From: a virus
DNA length: 44,983 bases
Virus record (IMG/VR): IMGVR_UViG_3300031251_000041
Coordinates: 1 to 44,983 of that record
Direction: 5' to 3' (one strand)
Shown: positions 1 through 44,983 of the stretch, one piece after another
How the letters are laid out: each line of letters begins with the position of its first letter
Numbering within the stretch: position 1 is the first letter of the stretch
The notes under the pieces: generated by a model
What the model saw: the letters and a program-made list of their open reading frames with translations, nothing else
What the model was told of the DNA's origin: nothing
Databases searched by the model: none
Translations under genes and position numbers: made by a program

Positions 1-1256
1 TGCGTGCGTTGTTCCTGTTTGCGAATGGCGAACCCATCGGCACCGAGGGCATCTACTGGCTCAAGATGCACGTGGCGAACTGCGGTGACTTCAACAAGAT
101 CGGCAAGCGACCGATAGAGGAGCGCATCAAGTGGGTGGACGACAACATCGACCTCATACGCGACTACGTGAAGCGCCCCCTCTATGCAACGGGATGGACG
201 CAAGCGGACTGTCCGTTCCTATTTCTTGCGTCGTGCCGGGAGCTTGTGAGTGCCGTAGACGCGGGGCCTACATACGTCACCCGACTGCCTGTGAGCTTCG
301 ATGGCAGCTGCAGCGGCATTCAGCACCTCGCTGCGATGACGCGGGCACCCGAGGGCCGCTACGTCAACCTGACTGACACGCCTGAACCGCAAGACGTTTA
401 CCAGCTCGTGGCGGACCAGGTTAAATCCAGGATTGAGGCGGACGAAGAGAACCCCGTGCTGCGCAAGCAGTGTCTCGACTATGGCATCAACCGCTCCGTA
501 GTTAAGCGCAACGTGATGACGTTTGCTTATTCGAGCAAGGTCTTCGGCATGGGGCAGCAGCATCTTGAGGACCTCATGGAGCCGTTGAAGCTCAAGGTTC
601 TCAAGAAGGAGCTGGAGGTTCACCCATTTGGTGACGACGAGGGCTACGCCGCTGCGCGATATCTCGCAAAGCACACGCACGCAGCCATCGTTGAACTTGT
701 GCGCCTACCTGCGCAGGCAATGGCGTTCCTGCAGGCTTGCGCGCGAGCGTTGGCTCACGAAGGTAAACCTCTGCGTTGGACGACCCCCGCAGGCATCCCG
801 TGGATCAATCGCTACCACGACGCCACGGTGCAGCGTGTCGAGTTGTGGCTGAACGACCACGGCGTCAAGACGCGCACACGTATCACGGTGGCCACAGGCT
901 CCGAGACTGAAATCTCGAAGGACAAGGTGGCCGCTGGCGTAAGTCCAAACTTCGTTCACGCCAACGACGCTGCACATCTGCTGCTGACTGTAGGGGCAGC
1001 GCGCGACGAAGGCATCACTGACATCGCGACGGTTCACGACAGCTTCGGTTGTCATGCATCACACGCTGGTCGCTTCAACCAAATCATCAGGGAGCAATTC
1101 CTGAAGATGTACACGGACCACGACGTGCTCGCTGAGTTGCTTGCGAGCGCGAAGGCTGACCTGACACCAGCCAACCACCATCGGCTACCCGAGCTGCCCG
1201 AGAAGGGCGCACTAGACCTCAAGGAAATCCTGAATGCCAAATATGCCTTCGCGTGA
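1..1256 (+). CDS. T7-type single-subunit RNA polymerase, C-terminal part
   Basis: Phage DNA-directed RNA polymerase, the enzyme that transcribes middle and late phage genes from phage-specific promoters. The coding frame enters the window at base 3, and the N-terminal part lies at the right end of the window. Visible catalytic motifs: motif A FDGSCSGIQH (metal-binding Asp), motif B RSVVKRNVMTFAYSSK (Lys and Tyr of the O-helix), motif C VHDSFG (second metal Asp), and the family C-terminus ending FAFA. The stretch aligning to the T7 specificity loop (around RVELWLNDHG) differs from T7, and the position of T7 N748 appears to be Glu, so a non-T7 promoter sequence is expected. Merging the 8-base end overlap gives about 821 aa, against 883 in T7. 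Family assignment is certain; the promoter remark is inference. Confidence 0.97.
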   Translation, partial: RALFLFANGEPIGTEGIYWLKMHVANCGDFNKIGKRPIEERIKWVDDNIDLIRDYVKRPLYATGWTQADCPFLFLASCRELVSAVDAGPTYVTRLPVSFDGSCSGIQHLAAMTRAPEGRYVNLTDTPEPQDVYQLVADQVKSRIEADEENPVLRKQCLDYGINRSVVKRNVMTFAYSSKVFGMGQQHLEDLMEPLKLKVLKKELEVHPFGDDEGYAAARYLAKHTHAAIVELVRLPAQAMAFLQACARALAHEGKPLRWTTPAGIPWINRYHDATVQRVELWLNDHGVKTRTRITVATGSETEISKDKVAAGVSPNFVHANDAAHLLLTVGAARDEGITDIATVHDSFGCHASHAGRFNQIIREQFLKMYTDHDVLAELLASAKADLTPANHHRLPELPEKGALDLKEILNAKYAFA

Positions 1257-1428
1257 AACTCTCGACGCACAGCGCCTCATGCTCCTTGAGCGAGCGTGGA
1301 ACGCGCTGATCCCCAAGAGCGCCATCAACGCCACCATCATCCCAGAGACTGGCGTCCGTTATCTGCACCCCACGAAGGGCTACCGCTACGTCGGCAAGCG
1401 CCGCTTCGCAATCCGAGGAGTTCTCTGA
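1234..1428 (+). CDS. Small hypothetical protein, 64 aa
   Basis: Unrecognised 64-residue basic protein. It overlaps the end of the RNA polymerase gene by 23 bases and is preceded by an AAGGA Shine-Dalgarno about 10 bases upstream. A second in-frame ATG at 1243 is possible. It is Arg/Lys-rich at the C-terminus and has no recognisable domain. First of nine tightly packed small genes between the polymerase gene and the terminator at 2971; its position matches the small early genes that follow gene 1 in T7-like phages. Confidence 0.65.
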   Translation: MPNMPSRETLDAQRLMLLERAWNALIPKSAINATIIPETGVRYLHPTKGYRYVGKRRFAIRGVL

Positions 1429-1429
1429 C

Positions 1430-1666
1430 ATGCCCACCAAGACCAATCCACTCAGCAACATCACCACGTTCGAAGGTCTCGCCGCACACGCCGAGGAAGG
1501 CCTGACTATCTCCGCGAAGTTCCTCAAGTCCCTGCTCGACAACGACCACTTGAGCGATGAAGGCGCGGCTCAAGTCACCATCGCTCTCTACGCCATCACG
1601 ACGGGAGCAATGGCCATCTGCGCGCGTGCTATCGAACTCAACGGCGAAACCGAAACGGAGAACTGA
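1430..1666 (+). CDS. Small hypothetical protein, 78 aa
   Basis: Unrecognised acidic protein of 78 residues. It starts at ATG with a good GAGGAG site upstream and begins one base after the previous stop codon. The C-terminal half contains an Ala-rich hydrophobic helix (residues roughly 45-68) followed by an acidic tail. The helix could be amphipathic or membrane-associated, but no family is recognised. Confidence 0.65.
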   Translation: MPTKTNPLSNITTFEGLAAHAEEGLTISAKFLKSLLDNDHLSDEGAAQVTIALYAITTGAMAICARAIELNGETETEN

Positions 1667-1669
1667 CAC

Positions 1670-1849
1670 ATGCAGCTCAGCACCACTTTCCACAACGCAC
1701 GCCAAGTGAACCCTGAGCGCATCGTACGCGCCGCCATCCTCAATGGCACCCCTGTTCCTCCTGTTGCCGCTGCGGTCCTTGAGGCCCGTGGGGTCAACGT
1801 CGGGGAGCTGGAGCAGCGCCTGCGGCAGAACATGGAGTTCAGGCAGTGA
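1670..1849 (+). CDS. Small hypothetical protein, 59 aa
   Basis: Predicted 59-residue protein, ATG start 3 bases after the previous stop, with an acggag-type site upstream. It has a basic N-terminus (NPERIVRAAI) and two predicted helices (PVAAAVLEARGVN and GELEQRLRQNMEF), giving the look of a small helical DNA- or protein-binding unit. No family recognised. The stop overlaps the GTG start of the next gene. Confidence 0.6.
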   Translation: MQLSTTFHNARQVNPERIVRAAILNGTPVPPVAAAVLEARGVNVGELEQRLRQNMEFRQ

Positions 1850-1983
1850 CCATCGGACCATGCGAAACACGTTCTGACCACGACTGCCGATATGCAGCCC
1901 GCGAGGCCTTCGTGTTCTACGGCGACTACGATTGGCCGTCGTACAGCGAGTGGCTGATACCTGGCACAAGCCTGGAGGACTGA
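1846..1983 (+). CDS. Small hypothetical protein, 45 aa
   Basis: Short gene with a GTG start overlapping the previous stop (GTGA) and a GGAG site 9 bases upstream, typical of translational coupling. The product is acidic and rich in Tyr/Trp (FVFYGDYDWPSYSEW) with two Cys near the N-terminus. No homology recognised. Support is the ribosome binding site and tight packing only. Confidence 0.5.
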   Translation: MTIGPCETRSDHDCRYAAREAFVFYGDYDWPSYSEWLIPGTSLED

Positions 1984-2169
1984 ATGTGCGTTCGTAGCTC
2001 TCGCACTGAACCATACGTGGTCGAAGGCAACACAGCGCGCGGGTTCATGGTGGTTCACCGTGGGCCCACCGTCGTCGCCAAGGACCTGAAACGCGTAGAG
2101 GCAATCGCCCTCGCGAACGCACTCAACGAAGGAGCACAACGCAATGGGTATGCGCCAACGCGCTGCTGA
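1984..2169 (+). CDS. Small hypothetical protein, 61 aa
   Basis: ATG directly follows the stop of the upstream gene, with GGAGGA located in the end of that gene. The product has a beta-rich N-terminal half (ARGFMVVHRGPTVVAKDL) and an alpha-helical C-terminal half (EAIALANALNEGAQRNG), a pattern common in small phage proteins of unknown role. No domain assigned. Confidence 0.6.
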   Translation: MCVRSSRTEPYVVEGNTARGFMVVHRGPTVVAKDLKRVEAIALANALNEGAQRNGYAPTRC

Positions 2170-2272
2170 TTGGCACGGTGAGAAGGCCATGAAGGCCTAC
2201 CGCGCTCGCGACTACAAGACCTACGAACGCCACATCCGCATCGCGGACAAACTCTGGAGCACCTGCAAGTGA
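2144..2272 (+). CDS. Small basic hypothetical protein, 42 aa
   Basis: Starts inside the previous gene, with a strong AAGGAG 10 bases upstream of ATG, and ends in a TGA that overlaps the GTG start of the next gene. The product is 42 residues, rich in Arg/Lys/Tyr and probably a single helix (KAMKAYRARDYKTYERHIRI). Function unknown. Confidence 0.55.
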   Translation: MGMRQRAADWHGEKAMKAYRARDYKTYERHIRIADKLWSTCK

Positions 2273-2658
2273 GTTACGGACAAATCAGACTGGTAGACAA
2301 CGAAGAAGCAGAGCTGATCGTTGACAGCTACGGCAGCAACGGCAGCGATGCCGATTACGCCTTTGTAGTGCTAATCGATGGTGTCGCCGTTGGCGTCAGT
2401 GCCCCCAAGGCCCGTCAGCTGGTCGATTTCATCCAGACCAAGCTGGGCGACGAGAAACCCAAGACCAAGAAGGCTCCCAAGGGTGCTCAGGCCTACAAGG
2501 GCAACGGGAAGCACGAGTGGGAGAGCGTGGCGTACGCCGTCGAGCGGCTCCGTGTCCCCGGAGGCTGGCTCTATCAGACCTACAACGGTGACAACTACGA
2601 AGTCTCCAAGGCTGTCACGTTCGTCCCGGTGCCAGAAGTCGTGGGGTACGCCGTATGA
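2269..2658 (+). CDS. Hypothetical protein, 129 aa
   Basis: Unrecognised protein starting at GTG that overlaps the previous stop. N-terminal residues 1-60 are predicted beta-rich with an acidic surface (LVDNEEAELIVDSYG). A Lys/Pro linker follows (KPKTKKAPKGAQ), then a C-terminal segment with aromatic residues (WLYQTYNGDNYEV). The ATG of the next gene overlaps its stop codon. It is the largest member of the 1.2-3.0 kb small-gene block. Confidence 0.7.
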   Translation: MSYGQIRLVDNEEAELIVDSYGSNGSDADYAFVVLIDGVAVGVSAPKARQLVDFIQTKLGDEKPKTKKAPKGAQAYKGNGKHEWESVAYAVERLRVPGGWLYQTYNGDNYEVSKAVTFVPVPEVVGYAV

Positions 2659-2813
2659 AGTCCCGCGTCATCATCCACATGGGCGCATCCAAGCACACTG
2701 TGACCGTGCAGGACGCGTCGGGTAACCCCGTGGTGTTCGACCTCTTCGCGATGACGAAGGATCAGCGCCGGCAGTTTCACCGCGAGTTCATGAAGGCGTA
2801 TCGTGCCAGCTAA
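2655..2813 (+). CDS. Small hypothetical protein, 52 aa
   Basis: ATGA overlap with the preceding stop codon indicates coupled translation. The 52-residue product has a short beta-strand N-terminus (RVIIHMGASKHTVTVQDASG) and a basic helical C-terminus (MTKDQRRQFHREFMKAYR). No family recognised. Confidence 0.6.
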   Translation: MKSRVIIHMGASKHTVTVQDASGNPVVFDLFAMTKDQRRQFHREFMKAYRAS

Positions 2814-2967
2814 AACCAAACGCATCATCGTCAGCGGCGCGCGGGTCAACTTCGATCCGCGTGGGACCGCAGAAGCCAACACCTCCCGAGACCCGAAGAA
2901 CTACAAGTCCGAGGAAGCACCCATGCGCCGCAAGCGCTGGGAAGCACGGCAGTCAACCAAGAAGTAA
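2803..2967 (+). CDS. Small basic hypothetical protein, 54 aa
   Basis: GTG start 11 bases inside the end of the preceding gene, with AAGG upstream. The product is strongly basic (TKRIIVSGARVNF near the start, MRRKRWEARQS near the end) and could bind nucleic acid, but no family is recognised. Last gene before the hairpin terminator at 2971-2991. Confidence 0.55.
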   Translation: MPAKTKRIIVSGARVNFDPRGTAEANTSRDPKNYKSEEAPMRRKRWEARQSTKK

Positions 2968-2970
2968 CGC

Positions 2971-2991
2971 GGACCCTACGGGGTCCTTTTT
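2971..2991 (+). terminator. Rho-independent terminator after the small-gene block
   Basis: Perfect 6-bp stem GGACCC / GGGTCC with a 4-base loop TACG, followed directly by five T. It begins 3 bases after the stop codon of the last small gene. It separates the polymerase and small-gene transcript from the replication module, so a promoter is expected in the next 56 bases. Confidence 0.85.
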
Positions 2992-3047
2992 CATATGCGG
3001 GGGCCGCTGCGCCGCCGCCCTATCTAAACCAAGGGAACAAACGACTG
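2992..3047 (+). promoter_or_regulatory. Candidate promoter region upstream of the replication module
   Basis: A 56-base gap between the terminator and the first replication-region gene. It contains CATATGCGGGGG right after the terminator T-run, and CTATCTAAACCAAGGGAAC just before the start codon. CATATGCGG recurs at 38949, upstream of the first early gene, and a related CATATAGGG occurs at 38731. Location makes a promoter likely; the exact site is not established. Confidence 0.35.
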
Positions 3048-3302
3048 ATGTTTTCCAAAATCAAAGCGTGGATCACCGGCGAGGTGACCACCATCGAGAC
3101 CATCCTGTCGGGCTTCTACAAGACCGTGCATGATCTGGAGCAGCACGCCGTAGACAAGTTCGAGCAGGCGAAAGAGCACGCCATCGAGGCCGGTGCGGCT
3201 CTGCAGTGGCACAAGGAAGCCACGGAAGCCGAAGCCAACGCGAAGGCCACCGCGCAGACCGCTCTGGAAGTGGCCGAGAAGATCAAGGGCCTCGTAGCCT
3301 GA
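3048..3302 (+). CDS. Hypothetical helical protein, 84 aa
   Basis: Unrecognised protein that is almost entirely alpha-helical, with likely coiled-coil character: heptad-like Ala/Glu/Lys repeats from residue 30 to the end (EATEAEANAKATAQTALEVAEK). First gene after the terminator, with AAGGGA upstream of its ATG. Its TGA overlaps the ATG of the following membrane protein gene, so the two may act together. Confidence 0.7.
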   Translation: MFSKIKAWITGEVTTIETILSGFYKTVHDLEQHAVDKFEQAKEHAIEAGAALQWHKEATEAEANAKATAQTALEVAEKIKGLVA

Positions 3303-3820
3303 TGCAGCACATCCACATGAGCACGGGCTTCCTGTTCGTGCTCGCGCTGTTCGTCGTCGGCCTCGTGGCTGTGATCCTCGCGTATCGGGCGAGCGTCAAG
3401 CGTGACCGTCTTCTGGCCGAGCGCTTCGAGATGGACAGCGATGTCTCCCCGCGCCCGTACAGGGAACATCTCGCGTATCCGCACGCCGAACCGAGTGCAG
3501 CAGACGTCGCTGCGTTCGAGCGTCACTATGCCCCGCGCACTGCGCCCCCAGCGCCTGCGTACCAGACGTTTGCACCAGTAGCGCCGGTGTACACCCACGA
3601 CCCTATGTCTGGCCTAGCGACCGGAATGATCCTTGGCTCCGCGTTGAGCCATCACGACCACACCACGACCATCATCAACAACGACACGCCGTCACACCAC
3701 AGCGTGGATAGCTCGTCGTCGTCGTCCTACTCGCCGTCAAGCGACAGCGGCTTCAGCTACGACAGCGGAAGCTCCTCGTACGACAGCGGTTCCTCAGGTG
3801 GCTTTGACGCCTCCTTCTGA
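3302..3820 (+). CDS. Membrane protein with Ser/His-rich tail, 172 aa
   Basis: Predicted single-pass membrane protein. Residues about 7-28 form a strong transmembrane helix (FLFVLALFVVGLVAVILAYR). It is followed by a basic stretch, a Pro/Ala-rich middle, a His/Thr cluster (SHHDHTTTIINND) and a low-complexity Ser/Tyr/Asp/Gly tail ending GGFDASF. The ATG overlaps the previous TGA. The His cluster could bind metal, but no function is recognised. Confidence 0.75.
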   Translation: MQHIHMSTGFLFVLALFVVGLVAVILAYRASVKRDRLLAERFEMDSDVSPRPYREHLAYPHAEPSAADVAAFERHYAPRTAPPAPAYQTFAPVAPVYTHDPMSGLATGMILGSALSHHDHTTTIINNDTPSHHSVDSSSSSSYSPSSDSGFSYDSGSSSYDSGSSGGFDASF

Positions 3821-3846
3821 TTTCAAGAAAGACATTTCGACTACCT

Positions 3847-4419
3847 ATGGCTGACAAGATTACGAAAATCCTTCCCGCTGGCATCGCGGTGTTCCCCAAG
3901 CTGAACGAGATTGATGTCTACCAGCCTCTCGACAAGAAGGGCAGGCCGAACGGTGCGCAGAAGCGCCGCTTCATCACTCGCGTGAAGTTCAGCGACGAAG
4001 ATCATCGCAAGGTGGACGCGTATCTCAAGAAGGTGGCAAAGGAGTTGCTGCCCGACGTCGAGAACCCGAAGCTGCCTTGGAAGAAGGACAAGAAGACGGG
4101 CGACCTGTCTCTGGAAGCGACCTCTGGCGAGAAGTATCGACCGCCAGTGTTCGACGCCAAGAACAACAAGGTCCCCGAGAACGTCGTCATCGGCGGCGGC
4201 TCGACCCTCAAGCTCGACGTCACCGTCAATGCCTATGAGGGCTTCGGCGGCGGCATCAATCTGTACATGCGTGCGGTGCAGCTGCTCGACCTCAAGCAAT
4301 CGGACTTCGGCAAGTCGTCGTTCGAAGAGGCCGAGGGCTTCTCGTACTCCGGCGACGAAGACGAGAGTGAAGGCTCCCCGTTCGATCCGTCAGAGGGCGA
4401 CGACGACACAGACTTCTAA
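3847..4419 (+). CDS. Single-stranded DNA-binding protein (T7 gp2.5-like)
   Basis: Probable ssDNA-binding protein that coats single strands and contacts polymerase and helicase during replication. Evidence: about 190 aa (gp2.5 is 232); an OB-fold-like core with the family-style segment VIGGGSTLKLDVTVNAYEG near residues 115-133; a long acidic tail ending DDDTDF, with a terminal aromatic residue as in T7 gp2.5; and position immediately before endonuclease I, as in T7. The stop overlaps the ATG of the next gene (TAATG). Overall identity to T7 looks low, so the call rests on architecture and context. Confidence 0.85.
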   Translation: MADKITKILPAGIAVFPKLNEIDVYQPLDKKGRPNGAQKRRFITRVKFSDEDHRKVDAYLKKVAKELLPDVENPKLPWKKDKKTGDLSLEATSGEKYRPPVFDAKNNKVPENVVIGGGSTLKLDVTVNAYEGFGGGINLYMRAVQLLDLKQSDFGKSSFEEAEGFSYSGDEDESEGSPFDPSEGDDDTDF

Positions 4420-4871
4420 TGGCTAATCCTGCATTGTCGCTTGAGCCTGCTTTTCGAAGTGGACTTGAGCGGCGTGTCGCAGAGCAGCTCGACAAGGCCG
4501 ACGTAGCGTTCCTATTCGAAGACGATTGGGTTCACTACGTCGTCCCTGAGCGCAATGCGAAGTACCTACCAGACTTCAAGTTCGAAGGCACCAACATCAT
4601 CATCGAGGCCAAGGGTCGCTTTGGTGGTGCGTGGCGCGGAAGCGATAAGGGCGCTGAAGAGCGTCAGAAGCTGATCCTGCTCAAGGAGCAACACCCTGAG
4701 CTGGAGATACGCATCGTCTTCGAACGAGCATCCACACCAATCTACAAGGGCAGCAAGACCACCTACGCAAAGTGGGCGGACACGCACGGCTTCAAGTGGG
4801 CCGACAAAGGCACTGTGCCTGCGGATTGGATCAAAGAGCTTCAACAATCCAAAACTGAGAAGAGGAAGTGA
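4419..4871 (+). CDS. Endonuclease I (Holliday junction resolvase, T7 gp3-like)
   Basis: Structure-specific endonuclease that resolves branched DNA and helps degrade host DNA. All key residues of the T7 enzyme are seen: Glu17 in RSGLE, Asp52 in YLPDF, and Glu63/Lys65 in IIEAKG. The downstream segment EQHPELEIRIVF and the block ADKGTVPADWIKE also match the family. Length 150 aa, against 149 in T7. It sits between the ssDNA-binding protein and a helix-turn-helix gene. Confidence 0.96.
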   Translation: MANPALSLEPAFRSGLERRVAEQLDKADVAFLFEDDWVHYVVPERNAKYLPDFKFEGTNIIIEAKGRFGGAWRGSDKGAEERQKLILLKEQHPELEIRIVFERASTPIYKGSKTTYAKWADTHGFKWADKGTVPADWIKELQQSKTEKRK

Positions 4872-4873
4872 CT

Positions 4874-5359
4874 ATGAAGATTGGCGACAAGGTTATCTCC
4901 CGCGAGTACGCGAACAATAACGTCACCCCTGCTTGGACCTATGGCCTCACAGGCACAATCATTCCCGACGAATACCACGCAGGCAAGCCGTACTGGCTGG
5001 TGCGGTTCGACAGGGATGAGGCTTACGAGGCTGGTCACGGGCGTTTCAAAAACGAGTGGTTTGTCCGCGCCTCGATGCTGGAACTGGTGAAGGACAACAC
5101 CATCACCATCGGCACCCCGACGCTCGCGGGTGACCTGCGGCTCACTCCTCAGACGCGCAAAATCCTCGCGCACCTCGAAGAGGGCAAGTCGATCACGAAC
5201 AACGAGAGCATGTTGGTCTACCACATCTATCGTTTGTCGGACTGCATCTTCAAGCTCCGCAAGGCGGGCTACAACATCGACCTGACGATGAAGGAAGATG
5301 GCGTTGGCGGCAAGTACGCCAGCTACAAGCTCGTGAAGCCCGTAGCTCTCGCTGCGTGA
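4874..5359 (+). CDS. Phage protein with C-terminal winged-helix-like domain, 161 aa
   Basis: Unnamed protein. The N-terminal half (residues 1-75) resembles a small SH3-like beta barrel (IGDKVISREYA, TIIPDEYHAGKPYWLVRFD). The C-terminal half looks like the phage winged-helix module (ILAHLEEGKSITNNESMLV and HIYRLSDCIFKLRKAGYNI). The ATG at 4874 was chosen because AAGAGGAA lies 7 bases upstream; an upstream GTG at 4868 overlaps the previous stop but has no room for a ribosome site. Likely DNA-binding, role unknown. Confidence 0.75.
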   Translation: MKIGDKVISREYANNNVTPAWTYGLTGTIIPDEYHAGKPYWLVRFDRDEAYEAGHGRFKNEWFVRASMLELVKDNTITIGTPTLAGDLRLTPQTRKILAHLEEGKSITNNESMLVYHIYRLSDCIFKLRKAGYNIDLTMKEDGVGGKYASYKLVKPVALAA

Positions 5360-5547
5360 CCGTCACTGCATTCTTAGGCTCAGTGCTGACAGGGGTGCTC
5401 ATATTCGGGCAACTCCTGTTGGTGCTGGGCCTGATGGTCTCAGTGATGTGTGCGTTCATCGTGGCCATCGTCATCAGTGACATCTGCAACATGCTGCGCA
5501 TCAAGAGACAGCGCAGAGCTGAGCAAGGAGATACGTGGGGTTCCTAA
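5356..5547 (+). CDS. Small membrane protein, 63 aa
   Basis: GTGA overlap with the previous stop. Long hydrophobic region (residues about 4-46) that could form two helices (FLGSVLTGVLIFGQLLLVLG and MVSVMCAFIVAIVISDI), then a basic cytoplasmic tail (RIKRQRRAEQ). No family recognised. It overlaps the start of the primase-helicase gene by 13 bases. Confidence 0.65.
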   Translation: MTVTAFLGSVLTGVLIFGQLLLVLGLMVSVMCAFIVAIVISDICNMLRIKRQRRAEQGDTWGS

Positions 5548-7193
5548 GACATGATCCATGCCCGTGCGGTAAATCATCGGACGGGCTTTCGGTATACGAC
5601 GACGGCGCATTCTGCCAAGTCTGCGAGAAGCAATTCAAGGGAGACGGCCTCAACAGCTTCACCGAGGACGACGTAGCGGCACACAACGCCGACAAGGATT
5701 GGACCCGACTGCAGGGTCACTACCAAGCCTTCACGAAGCGTGGCATCACCGAAGAGACCGCGAAGAAGATTGGCTACCAGTTGTCCGAGTTGCCCGATGG
5801 CACCCCGGTCCACCTGATGAACATCAAGGGCGACCGTGGCGAGCTGATCGGACAGAAGACGCGCACGAAGGACAAGGACTTCGCGTGGCGTGGGCCTGCA
5901 GGGAAGAACCCGCCGATATACATGAGCTGGCTCTGGCCGAGCAAAGGCCGCTCTGTGACCCTCACCGAGGGCGAGCTTGACGCGGCGTCGTACTATCAGG
6001 CCTTCGACCACAAGTGGCCCGTAGGCTCCCTGCCGAACGGCGTTGGCTCCGTAGAGAAGGCGATCATCCGCGACTACGACAAGCTCCTGAACTTCGACAC
6101 CGTCTATCTGTGCTTCGACAAAGACGAGCCGGGTCAGAAGGCGTTGGAGAAGGCGTGTGAGCTGCTGCCTGCAGGACGCGTGAAGATCATCACGCTCCCT
6201 GAGGGCTGCAAGGACGCCAATGACGCCCTGCTCAAACACGGGCCTCAGTCACTCGTGCGGGCCTATTGGGACGCCAAGGACTATCGCCCTGACGGCATCG
6301 TGCTGGGCGAGGAGTTCACTCTGGACAAGCTGCAGCAGGCTTGTGCTCAGGGCTTCGCGTTGCCGTACCCCAAGCTGCAGGAGATGACCTACGGCCTGCG
6401 CAAGGGCGAGATTACGATGATCACGGCTGGCTCCGGTATCGGGAAGTCCACGTGGGCGCGTGAGCTGGCCTACTATCTCCACGAGACGCACGCTTGCAAG
6501 ATTGGCAACGTGTACCTGGAGGAGAGCAACATCAAAACGGCGCAGGGCTACGTGGCTCTGCACACCGGGGTGTCGCTAGGCAAGCTGCGGTTCGACCCGA
6601 CTGTCATCACGGACGCGCAGTGGAAAGACGCGCTTGAGAATGTGATCCACAAGAACATGGTCTTCTACGACCACTTCGGATCACTGGAGAGCAAGCGCTT
6701 GCTTTCTAAGATGCGCTACATGGCACAGGTGCTCAAGTGCGATTTCATCGTGCTCGACCACATCAGCATCGTGACCAGTGGCGTCGAGAGTAGCAGCGAA
6801 GGTGAGCGCAAGGACATCGACATCCTGATGACCAACCTGCGCAGTCTCGTGGAAGAGACCGGCGTGGGCATCATTGCCATCGTCCATCTGAAGCGCGCGA
6901 AGGGCAAAGACTTCAACGAGGGCGCTCAGGTTTCCCTGAGTGACTTCCGTGGGTCCGCAGCACTGGAGCAGCTGTCAGACAACGCGTACGCTCTGGAGCG
7001 CAACCAGCAAGCCAAAGACGGCAAGCAGACGAAGTCTCAAATACGCATCCTGAAGTGCCGAGAGATTGGTGAGACAGGCGAGGCTGACGTGCTGGAGTAC
7101 GACAGGAGCGTTGGTCGCAACGTCGTTGCTTCGCCTTTCGAGGCCGTGAGCAACTTTGATCCACACTCAACAGACGAGGATATTCCGTTTTGA
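5535..7193 (+). CDS. DNA primase-helicase (T7 gp4-like)
   Basis: Bifunctional primase and DnaB-type hexameric helicase of the phage replisome, 552 aa (T7: 566). Order of domains: N-terminal zinc ribbon with Cys9, Cys11, Cys27 and Cys30 (CPCGKSSDG ... CQVC); TOPRIM primase with TEGELD (Glu145) and FDKDEPG (Asp195/Asp197); RecA-like helicase with Walker A GSGIGKST at 299-306, LDHISIV Walker B, and an arginine-rich C-terminal part with LERNQQ. The acidic C-terminus ends DEDIPF, an aromatic-terminated polymerase contact as in T7. The GTG start has AAGGAG a few bases upstream. Confidence 0.97.
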   Translation: MGFLRHDPCPCGKSSDGLSVYDDGAFCQVCEKQFKGDGLNSFTEDDVAAHNADKDWTRLQGHYQAFTKRGITEETAKKIGYQLSELPDGTPVHLMNIKGDRGELIGQKTRTKDKDFAWRGPAGKNPPIYMSWLWPSKGRSVTLTEGELDAASYYQAFDHKWPVGSLPNGVGSVEKAIIRDYDKLLNFDTVYLCFDKDEPGQKALEKACELLPAGRVKIITLPEGCKDANDALLKHGPQSLVRAYWDAKDYRPDGIVLGEEFTLDKLQQACAQGFALPYPKLQEMTYGLRKGEITMITAGSGIGKSTWARELAYYLHETHACKIGNVYLEESNIKTAQGYVALHTGVSLGKLRFDPTVITDAQWKDALENVIHKNMVFYDHFGSLESKRLLSKMRYMAQVLKCDFIVLDHISIVTSGVESSSEGERKDIDILMTNLRSLVEETGVGIIAIVHLKRAKGKDFNEGAQVSLSDFRGSAALEQLSDNAYALERNQQAKDGKQTKSQIRILKCREIGETGEADVLEYDRSVGRNVVASPFEAVSNFDPHSTDEDIPF

Positions 7194-7360
7194 TCAAACC
7201 TGAGACTGAGACGTTCACGTGCGGTCAATGTGGGAAGCCTGTGCTCACGTACTGGCATCCCGAGGGCAAAGGGTTGCTTCCGGGGTCATACGCTCTCCTT
7301 GGGGACGTAATGTTCCATGAGGAGTGCTGTGACGAATATCTGAAGGAGTTTCCGAACTGA
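7190..7360 (+). CDS. Small zinc-binding-like protein, 56 aa
   Basis: TTG start overlapping the primase stop (TTGA). The 56-residue product has CGQCG near the N-terminus and HEECCDEY near the C-terminus, a CxxC...HxxC(C) arrangement likely to bind one zinc. The 3' end of this gene contains the AAGGAG that serves the DNA polymerase gene, whose start codon lies inside its last four bases (CTGA). Function unknown. Confidence 0.6.
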   Translation: MIKPETETFTCGQCGKPVLTYWHPEGKGLLPGSYALLGDVMFHEECCDEYLKEFPN

Positions 7361-9438
7361 AACGACTACTCTTCGACACTGAGAGCAACGGGTTCGTTGC
7401 CAATGCTACCAAGATACATTGCTCCGCATGGGCTGACGTAGACACCAACGAAGAGTGGGACTTCAAGCCGGGGCAAGACGCCGAGATGCTGGAGCTGCTG
7501 GACAAGGCAGACATGCTGATCGGTCACAACATCCAGCGCCACGATATCCCGCTGATCACCAAGCTCACCGGGTGGAAGCCTCGTGCAGGCGTCCTCGTGC
7601 GTGACACGATGATCATGGCGAGGCTGATCTACCCGAACGTCAAGGCGAGCGACAAGGACCTGATCGCCAAGGGCATCATGCCTGCGGGCAGGGAGTACCA
7701 AGGCAAGCACACGCTGGGTGCGTGGGGCTACCGATTGGGCGAGCAGAAGGGCGACTACGCGCAAGTACGTAGGGCGCAGGCTCTCGCTCTGGGCCTCACG
7801 GACGAGAAGGCCATTCTCGAATACGTGTGGGGCACGTGGAACGAAGACATGCACAGCTACATGCTGCAGGATCGAGAGACGAACCTGAAGCTGTGGCGGC
7901 ATCTGCGTCCCGACGAATACGCGCAAGACCCAATCGTTCTGGAGCATCGCGTGGCCCGCGTGTGCGATGCTATGGAGCGCGCGGGAGTACCATTTGACCT
8001 GAAGGCCGCTGGTGAGCTGCAGGCTGAACTCACAGGACGCAAACATGAGCTGGAGCAGAAACTAATCCAGCACTTCGGTTACTGGTACGCACCTATCAGC
8101 CCTGATCCTACGAAGGCCCTCTTCGTTCCCAAGCAGCCCAACAAGAAGATGGGTTACTGGGGCGACGAAGGCGAACCCTACAAGGTCACGGACCCCGAGA
8201 CTGGCAAGACCAAAACGATCAAGCCGTTCAAAGGGTATCCATGCACGAAGATCAAGCGTGTGGACTTCAATCCCGGCTCACGGGACCATATCGCGAAGGT
8301 CTTGATGGACCGTGGTTGGAAGCCAGAGAAGTTCACGGACGGTGGGTCACCGCAGCTGGACGAAGAGACCATTGAGAGCGTCGTCGCGCGCTATCCAGAG
8401 ATGGATGGCCTTGGCGAGCTGCTGATGGTCGAGAAGCGACTGTCGCAACTCTGTGGCACCGACAACGCATTGATCCAATCGGTCAAGGACACTGGGCACA
8501 TCCACGGCGTGATCAACCCCATGGGGACCATCACGTCACGCGGGGCGCACATGTTCCCCAACTTGGGGCAGGTGCCTTCCGCGAAGAAGCCCTACGGCGT
8601 TGCATTCCGCGCGCTGTTCTATGCGAAGTATCCGAACTGGGTATTCCTGGGTGCCGACCAACAAGGCTTAGAGCTGCGGGGGTTGGCGCACTACCTAGTG
8701 CCTCTCGATGGCGGCAAGTACGCGAAGGTCGTCGTTGAGGGTGATCCTCACTGGCTACACGCCCAAGTCATGGGCCTTGCAGAGGGTGAACGTGACAAAC
8801 ACAACAAGTGCCACACCATCGTCCGAGAAGACGGATCGAAGCGGTTCATCTACGCCTACATCTATGGGGCATGGGACCTCAAGTGCGGCGAGATTATCTA
8901 CGAAGCCCTGCTCAACGCGAGACGCAACGCGGGCGACGAAGGTATCGAGCTGTACATCAAGTTCTTTGGTGACCCCAGCAGCCCGCCAGACGGCAAGCTC
9001 CTACGAAAAGTCGGAAAGACAGTACGAGATGCCTTTCTAAAGCGCATCGACGGCTTCGGCACTCTCAAGGAGAAGATAGGGGAACAGATTGCCAAGCGAG
9101 GCCGCATCAAGGCTCTCGACGGACGCATAATACCTATTCGCTCTGATCACTCAGCTCTCAACTTCATGATCCAAAGCGCTGGGGCAATCATCTGCAAACG
9201 ATGGTTGGCCGACGCCTATGAAGAGTGTTGCGCTACATTCAAGGAAGGATGGGACGGGGACTTCTGCTTCGTTCTATGGGTACATGACGAAATCCAAGTC
9301 TGCTGTCGCCAAGAAGTCGCGCAAGCAATCGGTGAAATCCTCGTGCGCTGTGCGCGCAAAGCGGGTGACGCCTACGGCTTCCGTGTCCCGCTCGACAGCT
9401 CGTTCGATATCGGCGCGAACTGGGCCGAAACGCACTAG
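7357..9438 (+). CDS. Family A DNA polymerase (T7 gp5-like), apparent CTG start
   Basis: Replicative DNA polymerase with an N-terminal 3'-5' exonuclease domain. Exonuclease motif I is DTESN (Asp7/Glu9), followed by LIGHNIQRHDIPLI. Polymerase motifs are A (DQQGLELRGLAHYL), B (around RFIYAYIYGAWD) and C (VHDEIQV). The first in-frame ATG is at 7486 and would remove Asp7 and Glu9. The only start that fits is CTG at 7357, exactly 8 bases downstream of AAGGAG and coupled to the previous stop as CTGA. That gives 693 aa, against 704 in T7. The upstream in-frame stop is at 7330, and no ATG, GTG or TTG lies between. The identity is certain; the CTG start is inference with strong support. Confidence 0.96.
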   Translation: MKRLLFDTESNGFVANATKIHCSAWADVDTNEEWDFKPGQDAEMLELLDKADMLIGHNIQRHDIPLITKLTGWKPRAGVLVRDTMIMARLIYPNVKASDKDLIAKGIMPAGREYQGKHTLGAWGYRLGEQKGDYAQVRRAQALALGLTDEKAILEYVWGTWNEDMHSYMLQDRETNLKLWRHLRPDEYAQDPIVLEHRVARVCDAMERAGVPFDLKAAGELQAELTGRKHELEQKLIQHFGYWYAPISPDPTKALFVPKQPNKKMGYWGDEGEPYKVTDPETGKTKTIKPFKGYPCTKIKRVDFNPGSRDHIAKVLMDRGWKPEKFTDGGSPQLDEETIESVVARYPEMDGLGELLMVEKRLSQLCGTDNALIQSVKDTGHIHGVINPMGTITSRGAHMFPNLGQVPSAKKPYGVAFRALFYAKYPNWVFLGADQQGLELRGLAHYLVPLDGGKYAKVVVEGDPHWLHAQVMGLAEGERDKHNKCHTIVREDGSKRFIYAYIYGAWDLKCGEIIYEALLNARRNAGDEGIELYIKFFGDPSSPPDGKLLRKVGKTVRDAFLKRIDGFGTLKEKIGEQIAKRGRIKALDGRIIPIRSDHSALNFMIQSAGAIICKRWLADAYEECCATFKEGWDGDFCFVLWVHDEIQVCCRQEVAQAIGEILVRCARKAGDAYGFRVPLDSSFDIGANWAETH

Positions 9439-9454
9439 CGAAGTCACCCCCGAG

Positions 9455-9655
9455 ATGCGTCTGCATCGTGTGCTCACACGAGCGCACCGTGGGACCTTTC
9501 GCGTCAAAGGAGACTTCGGGCGCAAGGAGGCCGACATCATCGCGATGGCAGCTTCGCTCCAGCTCATAACCACGAAGGTAGGCCCACAGCGGTTCGCTAC
9601 CTCGTGGCACATCACAACCAAGGGCCTCACGTGGCTCAACGAAAAGGAAGACTAA
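9455..9655 (+). CDS. Small winged-helix-like protein, 66 aa
   Basis: Basic 66-residue protein (RVLTRAHRGTFRVKGDFG, MAASLQLITTKVG, WHITTKGLTWLNEKED) whose helix-helix-strand-strand order suggests a winged helix. The ATG at 9455 lacks a clear ribosome site, and the frame is open further upstream inside the polymerase gene, so the start is uncertain. It ends in TAATG, coupled to the next gene. Confidence 0.55.
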   Translation: MRLHRVLTRAHRGTFRVKGDFGRKEADIIAMAASLQLITTKVGPQRFATSWHITTKGLTWLNEKED

Positions 9656-10026
9656 TGTTTCAGAACGTCAACGTGGTGGCTCTTGAGAGGGCAACGGATA
9701 TCCTTGTGGGTCCGCAGGTCCGCGAGATGATCACCAATCTCTATCAGGTCATCGACCAAGCGATGTACCAAGGGCACCAGATGGCCCAGCAGGACATCCA
9801 GGTAAAGCTGGACGAGGCCTTCAGGGACGGCGTCGAGGATGGCAGGACCATTGGGTACGCGGATGCTCTCTTCGAATGCAACGACTGGAACGATGGCTAC
9901 TTGGCGGGCGTTCGTGACGCTCGTGCGCAACCCGCTATTGCTGACGAGACCGTCGAGGCCATCATGGCGGAACAGGCACAGGACGCGGCTGAGGACCTGT
10001 ACGACGACGACGACTACGACTACTGA
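9655..10026 (+). CDS. Hypothetical acidic protein, 123 aa
   Basis: Unrecognised protein between DNA polymerase and exonuclease. Helical N-terminal half (GPQVREMITNLYQVIDQAMY), middle region with two related segments (EAFRDGVEDGRTIGYADAL and NDWNDGYLAGVRDARAQ), and an acidic tail ending DDDDYDY. ATG overlaps the previous stop and TGA overlaps the exonuclease ATG. The acidic aromatic tail resembles replisome-interacting tails, which is only suggestive. Confidence 0.7.
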   Translation: MFQNVNVVALERATDILVGPQVREMITNLYQVIDQAMYQGHQMAQQDIQVKLDEAFRDGVEDGRTIGYADALFECNDWNDGYLAGVRDARAQPAIADETVEAIMAEQAQDAAEDLYDDDDYDY

Positions 10027-10817
10027 TGGCCAAGAAGCTGCTGCTGATCGACGGGGACGAGTTCATCTTCCGAGCGACAGCAGCCATCGAGCGTGAGACC
10101 CGCTGGGACGATCAGAACCACGTGATCTATGCCAACGAGAACGAAGCTGTCTTCAATCTCACAGGCATGATCAAGCGTATCTTCGACCGCTTTGAAACCA
10201 AGGAGCACGTGCTGTGCTTCTCGGAGCCGCCGAACTTCCGCTTCACAGTGGACCCTTCATACAAGAACAACCGTGCGGCCTCGCGTAAGCCTTTGTGCTA
10301 CGCGGCGCTGCGCGAGCGTGTGAAGACGACGTATCGGTGCAAGTCGATGCCGGGGCTGGAGGCCGACGACGTCATGGGCATCCTCGCCACGAAGCCGGGG
10401 CGCACCCAGCGCATCATCGTCAGCCAAGACAAGGACATGAAGACCATCCCGACTACCGTGTGGACCGGGAAGGACCTTCTGCACATCAGCCAAGAGGAGG
10501 CCGACTACAATCACCTCTATCAAACGCTGATTGGCGACACGAGCGATGGGTACAAGGGGTGTCCGGGGGTGGGGCCTGTGAAGGCTGAGAAACTTCTGAA
10601 CCTTGCTGCTGAGAGCTTGGCGGACACGCACCCACACAACACCGTCAGGTGGTGGCGCATCGTGAAGGCTTACGAGAAGGCAGGCCTCACCGAAGCCGAC
10701 GCGCTCACGCAGGCACGCCTCGCGCGGATACTGCGGTTCACCGATTGGGACAGCGAGAAGAAAGAGCCGATACTGTGGACACCGACAACTTACAGCCTGT
10801 CTCATACGGAGCCTTAG
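10026..10817 (+). CDS. 5'-3' exonuclease (T7 gp6-like, FEN/PIN fold)
   Basis: Flap/5'-3' exonuclease that removes RNA primers and degrades host DNA. Seen: N-terminal LLLIDGDEFIFRA with metal-binding Asp, PSYKNNRAASRKPLC arch region with basic residues, GLEADDVMG acidic pair, VSQDKDMK, and the helix-hairpin-helix segment LIGDTSDGYKGCPGVGP. Length 263 aa (T7 gp6 is 300). Placed after DNA polymerase as in T7. Confidence 0.93.
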   Translation: MAKKLLLIDGDEFIFRATAAIERETRWDDQNHVIYANENEAVFNLTGMIKRIFDRFETKEHVLCFSEPPNFRFTVDPSYKNNRAASRKPLCYAALRERVKTTYRCKSMPGLEADDVMGILATKPGRTQRIIVSQDKDMKTIPTTVWTGKDLLHISQEEADYNHLYQTLIGDTSDGYKGCPGVGPVKAEKLLNLAAESLADTHPHNTVRWWRIVKAYEKAGLTEADALTQARLARILRFTDWDSEKKEPILWTPTTYSLSHTEP

Positions 10818-10915
10818 GGGTACTGATGATACATGAGAGAGTGCGTGACGCTGACGAAGACCGAGAGGTTACACAGGAACCCATTGGTTTCGTTCACTTC
10901 AAGGAAGACGAGTGA
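10775..10915 (+). CDS. Small acidic hypothetical protein, about 46 aa
   Basis: Short acidic product (RVRDADEDREVTQEPIG ... FKEDE). Two starts are possible: GTG at 10775, inside the exonuclease gene, giving 46 aa, or ATG at 10826, giving 29 aa. Neither has a strong ribosome site. The 3' end overlaps the GTG of the following gene, which supports translation through this stretch. Function unknown. Confidence 0.4.
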   Translation: MDTDNLQPVSYGALGVLMIHERVRDADEDREVTQEPIGFVHFKEDE

Positions 10916-11142
10916 CCCCAGAGTTCCTAGTCCAACTCAGCGCCTCCGCAATCACCATCGCAGGCACGTACTACTATGGCAACAAATCGAAGCTGGGTCC
11001 TGTGTTGGGCCTAGCTGCGCAGGTGCCGTGGTGGATCATCATGGTCGAAGGCAACCTTTGGGGACTGCTCCCGGTCAACGGCATGATGGTCGTGCTGCAC
11101 GCAAGAAACCTATGGAAGTGGAATAAGGAGACACATGGCTGA
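10912..11142 (+). CDS. Small membrane protein, 76 aa
   Basis: GTG start coupled to the preceding stop, with AAGGAAG upstream. Predicted two or three membrane helices (LSASAITIAGTYYYG, LGLAAQVPWWIIMV, WGLLPVNGMMVVLHARNLW). Similar small membrane proteins occur in podovirus replication regions without known role. Not placed with lysis genes, so a holin role is unlikely. Confidence 0.65.
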   Translation: MTPEFLVQLSASAITIAGTYYYGNKSKLGPVLGLAAQVPWWIIMVEGNLWGLLPVNGMMVVLHARNLWKWNKETHG

Positions 11143-11386
11143 CGCGTTTGACGTGGCACCAAAGAAGACCGTCCTTGGCACCCAAGTCGGCGGCTCGCAC
11201 TACACCGACTGCGCCATCCAGCCCATCGAGTACATTTGGGCGAACAATCTTGGCTTCAGTGAAGGCAACATCGTCAAGTATGTGACCCGATGGCGAGCCA
11301 AGGGTGGCATCAAGGACCTTGAGAAGGCCAAGCACCACATCGCACTCCTGATCGAGCACGAGCTTGCCCTGCAGTCAAAGCAGTGA
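11135..11386 (+). CDS. DUF3310 protein (SaV-like)
   Basis: Small conserved phage protein of the DUF3310 family, sometimes annotated as a nucleotide kinase on indirect grounds. The family signature is clear: VGGSHYTD near residue 18, IQPIEYIWANNLGFSEGN, then VKYVTRWRAKGGIKDLEKAKH and a terminal helix. Strong AAGGAGA before ATG. It lies among nucleotide and nucleic-acid enzymes (RNA ligase, dNMP kinase). Confidence 0.88.
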   Translation: MADAFDVAPKKTVLGTQVGGSHYTDCAIQPIEYIWANNLGFSEGNIVKYVTRWRAKGGIKDLEKAKHHIALLIEHELALQSKQ

Positions 11387-11633
11387 CGCGCACGGGACCA
11401 CCTACACCATAGCAGCTGCAGAGACAGTGAAGACACCGGGGGCCAAAAGGCTTCCGGGGTGTCCTGCTATCGACGTGTGGTGGTCCCGCAGCTTCGAACG
11501 CGGACGCGCTGAGGAGACCCTTGTGATCCGACAGGAGTACGAGGACCGCAGCACTGCGGACGTCTTGGAGCTGACATTTGGTCAGGTGTACGACCTGATC
11601 GACGCACTCAACAAAGCAGTGGAGAACACTTGA
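11364..11633 (+). CDS. Hypothetical protein, up to 89 aa
   Basis: The C-terminal part (DVWWSRSFERGRAEETLVI, LELTFGQVYDLIDALN) looks like a genuine alpha/beta protein. The start is uncertain: TTG at 11364 overlaps DUF3310, and GTG at 11427 would give 68 residues; neither has a good ribosome site. The stop overlaps the TTG start of the RNA ligase gene (TTGA). No family recognised. Confidence 0.5.
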   Translation: MPCSQSSDAHGTTYTIAAAETVKTPGAKRLPGCPAIDVWWSRSFERGRAEETLVIRQEYEDRSTADVLELTFGQVYDLIDALNKAVENT

Positions 11634-12259
11634 TTACATTCGAACCATTCCCCAAGCTCGCACGCCTCTCCCGTGGGTGTGTGATCACTGAGAAGCTCGA
11701 CGGGACCAATGCTCAGATCATCATCAAGAAGCTCCAGCCCACGTACGACCGTGCTGATGAGTTATACTTCGACATCCCTACAGGAGACCACTTCAAGCTC
11801 GCAGGCGACCTGAGCGTTGGGGACCTTTACATGGTAGCCGCAGGCTCCCGCACCCGCCTGATCGCCCCCGGTAAGACCACGGACAACTATGGCTTCGCTG
11901 CGTGGGTCTACGACAACGCCGATGAGCTGGTGAAGCTGGGAGAAGGTCGCCACTTCGGTGAGTGGTATGGCCAAGGCATCCAAAGAACGTACGGCCTCAC
12001 TGAGAAGCGCTTCGCACTCTTCGACACACACAAGTGGCCTGAGATGCGCCCGCGTCCTGCGTGCGTCTCTGTGGTCCCTGTGTTGCATCGTGGGGAGTTC
12101 ACCTCAGATGCCATCACAGCCGCCATGGACAACTTGGGCCTATTCGGTTCCACGGCTGTCCCCGGCTACATGAACCCCGAGGGCATCGTCGTCTATCACG
12201 AGCAGGCCAAGGTCTCGTTCAAGAAGACGTTCGACGACAAACACAAGGAAGCTGCATGA
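11630..12259 (+). CDS. RNA ligase family protein (nucleotidyltransferase)
   Basis: ATP-dependent RNA ligase-like enzyme (RNA_ligase superfamily). Motif I is EKLDGTNA with the adenylated lysine at position 22, motif III is GEWYGQGIQR, motif IV is EGIVVYH, and motif V is KVSFKKTF followed by DKHKE. Only 209 aa, so a minimal nucleotidyltransferase domain without a C-terminal extension. It could repair nicked RNA, for example host tRNA cleaved by anticodon nucleases; that role is inference. TTG start overlaps the upstream stop, and ATGA couples it to a membrane peptide gene. Confidence 0.88.
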   Translation: MITFEPFPKLARLSRGCVITEKLDGTNAQIIIKKLQPTYDRADELYFDIPTGDHFKLAGDLSVGDLYMVAAGSRTRLIAPGKTTDNYGFAAWVYDNADELVKLGEGRHFGEWYGQGIQRTYGLTEKRFALFDTHKWPEMRPRPACVSVVPVLHRGEFTSDAITAAMDNLGLFGSTAVPGYMNPEGIVVYHEQAKVSFKKTFDDKHKEAA

Positions 12260-12372
12260 CTACACAAGATTGGATTGGCGTCATCTCGACACTGGCAACC
12301 TTCGGCGCTGTGTTCGCCCTTGGTGGCGTGTGCGTGTTCATGCTGATCAAGGACGCGGTGATCCTCAAATGA
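12256..12372 (+). CDS. Small membrane peptide, 38 aa
   Basis: ATG overlaps the RNA ligase stop with AAGGAAG upstream; the TGA overlaps the ATG of the next gene. The product is essentially one transmembrane helix (WIGVISTLATFGAVFALGG, VCVFMLIKDAVILK). Role unknown. Confidence 0.55.
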   Translation: MTTQDWIGVISTLATFGAVFALGGVCVFMLIKDAVILK

Positions 12373-12902
12373 AGACCATCATCGCGCTTCATGGTCTACC
12401 TGGATCAGGCAAGTCCGAAGTCCGCAAGATACTCGTGCAGGAACACGGCTTCTTCCCGCTCCGCGTTGCCAAGCGGTTGAAGGAGATGCTGTGGGCGTTG
12501 GGCTGCGACGACAGGCACATCGAAGGCGTCTTGAAAGAGGAGCCTTGTGGGCTGCTGGGTGGAGTGACCCCCCGCAGGTTCATGCAGACCCTTGGGCGGG
12601 AGCTTCCTGACGCACTGGGTGTCCCTGATCTGTGGGGACGCCTGTGGGCCGAGGAAGCCCAATGCCTCAATGCTCCACGCATCGTGGTCGAGGATCATCG
12701 GTACCCCAACGAGCTTTCGCACTTCATGAGCGTCGGCAAGACGCAGGTGTGGCAGATCAATCGCCCCGGTTTCCACGGGGACAACGGGGCCATGCAGCAC
12801 CAAGCTGAGTGGCAGGAGAACCATTGGGACCAACAGGTGTGGAACGAAGGCACGCTGGAGGACCTGAAGTACAACATCGCATATAGGATGCAGTATGTCT
12901 AA
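12369..12902 (+). CDS. Deoxynucleoside monophosphate kinase-like P-loop protein
   Basis: P-loop kinase that probably phosphorylates dNMPs to feed phage DNA synthesis. Walker A is GLPGSGKSE at residues 9-17. LRVAKRLKEMLWALGCDD and GVTPRRFMQTLGRELPDAL follow the phage dNMP kinase pattern (PRRxxQxLGxE), then WGRLWAEEA and a VVEDHRYPNE segment. 177 aa. ATG overlaps the previous TGA. Confidence 0.85.
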   Translation: MKTIIALHGLPGSGKSEVRKILVQEHGFFPLRVAKRLKEMLWALGCDDRHIEGVLKEEPCGLLGGVTPRRFMQTLGRELPDALGVPDLWGRLWAEEAQCLNAPRIVVEDHRYPNELSHFMSVGKTQVWQINRPGFHGDNGAMQHQAEWQENHWDQQVWNEGTLEDLKYNIAYRMQYV

Positions 12903-13092
12903 GCTGACAGAAGAAGAAGCCCACGAACGCATCGCTGGCGTACTGCGGGCCTACGGCATCAAGGTGAAGATTGGTGGCTGCGGTTGCTGCGGGAGCCCCT
13001 TCATGGAAGCAGAGTTTCCTGATGGAGCCACGGCAGACATCGACAATTTTCACCTCGATACGTTCGATGATCTACCGCCTAAAGCGGGTTGA
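12895..13092 (+). CDS. Small Cys-containing hypothetical protein, 65 aa
   Basis: ATG lies inside the end of the kinase gene. The product carries a Cys/Gly cluster GGCGCCGSP in the middle and an acidic C-terminal half (TADIDNFHLDTFDDLP). Possible metal binding, no family recognised. It overlaps the start of the acetyltransferase gene by 26 bases. Confidence 0.6.
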   Translation: MSKLTEEEAHERIAGVLRAYGIKVKIGGCGCCGSPFMEAEFPDGATADIDNFHLDTFDDLPPKAG

Positions 13093-13507
13093 TGGTTTCG
13101 ATGACGAGGACGCAGACCTCATCCGCACGCTGCACGATGCTTGCTTCGGGAATACAGCACCACAGGTGGACCCAGAGCGGGGCCAATGGTGGGTTGCCTA
13201 CACAGCAGATGACACGCGAGAGGCAGCGGGCTTCTGTGGTCTCACGCCTACCTATGCACATCCGTTCGAAGTCGGATATCTCAAGCGTGCGGGAGTGCTT
13301 CCTTGGCACCGAGGTGCTGGTCTTCAACGACGGTTCGTAAGGGTTCGTGAAGCTCGCGCCCGCCGCAACGGCTGGTCATCAATCGTCACCGACACCACAG
13401 ACAACCCCGCATCAGCGAACAACCTGATCGCCTGCGGGTTCCGCATCTACGAACCCCCGGTCCCGTGGGGTTACCCTCAGACCATCTACTGGAGGAAGGA
13501 ACTCTAG
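13067..13507 (+). CDS. GNAT-family acetyltransferase
   Basis: Predicted N-acetyltransferase of 146 aa. The acetyl-CoA pyrophosphate loop is seen as PWHRGAGLQRRF (R/QxxGxG/A), followed by the family helix-strand RRNGWSSIVTDTTDNPASANNLIACGF and IYEPP. Substrate unknown; phage GNAT proteins may modify host or virion proteins or DNA bases. The start at ATG 13067 lacks a strong ribosome site. The last base of the stop is the first base of the next GTG start. Confidence 0.82.
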   Translation: MIYRLKRVDGFDDEDADLIRTLHDACFGNTAPQVDPERGQWWVAYTADDTREAAGFCGLTPTYAHPFEVGYLKRAGVLPWHRGAGLQRRFVRVREARARRNGWSSIVTDTTDNPASANNLIACGFRIYEPPVPWGYPQTIYWRKEL

Positions 13508-13584
13508 TGTTGCTTTTCATCGGCTACGCCGCGTGTGCGATGGCCATCTACGAACTCATGTGGAAGGACTACATCCATGTTTGA
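13507..13584 (+). CDS. Very small membrane peptide, 25 aa
   Basis: GTG start at the last base of the acetyltransferase stop, with GGAAGGAA upstream. The product is one short hydrophobic helix (LLFIGYAACAMAIYELMW) with a polar tail. It overlaps the next gene by 8 bases. The ribosome site and packing support it; expression is unproven. Confidence 0.4.
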   Translation: MLLFIGYAACAMAIYELMWKDYIHV

Positions 13585-13789
13585 TTTCACTGCTAACCCG
13601 CAGGCGGAACGCCAGCGTGAGCACCAGCCCAGCCACATCCGCACTATCGAAGCACAGACGCTCGACGCGTTGCTGAGGATCGAGGAGCTGCTGAACATCT
13701 TGCTGTCACGTGGTACGTCGCCTGCTCCCGTGAAGCCTGAGACGCCCAAGGCTACCCCAACCACCAAGAAGAACTCAAGGGAACTCTGA
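13577..13789 (+). CDS. Hypothetical protein, 70 aa
   Basis: ATG preceded by AAGGA. Helical middle (HIRTIEAQTLDALLRIEELL) and a Pro/Thr/Lys-rich tail (PVKPETPKATPTTKKNS). A small coiled-coil-like protein of unknown role. The TGA overlaps the ATG of the following gene. Confidence 0.6.
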   Translation: MFDFTANPQAERQREHQPSHIRTIEAQTLDALLRIEELLNILLSRGTSPAPVKPETPKATPTTKKNSREL

Positions 13790-13983
13790 TGATTGCCATC
13801 CGTTCGCCTATCCAGCAAATCGAAGACGAGGCTCGCAAGGAGCTGATCGAGGAGCAGGCAAAAGCCGCCAAGACGAAGATCAAGGCGTCCCTGCAGGCCA
13901 TCGCCCGCGCTGAAGCCGTCGTCGCCAATCTGAAGCAGGAGCACGCTGTGATCCTGAGGCTGGCTGGCGAGAGCCTTGTTTAA
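13789..13983 (+). CDS. Small coiled-coil protein, 64 aa
   Basis: ATG overlaps the previous TGA. Highly charged helical protein with heptad pattern (EARKELIEEQAKAAKTKIKA, AEAVVANLKQEHAVIL). Together with the upstream gene it may form a small complex. No recognised family. Confidence 0.6.
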   Translation: MIAIRSPIQQIEDEARKELIEEQAKAAKTKIKASLQAIARAEAVVANLKQEHAVILRLAGESLV

Positions 13984-14560
13984 GTACGTCCCACACCGCA
14001 TCCTGTCCCGTCCTCTGCGTTTGCATTGGGCGGGATGGGAGACCAACACGTACGCGCTGCAGCAGGCAGGTTGGCAGCTAAGTGTCGAGCAGGACTTCTG
14101 GCAGAACCGAATGCGGATCGCCATGAAACATCAGGGCATGAACCTGATGGCAATGACGCCGTCGTTCGACTTTGAGTACGAGAGCGCGGCACTAGATCAG
14201 CAAAGATACATTGAGAGCTTCCCAATCCAAGTTGCCGCTGCGATGGGGCGTGACGTTGTCATTCATGAAGCCGGTAGGATTGACTGGATGTTCAAGGAAA
14301 TAGACGCCACGCCTACCTTCACCACGAACCGCATCAGCAAGCTGGAAGACCTCGCGCACTTCGCGGTGCCGCTGGTTCGCACCAACGAAATCATCATCCC
14401 CGACGAGAGCGTTCCTGAGCTGCTGGAGCGCATCCTGAAGCTACAGGACCCCGCGAAGACCGACAGGATACGTGAGGAGATGCGGCACCCCGAGGGGCTT
14501 CTGATCGACGCCGTGCCAAAACAGAAGTTTCACGCGCAGATCATTTCACTAGCAGCATGA
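13976..14560 (+). CDS. Hypothetical protein, 194 aa
   Basis: TTG start overlapping the previous gene; no ATG alternative near the N-terminus. Mixed alpha/beta protein with aromatic N-terminal part (LHWAGWETNTYALQQAGWQL) and a helical C-terminal part (ESVPELLERILKLQDPAK). No family recognised. Its TGA overlaps the ATG of the next gene. Confidence 0.7.
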   Translation: MFKYVPHRILSRPLRLHWAGWETNTYALQQAGWQLSVEQDFWQNRMRIAMKHQGMNLMAMTPSFDFEYESAALDQQRYIESFPIQVAAAMGRDVVIHEAGRIDWMFKEIDATPTFTTNRISKLEDLAHFAVPLVRTNEIIIPDESVPELLERILKLQDPAKTDRIREEMRHPEGLLIDAVPKQKFHAQIISLAA

Positions 14561-14685
14561 GACGCTGGCTCTACATCAACCGTGAAGGCTGCTGGGCACA
14601 CACTCTCGTGCAGTACGCCATCATAGAGCGTGCTTGGGGACGCAACTGGCGTCAGACGCTGAACACAAGGCGCAAGAAGAAGTAA
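14557..14685 (+). CDS. Small basic hypothetical protein, 42 aa
   Basis: ATGA overlap with the previous stop. Basic, Trp-rich product (MRRWLYINREGCWAHTLVQY, RAWGRNWRQTLNTRRKKK). Its TAA lies in the same frame as the downstream methyltransferase-like gene, four codons before the first possible non-ATG start of that gene. Function unknown. Confidence 0.5.
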   Translation: MRRWLYINREGCWAHTLVQYAIIERAWGRNWRQTLNTRRKKK

Positions 14686-14703
14686 GCAATAGCTACCCGC
14701 GTT

Positions 14704-15291
14704 CTGCGGGTCCTCGTTGGCTGTGAACACAGCGGGCGAGTGAGAGACGCCTTCAGGGCATTAGGGCACGACGCTTGGTCGTGTGACCTGTTGGCGGCAT
14801 CGGGAAATCATATTGAAGCTGACGTTCTCACTGTCCTCGACCGAGGATGGGACCTAGCGATTTTCCATCCACCCTGCACATACCTGTGCGGATCAGGACT
14901 TCATTGGAATAAGCGTGTACCTGGGCGCGCACAGCTCACAGAGGAAGCTCTGGAGTTCGTGCGGAAGCTTATGGGGACCAAGGTGCCTAAGTGGGCCTTG
15001 GAGAACCCCAAGGGCTGCATTGGCACCCGCATACGAAAGTCTGATCAGATTATCCAACCCTACGAGTACGGCGACGACGCCAGCAAGCAGACGTGTCTGT
15101 GGCTGCATGGTCTTCCGAAGCTCGTGCCCACGAAGTACATCGAGCCGCGCATTACGAAGGACGGCAAGAAGCGGTGGGAGAACCAAACCGACAGCGGACA
15201 GAACAGAGAAGGTCCGAGCGAGGACCGCTGGGCTATCCGCAGTCTCACGTACCAAGGCATAGCTGATGCTATGGCCCAACAATGGGGCTAA
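14704..15291 (+). CDS. DNA methyltransferase-like protein, non-ATG start
   Basis: Phage protein related to SAM-dependent DNA (cytosine) methyltransferases. N-terminal RVLVGCEHSGRVRDAF resembles the SAM-binding motif I, AIFHPPCTYLC resembles the catalytic PPC motif, and KWALENPKG, YEYGDDASKQTCLWL and RSLTYQGIADAMAQQWG are typical of the phage family. The only conventional start is GTG at 14740, which would remove motif I. CTG at 14704 gives the usual family N-terminus (M-RVLV); ATA at 14689 is the other option. It could modify phage DNA against restriction (inference). Confidence 0.85.
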   Translation: MRVLVGCEHSGRVRDAFRALGHDAWSCDLLAASGNHIEADVLTVLDRGWDLAIFHPPCTYLCGSGLHWNKRVPGRAQLTEEALEFVRKLMGTKVPKWALENPKGCIGTRIRKSDQIIQPYEYGDDASKQTCLWLHGLPKLVPTKYIEPRITKDGKKRWENQTDSGQNREGPSEDRWAIRSLTYQGIADAMAQQWG

Positions 15292-15294
15292 CAA

Positions 15295-15570
15295 GTGACT
15301 GATATACCGATGGCCCGCGCACTCCTACAGGAAACCCTTGGCTGGGAGCTGGAGGATCATGTGCGGGACCACATCACGTCGGCTCTAGGGCTGATGACGC
15401 GTGTGGTGAAGAACCCTCCACGAAAGTCGGGGCACCAACCGATGACGGCTGAGCTGGGGGCAGAGGCTCGTAGGCTTCACAGGAGCACCAGCCTTACCAA
15501 CGCTGAGATAGGACGAAAGCTCAACGTAGATGGTGGACGTGTTAGTGAAGCGCTGAATGGCATGTGGTGA
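15295..15570 (+). CDS. Helix-turn-helix protein, 91 aa
   Basis: GTG start shortly after the methyltransferase stop. The C-terminal part has a clear HTH pattern (LTNAEIGRKLNVDGGRVSEA) preceded by a basic linker (RKSGHQPMTAELG). The N-terminal helix (ETLGWELEDHVRDHITSALG) may dimerise. Likely a small DNA-binding protein. TGATG couples it to the next gene. Confidence 0.7.
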   Translation: MTDIPMARALLQETLGWELEDHVRDHITSALGLMTRVVKNPPRKSGHQPMTAELGAEARRLHRSTSLTNAEIGRKLNVDGGRVSEALNGMW

Positions 15571-15719
15571 TGTTTGAAGATGACGACGACGAATGCCCCT
15601 GCTGCGGAGGAGACGAAGCGTGTCCTGACTGCGGAGGAACGGGAGTTGATCCGTGGGCAGACAGCGTACTTGACTGCCCTACGTGTGGAGGCGACGGCTT
15701 CTGCCCCGAATGCGGGTGA
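15570..15719 (+). CDS. DnaJ-type zinc finger mini-protein, 49 aa
   Basis: Tiny protein made almost entirely of DnaJ-like cysteine repeats: CPCCGG, CPDCGGTG, CPTCGGDG and CPECG, enough to bind two zinc ions, after an acidic start (MFEDDDDE). ATG overlaps the previous TGA. Similar small zinc proteins occur in phages, but a role (assembly chaperone, RNA or protein binding) is not known. The same DNA is also open in another frame (see next entry). Confidence 0.75.
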   Translation: MFEDDDDECPCCGGDEACPDCGGTGVDPWADSVLDCPTCGGDGFCPECG

Positions 15720-15756
15720 GATGCCTGACATACCTGAGTTCCTGAGGCGCACGTGA
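15580..15756 (+). CDS. Possible overlapping small gene, 58-60 aa
   Basis: A second frame spans the zinc mini-protein gene and continues to 15756, where its stop overlaps the next GTG start. The product starts MTTTNAP and includes LTAEERELIRGQTAYLTAL; it ends PDIPEFLRRT, an ending of a style I recall from small phage proteins. Start could be TTG 15574 or ATG 15580. It may be real or a shadow of the Cys-rich frame. Confidence 0.3.
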   Translation: MTTTNAPAAEETKRVLTAEERELIRGQTAYLTALRVEATASAPNAGEMPDIPEFLRRT

Positions 15757-16082
15757 CCCCTGATCTGGCCTCACGCAAGATCATCGTCGCAGCCTACTGC
15801 TACTACGTGCTCGACAACCCCGTCATGACTGATGCGCAGTATGACAAGCTATCGATCATCGTTGCTGAGGGCTGGGACGAACTGGACCCCGTGCGCCAGT
15901 GGCAGCTTGAGAGCGCCGCAGCAACGCGGGCAGGCGGGCACCACATCAAGTTCACGGCGTTCTCAGTGAGCGCGGCGTACTACCAGCACTCGTTGTTCCA
16001 CAGGCAATACGCCACGCGCCCTCTGCCCACCGAATGGAAAGAACGCGAGGACGGCCTACGCTACGTGACTGCTACCGGATAA
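15753..16082 (+). CDS. LigA domain Ia-like protein, 109 aa
   Basis: The N-terminal part (IIVAAYCYYVLDNPVMTDAQYDKLSIIVAEG) closely resembles domain Ia of bacterial NAD-dependent DNA ligase, the YYxLDxPxxxDAxYDxL module that binds the NMN half of NAD. No adenylation, OB or BRCT domain follows. The rest is a helical stretch (WDELDPVRQWQLESAAATR) and a Tyr/His-rich tail. GTG start with GAGG upstream. Last gene of the plus arm, ending at the bidirectional terminator. A stand-alone NAD/NMN-binding role is inference. Confidence 0.7.
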   Translation: MTPDLASRKIIVAAYCYYVLDNPVMTDAQYDKLSIIVAEGWDELDPVRQWQLESAAATRAGGHHIKFTAFSVSAAYYQHSLFHRQYATRPLPTEWKEREDGLRYVTATG

Positions 16083-16083
16083 A

Positions 16084-16126
16084 AAAAAGCCCCTACCGTC
16101 TCACATGGAGATAGTAGGGGCTTTTT
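16084..16126. terminator. Bidirectional terminator between convergent arms
   Basis: Inverted repeat AAAAAGCCCCTAC (16084-16096) and GTAGGGGCTTTTT (16114-16126) with a 17-base loop that can itself pair (CTC/GAG). A-run on one side and T-run on the other make it work in both directions. The plus-arm stop codon is at 16082 and the minus-arm stop at 16129, so it ends both transcripts. Confidence 0.92.
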
Positions 16127-16128
16127 GG

Positions 16129-16431
16129 TTAGGCTTTAGGAGCAGCTTGTGCCGCCTGAATTTGCTCAGCAGAGAGCACGAGGTTCACAGCAGCAGCCGG
16201 GGTCACAGGGACCGCAGGGGACACAGCAGCCGCAACAGCCGCAAGGCCCACGGCACCAGCCGGGGAAGTCGTCGCTGCAATCAGAGAGACCGTAAGCGCG
16301 TCGATAGCATCCTGCGAGGACTGATGGTCCGCGATCAGCGCGGCGTTGTCGGCAGCGAGGCTTGCGTTGGTAGCCGCGAGGCCAGCGACCTTAGTGACGG
16401 CATCGGACAGCTTGGAGAGGTCGAGCTTCAT
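16129..16431 (-). CDS. Ala-rich hypothetical protein, 100 aa
   Basis: Last gene of the virion/lysis arm. N-terminal coiled-coil-like helix (LSKLSDAVTKVAGLAATNAS) and an Ala/Val/Pro-rich C-terminal half (AGAVGLAAVAAAVSPAVPV). ATG overlaps the upstream stop (ATGA). It sits with lysis genes, and the hydrophobic middle might associate with membrane, but no function is recognised. Confidence 0.65.
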   Translation of the reverse strand: MKLDLSKLSDAVTKVAGLAATNASLAADNAALIADHQSSQDAIDALTVSLIAATTSPAGAVGLAAVAAAVSPAVPVTPAAAVNLVLSAEQIQAAQAAPKA

Positions 16432-16619
16432 GGCGTTGTGGGTTTCTTCCAGAAGGATGTGTAGAGGTAGACACCAGCCTGCAGAAGCAACCAGCCGCAG
16501 CCGAGGATCGGCAATGCTATTTGGGCGCTGTCAGACAAGTTGTGAAGCCAATAAGGGCTGGCAGCAGCCACAGCGGCTACGGCGTGTGTGTTGGTGTAGT
16601 CGGGATTGTCAGGGATCAT
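16428..16619 (-). CDS. Probable holin, 63 aa
   Basis: Small membrane protein following the spanin genes. One strong transmembrane helix (AQIALPILGCGWLLLQAGVY), a weaker hydrophobic segment upstream (HAVAAVAAASPYW), and a basic C-terminus (FWKKPTTP), which fits a class II-like holin that permeabilises the inner membrane and activates a SAR endolysin. The ATG overlaps the o-spanin TGA. Holin is inferred from size, topology and the lysis-cassette position. Confidence 0.6.
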   Translation of the reverse strand: MIPDNPDYTNTHAVAAVAAASPYWLHNLSDSAQIALPILGCGWLLLQAGVYLYTSFWKKPTTP

Positions 16620-16888
16620 TTCCAGCTCGCTCGCAGGCTTTCGTACCAAGCGAGCAGACGGGTGCCACATCGCTGTTCTAGGACCGCACGGTAGCGGTCA
16701 GACTTCCATAGGCTCTCGACTTCACCAGCCGTGAGAGCCTTATCAGGGATGCCCGCTACGCCACGGAAGCACGATTGAATGTCGGCTGGCGGGTACGGGA
16801 GCTGCGTTGGGGTCGCTTGCTCCGATGGCCCGCACGCGGCGAGCAGCATCGATGTCAAGACAAGGACCGGAATTGAAAGGCGTCTCAC
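16616..16888 (-). CDS. o-spanin lipoprotein (Rz1-like)
   Basis: Outer-membrane spanin subunit needed for the last step of lysis. Signal sequence with lipobox LLAAC (MRRLSIPVLVLTSMLLAACG) and a Pro-rich stretch (TPTQLPYPPAD). At 90 aa it is longer than lambda Rz1. It starts inside the i-spanin gene in another frame (146-base overlap) and extends beyond it, a common spanin arrangement. Confidence 0.8.
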   Translation of the reverse strand: MRRLSIPVLVLTSMLLAACGPSEQATPTQLPYPPADIQSCFRGVAGIPDKALTAGEVESLWKSDRYRAVLEQRCGTRLLAWYESLRASWK

Positions 16889-17204
16889 GTGAGAGGGCGT
16901 CCAGTTTGGAGTTGAGATAAGCGTCGGCAGTGGCGCGCTGAGCGTCGGCGGCAGTGATCATAGAGACAGTGAGCAGCCGCTTCTTCAGGTCGTTTACCTG
17001 GGCCTGTGCGTCTTCAGCTACTTTGCGCTTGTAGCCATCCATGTTGGACGACTGATACGCTAGCCCGAAGACGACGAGCACGATAGCTGCCGCTGCGAAC
17101 TTCCAGTTCTTTAGGAACCAAGAGCACGCACCAAGCACGACCGTCAGCAGAACCACGATGACAAAGAGGGTCCAGTGGGCGCTTAGGTAAGAGAGGTACG
17201 CCAT
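16743..17204 (-). CDS. i-spanin (Rz-like)
   Basis: Inner-membrane spanin. Two hydrophobic segments near the N-terminus (WTLFVIVVLLTVVLGACSWF and FAAAAIVLVVFGLAY), then a helical periplasmic region (VAEDAQAQVNDLKKRLL) and a polar C-terminal part. The call rests on position after the endolysin and on the overlapping Rz1-like lipoprotein. Having two N-terminal membrane segments instead of one is slightly unusual. Confidence 0.75.
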   Translation of the reverse strand: MAYLSYLSAHWTLFVIVVLLTVVLGACSWFLKNWKFAAAAIVLVVFGLAYQSSNMDGYKRKVAEDAQAQVNDLKKRLLTVSMITAADAQRATADAYLNSKLDALSRETPFNSGPCLDIDAARRVRAIGASDPNAAPVPASRHSIVLPWRSGHP

Positions 17205-17683
17205 TAGTGGGGCGTAGCTCCGCTACTGAGGCCCTTCAGACAGAGGTCCCGCTCAGCTGCACGGCGGCGTGTGAGGCCGCGCACTTCGTGACCACTCGCG
17301 TGGTTCCAAGCCATCAGGCCGTTGCAGGCACCCTTGTGGTCACCTGCGTTGAGACGCTTGCGCACGTTGGACCCACAGAAGCCTGCGGAGCCTACGTTGT
17401 ATGCGAAGGAGGTGTACGCGGCCTTCTCGTTATCCGAGATGGGGACCGTGATGCACCTTGAAATCTCTTCCCAGTATCGGGGGAGCTTCGCAGCGAGCAT
17501 GTCCTTGCACTCTTGAGGAGTGTAGACGTCGCCCATCTTCACGCCTTCGGTCTCGCCGTAGCAAACCGTGGGTAGCCCGTGGGCCAAGGTGTCGTGATAA
17601 GTGTGAGTGGCGAGACCTTCGAACCCAGCAACGAGCGTTGCGCAGATTACGAAGGCTGCACCCACGTTCTTTAGGTTAGCCAT
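17204..17683 (-). CDS. Endolysin, GH24 lysozyme with SAR signal
   Basis: Muramidase that degrades peptidoglycan. Catalytic residues Glu22 (GFEGLATHTYH), Asp31 and Thr39 in DTLAHGLPTVCYGET follow the phage lysozyme pattern. The N-terminus (GAAFVICATLVAGFEG) is a weakly hydrophobic, Gly/Ala-rich signal-anchor-release segment with a Cys, as in P1/R21 endolysins, so export and membrane tethering before triggering are likely. 159 aa. Stop overlaps the i-spanin start. Confidence 0.93.
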   Translation of the reverse strand: MANLKNVGAAFVICATLVAGFEGLATHTYHDTLAHGLPTVCYGETEGVKMGDVYTPQECKDMLAAKLPRYWEEISRCITVPISDNEKAAYTSFAYNVGSAGFCGSNVRKRLNAGDHKGACNGLMAWNHASGHEVRGLTRRRAAERDLCLKGLSSGATPH

Positions 17684-17689
17684 GTGTCC

Positions 17690-18256
17690 TTATTGAAAGG
17701 CGGCGATTACATCGGCCTTGGTCGTGATGGTGCCCGCCGTGATCCCAGCACTCACCGTGGCGAACGTCTGGAAGCATCCGTCAACGAAGTTCGAGACAGC
17801 AGTTGCAAGACCGGCCACCTGGGCCGCGTTGATCACGGTGACCGTGCCGTCTGAGGAAACCCACGGAGTAGTGTAGGTTGTCGGCGCAGAGGCAGCAGCG
17901 ATGCTGGCACCCATCAGCAGGAGCTTGGAGCGGTCGTCGGTAGAGACCTTGAGGCCACTTACCGTGAGGCCGCCTTGCTCCTTCTGCCACCGTGTGTCGG
18001 CAGCGAGAGCCAGAAGCTCAGCGACAATGCGTTCCTTGGGATACGGGGTGACAACGTAGCCACCTGGGTTCGCAGGGTCTTCGTTGACGAACTGGAAGTC
18101 CCCGGTGGGATAGGGCTGCTCTACGACCGCCTTGAGGCCGAGCGCATCACGCTCAGTCTGCAGGAGCATGTCAGCGCCCGTGTACTGGACGTCATTGAGG
18201 ACGAAGGGTGTATCGCCCTGTACGACGTTTTTGTTTGGTAGGATGTATCGGGTCAT
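17690..18256 (-). CDS. DUF4376-type tail-associated protein, 188 aa
   Basis: N-terminal domain resembling tail-fibre-associated proteins (MTRYILPNKNVVQGDTPFVL). C-terminal DUF4376-like part: RWQKEQGGLTVSGLKVSTDD, then LLLMGASIAAAS, then NFVDGCFQTF. Such proteins sit next to fibre genes and may help fibre assembly or form a virion part. ATG overlaps the stop of the large fibre gene. Confidence 0.75.
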   Translation of the reverse strand: MTRYILPNKNVVQGDTPFVLNDVQYTGADMLLQTERDALGLKAVVEQPYPTGDFQFVNEDPANPGGYVVTPYPKERIVAELLALAADTRWQKEQGGLTVSGLKVSTDDRSKLLLMGASIAAASAPTTYTTPWVSSDGTVTVINAAQVAGLATAVSNFVDGCFQTFATVSAGITAGTITTKADVIAAFQ

Positions 18257-20631
18257 CGTGCTCTTGCGTATTTGAAGGGGTTCTCAGCGAAGGCTGCGAA
18301 TACGTAGGCAGCGGAACCGCCGCTTTCGTTCCAAGTCTGGAGTGTTGTGCGAAGCTTGAAGCCGTTGCTGAGTAAATCCACAGCGACTGCGGAGCCTTCG
18401 GCGTTGTTCAAGTTGGGGGCTAGATAGTTGGCCCCGACGTTGGCGGGGTCGCGCAACGTATCGTTAATAGCCCATGGAGAGGCGGCAGCGTTGGTTCCGG
18501 TGTACTCCTTGACCAGCACAAACTTCGGCCTGAAGCCACAGTATACGAACGGGCCATCTGCGGAACCGTTACCAGCGTAGCTTCCGAACTTGGAGAAGCC
18601 GGGAACGTCGGTGAACAGATAGGTGACATAGGTGCCACTTGCGGAGTTAGTTGCTGTGTTTGTTCCTACCGAAAACACCGCCGATGTGGGAGCTGTGCTA
18701 TTCCAAACAGTCGTGTCTGCTGCGGTCGCCCCCGACCCTTGTATGTTTAGGTAGTTTGCCGCCGGAAGCGAAGAGTGCCAAACAATTCCCGGCTGGGTAA
18801 CACCGGTCCGTGCCTTAACAAGCATGAATGTAGGCGCAACCCCGAGAGAATGGGAGACTGTGCGGTTTGCGCCCGTGCCTGTGTAGATTTGGATATCAAA
18901 GCCGGGAGTTGCACCCTTCTTCCACTGCCAAGCGGTGTAGGTGTCACCGGACTTGTTTACATAGTCCGCTCCAGATGACCCTGAAGTTACCTGAAACCCG
19001 TTGGACAGCGCCGACGAAACGTATCCGTACAAGTTCGTGCTTGCGCCACCTTCAGCGTACGTTTGATCAGATGACCATTCTTTGAGAGCAGCAAACGTAC
19101 GAACGCTATCGAACAGGGTGTGAGCCCTAACAGCACTTCTGGTCTTAATCCACACAAGGTCTGGTTGGAACCCCGCGTTGGATAGTGACCGTGGCGTGGT
19201 GGCGTCACCAGCGTAGAGGCTGATGTCCATGTATTGGTTAGGCTTGACGATGGCAGGCGCTGATAGGTTCTGCGTGCAGAGCGCCTTCGCTCCAGACGGG
19301 GGGGCATAAGCAAACCCGCGCTGCCCACAGTTCAGTACGAGCGTATCTGCGCCGTTGTTGAAGGCCGCGAGGTGGGGCGCGATGTCTCCAGTGACGCCCG
19401 TGAGCGCCGCTGTGCCACCGTTCTGGATGACGCCGTTCTTGTAGAAGAAGACGGAGCCTGCGTTGATTTCGCAGCCGATGACGTCGCCTGTGGCGTAGGT
19501 AGAGCCGTAGGCCGCGCCGCCCCCAGACGTGTACTTCTGTGCGGTCTGAGCGTATCCAACAGCGGTAGTATCTGTAGAGCTGAAGCCCGGATACGTGGCG
19601 CAGTTGGTCGCACCTGAGACACCGACGATGACGCCGTTAGTCGCGTTGACTACAGTGGCTTCGAAGAACCAATGCCCCGCTGAGGGCACCCACAGCGTCG
19701 AGCGTGCGCTGTTCCAGCCTGTGGTGCCCGTGCCGAGCTTCGTGTTCGCTTCCGACAGCACAGGAACGCCACCCTTATCTAGGGGGGACAGGGTGCCGTA
19801 GTTGCCTCGTGCGTTGTCAGTGGTAGAGCCACTGTCCGCTCCGAAGCTCGTGGGGCTGTCCGTGAGGCTGTCGTTGGTGACGCCTGCGGTTACACTGATG
19901 CCCGAGGGCGTCCAGTTGTTCCCGTTTCCCGAGCGATCCAGAGCCACGTTGGTGGTCGTAGAGTTGTCCGAGAAGTCGAGATGGAAACCGTTGGTGCCGT
20001 AGGTAAGACCTGTGGGAGTGATGGGGGACCATACGCCCGTGGTAGGATCAGACTGCCCGAACACAGACGGGGTCATCGTGCTTCCGTCGATGACGAATGT
20101 GTCAGCGGTATAGAAGTCAGACGGACCCGTGTGATTGTACAGTGCGCCAATCGTGTTGTTGGCGTTGTTGTACAGGAACTGGTGTGTGGCGTTCAGAGCC
20201 GGGTAGTTCGTTGCCGCGAATGAAGTAACGGCGACACCGTTGACCCACACGAGCACGCGGTTGGCTGCGGTTGCCTGCGTGGTGTCGATGGCGACGTCAA
20301 TGCAGTACCACGCACCTGTGTCGCGATAGACGGCGCTGGTGTCCACGTTGAACGCAGACGCGCCACCGAAGGACACTGAGAGCTGGTCGGAGCCGTTGAA
20401 CCCAATGGAGCTGGCGGTGGCCGAGGAGCCGTCGTAGCACGTCAGGAAGATTTGGTAGACGCCAAGCGTCCCTCGCTTAACCCACCCGTGGTAGTACAGC
20501 TTCGTGCGCGTAGTCGGGAGCGCGGCAAACGTGCGACCAAGGTAAGCGGTGTTGTTTGCGCGGAAGCGCAAGCTCCTGCTGATCTGGTAGCCGGTGCTGT
20601 TAGCGCCGCCCTGCGTCGTGAATGGAAACAT
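18253..20631 (-). CDS. Large tail fibre/receptor-binding protein with LamG-like and SPRY domains
   Basis: 792-residue putative receptor-binding protein. N-terminal part (residues about 40-190) has a LamG/concanavalin-like fold signature (LYYHGWVKRGTLGVYQIFLT, WYCIDVAIDTTQA). A middle SPRY-like domain includes GHWFFEATVV, GVIVGVSG and GSVFFYKNGV. C-terminal part holds three related repeats (FQPDLVWIKTRS, VAPTFMLVKAR, FRPKFVLVKEY), each followed by a W-rich segment, as in some podovirus fibres. The ATG was chosen because TAATG couples it to the upstream fibre gene; the frame is open further upstream but antisense-like there. Confidence 0.85.
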   Translation of the reverse strand: MFPFTTQGGANSTGYQISRSLRFRANNTAYLGRTFAALPTTRTKLYYHGWVKRGTLGVYQIFLTCYDGSSATASSIGFNGSDQLSVSFGGASAFNVDTSAVYRDTGAWYCIDVAIDTTQATAANRVLVWVNGVAVTSFAATNYPALNATHQFLYNNANNTIGALYNHTGPSDFYTADTFVIDGSTMTPSVFGQSDPTTGVWSPITPTGLTYGTNGFHLDFSDNSTTTNVALDRSGNGNNWTPSGISVTAGVTNDSLTDSPTSFGADSGSTTDNARGNYGTLSPLDKGGVPVLSEANTKLGTGTTGWNSARSTLWVPSAGHWFFEATVVNATNGVIVGVSGATNCATYPGFSSTDTTAVGYAQTAQKYTSGGGAAYGSTYATGDVIGCEINAGSVFFYKNGVIQNGGTAALTGVTGDIAPHLAAFNNGADTLVLNCGQRGFAYAPPSGAKALCTQNLSAPAIVKPNQYMDISLYAGDATTPRSLSNAGFQPDLVWIKTRSAVRAHTLFDSVRTFAALKEWSSDQTYAEGGASTNLYGYVSSALSNGFQVTSGSSGADYVNKSGDTYTAWQWKKGATPGFDIQIYTGTGANRTVSHSLGVAPTFMLVKARTGVTQPGIVWHSSLPAANYLNIQGSGATAADTTVWNSTAPTSAVFSVGTNTATNSASGTYVTYLFTDVPGFSKFGSYAGNGSADGPFVYCGFRPKFVLVKEYTGTNAAASPWAINDTLRDPANVGANYLAPNLNNAEGSAVAVDLLSNGFKLRTTLQTWNESGGSAAYVFAAFAENPFKYARAR

Positions 20632-21680
20632 TAGCTGTTTGTGCCGTTCCGCACTCCCACCAGTTCGTAGGTCGTGCCGTTGTAGAAGAAGGTCAGGAAG
20701 TCCTTGCCGGTCGCGCTTGCGGTGTAGCCGGTCACCTTGAATGCGGTGCCCCACGCCACAGCGTTAGTCGTGCTGAAGGAAATCGAGATGCCGATGAAAC
20801 TGTTGGTGGGTGGATTGGTCGTCGGGTTCGCAATGGTGAACGTCGAGCCGCTGACGGTTACAGTCCAAATCTGGTTGGTGGAGAAGTTGGCACCAGCGCC
20901 ACTGGTGAGCGCCGCAGCCGAAGGCGACTGCACGTAGCTCCAGGTATTCGCTTGGTTCAGGAAGGGCACAGTGGCCCCCGAGGTGCCCGTGCTCGCCACA
21001 GCTGCCGATCCGAGACCGAGGTTCGACCGCGCCGTAGAGGCGTTCGCGAGGTCCGACAGGTTGCTTGCCTTCTGCGCGGCAGAGGTGAAGCGGCTGTCGT
21101 CACCGGCCGCTACGGTTCCCGTGCTGGTGCCCACGCCGAGTACGGCAGCACCACCGAGGCCGAGGTTCGATCGGGCAGTTGCTGTGCTGGAGACGTCAGA
21201 GAGGTTGTTGGTCTTCACCAAGCCGTCAGTGATGCCGTAGCCCGAGATGGTGGTGGGCTTGGAGCCAATCTGTGCGAACGTGTAGTCGCCCGAGACGGCC
21301 ACGACGGCACCTGAGCGCCCGAATACCGTAGCGACCGACGTCGCACCGTAGGCAACCCACGTGGAGCCGTTGTAGACGTAGAGCGTGTTGCCTGCAGTGT
21401 TCCAGTAGAGGTTACCGGACACGAGAGCGCCTCCCGTGTTGTTCAGCGGGGGCGCAGAGGCGAAACCTCCGAGGTATTCGTTATTGAACGCCGTGAGGGA
21501 GTTGGCAGCGGCGGTTGCCGAAGCTGCCGCAGCCGTAGCGGACGCCCCAGCAGCCGCAGTGGCCGTGGCGACCGAGGTTGCCAGTGAGGCGTTGATAGTA
21601 GCAATGACAGTGTCGGGGTCAGACAGACTTTCGTAGACGGTGTCCGTGACGTAGTAGGAAGAGGTGGGTGTATCGGTCAT
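20631..21680 (-). CDS. Tail fibre protein, 349 aa
   Basis: Fibre-like protein with an Ala/Thr-rich helical N-terminal stalk (TASATAAAAS-like repeats, residues 40-65), a segment NLYWNTAGNTLYVYNGSTWV, and two repeats NLSDVSSTATARSNLGLG and NLSDLANASTARSNLGLG that are typical of phage tail fibres. It ends with a beta-rich domain (TYELVGVRNG). ATG overlaps the adaptor stop, so it may be the virion-proximal fibre carrying the large downstream protein. Confidence 0.83.
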   Translation of the reverse strand: MTDTPTSSYYVTDTVYESLSDPDTVIATINASLATSVATATAAAGASATAAAASATAAANSLTAFNNEYLGGFASAPPLNNTGGALVSGNLYWNTAGNTLYVYNGSTWVAYGATSVATVFGRSGAVVAVSGDYTFAQIGSKPTTISGYGITDGLVKTNNLSDVSSTATARSNLGLGGAAVLGVGTSTGTVAAGDDSRFTSAAQKASNLSDLANASTARSNLGLGSAAVASTGTSGATVPFLNQANTWSYVQSPSAAALTSGAGANFSTNQIWTVTVSGSTFTIANPTTNPPTNSFIGISISFSTTNAVAWGTAFKVTGYTASATGKDFLTFFYNGTTYELVGVRNGTNS

Positions 21681-22303
21681 AGTCCGTCATCGAAAATGAG
21701 TGCGGGTTGCACAGACGCGTCTGCGGTGAGTTCGTCACCATCGGCCTGCTCTTGGAGCATCGTGGTGATCTGCGTGTATCGACCTTCGAACTGCTTGGAG
21801 CGTTCGTCGTTGTAATAGTCGCACGCAGCTGACAGGGCACCGTAGATGATCGCATCCGGGGCAACCTGTGTCAGAATGTTCGACTGCGTGTCGTCGGTGA
21901 GCTGGGGGAAGGCCGCGTAGTAGTCGAAGCGTACCTTAGCGCCTGCCGCTGGGGAGGGGCCGAGCCACCACTTGGAGCCTTGGCGACAGAAGATCAGCGG
22001 GTCACCTAGGGTGATGGCTGCGGTCTTCACCTTGGTGAGCTGCTCACGCTGAAGCTGATAGACCGAAAAGGAGCTGGTGTATTCCATGCTGATCAGCTCC
22101 AGGTAATCGCTGGGGATGATCAGGCCGTTGTAGCTCGCACCGATGGTGGCAACGATGGACTTCTCCATCATAGGGACACGCAGCTCACGCTGGATGCGTC
22201 GGATCGCTTGGTTGATAAACGTGCTGACGAGGGACGTATTGTTCTTCAAGTCAGTACGGTTCATGAGGCTCGTAAACTGAGCCTTCACTTCTCCTAAAGT
22301 CAT
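21677..22303 (-). CDS. Head-tail adaptor (tail tubular A-like)
   Basis: 208-aa connector protein expected to form the ring below the portal. Helical N-terminal region (FINQAIRRIQRELRVPMMEK) followed by IIPSDYLELISMEY and a beta region, then a helical C-terminal part (IIYGALSAACDYYNDERSKQ); this matches podovirus adaptor proteins (T7 gp11/P22 gp4 functional class). It lies after the capsid gene, with tRNA-Pro between. Confidence 0.78.
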   Translation of the reverse strand: MTLGEVKAQFTSLMNRTDLKNNTSLVSTFINQAIRRIQRELRVPMMEKSIVATIGASYNGLIIPSDYLELISMEYTSSFSVYQLQREQLTKVKTAAITLGDPLIFCRQGSKWWLGPSPAAGAKVRFDYYAAFPQLTDDTQSNILTQVAPDAIIYGALSAACDYYNDERSKQFEGRYTQITTMLQEQADGDELTADASVQPALIFDDGL

Positions 22304-22325
22304 TCGTCAGTACGTTTCTTGTGGT

Positions 22326-22403
22326 TGGTCTGTGTGGCAGGATTTGAACCTGCGGCCCCCTGTGCCCAAAACAGGTGCTCTGGCCGTGCTGAGCTACACA
22401 CAG
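22326..22403 (-). tRNA. tRNA-Pro (UGG) with encoded CCA
   Basis: Complete cloverleaf on the minus strand. Acceptor stem CTGTGTG pairs with CACACAG (7 bp); D-arm is GCTCAGCACGGCCAGAGC. The anticodon arm is CCTGT-TTTGGGC-ACAGG with anticodon TGG. The T-arm is GCAGG-TTCAAAT-CCTGC. Discriminator A and CCA are encoded. It sits between an unknown gene and the adaptor gene, within the virion operon. Confidence 0.95.
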
Positions 22404-22409
22404 TTGGAA

Positions 22410-22730
22410 TTAGATGCGTTTGGTGGTCGTTATGAAGACGTCGAGAGCGTATCGGTCGAGCATCTTCAGCGTCTCGCGGGCTGGTGCCGTCATGACGTCG
22501 AAATTGTAGAGGCGAAGGAGTTCATCCACGACCTCAACGGGGATCGAAGCCACGCGATAGAAGTCACCAGCGGGCTTGTTCTTGCTGTCAACCTTCTCGC
22601 GGCGCAGATCAGCTAGGAAGTCGTCGGGGATTTCCTGAGTGCGCTTAATGATGAGGTCGTTAGTAGTCCGGTCTTGATCGAACGAGACCAAGCTATCGAG
22701 CACTTTCGGCTCGTCGTAAAATTCGGTCAT
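22410..22730 (-). CDS. Hypothetical protein downstream of capsid, 106 aa
   Basis: Unrecognised helical protein (MTEFYDEPKVLDSLVSFDQD, IPVEVVDELLRLYNFDVMTA). ATG at 22730 chosen because AAGGAC lies a few bases upstream; the frame is open to 22748 inside the terminator hairpin. Located between the post-capsid terminator and tRNA-Pro, so it is made from read-through or a promoter nearby. It may be a minor head protein. Confidence 0.75.
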   Translation of the reverse strand: MTEFYDEPKVLDSLVSFDQDRTTNDLIIKRTQEIPDDFLADLRREKVDSKNKPAGDFYRVASIPVEVVDELLRLYNFDVMTAPARETLKMLDRYALDVFITTTKRI

Positions 22731-22740
22731 AGGTCCTTGA

Positions 22741-22781
22741 AAATACAAAGGGCCACAGGGGTGCTTTATGTCCTGTGGCCC
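22741..22781 (-). terminator. Terminator after the major capsid gene
   Basis: On the minus strand, GGGCCACAGG pairs with CCTGTGGCCC around a 12-base loop (stem arms at 22772-22781 and 22750-22759 of the plus strand), followed by a T-rich run CTTTGTATTT. It lies 22 bases after the capsid stop. T7 also places a terminator after its capsid gene, giving high capsid mRNA levels. Confidence 0.78.
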
Positions 22782-22802
22782 TCGTGGGTAGTTAGTTAGA
22801 GC

Positions 22803-23711
22803 TTAGAAGCCCGAAGCAGCCTCAACGACCATCGCAGCCGCCGAGTAGTTCTTGTGCTTCAGCGAGAACTCGCCGACGATCATCTGTTTGATGCTGTCGC
22901 CAGTCTTCGCGAGGCTCTCACGGGTCCACGGGCGCAGCGTCGGCAACGACCACATATCGGGGTCGATGATGAACGTGTTCTTCGCCTTCTGGAACCGATT
23001 GATCTCCACCTTGGTTTCACCGAACGGCGAGACGTACAGGTTCACCACGTTGACGATGGTGCCCTTGGACGAGCTGCCCGTGTCGATGGTACGGTAGCGA
23101 CCCGCAGCCGCAGCGAAGCCCGCGAGGATCACGGAGTTCGAAGGCGTCACGAAGATACGCGACGGCTCAGCACCAGCGGTGTACGCGGCCTGCAGCGCGG
23201 TGAGCAGGAAGGCTTCGGAGAGCGCAGTAGCGCCCGAGCCGGTGTAGGTGATGTTGCCCGAGACAACCATCTGCTGCGCACCAGCGAGCGAGCTGGCCGT
23301 CGAGGCGTTACCCGCAGCAGAGGTCTGAGCCGTGCCGACGAGAGCGTTCTCAAGGTCGCGCTTTACCTGGGCCGCTGACTTGGCCATCTGGTACGCCATT
23401 TCCTTGGCGCGACCGTAGGTGGACACAACTTCCGCAGTGCCAGAGACCTGAACGGCTTCGGTCATGATCTGCGCGTAGTTGTTCCGCATCACGGTCGGGT
23501 TGACAGTGATGTACGAAGCGTCCGCACCTTCGACCTGAGCGTTGGTGCCGACTGCCCGCAGGCTGTCTTCCTGCCACTGGAACAGGCGCTGAGTGATCTT
23601 CTCACTCTTGAGCATGCTCTGGAACGGCGTCTTGCGCGGGGTGATGTTGGTGATGACATCGGAGATATCCTCCTTGATGCCAATCATCTGGTAGGTCTGG
23701 TAGGTAGCCAT
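22803..23711 (-). CDS. Major capsid protein (SU10/DUF5309 family)
   Basis: 302-aa HK97-fold major head protein. The N-terminus MATYQTYQMIGIKEDISDV with ITNITPRKTPFQSML is the signature of the SU10 major head family. Further features: TEAVQVSGTAEVVSTYGR, RIFVTPSNSVILAGF (spine/P-domain region), FIIDPDMWSLPTLRPW, and C-terminal LKHKNYSAAAMVVEA. It lies between the acidic scaffold gene and a terminator. Confidence 0.93.
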   Translation of the reverse strand: MATYQTYQMIGIKEDISDVITNITPRKTPFQSMLKSEKITQRLFQWQEDSLRAVGTNAQVEGADASYITVNPTVMRNNYAQIMTEAVQVSGTAEVVSTYGRAKEMAYQMAKSAAQVKRDLENALVGTAQTSAAGNASTASSLAGAQQMVVSGNITYTGSGATALSEAFLLTALQAAYTAGAEPSRIFVTPSNSVILAGFAAAAGRYRTIDTGSSSKGTIVNVVNLYVSPFGETKVEINRFQKAKNTFIIDPDMWSLPTLRPWTRESLAKTGDSIKQMIVGEFSLKHKNYSAAAMVVEAASGF

Positions 23712-23750
23712 TAGAGAAAGGTAGCTTTCAAAAAAGTGTGGTGTTGAAAA

Positions 23751-24824
23751 TTAGTCGTTGGCGATCATCGCGAGGAATGCGTTCTCGGCGTCGTCCATCG
23801 AGCCCGTCTTCTTCAGCCTATCGTTCGCAATCTTGCGTTCAACAGACTTAGCCGGGGGCTTGTTTGCCGATGGGGAGGCAGAGGTCTTCACAATCTTCTT
23901 CGGGGTCTTGTTGACCTTGGTGGTCTGCACCTTGGTGGCTCCACGTTTGAACTGCATAGCCATGTGCATCATCTTGAAGGCGGCGGGATCGGTCAGGCCA
24001 TTGACCATCTCCTTGTCCAAGCCCATCTCCACACCGAACGCGCGTATGTCGTTGTAGAGGGTCTCGTTCCAGCCTTTGATGAAGGTGGGGCTATCTTCGG
24101 TAGTGAGCGCCTTGATGCAGGCCTGTGCGGATTTCCCGCGTTCAGCCTTCTGGGCCTCTTGGACCTGCGTCATGAACCCGTCGAGTTCAGTCTTCAGGAA
24201 CTGCTCGTCATCGAATGCGCGCTGAGCTTCAGCCTGTAGCGCACTGACGTCGTCTGCAGTGACGGCGGGGTCCTTCATGAGTGCCGCCCAGTTGATCTGA
24301 CGGTACGGGTTCGCACGTTCCGAAGCTCGCTTGAGCATGATGTCGAGGCCTGCGATGTTCTTCGCACGGTCAGCTTCGACAGCCTTGCGCTCGTCAGCGA
24401 CTTCTTGGGACTTGCGGGTAAGAGCAGCCTCTTGACCGAACAGACGCTTCAGGTCCTTGACGGGGACTTCGTGTTCCTCGTCGCCAACCTTCACCTTGAC
24501 ATAGATGTCGTCGCTCTCGGCGTACTTCTTGTCTTTGGCTTTGTCGTCGTTCTCGTCTTCGCCTTCGTCACCTTCGTCGTCGTCATCTGGACTTTCGTCG
24601 GACGCGTCTTCGTCGTTGGCTTCGTCGTCGTCTTGCTCTTCGTTCGAGGAGTTGTCGTCCTCTTCGTTGCCCTTCTCCGATGGCTTCTTCCGCTTGGGAT
24701 CAGAAGCGTCGTCTTCCGTTTCCGGGGTGGGCTTTTCCAGGAACGCGTTGGCGATGTCGTCTTCGCCTTCAAGCGCTTCCGGGTATTCATTCAGTATAGC
24801 AGCGTCCTTTTGGATAGCTGGCAT
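23751..24824 (-). CDS. Scaffolding protein
   Basis: 357-aa, highly acidic protein directly upstream of the capsid gene. Residues about 30-105 form an Asp/Glu/Ser/Lys low-complexity region (DDDDEGDEGEDENDD). The middle is helical (ALTRKSQEVADERKAVEADR). The C-terminus is basic and helical (RKIANDRLKKTGSMDDAENA), as expected for capsid binding by scaffolds. ATG 24824 chosen; a TTG at 24830 overlaps the previous stop. Confidence 0.87.
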   Translation of the reverse strand: MPAIQKDAAILNEYPEALEGEDDIANAFLEKPTPETEDDASDPKRKKPSEKGNEEDDNSSNEEQDDDEANDEDASDESPDDDDEGDEGEDENDDKAKDKKYAESDDIYVKVKVGDEEHEVPVKDLKRLFGQEAALTRKSQEVADERKAVEADRAKNIAGLDIMLKRASERANPYRQINWAALMKDPAVTADDVSALQAEAQRAFDDEQFLKTELDGFMTQVQEAQKAERGKSAQACIKALTTEDSPTFIKGWNETLYNDIRAFGVEMGLDKEMVNGLTDPAAFKMMHMAMQFKRGATKVQTTKVNKTPKKIVKTSASPSANKPPAKSVERKIANDRLKKTGSMDDAENAFLAMIAND

Positions 24825-24826
24825 GA

Positions 24827-25120
24827 TCAATTCATTCCATCATAGATGTCGTGGACGGCCGGATCGTCAGTGACTTCCGGTTGGTCCGTGGTGCAGGGGA
24901 GGTGGGCGATGTAGTCGTTTGCAAACTTCTTCGTGAGCGCTAGGAAGTCATCGAAGCCTCTGTAGGCCGCGTGTATCTTCTCGCGCTCCGTGCTGTCTTT
25001 GGCGTCCAGCATGTCTGCGGCACACTGCTGTGCGTATAACTTCGTCAGCAGTTGGAAAGGCTCAGCGCGGAGGAGTTCATTTGAAAACTCCCCCAGCGCC
25101 AAGATAGTCTCTTCGTTCAA
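24827..25120 (-). CDS. Hypothetical protein, 97 aa
   Basis: Acidic helical protein (ETILALGEFSNELLRAEPF, FDDFLALTKKFANDYIAHL) between the Pro-rich gene and the scaffold gene. ATG overlaps the previous stop. It may be a minor head or scaffold-associated protein; no family recognised. Confidence 0.7.
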   Translation of the reverse strand: MNEETILALGEFSNELLRAEPFQLLTKLYAQQCAADMLDAKDSTEREKIHAAYRGFDDFLALTKKFANDYIAHLPCTTDQPEVTDDPAVHDIYDGMN

Positions 25121-25677
25121 CCGATGTCCTTGTTGTGAAGGTACGACATCATCTTGTTGATGAGGTCTGGCCCACGCACCTGTGCATCCGAGGCTGCGCG
25201 GGGGTCGATGAATTGTCCTGTGACCGGGTCGCGCATCATCGCTGTGTTGCGTTGAAAGAACGACATCGGGTCAGGGGTAGGGATAGGAGCCGGGGCATCT
25301 GCAGGACGAGCCTGCGGCATCGGAGTAGACGCTGGTTGTGGCGGCGTAGCCACCTGAGGTGCCGGGGTTACTGGAGGAGGTCCACCAGCAGACATAGGGT
25401 CCGTGCCTGACGGGTAGGGAGCAGGCGCGGCGTAGTTGCTCTGAGAGATAGGAGGAGCAACCGATGGTGCAGGCGCAGGAGGCGCGTTGAACGCCCCCCG
25501 ATGATCGTTCAGGATGTCAGGAGACGTCGCCCCATTCACAGCGGCACCCGCAGCTCCCCCCATGAACGGGAGGAGCATTGATAGTGAGGTGGAAGGGCCG
25601 GGTGTGTACTTGTCAGCGAACTGGCGTATCCGATGGATGCCATTAGACAGCCCGTCGAAAGAGGTAGGGAATGCCAT
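25117..25677 (-). CDS. Pro/Ala-rich protein, 186 aa
   Basis: Low-complexity protein with a Pro/Ala-rich centre (residues 65-140, APPAPAPSVAPPISQ and APQVATPPQPAS). It has short helical ends (MAFPTSFDGLSNGIHRIRQF, LINKMMSYLHNKD). AAGGACAC precedes ATG. Located directly after the portal gene. Likely an extended virion or assembly protein; role unknown. Confidence 0.7.
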   Translation of the reverse strand: MAFPTSFDGLSNGIHRIRQFADKYTPGPSTSLSMLLPFMGGAAGAAVNGATSPDILNDHRGAFNAPPAPAPSVAPPISQSNYAAPAPYPSGTDPMSAGGPPPVTPAPQVATPPQPASTPMPQARPADAPAPIPTPDPMSFFQRNTAMMRDPVTGQFIDPRAASDAQVRGPDLINKMMSYLHNKDIG

Positions 25678-25685
25678 GGGTGTCC

Positions 25686-27722
25686 TTAGGGTCTCGGGTT
25701 TGCTGAGGCGCTGACTTGTATCTTCGCCTTCTCGTTCTTGAGGGCTTCACGCTCGATATCCAACTCGGCGTCGGCTACCTGGATGCGAGACGTAGTCTCT
25801 GCGTCCTGACGGTCGTGCGTGCGGTCGTGATCGAGGGTCTTGAGCTGCAGAGCCTTGCCATCCAACTCCAGCCTCGACTGATCGAGAGCATAGAGGCGGT
25901 TGTCCTTCTGCTGGCCATTAGAGGCCTGCTGCAGGGCGGCCTGAGCCATCTTGTCCTTGATGTCCAGCTCGCGAACCTTGAGAGGATCGGGCTGCGGCTG
26001 CGTGGTCTGATCGGGCACTGAGATGTACGCGGGTGCCCTGTTGAGGCCTGCGAGTTTCATCGTGTCGCGGATCAGCTCGTACTCGTTCTGCTGCTTGAAG
26101 AGCGGGTTGCCCTTGAGCATCTTGTACGCTTCAGTGTGTTTCTGGACGGCGATGTCCTTCTCACCATAGCCGAGGTGCATCGAGACCGAGCACGTCTTGC
26201 GCTCTGTCCACAGACGCGGATCAATGGTAAGCGCAGCGCCAGCGACTTCTAGGACCGACTGCTTGTCCTCGTGGATGATAGACAGGCGTATCACCTCAAG
26301 CATCAGCGGAATGAAGAAGTTGTACGCGAAGTTTCGCGCCATAATCTTCCCACGGCCACCTGAGGCCTTCACCATGTTGTCCACGAGACCCTTAGAGTTC
26401 TGCGTGGAGATGGCGTCCTTGTTCAGGCCCTGTGAGAGCGCTGAAATGCCGGTACTCTTCTCGTTGTTATCCGTCAGCAACGTGAGCGTCTGGAAGACAT
26501 ACGGGTTGAGGTTGTTCTGCTGCATCGGCGTGACGCTGTCAGGACGGCGCACGTTGACGACGCCACCGAGGCGGTTGTCGAGCAGCTCTCGTGGGTTCAT
26601 GAGACCGCCGTTGACCACGAAGTACCGAGGGTTCGTCGTGATAGCCGTGTGGTCCAATACACCACGGAACAGCACAGTGCGTGCGTTCTGCGTCGGGATC
26701 ACGCGCTGGGCAAAGTTGTTGCCGTAGAAGACGTGCGGGACCGGCAAGGGGACGTAAGCGAGGAAGGGCGCTTTGTCCACTTCTTGGGGTTTGTCCAACA
26801 GCACGGCATCCGTGTGGCACATCTTGTACAGACGGACGCCCTTGGCGGGGTCGAGCTGAATGCGGATGTAGCTTTCAAAATAGACAACGTAGGCCAGCTC
26901 GTCTTGAGCAGGGTCGTCGCCCATCTGGCTGGAGCGTGTGGGGTCCGTACGTGCGATGACTTCAGGACTGAAGCGCAGCGCGGTGGCTTCGTCGGCAGCA
27001 AGGGCCATGACCTTCTTGCGGTTGAAGCCCATGTCAATGAGTTCAGCCTTGGTCTTTGGCGTGCGATGGCCGACGTAGGTAGCCGTGAAGATGCTGGTGG
27101 CCAAAGGCTCAATCAGGAACTCTTCGGGGGCCACGTTGACGATGGTGACCTTGGAGACGTCCTTCTTGCGCACGAGGTTGCCGCTGAAGGCGCCTGTGTC
27201 GTCAGCATCGGCGTCGAACTCGTCAACGTCTTCTTGAGATGCGAGGGCGTGCGCGTCGTCGTAGCTGATGGGTCCGAACGTCTCTTCGGAGTATTCGTAC
27301 TTCTCTTCCCAAAAGATTTTGGCAACGCCCGCGCGGGCCGTGAGGCCGTCGTAGATCACCCCACCGAAGACGTTGTAGCCTTCGTTCTGGCGGAAGATGA
27401 CGTAGCTGGCGTACTCAGTAGCGATGCGGCACTGATCGGCGTTCATATCCTGATCAGGATCGAACTCAGCGATGTGGTCGCCAGCAGCGAACACCTCAAG
27501 CAGCTGGGTGCGCTGGCTCTCGACGCTGTCATACACGTCCGAGGAAACGTAGGACGAAGAACCTTCGTTCTGCCGCTTGGGCAAGACGCCGTTCAGGTAG
27601 TTGGTAACTCGCTCGCGCTCTCGGGAGAGCTTGCTATCAGTCCAGTTGACGCTGCTTCGGGACTTGGCGAGAACCTTGGTGAGGATGTCGGCATCCTGCA
27701 GTACAGTTGGCTTCTTCGCCAT
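25686..27722 (-). CDS. Portal protein (P22-like)
   Basis: 678-aa portal that forms the dodecameric DNA channel. Family-like segments: SSSYVSSDVYDSVESQRTQL, RQNEGYNVFGGVIYDGL, GVAKIFWEEKYEY, a helical stem region, and a long C-terminal coiled segment rich in Gln/Asp/Lys (DHDRTHDRQDAETTSR). The size and the downstream position after terminase are typical of P22-like rather than T7 gp8-like portals. TAGATGG start with AAGGACC upstream. Confidence 0.9.
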   Translation of the reverse strand: MAKKPTVLQDADILTKVLAKSRSSVNWTDSKLSRERERVTNYLNGVLPKRQNEGSSSYVSSDVYDSVESQRTQLLEVFAAGDHIAEFDPDQDMNADQCRIATEYASYVIFRQNEGYNVFGGVIYDGLTARAGVAKIFWEEKYEYSEETFGPISYDDAHALASQEDVDEFDADADDTGAFSGNLVRKKDVSKVTIVNVAPEEFLIEPLATSIFTATYVGHRTPKTKAELIDMGFNRKKVMALAADEATALRFSPEVIARTDPTRSSQMGDDPAQDELAYVVYFESYIRIQLDPAKGVRLYKMCHTDAVLLDKPQEVDKAPFLAYVPLPVPHVFYGNNFAQRVIPTQNARTVLFRGVLDHTAITTNPRYFVVNGGLMNPRELLDNRLGGVVNVRRPDSVTPMQQNNLNPYVFQTLTLLTDNNEKSTGISALSQGLNKDAISTQNSKGLVDNMVKASGGRGKIMARNFAYNFFIPLMLEVIRLSIIHEDKQSVLEVAGAALTIDPRLWTERKTCSVSMHLGYGEKDIAVQKHTEAYKMLKGNPLFKQQNEYELIRDTMKLAGLNRAPAYISVPDQTTQPQPDPLKVRELDIKDKMAQAALQQASNGQQKDNRLYALDQSRLELDGKALQLKTLDHDRTHDRQDAETTSRIQVADAELDIEREALKNEKAKIQVSASANPRP

Positions 27723-27730
27723 CTAGGTCC

Positions 27731-29392
27731 TTAAATTGCTTCGGAGTAAAATTCGTCTGTGACCACCACGGGCTTCCATTTGCCCTCGTGGATGTAGTTG
27801 GCAATCGCGAGAGCCATGACGGTGTCGTCATGCTCGCCGTCTTCGGCCTGCATCTTGCCGCTCTCAGTCACGACGTAAGACAGCATCTCTTGGAGCGTTT
27901 GCTTGTCGTAGATTTCGATTTCGCGTTCGCGGTCTGAGGCGCGCAGCTTGTCGATGATGAGAGGCTTGGTGCGTTCTGACGTGAAGAACCCGATGTTGAT
28001 CGTGTCCTTGTCAGGCTCCAGCGTGCCCTCTACCTGGTCCGTGTAGATGTACGGATAATCCATGTCGCGTAGGGCAACACAGGTGACTAGGCCGTGGTTG
28101 TTGCGTTCAGGGGCTATAAGCGCCGAGTTGTAGTGGTAACCGAGCGTTACAAGAATGCGTGCGAACACGTCGGGATGCACAAGGCCCCGCCACACAGCCA
28201 CCTGTCGAAGGTTGCTGTCGAGGATTTGGGCGACCGAGGGGTCACCGTCCTTGCGGCCCATAACCGCGCCCCGGATACCCATGCCGACGTCGGCACCAAT
28301 GGTGTACGTCTCTTTGTCGTCGCGTTCGCGGTAGACCTTCAGTTCACCACGGGGGTGTTCCTTGAGCACACCAATCGGTGCGGTCTTGCCCCCTTCGAAC
28401 ACGTCTTCTACCGCCATATAGCGGAGAGGCTGTATTACGTTGCGCAGGCGCTCATTCAAGTGGTCGGGGTTGAATACGGGACGACCTGTAGAGATGAAGG
28501 CTTCGTCCGGTGTCGCTGGGTACTCTTGGCGGAATAGGTCAGCGCCATTCGTTGCAATCTTACGCCGACGCCAGAACAACTGATCGTTGCTCGTGAGGCC
28601 TTCGTCATAGAAGCGTGTGACGAGGTCTTCTTCGTCAGGTGTGCGCTGGAAGTCAGCAGGCGCGGGTTCGCGATATTCGTCGCTCTCGAACCACGCTGAG
28701 AAGAATGTCTCATAGCCGTTAGTGCCGTTGTCAGCACCAACCCACATCTCACGGAACTTGCCAGTCATGCCCTGCGCAGTGCTCTCCAAGAAGATGGCGG
28801 TGCCGTCTACGTCGGGGATGGCCTGCACGAGGCCGTTGAAGTTCGTGTTCGCGAAAGCGGTGGGCCAGAAGGCCACCTCAGATAGGTGCGCCACGGTGAG
28901 GGTTTCACCACGGGCAACGCCACGTCCACCTGCTGTAGCCACGCGGAGACCTGTGTCGAGCTTGTCGAACACCAGTTCTGTACGCGATGAGTATTTTGTA
29001 GATGGTCTGACAATGTCGGGGACGTTCTCATGTATGCGCTTGTACATATCGAAGAGCGTCTGAGTGCTCTCCGCTTCGTGCGCCATCACGAGGCCCTTCT
29101 GAGCCTTGTGTTGCGAGAGCCAGAAGTATTGCCACGCGGAAATGACGGTCGAGAGGCCCTGCTGGCGCGCCTTGAGCACGACAATGCGGATGCGCCCTGT
29201 GCGCGCCATCTGCTCGATGAGCTTCTTGGCGAAGCGGCGTTGGACGCGGTTCAGGATCAGCGGGACAATGGTGCCCTGCTTGGTCCTGATCTTCACGCAA
29301 TGCTTCGCGTAGAACTCAAAGTCGTTGAGGAGCTTCTTGCGGGCCGCGAGGAGCGCTGGGTTCAGCGCAACCTCATCGGTGATTTCAACCAT
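27731..29392 (-). CDS. Terminase large subunit
   Basis: 553-aa DNA-packaging motor. ATPase: NRVQRRF adenine-binding motif near 48-54, Walker A KARQQGLST at 74-82, Walker B-like TVAHLSEVAFW, and coupling motif LESTAQG. Nuclease: GADVGMG with metal Asp, and late Asp in DDTVMALAIAN. It overlaps the small subunit gene by 8 bases. Confidence 0.95.
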   Translation of the reverse strand: MVEITDEVALNPALLAARKKLLNDFEFYAKHCVKIRTKQGTIVPLILNRVQRRFAKKLIEQMARTGRIRIVVLKARQQGLSTVISAWQYFWLSQHKAQKGLVMAHEAESTQTLFDMYKRIHENVPDIVRPSTKYSSRTELVFDKLDTGLRVATAGGRGVARGETLTVAHLSEVAFWPTAFANTNFNGLVQAIPDVDGTAIFLESTAQGMTGKFREMWVGADNGTNGYETFFSAWFESDEYREPAPADFQRTPDEEDLVTRFYDEGLTSNDQLFWRRRKIATNGADLFRQEYPATPDEAFISTGRPVFNPDHLNERLRNVIQPLRYMAVEDVFEGGKTAPIGVLKEHPRGELKVYRERDDKETYTIGADVGMGIRGAVMGRKDGDPSVAQILDSNLRQVAVWRGLVHPDVFARILVTLGYHYNSALIAPERNNHGLVTCVALRDMDYPYIYTDQVEGTLEPDKDTINIGFFTSERTKPLIIDKLRASDREREIEIYDKQTLQEMLSYVVTESGKMQAEDGEHDDTVMALAIANYIHEGKWKPVVVTDEFYSEAI

Positions 29393-29972
29393 CGCTCTTC
29401 ATGTCTTCCGCAACGGCAGCGAGGAAGTCTTCCGCCTTGTTGAGCGTGAGCTTCGACTTGCTTTCCGGCTTCGACTTGGTGAAGTTGAGAACGGTGTTGA
29501 TGGCTTGAATTTTGATCTGCTGGGTGGAGGGTCCTACCGCGAGCACGAAGGCTTCACGTAGTGCGGCCTCAGCCTTGCCTGCGTCGGTGTTGGGAACTGA
29601 TACAAGCTCAGGCTCTTTGCCTTCCTGCTCGACCAACACCATTTCGTCGTCAGGCAGTTCGCCTACGTCTTTCATGATCTGGATAAACCTGTCTGCTAAT
29701 TCATTGGCGCGCTCCCATAGAGGGATAGCGTCTCGACGGCGCATGCCGTTTGGCACGCCATTTCGGAACATTCGCTCCGGGCATTCTTTGACAAGACGCG
29801 CACGGGTCTCGTTGCGCTTCTTCATTTTCTCGCGGAAGGCCACGCCCTCAGACCCTTCGTCGTGCCACAGAAACTTTAGGCGCTCTGAGGCACGTGGGAC
29901 GACGCGCTTCCCTTGCGACCGGGGCGAGGTTTTGTATTTCCTCGCCGCCGGTTTCTTCTTTACTTTGTCCAC
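29385..29972 (-). CDS. Probable terminase small subunit
   Basis: 195-aa basic protein immediately before the large terminase gene and overlapping it. Basic N-terminus (KVKKKPAARKYKTSPRSQGK) and a helical C-terminal region (AGKAEAALREAFVLAVGPST, QQIKIQAINTVLNFTKSK). Position and size fit the DNA-recognition subunit; no sequence motif proves it. It overlaps the end of the 854-aa gene by 13 bases. Confidence 0.72.
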   Translation of the reverse strand: MDKVKKKPAARKYKTSPRSQGKRVVPRASERLKFLWHDEGSEGVAFREKMKKRNETRARLVKECPERMFRNGVPNGMRRRDAIPLWERANELADRFIQIMKDVGELPDDEMVLVEQEGKEPELVSVPNTDAGKAEAALREAFVLAVGPSTQQIKIQAINTVLNFTKSKPESKSKLTLNKAEDFLAAVAEDMKSDG

Positions 29973-32524
29973 AGTCGGTTCATTTCGTCCTTGAAGCGGG
30001 CCTTCACAGAAGCACCTGCCGCAGGAGACATAAGACCAGCAGTGTGGTTGATTGCGCGGAACGCGAGGGCCTTGTTGTTGCCAATCGCGTAGAGCTGACG
30101 CAGCAGCCCGTTTAGAGCTGCAGCCATCTCTGGATGGTCTGCCTTGACGCTTTCGATCACACCTTCGCGGCCCTTAGCGGTGTCCAGCGTACTGTTGTAG
30201 TAGCTGTCCTTGCGTCCGCGTGGCGCGTTGGGGATATGGCTCTGCACTTCAGAAGCCGCGTACTGCTCTGGCGTAATGTCACGCGGGTGCAGCCTGTCCT
30301 CAGGAAGAGGATCGTAGCCACCAACACCTTCGAACGGATCAGCAGGTGCGTCTGTCTTCACCTTGCCATTCAGCTTGGTGATCTTCGACGGGCCTGTGGG
30401 GACCGGGGGTGCCGGGGGTTCTGCGGGCGACGCGGGGCCTTGAGGCTTGTCCTGCATCAGCGCCTTGGCGAGAAGCGTTGCGTTGCGCGTGAGGCCTGTG
30501 ACCGGATTGGTCGCGGGCGGCTTCGGCAGCGTGGGCACTTCGGGCATGCCCTGCATCGGGTCAGGCGCGGGAGCCGGTGGCGGCGCAGGAGGTTCAGGTG
30601 GTGTGCTGTTCGCTTGCACCTTCGCCAAGTAGGCCTTCTGTGCCCACATGTCCTTTGCGCTCTTCGCGGCATCACCAACGACCTTCGTGGGGTCTACCTG
30701 GGGAACAGGTGGCGGCGCGGGAGGAGCAACAGGCTCAGGAGGTAAGCCTGCCTTCAGCTTCTGCTTCAGCATCGTCAGCGCCATCGGACTGATGGTCGGC
30801 TGTGGTGCTTGCGGCGTAGGAGCAGCAGGAGGAGCAACCTGAGGACCCGTAGGTCCGGTCATCGGAGGACGCGGTCCCCACGGTGAAGCCTGTGCGGGCT
30901 GCGCCGCACCCGGAGGTGCTACCTGAGGCCCGGTCGGCCCAGTTCGCAGTGGCGGCACAGGACCCCACGGCTGCGCAGGACCCGGAGGTGGTGCGCTGGG
31001 GGCAGCGGGTGCTTGTGGTGTCTGAGGGAGCCGCGTCTGCGCATTCATGTCAGCGAAGTGCTGCACGAACGTGTTCGCAGGCGAGCGTGCGCCGGTTAGT
31101 CCGTCTATGGCGCGAGCAATGCCATAGGCGCCGAGGCCTGCTCCAGCAAACGCGGGAGACGCGGTGCCGAGGAGATGTAGACCAACGGCTGTAGCGGCAG
31201 TGCCCGCGATAGCTCGTGTAGGGTCGGTGATGAAAGACAACTTCTTGTCCATCATACCAGACACGCCACCTGACCAACGGCCTTCACCAGCGTCGTACGA
31301 ACCCTTGTTCTGCAAGAGCTGCAGCATGCGGGCCTGTCGGGCTAGGTGGGTGATGTTGGCACCATCAGGCGTAGCCGAAGTGGCGCTTTCGATTGTCTTG
31401 ACGTCGTCAGCGGAGAGATGCTGGCCGTCCTGCGCACGCTGGAGCACGTTGTCAGCGTCGGGGCTGAGAGGCGTGGCCTTGCGTACGTTGCTTGCTGCAT
31501 CACGCAGCTCGTTCTTCACGTCAGACTTGACGGCCTGAAGAGCGTTAAAGTCGTTCCTGCCGCCGCCGAATGTGGCTCCGAGCTTCTCGCCCGTGTCCTG
31601 TATTCGCTTTGCGGCAGCTGCGGTCGCAGCGGCGTTCTCGCCACCGAACTCGCGGTTGGCTACGGCGAAGTGCGCGTCGGCAGCAGCCCTTGGTGCAGCC
31701 ATAGCAGCACCTGTAGCCAAGCCCGTCGCTCCCGCGTTGATAGTGCGCGCGGGGTCATACTGGACACCGTTGGGCGTGCCTGCTGTAGAGCCAACTTGGT
31801 TGATGGCGTCGGCAGCGGCGGCACCTGCAGCGCCTGTGGCTCCCGTGTTGAGATATTTGAGAGCGGCGTCACTGATACCTTTCCCGCCGACACTGGCGAG
31901 CCTGTTGGCCCCCGGAATAAGTCGGGACGGCAGCACAGCGGACACAGCGGCCTCAGGGACCGAGTGTGCGACGGCGCGCAGCTTGTCTTCTGCAGCAGGT
32001 TCAGCGGAAGCGTCACCTGTGCGAATTTCCGCGTCGGTCTTGGCGTTGCGGCCAAGGACGCGCGAGAGCGTTGAGGCCCCAGCGCCGATGATACCAGCGA
32101 GAGCCTTGGACTTCACGCCACCCGGAGCCAACTTGGCAGCGGCGGTGCCCGCGAGCATATCCTGGGTGATACCTGGCGCTGCTTCAGCTACTGCCTGCGG
32201 GATGTTCCCGAGGTGAAGGCCTTTGGCATCGTAAACCGGAGCAGGGACGTAGTTCTTCGGGGCTACCGTGGAGGCAACCTTGTCGATGCCCGACGTGTCC
32301 GCACCTGCAAAGTATTTCGCAGTGTCAGCGTTGCCGAGGTGTGACAGACCTTCACGGAAGCCTGCAATGACGCCAGAAGGGGCATCAGTAGCAGCAGGGG
32401 CCTTTGGGGCCGCCTGCGTCTCTTGGTCCTTGAAGTGCTGGTAGCCCGCCAGAGCAGCTTCTTGGCTGTCTGCGTCGATGTGGAGTTTGCGTCCATCATC
32501 GAGACTTAGTTCAAATACGGGCAC
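29960..32524 (-). CDS. Large internal virion/ejection protein, 854 aa
   Basis: GTG start with TAAGGAACGG upstream. N-terminal small domain (MPVFELSLDDGRKLHIDADS) of a kind often seen at the start of internal phage proteins. Then an Ala/Gly-rich membrane-active-looking region (residues 100-270), helices, and a long Pro/Ala/Gln-rich disordered part (500-740). It ends with a compact helical C-terminal domain (RDITPEQYAASEVQSHIPN). Likely ejected with DNA, by analogy to T7 gp15/gp16 and P22 ejection proteins. Confidence 0.7.
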   Translation of the reverse strand: MPVFELSLDDGRKLHIDADSQEAALAGYQHFKDQETQAAPKAPAATDAPSGVIAGFREGLSHLGNADTAKYFAGADTSGIDKVASTVAPKNYVPAPVYDAKGLHLGNIPQAVAEAAPGITQDMLAGTAAAKLAPGGVKSKALAGIIGAGASTLSRVLGRNAKTDAEIRTGDASAEPAAEDKLRAVAHSVPEAAVSAVLPSRLIPGANRLASVGGKGISDAALKYLNTGATGAAGAAAADAINQVGSTAGTPNGVQYDPARTINAGATGLATGAAMAAPRAAADAHFAVANREFGGENAAATAAAAKRIQDTGEKLGATFGGGRNDFNALQAVKSDVKNELRDAASNVRKATPLSPDADNVLQRAQDGQHLSADDVKTIESATSATPDGANITHLARQARMLQLLQNKGSYDAGEGRWSGGVSGMMDKKLSFITDPTRAIAGTAATAVGLHLLGTASPAFAGAGLGAYGIARAIDGLTGARSPANTFVQHFADMNAQTRLPQTPQAPAAPSAPPPGPAQPWGPVPPLRTGPTGPQVAPPGAAQPAQASPWGPRPPMTGPTGPQVAPPAAPTPQAPQPTISPMALTMLKQKLKAGLPPEPVAPPAPPPVPQVDPTKVVGDAAKSAKDMWAQKAYLAKVQANSTPPEPPAPPPAPAPDPMQGMPEVPTLPKPPATNPVTGLTRNATLLAKALMQDKPQGPASPAEPPAPPVPTGPSKITKLNGKVKTDAPADPFEGVGGYDPLPEDRLHPRDITPEQYAASEVQSHIPNAPRGRKDSYYNSTLDTAKGREGVIESVKADHPEMAAALNGLLRQLYAIGNNKALAFRAINHTAGLMSPAAGASVKARFKDEMNRLWTK

Positions 32525-32533
32525 AGCCGTTCC

Positions 32534-33844
32534 TTATGGTGTGATGACTTTGATGCCGTTGACGCCCTGCGGGAGAGACGTGGGAGCTTTGCCGAACAGG
32601 TTGTTCGATGAGACGTACTTGTTCACCTCTTGAGTGAAGCCGTCATCGAGCTGTCCGTGTTCCTTCACGTAATCATCGCGCATCTGCCCAATCTTCTGCT
32701 TCCGCTGGTACATCTGTTCCATGTAGCCAAGCAGCTTTGCGTTGGTTTCAGGATTGTTGTTCAGACCGGGGGCGATTGCTGACAAGAAGTTACGGTCGCT
32801 ATCCGAGAGTGATCCCGGCATGCCGTCAACCTTGCGTGCGGCGAGCGTGAGCTGGTTGTGCAGTGAGTTCACAACTTGCGAGTTCTCTACGCCAGCGACA
32901 TTCATGCCCAGAGCTTTCATGTAGCCCTTGGCTGCAGCCCACGCCTCACCCCCGTTGCCTTGGTAGACATTGGGGTCGGATAGGGCCTGACGCATGTGGC
33001 CGACGTTGCTCATACCTTGAGCGGCGTCTGCACTGTCCTGACCAATCTTGTCGTATAGATCAGAGTTGGCCTTGGCACGAGCGTCTGCGTATTTGTCATC
33101 AGGCTTCGCGTAGTTCCCCGGAAGGAGCTGCGACTGCGCGGTCTTGTTGTTGATCCGCATCACCTGACCGTTAGGCAGGACATGCACAGACCAATCGCCC
33201 TGTGTTGCAGGTTTCTGCATGGCTACCATCTGCTGCGTGAGCGCTTGGCTCTGCGCGGGACTGGAGATGCCAGCGAGAGCGGCACCAATGCCCGTCAGGC
33301 CTTGCCCAATGACATTCGCCTTGTTGGTCTCAGGCGCAGCCGTCAGCGCGCCGGGTTGCGGCGTGAGCGCACCCGTGTTGTCGTCACCTGTCTTGGCGAA
33401 GGCCGACGTCATAGCACCGGGGCCGGGAGAAGGCGGGATGCCTGCGGCTGCGTTGATTGCTGCGGGGCCGCTTGGCGCACCCAAGACCTTATTGACCTTG
33501 GATAGGTACTGCGGGACGGTGTTGTAGCCGTCGCTCGCGTTGCCAGCCTGCGCTACAGGGCGACCGCTGAACCACGTCGAGGTGACGTCATCCAGGTTTC
33601 CGTGCTTCTTGTAGGCAGCTGAGGTCTCCCCGTCGAACACCTTGTCCTGCGCCGCTTTGTCAGCGAGGAACTGTTCCGGGGTCATGGCCGTACCGAGGTG
33701 GCGTTTGGTCCACTCGGGGATGTTGTTGCCCATGACTTGGTAGCGACCATAAGCGCGGTCGCCACTGTCGGTCACGGGGCCAAGTGCGGCGTAGTCGTTG
33801 CCACTCTCTACGGTGCCGATGGCGTTTCGGTATTGTTCGTTCAT
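32534..33844 (-). CDS. Internal virion protein with lytic transglycosylase-like domain, 436 aa
   Basis: N-terminal residues 1-100 resemble a lysozyme/SLT fold: IGTVESGNDYAALGPVTDSG (catalytic-type Glu in VESG), AYGRYQVMGNNIPEW (GRYQ motif) and FLADKAAQDKVFD. This domain would locally open peptidoglycan during DNA entry, like T7 gp16 or P22 gp4. The remainder is Gly/Ala/Gln-rich and helical. ATG at 33844 overlaps the upstream TGA; the frame is open further upstream but that part lies in the preceding gene. Confidence 0.83.
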   Translation of the reverse strand: MNEQYRNAIGTVESGNDYAALGPVTDSGDRAYGRYQVMGNNIPEWTKRHLGTAMTPEQFLADKAAQDKVFDGETSAAYKKHGNLDDVTSTWFSGRPVAQAGNASDGYNTVPQYLSKVNKVLGAPSGPAAINAAAGIPPSPGPGAMTSAFAKTGDDNTGALTPQPGALTAAPETNKANVIGQGLTGIGAALAGISSPAQSQALTQQMVAMQKPATQGDWSVHVLPNGQVMRINNKTAQSQLLPGNYAKPDDKYADARAKANSDLYDKIGQDSADAAQGMSNVGHMRQALSDPNVYQGNGGEAWAAAKGYMKALGMNVAGVENSQVVNSLHNQLTLAARKVDGMPGSLSDSDRNFLSAIAPGLNNNPETNAKLLGYMEQMYQRKQKIGQMRDDYVKEHGQLDDGFTQEVNKYVSSNNLFGKAPTSLPQGVNGIKVITP

Positions 33845-34830
33845 CCGAGAGGCTTCCATCCGAGTGTGCCAGCGGTGCTCGCAGCGTTGCCCACGCCACC
33901 GAGGAGGCCTCCGATGACTTGCCACGCGCTGGGCGTGGACGTCTGTGTGCCCGTGGTGGTCTGACCCCAGTTGTTTGCGCCGACGATGTTGTAGTAGTTC
34001 TGCAGGGCGGCGAAGGGGTCGTTGGTCTGCGCTTGGAACTGCTGCTGCTGGTTCGTTAGGTTCGCCTGATTGGCGGCCTGCTGCCCAGCGCCTGCGTTCT
34101 CAGCGAGCGAGTACAGGTTGCCCTGATCGTTGATCGAGGACGTGCCTGCGTTGACACCCGTGTTGGTGGCAGTGTTGCCTGCGGACGCCGCGTTCGTGAG
34201 GGCCGCGAGTTCGTTGGTGTTGTTGGCGTTCGCGTTAGAGCTTGCGAGCTGCATTCCGTTGTTGAACGCAGTGCCACGCATGGTGGCCCCAAGGTTGGTT
34301 GCCTGCTCTGCGAGACCGCGCTGCACGAGACCGTCAGCAATTCCGGTGCGGGAGCTGTTGGTGTTACCAGAAATCTGGGCACCCTGCTCGATGCCGGGCA
34401 TCGTGACGTCACGCGCCTGCTGCTCAGCGGGGAGCATTGCATTGGCGACCTGCGCGTCGATGTTCTGGCCATTGACGTACGCGTTAGCCTGATCCACCAG
34501 CGAGCCGGTGTTGTTCAGCTTGGTCGGGTCGTAGCTGCCGAGGCCCGAGAGTGCGCCTGTGGTCGCGTTGGTTCCAGCTCCGGTGAGCGTGGTACCCGCG
34601 TTGGCGGCGGACTGAGGCACAGCACTGTTGCTGGAGTAGCCCAGCATCTGCTGGAACGTGGCCAGCTGCGCCGGGGTGAACTGCGCAGTGAAATCTGTGG
34701 GGGCGGTGGCCGACTGCGCCTTGGTGAGGGCGTCGTTCGCACCGTTGAACGCCGTGGTCAGCGCACCAGTCTGCGGCGCGAAAGACGGCGTCGAGGTCTG
34801 GGACGTGGATGTCTGTGAAGAGCCGCTCAT
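33841..34830 (-). CDS. Asn/Ala/Thr-rich virion protein, 329 aa
   Basis: Low-complexity virion-type protein: Ser/Thr-rich start, helical Ala/Asn repeats in the middle (NANANNTNELAALTNAASAG), Gln-rich stretch (NQANLTNQQQQFQAQTNDPF), and a conserved-looking C-terminal tail (WQVIGGLLGGVGNAAST). Its place between the nozzle-side genes and the lysozyme-like protein suggests an internal/ejection protein. AAGGACGCC upstream of ATG. Confidence 0.72.
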   Translation of the reverse strand: MSGSSQTSTSQTSTPSFAPQTGALTTAFNGANDALTKAQSATAPTDFTAQFTPAQLATFQQMLGYSSNSAVPQSAANAGTTLTGAGTNATTGALSGLGSYDPTKLNNTGSLVDQANAYVNGQNIDAQVANAMLPAEQQARDVTMPGIEQGAQISGNTNSSRTGIADGLVQRGLAEQATNLGATMRGTAFNNGMQLASSNANANNTNELAALTNAASAGNTATNTGVNAGTSSINDQGNLYSLAENAGAGQQAANQANLTNQQQQFQAQTNDPFAALQNYYNIVGANNWGQTTTGTQTSTPSAWQVIGGLLGGVGNAASTAGTLGWKPLG

Positions 34831-34837
34831 GGCGTCC

Positions 34838-35161
34838 TTAAATGGTATGAAGAAAGATGGGGCGTCGCTCTCCGTTGACGCACACAGTGTCTTGGAGGAA
34901 CTTGAAGCCGAGCTTGCCGACGAATTTACGCCAGCGGTCGTCGTCCACTTCGGGCACCGCGAATAGCGGAGCTGTCACGCACGTGCGCAGGACCTTCCAT
35001 TCACGGAGGATGCGCTTGAAGACCGAGGGAGACCAATGGTGAACACGAATATGAGCGAGCAGGAATTGCTCCCCACTCGCCCTTTTGTATTCGTCAAGTT
35101 CGAACCAGTAATCGTCGGTTATGAGTGCGGGGTGACGTTGGACGAATACGAAATCATCCAA
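34838..35161 (-). CDS. GNAT-like small virion-region protein, 107 aa
   Basis: The sequence ending in WRKFVGKLGFKFLQDTVCV and RRPIFLHTI, with an earlier APLFAVPEV strand, follows the pattern of truncated GNAT-fold proteins found in podovirus structural modules (T7 gp13 class, about 138 aa). It lacks a clear acetyl-CoA loop, so it is probably not an enzyme. Role in virion assembly is inferred. Confidence 0.6.
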   Translation of the reverse strand: MDDFVFVQRHPALITDDYWFELDEYKRASGEQFLLAHIRVHHWSPSVFKRILREWKVLRTCVTAPLFAVPEVDDDRWRKFVGKLGFKFLQDTVCVNGERRPIFLHTI

Positions 35162-35162
35162 G

Positions 35163-35363
35163 TTAGACCAGATTGTTGGTGTTCATCCGAGCTTCAAGCA
35201 GCCGCATCACAGCGACGATGTCGATGATGGAGTTGCTGATCTTGTTCAGCTCTTTGTTGATGAAGACTTGCATGCCACCCTCTATGTTGGGTGTGCTTGC
35301 GTTCTGGTACGGAACGAGGTTCTTGGTGTCTTGGTGTGCTGCAGGACCTGCATCAAAGGGCAT
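35163..35363 (-). CDS. Small hypothetical protein, 66 aa
   Basis: Short gene between the nozzle-like gene and the GNAT-like gene; ATG overlaps the previous stop. Predicted C-terminal helix (LNKISNSIIDIVAVMRLLEA) and a flexible N-terminus. Possibly a minor virion or assembly factor; not recognised. Confidence 0.62.
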   Translation of the reverse strand: MPFDAGPAAHQDTKNLVPYQNASTPNIEGGMQVFINKELNKISNSIIDIVAVMRLLEARMNTNNLV

Positions 35364-37003
35364 TAGGCTTGTCCAGTTACCTTCATGTCGAGGTCGAAGC
35401 CTGAGACGCTCAGCTCCTTGTAATCGGAGAACTTGATCTGCAGGGAGAGGTAGCGACCCGCAACGTTGAAGTCGAGCTTGTACAGGTCGTTGCCGTTATA
35501 CGGTTGCCAGCCAACGAATGTCGCGGGTTGATTGAAGCCGTCCGACGCACCTGCGTTGATCATTAGGTTTGAGGCACCACTTCCGAGGCGGGCCTGCGGG
35601 TAGATGGAGCTGATCGTCTTGTAGCCGCGCAGATCGACGTTGATTTCGTCTAGGTCGATGCCGTCACGCTCCAGGTATCGGGGCATGGTGGCGTGGGTAT
35701 CGACACCGAAGGACACCATCGAACCTTGGCCGTACAGGTCGAACGCATAGAGGGACGTCGAGAGGCTGTAGGTCGAGTTCGAAGAGCCAACGTAGACAGG
35801 GACGCGCTTGTAGCCGTCTTCCTGATCGAGATAGGAGCCGCCAATGGTGGCATAGGTTGCCGTAACGGTGGCGTAGGTGAGCTGGTTGCTCAGTGTGGCC
35901 ATGCACGCCGAGAAGCACATAGGCAGATCATCGAACGTCCACGTGCCGTCAGAGTAATTGTAGACGGCCTGCCGATTACAACCATCGGGATTGTTCAGGA
36001 AGGATACGAGGCGGTCGCCCGAGACGTACGCGAAGGTGATTTCCTTCAGGCGCGGATTGTGGTTGACGAAGCAACGCGAGGACTTCGAAAGGTTGATCGA
36101 GCCATAGATGAACTCGCGGACCTTCTCGTCACACAGGGACTTCTCTGAGGTGCCATCGTGCATCCAGATGTCATCGGGACCGAACACGAAGTTCTTGCCG
36201 TCGATTTCCACCGAGCAGTTGGCGTTTATGGAGCCCTTCTTGAACGGTAGCTTGTCGTAGTTGTAGATGCTGAGCGCGCCGTTGGGCGTCATGGCCCACG
36301 CTTCTGCGTTGCCGTAGATGCACAGGCTGGTGCCGAGCTTGCACGCGTCGGTGATAGGACCCTGCATCTCAGCAAGGATGTTCTCAGTCGCGAGCGTGGA
36401 GGACGTGGTGATGTCCCACGATGCGGGGATCATGCCTGCGAGCGGAATGCTGGACGTCTTCACCATCGTTGGTGAGTTCGTCGCACCCTCCGTGACATTG
36501 AGCGCCACGAGAGCGCCACCGCATGCGCGGAGTATCTGGCAGGACCACGTACTGTCCCACGCACCAGACAAACCACCACTGAAGACACCGAGGTTCTGGA
36601 ATTGGGCGTCACTGGCGCGTAGATACCACGGCGCTCTGTCGGACCTGTTGATATAGGTTACGTTGGCAAGCGTTGTGGACGTCCAAGTAGCTTCAGCCGC
36701 AGATGGCGTAAAGCCACTCACAGAGTAATCTACTTCAGCTCCGTTCTGCACACGGCTGACAGTGCCGTCCTTGTAACCAACGAATAGGAGGTCCAGACCA
36801 GTAGAAGGATTAGCAGAACAGGTAAATCTAGGATCAGTGTTGCCGAGCACGAGAGCACTTCGGAACACAGGACCACCAGTGACTTTACCATTTCGAAACC
36901 TGACATTGACACCACCAGACCAAGCCTCAGGGGCAAGGTCATAGGGATCAGGATCAGTCAGGATGCCATACTTCGCAAGGTTGCGAATATGTTCAATAGG
37001 CAC
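35363..37003 (-). CDS. Tail nozzle/stabilisation-like protein, 546 aa
   Basis: Large beta-rich protein starting MPIEHIRNLAKYGILTDPDP and containing EAWSGGVNVRFRNGKV and TGLDLLFVGYKDGTVSRV. Repeated beta-blade segments follow (YINRSDRAPWYLRAS, FVFGPDDIWMHDGTSEK). This resembles podovirus tail nozzle proteins (functional analogue of T7 gp12 or P22 gp10). ATG preceded by AGGAGACC. A 190-base gap with repeats lies upstream. Confidence 0.75.
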   Translation of the reverse strand: MPIEHIRNLAKYGILTDPDPYDLAPEAWSGGVNVRFRNGKVTGGPVFRSALVLGNTDPRFTCSANPSTGLDLLFVGYKDGTVSRVQNGAEVDYSVSGFTPSAAEATWTSTTLANVTYINRSDRAPWYLRASDAQFQNLGVFSGGLSGAWDSTWSCQILRACGGALVALNVTEGATNSPTMVKTSSIPLAGMIPASWDITTSSTLATENILAEMQGPITDACKLGTSLCIYGNAEAWAMTPNGALSIYNYDKLPFKKGSINANCSVEIDGKNFVFGPDDIWMHDGTSEKSLCDEKVREFIYGSINLSKSSRCFVNHNPRLKEITFAYVSGDRLVSFLNNPDGCNRQAVYNYSDGTWTFDDLPMCFSACMATLSNQLTYATVTATYATIGGSYLDQEDGYKRVPVYVGSSNSTYSLSTSLYAFDLYGQGSMVSFGVDTHATMPRYLERDGIDLDEINVDLRGYKTISSIYPQARLGSGASNLMINAGASDGFNQPATFVGWQPYNGNDLYKLDFNVAGRYLSLQIKFSDYKELSVSGFDLDMKVTGQA

Positions 37004-37193
37004 AAGGTCTCCTAAGGTATCACTAAGGAGAACCTTGGATGTTCTCTCTATGGAATTTCAATATGGTCTTCAACCAAAGTTGCCCGTAGGCAACCAAGGT
37101 GAAGCGAGGCGAGCATTCGGAAACAAAGGTTCAACCTTGGTTGACCCCCTTACCCCCTAAACAAAGGGGAAATCGGGGGTCCAAGGTGCCTGT
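37004..37193. repeat. 190-bp intergenic region with hairpins and repeated ACCAAGGT-type words
   Basis: No gene seen. Contains GTTGCC-CGTA-GGCAAC (37079-37094), TCAACC-TT-GGTTGA (near 37131-37144), and a nested hairpin GACCCCC ... CCCC-N9-GGGG ... GGGGGTC (about 37143-37181). Words such as AACCTTGG/CCAAGGTT recur six or more times. Positions 37096-37114 match 38202-38220 with one mismatch. Likely holds regulatory sites or an end/terminator structure for the fibre transcript. Confidence 0.55.
37096..37114 (-). repeat. Copy 1 of a 19-bp element upstream of a tail gene
   Basis: Minus-strand GCTCGCCTCGCTTCACCTT, matching the copy at 38202-38220 at 18 of 19 positions. In both copies a GGTTGCC follows, directly here and after a 10-base insertion in copy 2. 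It lies about 93 bases upstream of the nozzle-like gene. Possible promoter or regulator site, not proven. Confidence 0.55.
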
Positions 37194-38189
37194 TTATCCG
37201 AGGCGAATGATCCAGCCCACGGCCATTGAAGGCTGCACGTTGTTGTGCGCGCCGCCGCCGCCAGTGTTGGCATCCGTGGTGTCTAGGTTGCTCGATGCGT
37301 CACGCACGCGCACGCCTGTCGCTGCGTAGCCCGTTGAAGTGGTCTGCGGAACATAACCATAAATGCCACCGTTTCCGTACCCATACCCGCTGGCGATGCC
37401 ACCTGCGGTGTCTGAATGATAGTGTTGGGGATCGTAGATGTACGCAGGATGCTTGTGCGCAGGGATTTGCGCAGACGTCAGCGTGTTGGTGTCAGCTCCG
37501 AAGAGTGACCCAAGGACACCCTTGAGGCCCGAGGAAATAGAGGCAAGCAGACCGGGTGACGTTGCACCACCCATTCCACTTTTGCCGACAGGAGTGACCT
37601 CCTGCATATTCGGCACACCCATCGTGGTGACGCCGTTGCCACCGTACTTGGAGCCCCAGCGCGCGAGCAGCACAGGGCACACAGTGTTGGCAGAAGAAAT
37701 GATTTGGCCGTTCGCCCAGCACCACATGCCATCAGCGGGGAGCGTGTCATCGAACCACAGCACGCCAGCGCCGAGCGGCGTCATACCTGGGCCACTGATG
37801 AGGCCCGTGGACGTGAGGGTTCCTGAGTTCGTCAGGTTGCCGAAGTTCTTCAGCGTGTTGACGCTGAGGGACTGCGTGAACGTGGCAGCAATTGCACCCT
37901 GCAGTTTGACGTCGATGTCACCTGCGAGGATGTTCTGGAAACCGTCAGTCGGGTTCGTGTTGAAGAACGTGCCTGCCGAGGCTAGCAGCGTGGCACCAGA
38001 GGTCGCAGCAGCACCAGCCGCATTGAGAGCCGTGTGGGTCGCGGTGACAGCCCCGGTGATATTGGGGAACGTGGTCTTGATGGTGCCCTTGATCAATCGG
38101 GCGTGAGCGTCGTCGTTGTTCAGACCATCTGAGTGGGCTGGGTACGCCGGGTTCAGGTCCGAGATGTAGGTAGCAGTTTCTAAGGGCAA
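37194..38189 (-). CDS. Tail fibre with phage collar domain, 331 aa
   Basis: First gene of the minus arm. N-terminal part with sites suggesting trimeric fibre (TGAVTATHTALNAAGAAATS). The C-terminal half is a tail-collar domain: GVLWFDDTLPADGMWCWANG, RWGSKYGGNGVTTMGVPNM, then HKHPAYIYDPQHYH and ARRR-free Gly-rich end GGGGAHNNVQPSMAVGWIIR. Collar domains occur in short fibres that contact receptors. Confidence 0.87.
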   Translation of the reverse strand: MPLETATYISDLNPAYPAHSDGLNNDDAHARLIKGTIKTTFPNITGAVTATHTALNAAGAAATSGATLLASAGTFFNTNPTDGFQNILAGDIDVKLQGAIAATFTQSLSVNTLKNFGNLTNSGTLTSTGLISGPGMTPLGAGVLWFDDTLPADGMWCWANGQIISSANTVCPVLLARWGSKYGGNGVTTMGVPNMQEVTPVGKSGMGGATSPGLLASISSGLKGVLGSLFGADTNTLTSAQIPAHKHPAYIYDPQHYHSDTAGGIASGYGYGNGGIYGYVPQTTSTGYAATGVRVRDASSNLDTTDANTGGGGAHNNVQPSMAVGWIIRLG

Positions 38190-38201
38190 CCGTGGTGTCC
38201 G

Positions 38202-38220
38202 AAGGTGAAGCGCGGCGAGC
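38202..38220 (-). repeat. Copy 2 of the 19-bp element upstream of a tail gene
   Basis: Minus-strand GCTCGCCGCGCTTCACCTT, 13 bases upstream of the collar-fibre ATG. It pairs with the copy at 37096-37114. The only two copies found both precede minus-strand tail genes. Confidence 0.55.
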
Positions 38221-38628
38221 CGAGCGGATTGTGGCGGGAATAAGAGGCATCAAACGGCCTCTAGGGCATAAGTGGGTGGGGTCCGCCACTAACCTATTGA
38301 TATCAAACGATAAGTGCTGAAATGTGCCCCAATGGGGCCACAATGGTATCCTGATGGGACCCTTGGCCGGCGCAGGGCGCGCGTAGGGGACCCGCTGGGT
38401 TCGAGAACGCAGCAGTCCGAACCCCGGCAGCGGCGGCGGCGTTTAGTCCGATATTTTGAAATCGGGCCGGCCAGCTTTTCTGGGAATGTAGGGGGCAAAA
38501 GGGGACCCAAAAATCCCACGCGCCTTCCCACGCCAGCCCGTAAGCCGTTGATATCCTGCGTCATTCATGGGTTGCGACAACCGTTGACGCATGGCGCACA
38601 AGGGGCACAGGATGGCACGCGGGCACTG

Positions 38629-38644
38629 TGTGACATTGGTCACA
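38629..38644. promoter_or_regulatory. TGTGA-N6-TCACA palindrome 1 (CRP/Clp-like)
   Basis: TGTGACATTGGTCACA is a perfect match to the CRP/Clp half-site arrangement TGTGA-N6-TCACA. First of three sites within 72 bases. Confidence 0.7.
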
Positions 38645-38654
38645 TACCTGGCTG

Positions 38655-38671
38655 TGTGACGTCAGGTCACA
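38655..38671. promoter_or_regulatory. TGTGA-N7-TCACA palindrome 2
   Basis: TGTGACGTCAGGTCACA, with arms extending to GTGTGAC/GTCACAC, but spacer one base longer than the CRP consensus. Centre about 26.5 bases from site 1. Confidence 0.65.
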
Positions 38672-38684
38672 CTGGTCGCCCTTG

Positions 38685-38700
38685 TGTGATGTACGTCACA
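38685..38700. promoter_or_regulatory. TGTGA-N6-TCACA palindrome 3
   Basis: TGTGATGTACGTCACA, again the exact TGTGA-N6-TCACA arrangement, centre about 29.5 bases from site 2. The CATATAGGG element lies 31 bases downstream. Confidence 0.7.
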
Positions 38701-38924
38701 GAAGTGAATGGCCGGGTGGAAAAAAGCTCGCATATAGGGTTGCCCCGGCCCATGGCGACCTAGCGCGGCCTCGTGGTGCGTTAGTTTCCATTCCCGCACC
38801 CTTGGCACCCAATGCCACCTAGGCCGCTCCTTGGCCTTCCTACGGCTTCCCCGGTTTCCCATGCCCCGTAGCGTTTTTGCATACCTGCGTTGCTCGAATG
38901 GCTGTCATTTGTGCTGCATTTTGC

Positions 38925-38954
38925 TTGACGTTGTTTTCGAACGCGCGCCATATG
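38925..38954 (+). promoter_or_regulatory. Candidate sigma-70 early promoter
   Basis: TTGACG (5 of 6 to the -35 consensus), 18-base spacer, CATATG as a poor -10. It lies about 55 bases upstream of the first early gene, where a host-polymerase promoter is needed. Weak by sequence. Confidence 0.4.
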
Positions 38955-39008
38955 CGGCACAGATGGCAGGCAATGACGTCGCGCCACACACGCACAAGAG
39001 GCAAGCAA

Positions 39009-39221
39009 ATGGTTACGTTTCATCCCGCCGCACGCAAAGTCAGCAACGGTTTCCTGCCGTCCGTCATGGTTCGCGCTGAGCAGGGCCGCATGGTTGGCAG
39101 CAAGGTTTCACAGGTTGGCAACGTGTTTGCGACCGCTGAGGAGGCCAAGGCGTTCGCGATGCAAGCGGCGTTGCGCGTGGTCGCATCCTATCCCGACACA
39201 ATGCGCGTTTGCGCGGCTTAA
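39009..39221 (+). CDS. First early protein, 70 aa, unknown
   Basis: First gene of the plus arm, ATG preceded by AAGAGG. Product with beta-rich N-terminal half (FHPAARKVSNGFLPSVMVRA) and a helix at the end (EEAKAFAMQAALRVVASYP). Unrecognised. First early genes often counter host defence or reprogram the host, but nothing here shows that. Confidence 0.7.
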   Translation: MVTFHPAARKVSNGFLPSVMVRAEQGRMVGSKVSQVGNVFATAEEAKAFAMQAALRVVASYPDTMRVCAA

Positions 39222-39252
39222 TACGGCACAATCGGCACTAGGTGGCATCACA

Positions 39253-40008
39253 ATGACCAAAGCAACCAAAGCTCCTAACGGTTTCATCTTCTATCGTGGT
39301 CCGTCGATGCTTGACGGTTCTCCTATCATCGCAATCGCAACAGGGACGGCGCGCGGCTCACGCAATGCCAAGACGGGAAGCGAAGTGCAAACGTGGATCA
39401 TGCGGGACGATATGTCGCCCGTGGAAGCTGTGAAGACAGGCGCTGATAGCGCGATATGTGGCACGTGCGTTCACCGTGGCGTCAATGGTGTAGGCCGCTC
39501 TTGCTACGTCACCGTGTTCCAAGCGCCTTTGGTTGTGTGGAAGTCCGCGCAGCGTGGCTTGTATCCAACCATTACGCGGCGCGCTGATCTGCGTTTGTCT
39601 ATGGACGGCAAGACGGTGCGCCTTGGCTCTTATGGCGACCCTGCGGCCGTCCCTGCCGAAGTGTGGAATGATCTAGTCTACGCCGCTGTAGGACACACGG
39701 GCTATACACACCAATGGCGCACTAGTGACGCGTTGCGCTCATTGTGTATGGCCTCATGCGATAGCGCATTTGAGCAAGAGTTAGCCGCCGCGCAAGGCTG
39801 GCGCACGTTCCGCGTAATGCGAAGCGGGGAAGCATTGGCCCCGCGTGAAATCAGCTGCCCTGCGTCAAAGGAAGCTGGCGCTAAGACGCGTTGCGAGTTG
39901 TGCAAGGCGTGCGGCGGGACAAGCGCCAAGGCAAAAATCAATATCGCAATTCTGGCGCACGGCGCGGCCAGCAAGGTGAACGCATTCAACAATGAAAGGG
40001 CCGCGTAA
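39253..40008 (+). CDS. Cys-rich phage protein (DUF7227/gp88-like), 251 aa
   Basis: Recognised by pattern, from memory, as the conserved phage family with AICGTCVHRG and RSCYVTVFQAPL at residues about 70-100. The conserved core LGSYGDPAAVPAEVWNDL ... GYTHQW follows. Near the C-terminus come ISCPASKEAG and TRCELCKACGG. The six or more Cys suggest one or two metal (Zn or Fe-S) sites. It has no known function. ATG 39253 lies a few bases after GTGGCATCACA; the stop overlaps the ATG of the next gene (TAATG). Confidence 0.75.
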   Translation: MTKATKAPNGFIFYRGPSMLDGSPIIAIATGTARGSRNAKTGSEVQTWIMRDDMSPVEAVKTGADSAICGTCVHRGVNGVGRSCYVTVFQAPLVVWKSAQRGLYPTITRRADLRLSMDGKTVRLGSYGDPAAVPAEVWNDLVYAAVGHTGYTHQWRTSDALRSLCMASCDSAFEQELAAAQGWRTFRVMRSGEALAPREISCPASKEAGAKTRCELCKACGGTSAKAKINIAILAHGAASKVNAFNNERAA

Positions 40009-40190
40009 TGGCAAAAGCTAATTGGTACATCAAGGCGACCGAGGGCGCGAACGTCTATCGCGTGTGGAACATCTTCACTCGCGTTGTGGACGTCATCCAA
40101 GCGCCTAGCAGCTTCGAAGCTCGCAAGACCTATGCCGCGCTGTATGGGTGCCTGCTGCACGATTGCGCCGCTAGGCGTCTTTGGGATTAA
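40008..40190 (+). CDS. Small hypothetical protein, 60 aa
   Basis: Coupled to the Cys-rich gene by TAATG. Product WYIKATEGANVYRVWNIFTR, then SSFEARKTYAALYG, with two Cys near the end. Not recognised. A GCCCGAA-ACGCC-TTCGGGC hairpin without T-run follows at 40191-40209. Confidence 0.62.
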   Translation: MAKANWYIKATEGANVYRVWNIFTRVVDVIQAPSSFEARKTYAALYGCLLHDCAARRLWD

Positions 40191-40274
40191 GCCCGAAACG
40201 CCTTCGGGCGTAGTCGCGTTAGTCGCGGCCTGACGATGGGCAATCGCAGCAACCCAAGACCCTGAGGCAACCCA

Positions 40275-40592
40275 ATGGCAACCTATACCCACAAGCTGGG
40301 CACGAGCCGCGCTGGCGCACGCACGCGCGTATGGCTGGAGGGCAAGCGCTTAGCTTCCCACGGCTTCACACACGGCGAATACATCAAGCGCACGTGGGAC
40401 GCTGGAAAGCTGGTGCTTACCACTATCGCACCCGCGACCTTCGCAACCCTAGACCGCGCCAATCGCGGCATTGTGGCTGGAACGCCTGACCGTCCGATAA
40501 TCGACATCACGGGCGAACAGGTAGCCGCGACGTTCACGGGTGACACTGTGAAAGTCACCTATCGGCAGCACCGTATCACCATAGAAGGCTGA
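40275..40592 (+). CDS. Hypothetical early protein, 105 aa
   Basis: ATG with GAGG upstream. Basic N-terminal part (HKLGTSRAGARTRVWLEGKR), then alternating beta segments (DTVKVTYRQHRITIEG) resembling small swapped-hairpin DNA-binding phage proteins, which is only a structural impression. Not recognised. Confidence 0.65.
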   Translation: MATYTHKLGTSRAGARTRVWLEGKRLASHGFTHGEYIKRTWDAGKLVLTTIAPATFATLDRANRGIVAGTPDRPIIDITGEQVAATFTGDTVKVTYRQHRITIEG

Positions 40593-40596
40593 AAGC

Positions 40597-40833
40597 ATGG
40601 TCACCAAAAACAACGTACGCGATGCGGCGTCAACGCTGGCACACCATTGGTGCGGCGCTGATGCCATGGACCGGGTAGGCGTGGAACGCGTCATTCTCGC
40701 GTATCCGCAGGCGCTACAGCTGCCTTTGTGCGCGCTGATCATGCACACGCTGGAGGGCAGGGGCTTCTACACGCAAGCCGCAGCGTTCGAGGGCTGGCTC
40801 TTTGCACTGGCTGATGTCGATGCAGAAAGCTGA
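40597..40833 (+). CDS. Hypothetical early protein, 78 aa
   Basis: ATG 5 bases after the previous stop. Helical protein (NVRDAASTLAHHWCGADAMD, LPLCALIMHTLEGRGFYTQA). It overlaps the next membrane protein gene. Not recognised. Confidence 0.62.
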   Translation: MVTKNNVRDAASTLAHHWCGADAMDRVGVERVILAYPQALQLPLCALIMHTLEGRGFYTQAAAFEGWLFALADVDAES

Positions 40834-40990
40834 ACCAATTATTGCCGCGCTGATCCTGCTGGCCTTCGCGTGGGCCGGCTGGGTCGCAGGCGGAAAGCCA
40901 ATCGTAATTCTACCTGGGGGCAACCTGGGCTTCTATGAGGAGCCTATGTTCCTCTCACGGAACGCCCCGTTCCACGTAGTGAATAACTGA
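40814..40990 (+). CDS. Small membrane protein, 56-58 aa
   Basis: One transmembrane helix (IIAALILLAFAWAGWVAG) followed by a polar region (PGGNLGFYEEPMFLSRNAP). Starts at ATG 40814 or 40820, both inside the previous gene, without a strong ribosome site. Translation by coupling is likely. Confidence 0.55.
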   Translation: MSMQKAEPIIAALILLAFAWAGWVAGGKPIVILPGGNLGFYEEPMFLSRNAPFHVVNN

Positions 40991-40998
40991 GAGGACAG

Positions 40999-41214
40999 AT
41001 GGATAACCCTAATTCGAAAATCGAACGCGTGAAACTACGGGGTCGCGAGACGACAACGCACCTGCTCACTGTCGATGATCTGATTGCCTACCAAACGCCA
41101 GAAGGTGGCTTAGTGCTTGAGTTTGTGCGGTGGGACGCGAGCAAGCAGCCCGCAGAAAGCTATCGATTGACGCTGTGTTCCGAGGATGCAGCGCGCGTTA
41201 GGTCTGCAAAATAG
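40999..41214 (+). CDS. Hypothetical early protein, 71 aa
   Basis: Good GAGAGGA site before ATG. Beta-rich product (HLLTVDDLIAYQTPEGGLVL, YRLTLCSEDAARVRS). No family recognised. Ends before a TTGACA promoter candidate. Confidence 0.65.
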   Translation: MDNPNSKIERVKLRGRETTTHLLTVDDLIAYQTPEGGLVLEFVRWDASKQPAESYRLTLCSEDAARVRSAK

Positions 41215-41228
41215 GGGTAGGTCGTTGT

Positions 41229-41288
41229 TTGACAGGCGGCGTGTCGTCTCTGTACACAAAAGCGCTCAACTTAAGAGCACAAAAGCGC
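41229..41288 (+). promoter_or_regulatory. Candidate sigma-70 promoter with 11-bp direct repeats
   Basis: Perfect -35 TTGACA at 41229-41234; a -10-like element overlaps TGTACACA about 16-18 bases downstream, but matches poorly. CACAAAAGCGC occurs at 41255-41265 and again at 41278-41288 (period 23), the first copy overlapping the -10 zone. This looks like a regulated promoter feeding the 41303-43496 genes. Confidence 0.5.
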
Positions 41289-41302
41289 CCACGAGGAGCA
41301 AA

Positions 41303-41605
41303 ATGAAACCAACTTTCCTGCTGAATGCAGAACGGCGACTAATGAGCGCACTGGTTAGCGCTTGTGCGCCAGTGTACCGGAGCGCAACTAACGCGCGTAT
41401 GGCTGTAGCTGAAGACATCGACCTTGGAGATTACGGCGTGATCCGTGAAGGCACACAGGGACGTGTGACGCACTTTGACACTGAGGACGGAACGCTAATG
41501 CTAACGCTGGATGAGCCACACCCGGCGCTGCGGCATTGGGATAATACGCTGCTCCTCGTGCCCTTCCTGACCGATGACGCCGCATGCAAGCTTAAAGTTG
41601 TGTAA
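41303..41605 (+). CDS. Hypothetical protein, 100 aa
   Basis: Strong GAGGAG before ATG. N-terminal helix (AERRLMSALVSACAPVYRSA) then a beta-rich small domain (DYGVIREGTQGRVTHFDTED, LMLTLDEPHPAL) that resembles an SH3-like barrel. First gene after the TTGACA promoter. No family recognised. Confidence 0.65.
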   Translation: MKPTFLLNAERRLMSALVSACAPVYRSATNARMAVAEDIDLGDYGVIREGTQGRVTHFDTEDGTLMLTLDEPHPALRHWDNTLLLVPFLTDDAACKLKVV

Positions 41606-41618
41606 AACTACCTTTACA
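41601..41618. promoter_or_regulatory. Operator-like palindrome TGTAAA-N6-TTTACA
   Basis: TGTAAAACTACCTTTACA with 6-bp arms, placed at the end of the previous gene and 12 bases before the next ATG. The winged-helix gene follows 170 bases downstream, so autoregulation is possible. Confidence 0.4.
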
Positions 41619-41629
41619 AGGGGCAGCAA

Positions 41630-41752
41630 ATGGCAGTAGGCATTGGAACCGCACTTGCTGCAGGCGCTGTGATCATGGCCTGCACTGAGAATATTAAGGC
41701 TGCGTGCGTTCTCGCGACGATTGCATGGATTGTTTTCGTTAAAGCAGTTTGA
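41630..41752 (+). CDS. Small membrane peptide, 40 aa
   Basis: ATG with AGGGGCAG upstream. Almost wholly hydrophobic: two short helices (GIGTALAAGAVIMAC and AACVLATIAWIVFVKAV). Not recognised. Lies directly downstream of the TGTAAA/TTTACA palindrome. Confidence 0.5.
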   Translation: MAVGIGTALAAGAVIMACTENIKAACVLATIAWIVFVKAV

Positions 41753-41769
41753 AACTTTGGAGTACCGCT

Positions 41770-42138
41770 ATGGCTGAGAAGTTTAGCGATGATGAGAAAG
41801 ACGCGGCACGGGCACTGTTGGCTGCTCTTGAGCCGTTCCGAGCACTACGGCCCACAATGCCGCTTCAGTACGTCTACCTGTTCCTGACCGTCGTCCTTGA
41901 TGAGGGAAAGACTGTCAGCGAATACGCCACAATGACCAACACGCCACCCACGGTCATGACGCGGCACCTGCTCGAAATCGGGGACCGCACACGCTCCCAC
42001 GACGCCGGCCTTGGCCTCGTGCAACAGAAGGCTGACGTGATGGACCTGAGGAAGCACAGGGCCACCATAACCACCCTTGGCAAGGCCACCATGCACAAGG
42101 TCCGCAACGCGCTCCACCCGCTGCGTAAGAAGGCATAA
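41770..42138 (+). CDS. Winged-helix (MarR-like) regulator, 122 aa
   Basis: The order of elements fits a MarR-type winged helix: LQYVYLFLTVVLDEGKTVSEYA, MTNTPPTVMTRHLLEIGD (recognition helix region), a wing with MDLRKHRATITTLGKATM, and a C-terminal helix. ATG 41770 preceded by GGAG. It is the only obvious regulator near the integrase gene and could control the integrase/early block; which DNA it binds is unknown. Confidence 0.75.
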   Translation: MAEKFSDDEKDAARALLAALEPFRALRPTMPLQYVYLFLTVVLDEGKTVSEYATMTNTPPTVMTRHLLEIGDRTRSHDAGLGLVQQKADVMDLRKHRATITTLGKATMHKVRNALHPLRKKA

Positions 42139-42142
42139 GCCC

Positions 42143-42346
42143 ATGCGCCCCGTAGTAACCTTCGCCCTTCTGCTGGCCCTTTGTGGCTGCGCTAAATCCC
42201 CAGCTGAGCTGGAGGTGGCAGACGACGCCAGCTGCAGGAAGATCATCACGGAGCGCAACGACGCGCGGCCCACGGCGTACGAAGAATGCCGCTCTAACTT
42301 GTCAGCCTACAGGCTGCAGCGGTCGATAGCAGTCAGCGGCAGATAG
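42143..42346 (+). CDS. Small lipoprotein, 67 aa
   Basis: Signal sequence with lipobox-like LCGC (MRPVVTFALLLALCGCAKS), mature part of about 50 polar residues with two Cys. Expressed early or in lysogeny, it could act in superinfection exclusion, as small phage lipoproteins do; this is inference. The stop overlaps the left arm of an inverted repeat. Confidence 0.6.
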   Translation: MRPVVTFALLLALCGCAKSPAELEVADDASCRKIITERNDARPTAYEECRSNLSAYRLQRSIAVSGR

Positions 42347-42375
42347 TTATACGCACACAGCAGCCTGAGTATAAC
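42346..42375. promoter_or_regulatory. Inverted repeat GTTATAC-N16-GTATAAC upstream of integrase
   Basis: Perfect 7-bp arms separated by 16 bases, 36 bases before the integrase ATG. Could be an operator or an arm-type site for recombination. No further copy was found. Confidence 0.4.
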
Positions 42376-42410
42376 CAGGTTGCGCCCAGGTACAGCACAA
42401 GAGGCAGAAT

Positions 42411-43496
42411 ATGGCATACGCTGAGAAACGAGACGGCAAGCTCACGGGCCGCTGGTACGGCGAGGTGATCTACAAGGAGCGCAACGTGGCTCCTGTGCGC
42501 TACCGCCGCGCCTTCGATACAAAGAGAGCCGCCGAGGGCTATGAGGCCTACGTGAAGGCCACAGGCATTGAGCCCCCTGATCTGGACGGTGCGAAGCTCA
42601 CAGGCCTGACGTTCGCACAGGCCGCAGAGAAAGCCCGCGCTGCCTCTGACGTATGGAAGCGAGGCCGTGACCCCAGCGGCCAGAAGCGGCTAGACTACAT
42701 CATCGCGCGTATCGGGCAGCTGCCTCTCGAACAGGTGACGACCGAGGAGCTGGACAAGATTGTCGCGCTGCTCTCTGCGCGCCCCGCCAAGTCTGGAGGT
42801 GGAAAGCTGAGCGCCGGGACCATCAACCGATACCTGACGTTCGCCAGCGCCGTGCTGACGTTCTCTGAGGAACGCGGGCTGCTCAAGAAGGGGCCTGTGA
42901 TCCCGTGGTTGCACGAGGACGGCCACCGCATCCATTGGCTCACTGAGGAGCAGGAGACCACCGTGGTGCGCTGGCTGATCGAGCAGGGGCACTTGACCAC
43001 CGCGAACATCGTGCGCGTCCTGTGTGCCTCAGGGCTGCGCTGGGGCGAGTTCGAAGGGCTTGAGGTGTATCAGGTGACGATGGGTGCCGAAGTGGCATGG
43101 ATCAAGCTCGACAAGACCAAGACGGATAGCCCCCGAGATGTGCCTATCGACCCCGAGCTGGCAGCGCTGCTGCGGGCGATCCTGAGCGCCAACTCGCCCC
43201 GCGATTACCGCACAATCCGCAGCCAATTTGGTGACGCGATAAAAGCGTGTGGGTATGCGCCACAACTGACGCTCCACTGCTGCCGTCATACAACCGCAAC
43301 GCGACTGATCAAGAAGAAGACGCCGTTGCCAATTGTTCAGCAATTCATGGGACATAAGAGCATCCAGACCACGCTGAAGTACGTTCACGTCGAGAGTGAC
43401 GACCTCGCGGAAGCCGCAAAAAATCTTTACCCACAGCGTGGGAAATCAACAGAAAGCGAGGCTATACCTGGAGTGGTTGCTTTCAAGAAAGCCTGA
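42411..43496 (+). CDS. Tyrosine recombinase (integrase)
   Basis: 361-aa site-specific recombinase. Catalytic residues seen: Arg210 (ASGLRWGEF), Lys in KLDKTKTDSPRDV, His289 and Arg292 (HCCRHTTATRL), His315 (MGHKSIQTTL) and Tyr324 (KYVH). N-terminal arm-binding and core-binding parts precede them. It lies directly upstream of a tRNA-Cys-like half gene and RNA polymerase, the same order reported for T7-like phages of marine hosts that carry integrases. Likely integrates at a tRNA-Cys gene. Confidence 0.95.
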   Translation: MAYAEKRDGKLTGRWYGEVIYKERNVAPVRYRRAFDTKRAAEGYEAYVKATGIEPPDLDGAKLTGLTFAQAAEKARAASDVWKRGRDPSGQKRLDYIIARIGQLPLEQVTTEELDKIVALLSARPAKSGGGKLSAGTINRYLTFASAVLTFSEERGLLKKGPVIPWLHEDGHRIHWLTEEQETTVVRWLIEQGHLTTANIVRVLCASGLRWGEFEGLEVYQVTMGAEVAWIKLDKTKTDSPRDVPIDPELAALLRAILSANSPRDYRTIRSQFGDAIKACGYAPQLTLHCCRHTTATRLIKKKTPLPIVQQFMGHKSIQTTLKYVHVESDDLAEAAKNLYPQRGKSTESEAIPGVVAFKKA

Positions 43497-43517
43497 TGTT
43501 ACAGGCACTTCTCATGG

Positions 43518-43565
43518 GGCCACGTGGCGGAGTGGTTACGCAACGGTCTGCAAAACCGCTTCGTC
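43518..43565 (+). other. Putative attP: 5' half of a tRNA-Cys (GCA)
   Basis: The sequence starts GGCCACGTGGCGGAGTGGTT and continues ACGCAACGGTCTGCAAAACC-GCTTCGTC, matching bacterial tRNA-Cys from the acceptor stem through the anticodon arm (loop CTGCAAA, anticodon GCA). No T-arm or matching 3' acceptor strand follows, so it is not a working tRNA. The outer anticodon-stem pair is A-C, a mismatch. Placement 22 bases after the integrase stop makes an attachment site the best explanation. Confidence 0.65.
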
Positions 43566-43613
43566 ATTATCTGCCACTTGTATTGCACCTGAGAGTGCTT
43601 ACATAGACTGACC

Positions 43614-43635
43614 GGCTCGCTTCGGCGGGCCTTTT
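43614..43635 (+). terminator. Rho-independent terminator downstream of integrase
   Basis: GGCTCGC-TTCG-GCGGGCC, a 7-bp stem (one G-U) with a UUCG tetraloop, followed by TTTT. It separates the integrase region from the RNA polymerase gene. Confidence 0.85.
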
Positions 43636-43765
43636 CAGCCCCCTAATCCAGCACAAACGGCAGATACCACCTACGCGGCATCAAATGCCGTAATATCAAC
43701 GGCTTAGACCAAACTGTCACCCTCTACTGCCCTAAGCGGCATTCAAAAACGGAGCGCTCCCAACG
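43636..43765 (+). promoter_or_regulatory. Leader region of the RNA polymerase gene
   Basis: 130 bases between the terminator and the polymerase ATG. Contains the palindrome GGCAT-CAA-ATGCC (43677-43689) and the GGAG ribosome site at 43751. The promoter must be here if the terminator works, but no good -35/-10 pair is visible. Confidence 0.4.
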
Positions 43766-44983
43766 ATGGACACCGAAGCTCTTAGTGATACCAATGTTCT
43801 ACCTATTGAACTGGAGAAGGCTTCTCTCAAACTTGAGAAGCGCAACGAGAGGGCCTTCGATAACGCAGGCTTCGGGGCGACCACAGGCGGGCTTGCTATT
43901 ACAGCCCAGCATCTCGACAAGCTGATCACAGCTGTAGTTGCCAAACTAGCCTCTCCCAGCGCCAGCACCTCAGAACACTACAAGCTTGAGCGTGTCATAC
44001 GCCAGCTTCAGCCCGAGGTCATTGCTCTGGCTACCCTGCAAGGTGCTCTGCACTCAGTGGCCCTGCAGGACACCCTGAGGGACACGTATATCCTGATCGG
44101 GAAAATGATCTGTGATGAGTGCTGGGCCGCAAAGCTAACCCACACCGATAAGCGGCTCGCTGGTAAGATAAACCGCGCCGTCAAGGCCTCACACGGTTCT
44201 GTGGACGTACGCCGATCAGCGGCCCGCGCTATGGCTTACAAGGCGGGCTTCATGATGAAGCACTGGACGCTTGTGCAGATGGTGCATGCAGGCAACTGGT
44301 GTCTTAGTCTGCTACTCGACACGTTGCCTGAGGTCTTTGAGCTGGTTGCTGGGCGCAATCGCGAAGACGCACTGACCATCACTGCAGGGGCCTTGCATAT
44401 TGCAGAGAACGCGGTGGCACAGGCTGTCATCAAGAACCCTGTGTACCAGCCCCGTGTCACCCCGTGTATCCCGTGGACGTCCTTCTCGCAGGAAGTGTCC
44501 GAGAGGGTGACTGTGGGCACCTCTGTGCTGCGCACGTTCCACAAGGACATCATCGCGTCTGGGCGTCACGCCATCAAGACGGGGCAGATGCAGCCTGCAC
44601 TAGACGGCATCAATGCACTGCAGTCTGTGCCGTATGTGATCAACACGTGGATCATGAACGTCATTCAGAAGGCCTACGAGGCAGGGATTAGCGTGGCCGG
44701 CATGCCTATGCGTGACGACATGAAGCTTCCTCCGAGGCTCAGCGAAGATCAGTACCGCGCCATGACCACAGGCGAGACCGTAGTCCGCAGCAAGGAAATT
44801 GCGGCGATACGCAAGGTCAACCGGAGCCTCATTGGCGAGCGATTGCTGTTCAAGGAGGACATGGAAACCGCCCAGCGGCTGGCACCACATGAGCACTTCT
44901 ACGTGCCCATGAATATGGATTGGCGGGGGCGCGTATATGGCATCACGTATTTCAACTTCGCCCGCGAGGACAGGGTGCGTGCG
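43766..44983 (+). CDS. T7-type RNA polymerase, N-terminal part
   Basis: 406 codons in one open frame up to the window end. ATG 43766 with GGAG 11 bases upstream. The end contains FYVPMNMDWRGRVYGITYFN, matching T7 PYNMDWRGRVYAVSMFN around residue 420. Continuation is at base 9 of the window start after removal of the 8-base shared end. The N-terminal domain is divergent from T7, as usual in distant relatives. Confidence 0.95.
   Translation, partial: MDTEALSDTNVLPIELEKASLKLEKRNERAFDNAGFGATTGGLAITAQHLDKLITAVVAKLASPSASTSEHYKLERVIRQLQPEVIALATLQGALHSVALQDTLRDTYILIGKMICDECWAAKLTHTDKRLAGKINRAVKASHGSVDVRRSAARAMAYKAGFMMKHWTLVQMVHAGNWCLSLLLDTLPEVFELVAGRNREDALTITAGALHIAENAVAQAVIKNPVYQPRVTPCIPWTSFSQEVSERVTVGTSVLRTFHKDIIASGRHAIKTGQMQPALDGINALQSVPYVINTWIMNVIQKAYEAGISVAGMPMRDDMKLPPRLSEDQYRAMTTGETVVRSKEIAAIRKVNRSLIGERLLFKEDMETAQRLAPHEHFYVPMNMDWRGRVYGITYFNFAREDRVRA

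Follow-up and report, generated by a model that had tools for sequence, protein, structure and literature searches.

A triple TGTGA/TCACA palindrome array, a candidate set of host CRP/Clr-type sites, upstream of a putative early promoter in a temperate T7-like phage

Three closely spaced TGTGA/TCACA palindromes lie between the two divergent gene arms of a T7-like phage, and the question they raise is which protein, if any, reads them. A preliminary description of the window (the whole stretch of DNA analyzed, 44,983 nucleotides) had offered three candidates: host cAMP-CRP, a Clp-like protein, and a phage repressor that uses the same half-site. We weighed these candidates against the gene map, the probable host, the promoters around the array, the control regions of related phages, and the use of the same site form in host genomes.

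Results

The DNA analyzed belongs to a temperate T7-like phage. Its record is circularly permuted, and for this reason the RNA polymerase gene is divided between the ends of the window. The genes and the attachment site needed for the argument are as follows.

3..1256, + strand: single-subunit RNA polymerase (RNAP), C-terminal part, second half of phrog_414
37194..38189, − strand: tail gene, first of the structural arm
39009..39221, + strand: first early gene, 70 aa, product without assigned function
41770..42138, + strand: MarR-like transcriptional regulator, phrog_9665
42411..43496, + strand: tyrosine integrase
43516..43558, + strand: attP core, 43 bp identical to Bradyrhizobium tRNA-Cys
43766..44983, + strand: single-subunit RNA polymerase, N-terminal part, first half of phrog_414

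The T7-like character that had been assumed for this phage was borne out by the single-subunit RNAP and the T7-type primase-helicase and DNA polymerase, which are accompanied by an integrase. The plus strand also encodes an exonuclease, endonuclease I, and a Gp2.5-like protein; terminase, portal, scaffold, capsid, tail proteins, and endolysin are encoded on the minus strand. The genome is not unidirectional as in T7, the structural arm of the window phage, like that of its syntenic relatives, lying on the opposite strand. The integrase and MarR-like regulator genes stand before the RNAP gene, so that, as in temperate T7-like phages, a MarR-like regulator is found beside integrase and RNAP, and attP matches a host tRNA gene. 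As the phage is temperate, an input from host status is plausible. DNA-level BLAST with the window gave no match among named phages.

The attP core, located downstream of the integrase gene, equals the 5′ half of the Bradyrhizobium tRNA-Cys gene. The exact 43-mer was present in 28 of 41 Bradyrhizobium genomes, and in an order-wide sample of 101 genomes a 30-bp core was found in two, G007 and G042, both of which also belong to the Bradyrhizobium genus sample. Because the attP core equals the tRNA-Cys of this genus, we infer that the host is Bradyrhizobium or a very close relative. A related intact prophage with the same divergent layout was found in Bradyrhizobium sp. BR 10289 by an alignment scan, having been missed by a single-protein scan of the genome contigs. 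With Bradyrhizobium as host, the Clp-like protein of the preliminary description was ruled out as binder and controller, Clp being a protein of Xanthomonas. A conserved host TGTGATCTCTTTCACA site was observed 0.8-2 kb from the tRNA-Cys attB (G007:C12:39162 and 39988), with a similar arrangement in G121 and G109; this is probably a coincidence.

The array itself consists of three sites.

38629..38644: site 1, TGTGACATTGGTCACA, TGTGAC-ATTG-GTCACA, an exact TGTGA-N6-TCACA
38655..38671: site 2, TGTGACGTCAGGTCACA, TGTGAC-GTCAG-GTCACA, a TGTGA-N7-TCACA
38685..38700: site 3, TGTGATGTACGTCACA, an exact TGTGA-N6-TCACA adjoining the P1 core

Sites 1 and 3 have the N6 form of CRP/Clr sites and site 2, with its N7 spacer, does not; the arms of site 2 extend to 7 bp (GTGTGAC/GTCACAC, 38654-38672). 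The palindromes were found exactly as they had been described, with no further TGTGA-N6-TCACA having 0 or 1 mismatch elsewhere in the 45-kb window, and they are far beyond chance: in first-order Markov simulations of the window, exact sites with N5-8 spacers were expected at 0.285 per 45 kb, and three same-arm dyads within 100 bp arose in 0 of 100 simulated windows. Matches with two mismatches (14 more in the window) were not above chance. The location of the array between the divergent arms was likewise confirmed; it occupies a gene-free region of ~820 bp (38190-39008), at one edge of which the tail gene (37194-38189) runs leftward, while at the other edge the first rightward gene has its ATG at 39009. 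The centers of the sites are 26.5 and 29.5 bp apart, that is, 2.5 and 2.8 turns, and hence the array is without helical phasing and its sites do not share one helix face.

The surroundings of the array, together with the region upstream of the RNAP gene, contain the following features.

38289..38303, − strand: candidate phage-RNAP promoter ATATCAATAGGTTAG, towards the structural arm
38540..38554, − strand: candidate phage-RNAP promoter ATATCAACGGCTTAC, towards the structural arm
38558..38590, no strand: hairpin GCGTCA...TGACGC with inner GGTTG/CAACC, read by eye
38701..38739, + strand: P1, promoter-like core GAAGTGAATGGCCGGGTGG...CATATAGGG, single-copy and conserved
38803..38817: candidate MarR operator TGGCACCCAATGCCA, between P1 and P2
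38925..38953, + strand: P2, putative sigma70-like promoter TTGACG-N17/18-CATAT, upstream of the first early gene
43676..43690: candidate MarR operator CGGCATCAAATGCCG, beside the phage promoter upstream of the RNAP gene
43691..43707, + strand: candidate phage-RNAP promoter TAATATCAACGGCTTAG, upstream of the RNAP gene, with a motif copy at 43693

P1 is the putative first early host-type promoter. Its −35 element is weak in this phage; its core occurred once, in the same place, in each of several relatives tested, and site 3 lies directly upstream of it. Relative to the predicted P1 start near 38743, the centers of the sites fall at about −50, −80, and −106, which do not look like canonical activator positions. 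TTGACG elements like that of P2 were also present in relatives. Exact GGCA-N5-TGCC palindromes, which look like MarR operators and have the form of the two candidates listed above, numbered 3 genome-wide versus 0.5 expected, and matching palindromes stood near the early and RNAP genes of the Bradyrhizobium prophage. Such palindromes near early and RNAP promoters were seen in the window, L285, and L263. For phage LUZ100, a model in which MarR sites lie on either side of the RNAP promoter has been discussed (PMC10134795); the positions of GGCA-N5-TGCC fit that model and set the MarR system apart from the TGTGA array.

The motif ATATCAAYGGSTTAG was found, with at most one mismatch, in three copies, at 43693 on the plus strand and at 38540 and 38289 in the leftward direction; the two leftward copies were observed in some relatives too. 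The TGTGA sites bear no resemblance to this motif, and we rejected them as phage-RNAP promoters. Hairpins occupied the place equivalent to 38558..38590 in several relatives.

To judge conservation we used syntenic relatives with ~50-70% protein identity to the window phage. TGTGA-N-TCACA was absent from the control region of every one of them, the Bradyrhizobium prophage included. Loss of the sites from close relatives had been named beforehand as one half of the outcome that would refute the original proposal, and on this half the result was adverse. L250 has a TGTGA-N5-TCACA at 2436, ~1 kb from its core at 3469. Palindromes as such were frequent next to the core: six of ten phages, the window among them, had a 5-bp-arm palindrome within 32 nt upstream of it, compared with a mean of 1.5 after shuffling (P=0.0025; the ten include one near-duplicate pair, L215 and L232, neither of which is a positive). 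The sequences differed and included CTTAGTCACTAAG, TGAGCATTGCTCA, and GTTATAGTATAAC; TGTGCGGATCAGTACA, common to several relatives at the position of site 3, is an imperfect palindrome with the same ends. These findings are suggestive of a regulator docking site upstream of the core whose sequence may change between phages. In the equivalent part of its control region (3547-3590), L232 has two ATACGCgagtGCGTAT palindromes ~28 bp apart, and the near-identical L215 has none.

The divergent layout of structural and early arms was found in many metagenomic relatives. L004-L013, L084, L215-L262, and the window were observed to make up a clade of temperate T7-like phages with structural genes opposite the early genes; in this analysis its members come from metagenomes, apart from one Bradyrhizobium prophage. 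A search of viral contigs with a structural protein gave no match. Tandem TGTGA-N6-TCACA pairs were seen in at least 120 viral-contig stretches, including L093-L172; perhaps other phages also carry sites for host CRP, or some of the collected contigs are host DNA.

The site form was then counted in the host genus. Summed over per-genome tables for 41 Bradyrhizobium genomes, TGTGA-N6-TCACA occurred 719 times, the N7 form 64 times, and a reversed N6 control 21 times. Bradyrhizobium uses the N6 form, on which the genome-wide excess falls, and makes hardly any use of the N7 spacing seen in site 2. G007 had 18 N6, 3 N7, and 1 N8 sites, and six of ten G007 sites examined were outside all ORFs of at least 120 aa. 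The RE...K/R recognition helix of E. coli CRP reads TGTGA. Among 20 Crp-family helix-turn-helix matches over the cut-off in G007, two proteins had CRP-like recognition helices, MTRESINKQL and AARESVNRQL (RExxNK and RExxNR); RESINK and RESVNR helices were found in the BR 10289 genome, and the actual host strain of the phage may differ from it. The best PDB match of the MTRESINKQL protein was M. tuberculosis CRP (E 3e-41), in line with the grouping of Bradyrhizobium and Sinorhizobium CRP homologues with Actinobacteria (PMC5449483); the binding motif of M. tuberculosis CRP resembles that of E. coli CRP (PMC4117774). The host genus therefore has candidate CRP-family readers of N6 sites. Control by host cAMP-CRP, as first proposed, thus stood in part: the N6 form of the host genus, its CRP-type helices, and the position of the array upstream of a promoter-like core speak for it, and the N7 site, not a host form, and the lack of conservation among syntenic relatives speak against it.

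Discussion

Our preferred interpretation is that the palindromes are host CRP/Clr-type sites, peculiar to this lineage, beside the early promoter. That these are Bradyrhizobium CRP/Clr-family sites upstream of P1, coupling early (lytic) transcription to host metabolism, we hold with slightly better than even confidence. We propose that a cyclic-nucleotide-responsive host CRP/Clr-family protein would bind sites 1 and 3, and perhaps site 2 weakly or cooperatively; once bound it would modulate P1, so that early transcription would follow the metabolic state of the host. Binding at the array, activity of P1, the direction of control, and a part in the choice between lysis and lysogeny are inferred. 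As the estimated positions of the sites look non-canonical and the sites do not share one helix face, repression or multi-site occlusion would be as likely as activation. A CRP-like protein encoded by the phage was rejected as the binder, as Pfam or PHROGs scans of phage ORFs detected none in those covered. A wider proposition is that a temperate T7-like phage of a nitrogen-fixing symbiont recently acquired the triple site and thereby placed its early promoter, and hence its lysis/lysogeny choice, under the control of a cyclic-nucleotide receptor of the host, within a clade whose docking position changes rapidly; it is tentative, and we lean against it.

It is unlikely, although the case deserves attention, that the palindromes are operators of a phage-encoded immunity repressor or activator whose TGTGAC half-site resembles the host form by coincidence, with operators that differ among relatives as regulator specificity does in heteroimmune phages. 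Differing palindromes upstream of the core in six of ten phages (P=0.0025) and the paired ATACGCgagtGCGTAT palindromes of L232, ~28 bp apart in the same stretch, would be expected of such a regulator, and three operators ~27-30 bp apart resemble a repressor array. The lambda OR operator array has three palindromes 20-30 bp apart beside promoters, and ours likewise has three beside a promoter with similar spacing; it differs in having no adjacent repressor gene and a half-site that matches a host regulator. That half-site, moreover, is the one for which the host genome shows enrichment. Only one regulator was recognized nearby, the MarR-like protein; its helix PTVMTRHLL hardly varies between the window, L005, L084, and L248, whereas the element upstream of the core differs or is absent. 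The GGCA-N5-TGCC palindromes near the early and RNAP promoters are a better fit for this protein. Because it has these separate candidate operators, we consider it a less likely binder of the TGTGA sites, and the suggestion of a phage repressor with this half-site lost ground accordingly.

Two further explanations look beyond both CRP-type proteins and phage regulators. Each site can fold into a stem of 6-7 bp closed by a loop of 4-5 nt, the longest stem belonging to the N7 site, and the region holds other hairpins, so that the array might be a structural element, either three hairpins in a leader RNA or a replication or packaging element that needs dyads. We regard this as distinctly improbable: transcription from P1 is predicted to start downstream of the array, the TGTGA arm sequence is kept three times, which folding alone would not require, relatives of the same organization lack the array, and in the fold predicted for this stretch parts of one site pair with parts of another. 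More improbable still is another, non-CRP host factor that recognizes TGTGAC inverted repeats with N4-N5 spacing. The N7 site TGTGACATCAAGTCACA recurs in many Bradyrhizobium genomes, and the hexamer form with N5 spacing may be preserved by a factor or constraint of some kind, but this recurrent site looks like one orthologous locus and the genome-wide excess is on N6.

Among known systems, control of a phage switch by host CRP is not new in itself: in E. coli phage T1, cAMP-CRP controls prophage induction (pir promoter; PMC6737242). Host CRP-cAMP acts directly on T1 promoters, and T1 thus reads the metabolic state of its host. T1 is, however, an unrelated phage whose control was established by experiment, whereas what is seen in the window phage is sites, which are near-perfect, clustered, and upstream of an early promoter of a T7-like phage. 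The core motif of S. meliloti Clr is GTNNCNNNNGNNAC (PMC10127613), to which site 1 is an exact match and site 3 a match with one mismatch; the published 16-mer consensus HGTYHCNNNNGRWACA has Y where the window sites have G, and site 2 is spaced otherwise. LUZ100, as far as the part of its description used here extends (PMC10134795), shares with the window phage an integrase, a MarR-like regulator, and a single-subunit RNAP whose gene is immediately preceded by a candidate phage promoter. It differs in that its annotated part runs in one direction, whereas the structural genes of the window phage are opposite the early genes, and in that this part reports no sites like the host-CRP-type sites of the window's divergent region. 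A limited literature search turned up no temperate T7-like phage whose control region carries host-CRP-type sites.

If host CRP/Clr-type control is correct, this would be a testable case in which the first promoter of a T7-like phage responds to the carbon or symbiotic (cAMP) status of the host, with a hint that one promoter-proximal position has been re-wired to different regulators across a phage clade. A divergent-arm temperate T7-like clade, known in this analysis mainly from metagenomes, would also gain a host and a candidate map of its control region.

Three minor observations concern genes elsewhere in the window. A phage-borne tRNA-Pro (TGG) gene lies on the minus strand at 22326-22403, in the structural arm. 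A winged-helix HTH_39 protein encoded at 4868-5359, in the middle gene region, is a possible further regulator and is not linked to the sites. At 39253-40008 a phrog_2554 protein, its function unassigned, has matches in more than 500 viral-contig stretches (47-79% identity in the best 80 of these), which is unusually widespread for an early gene.
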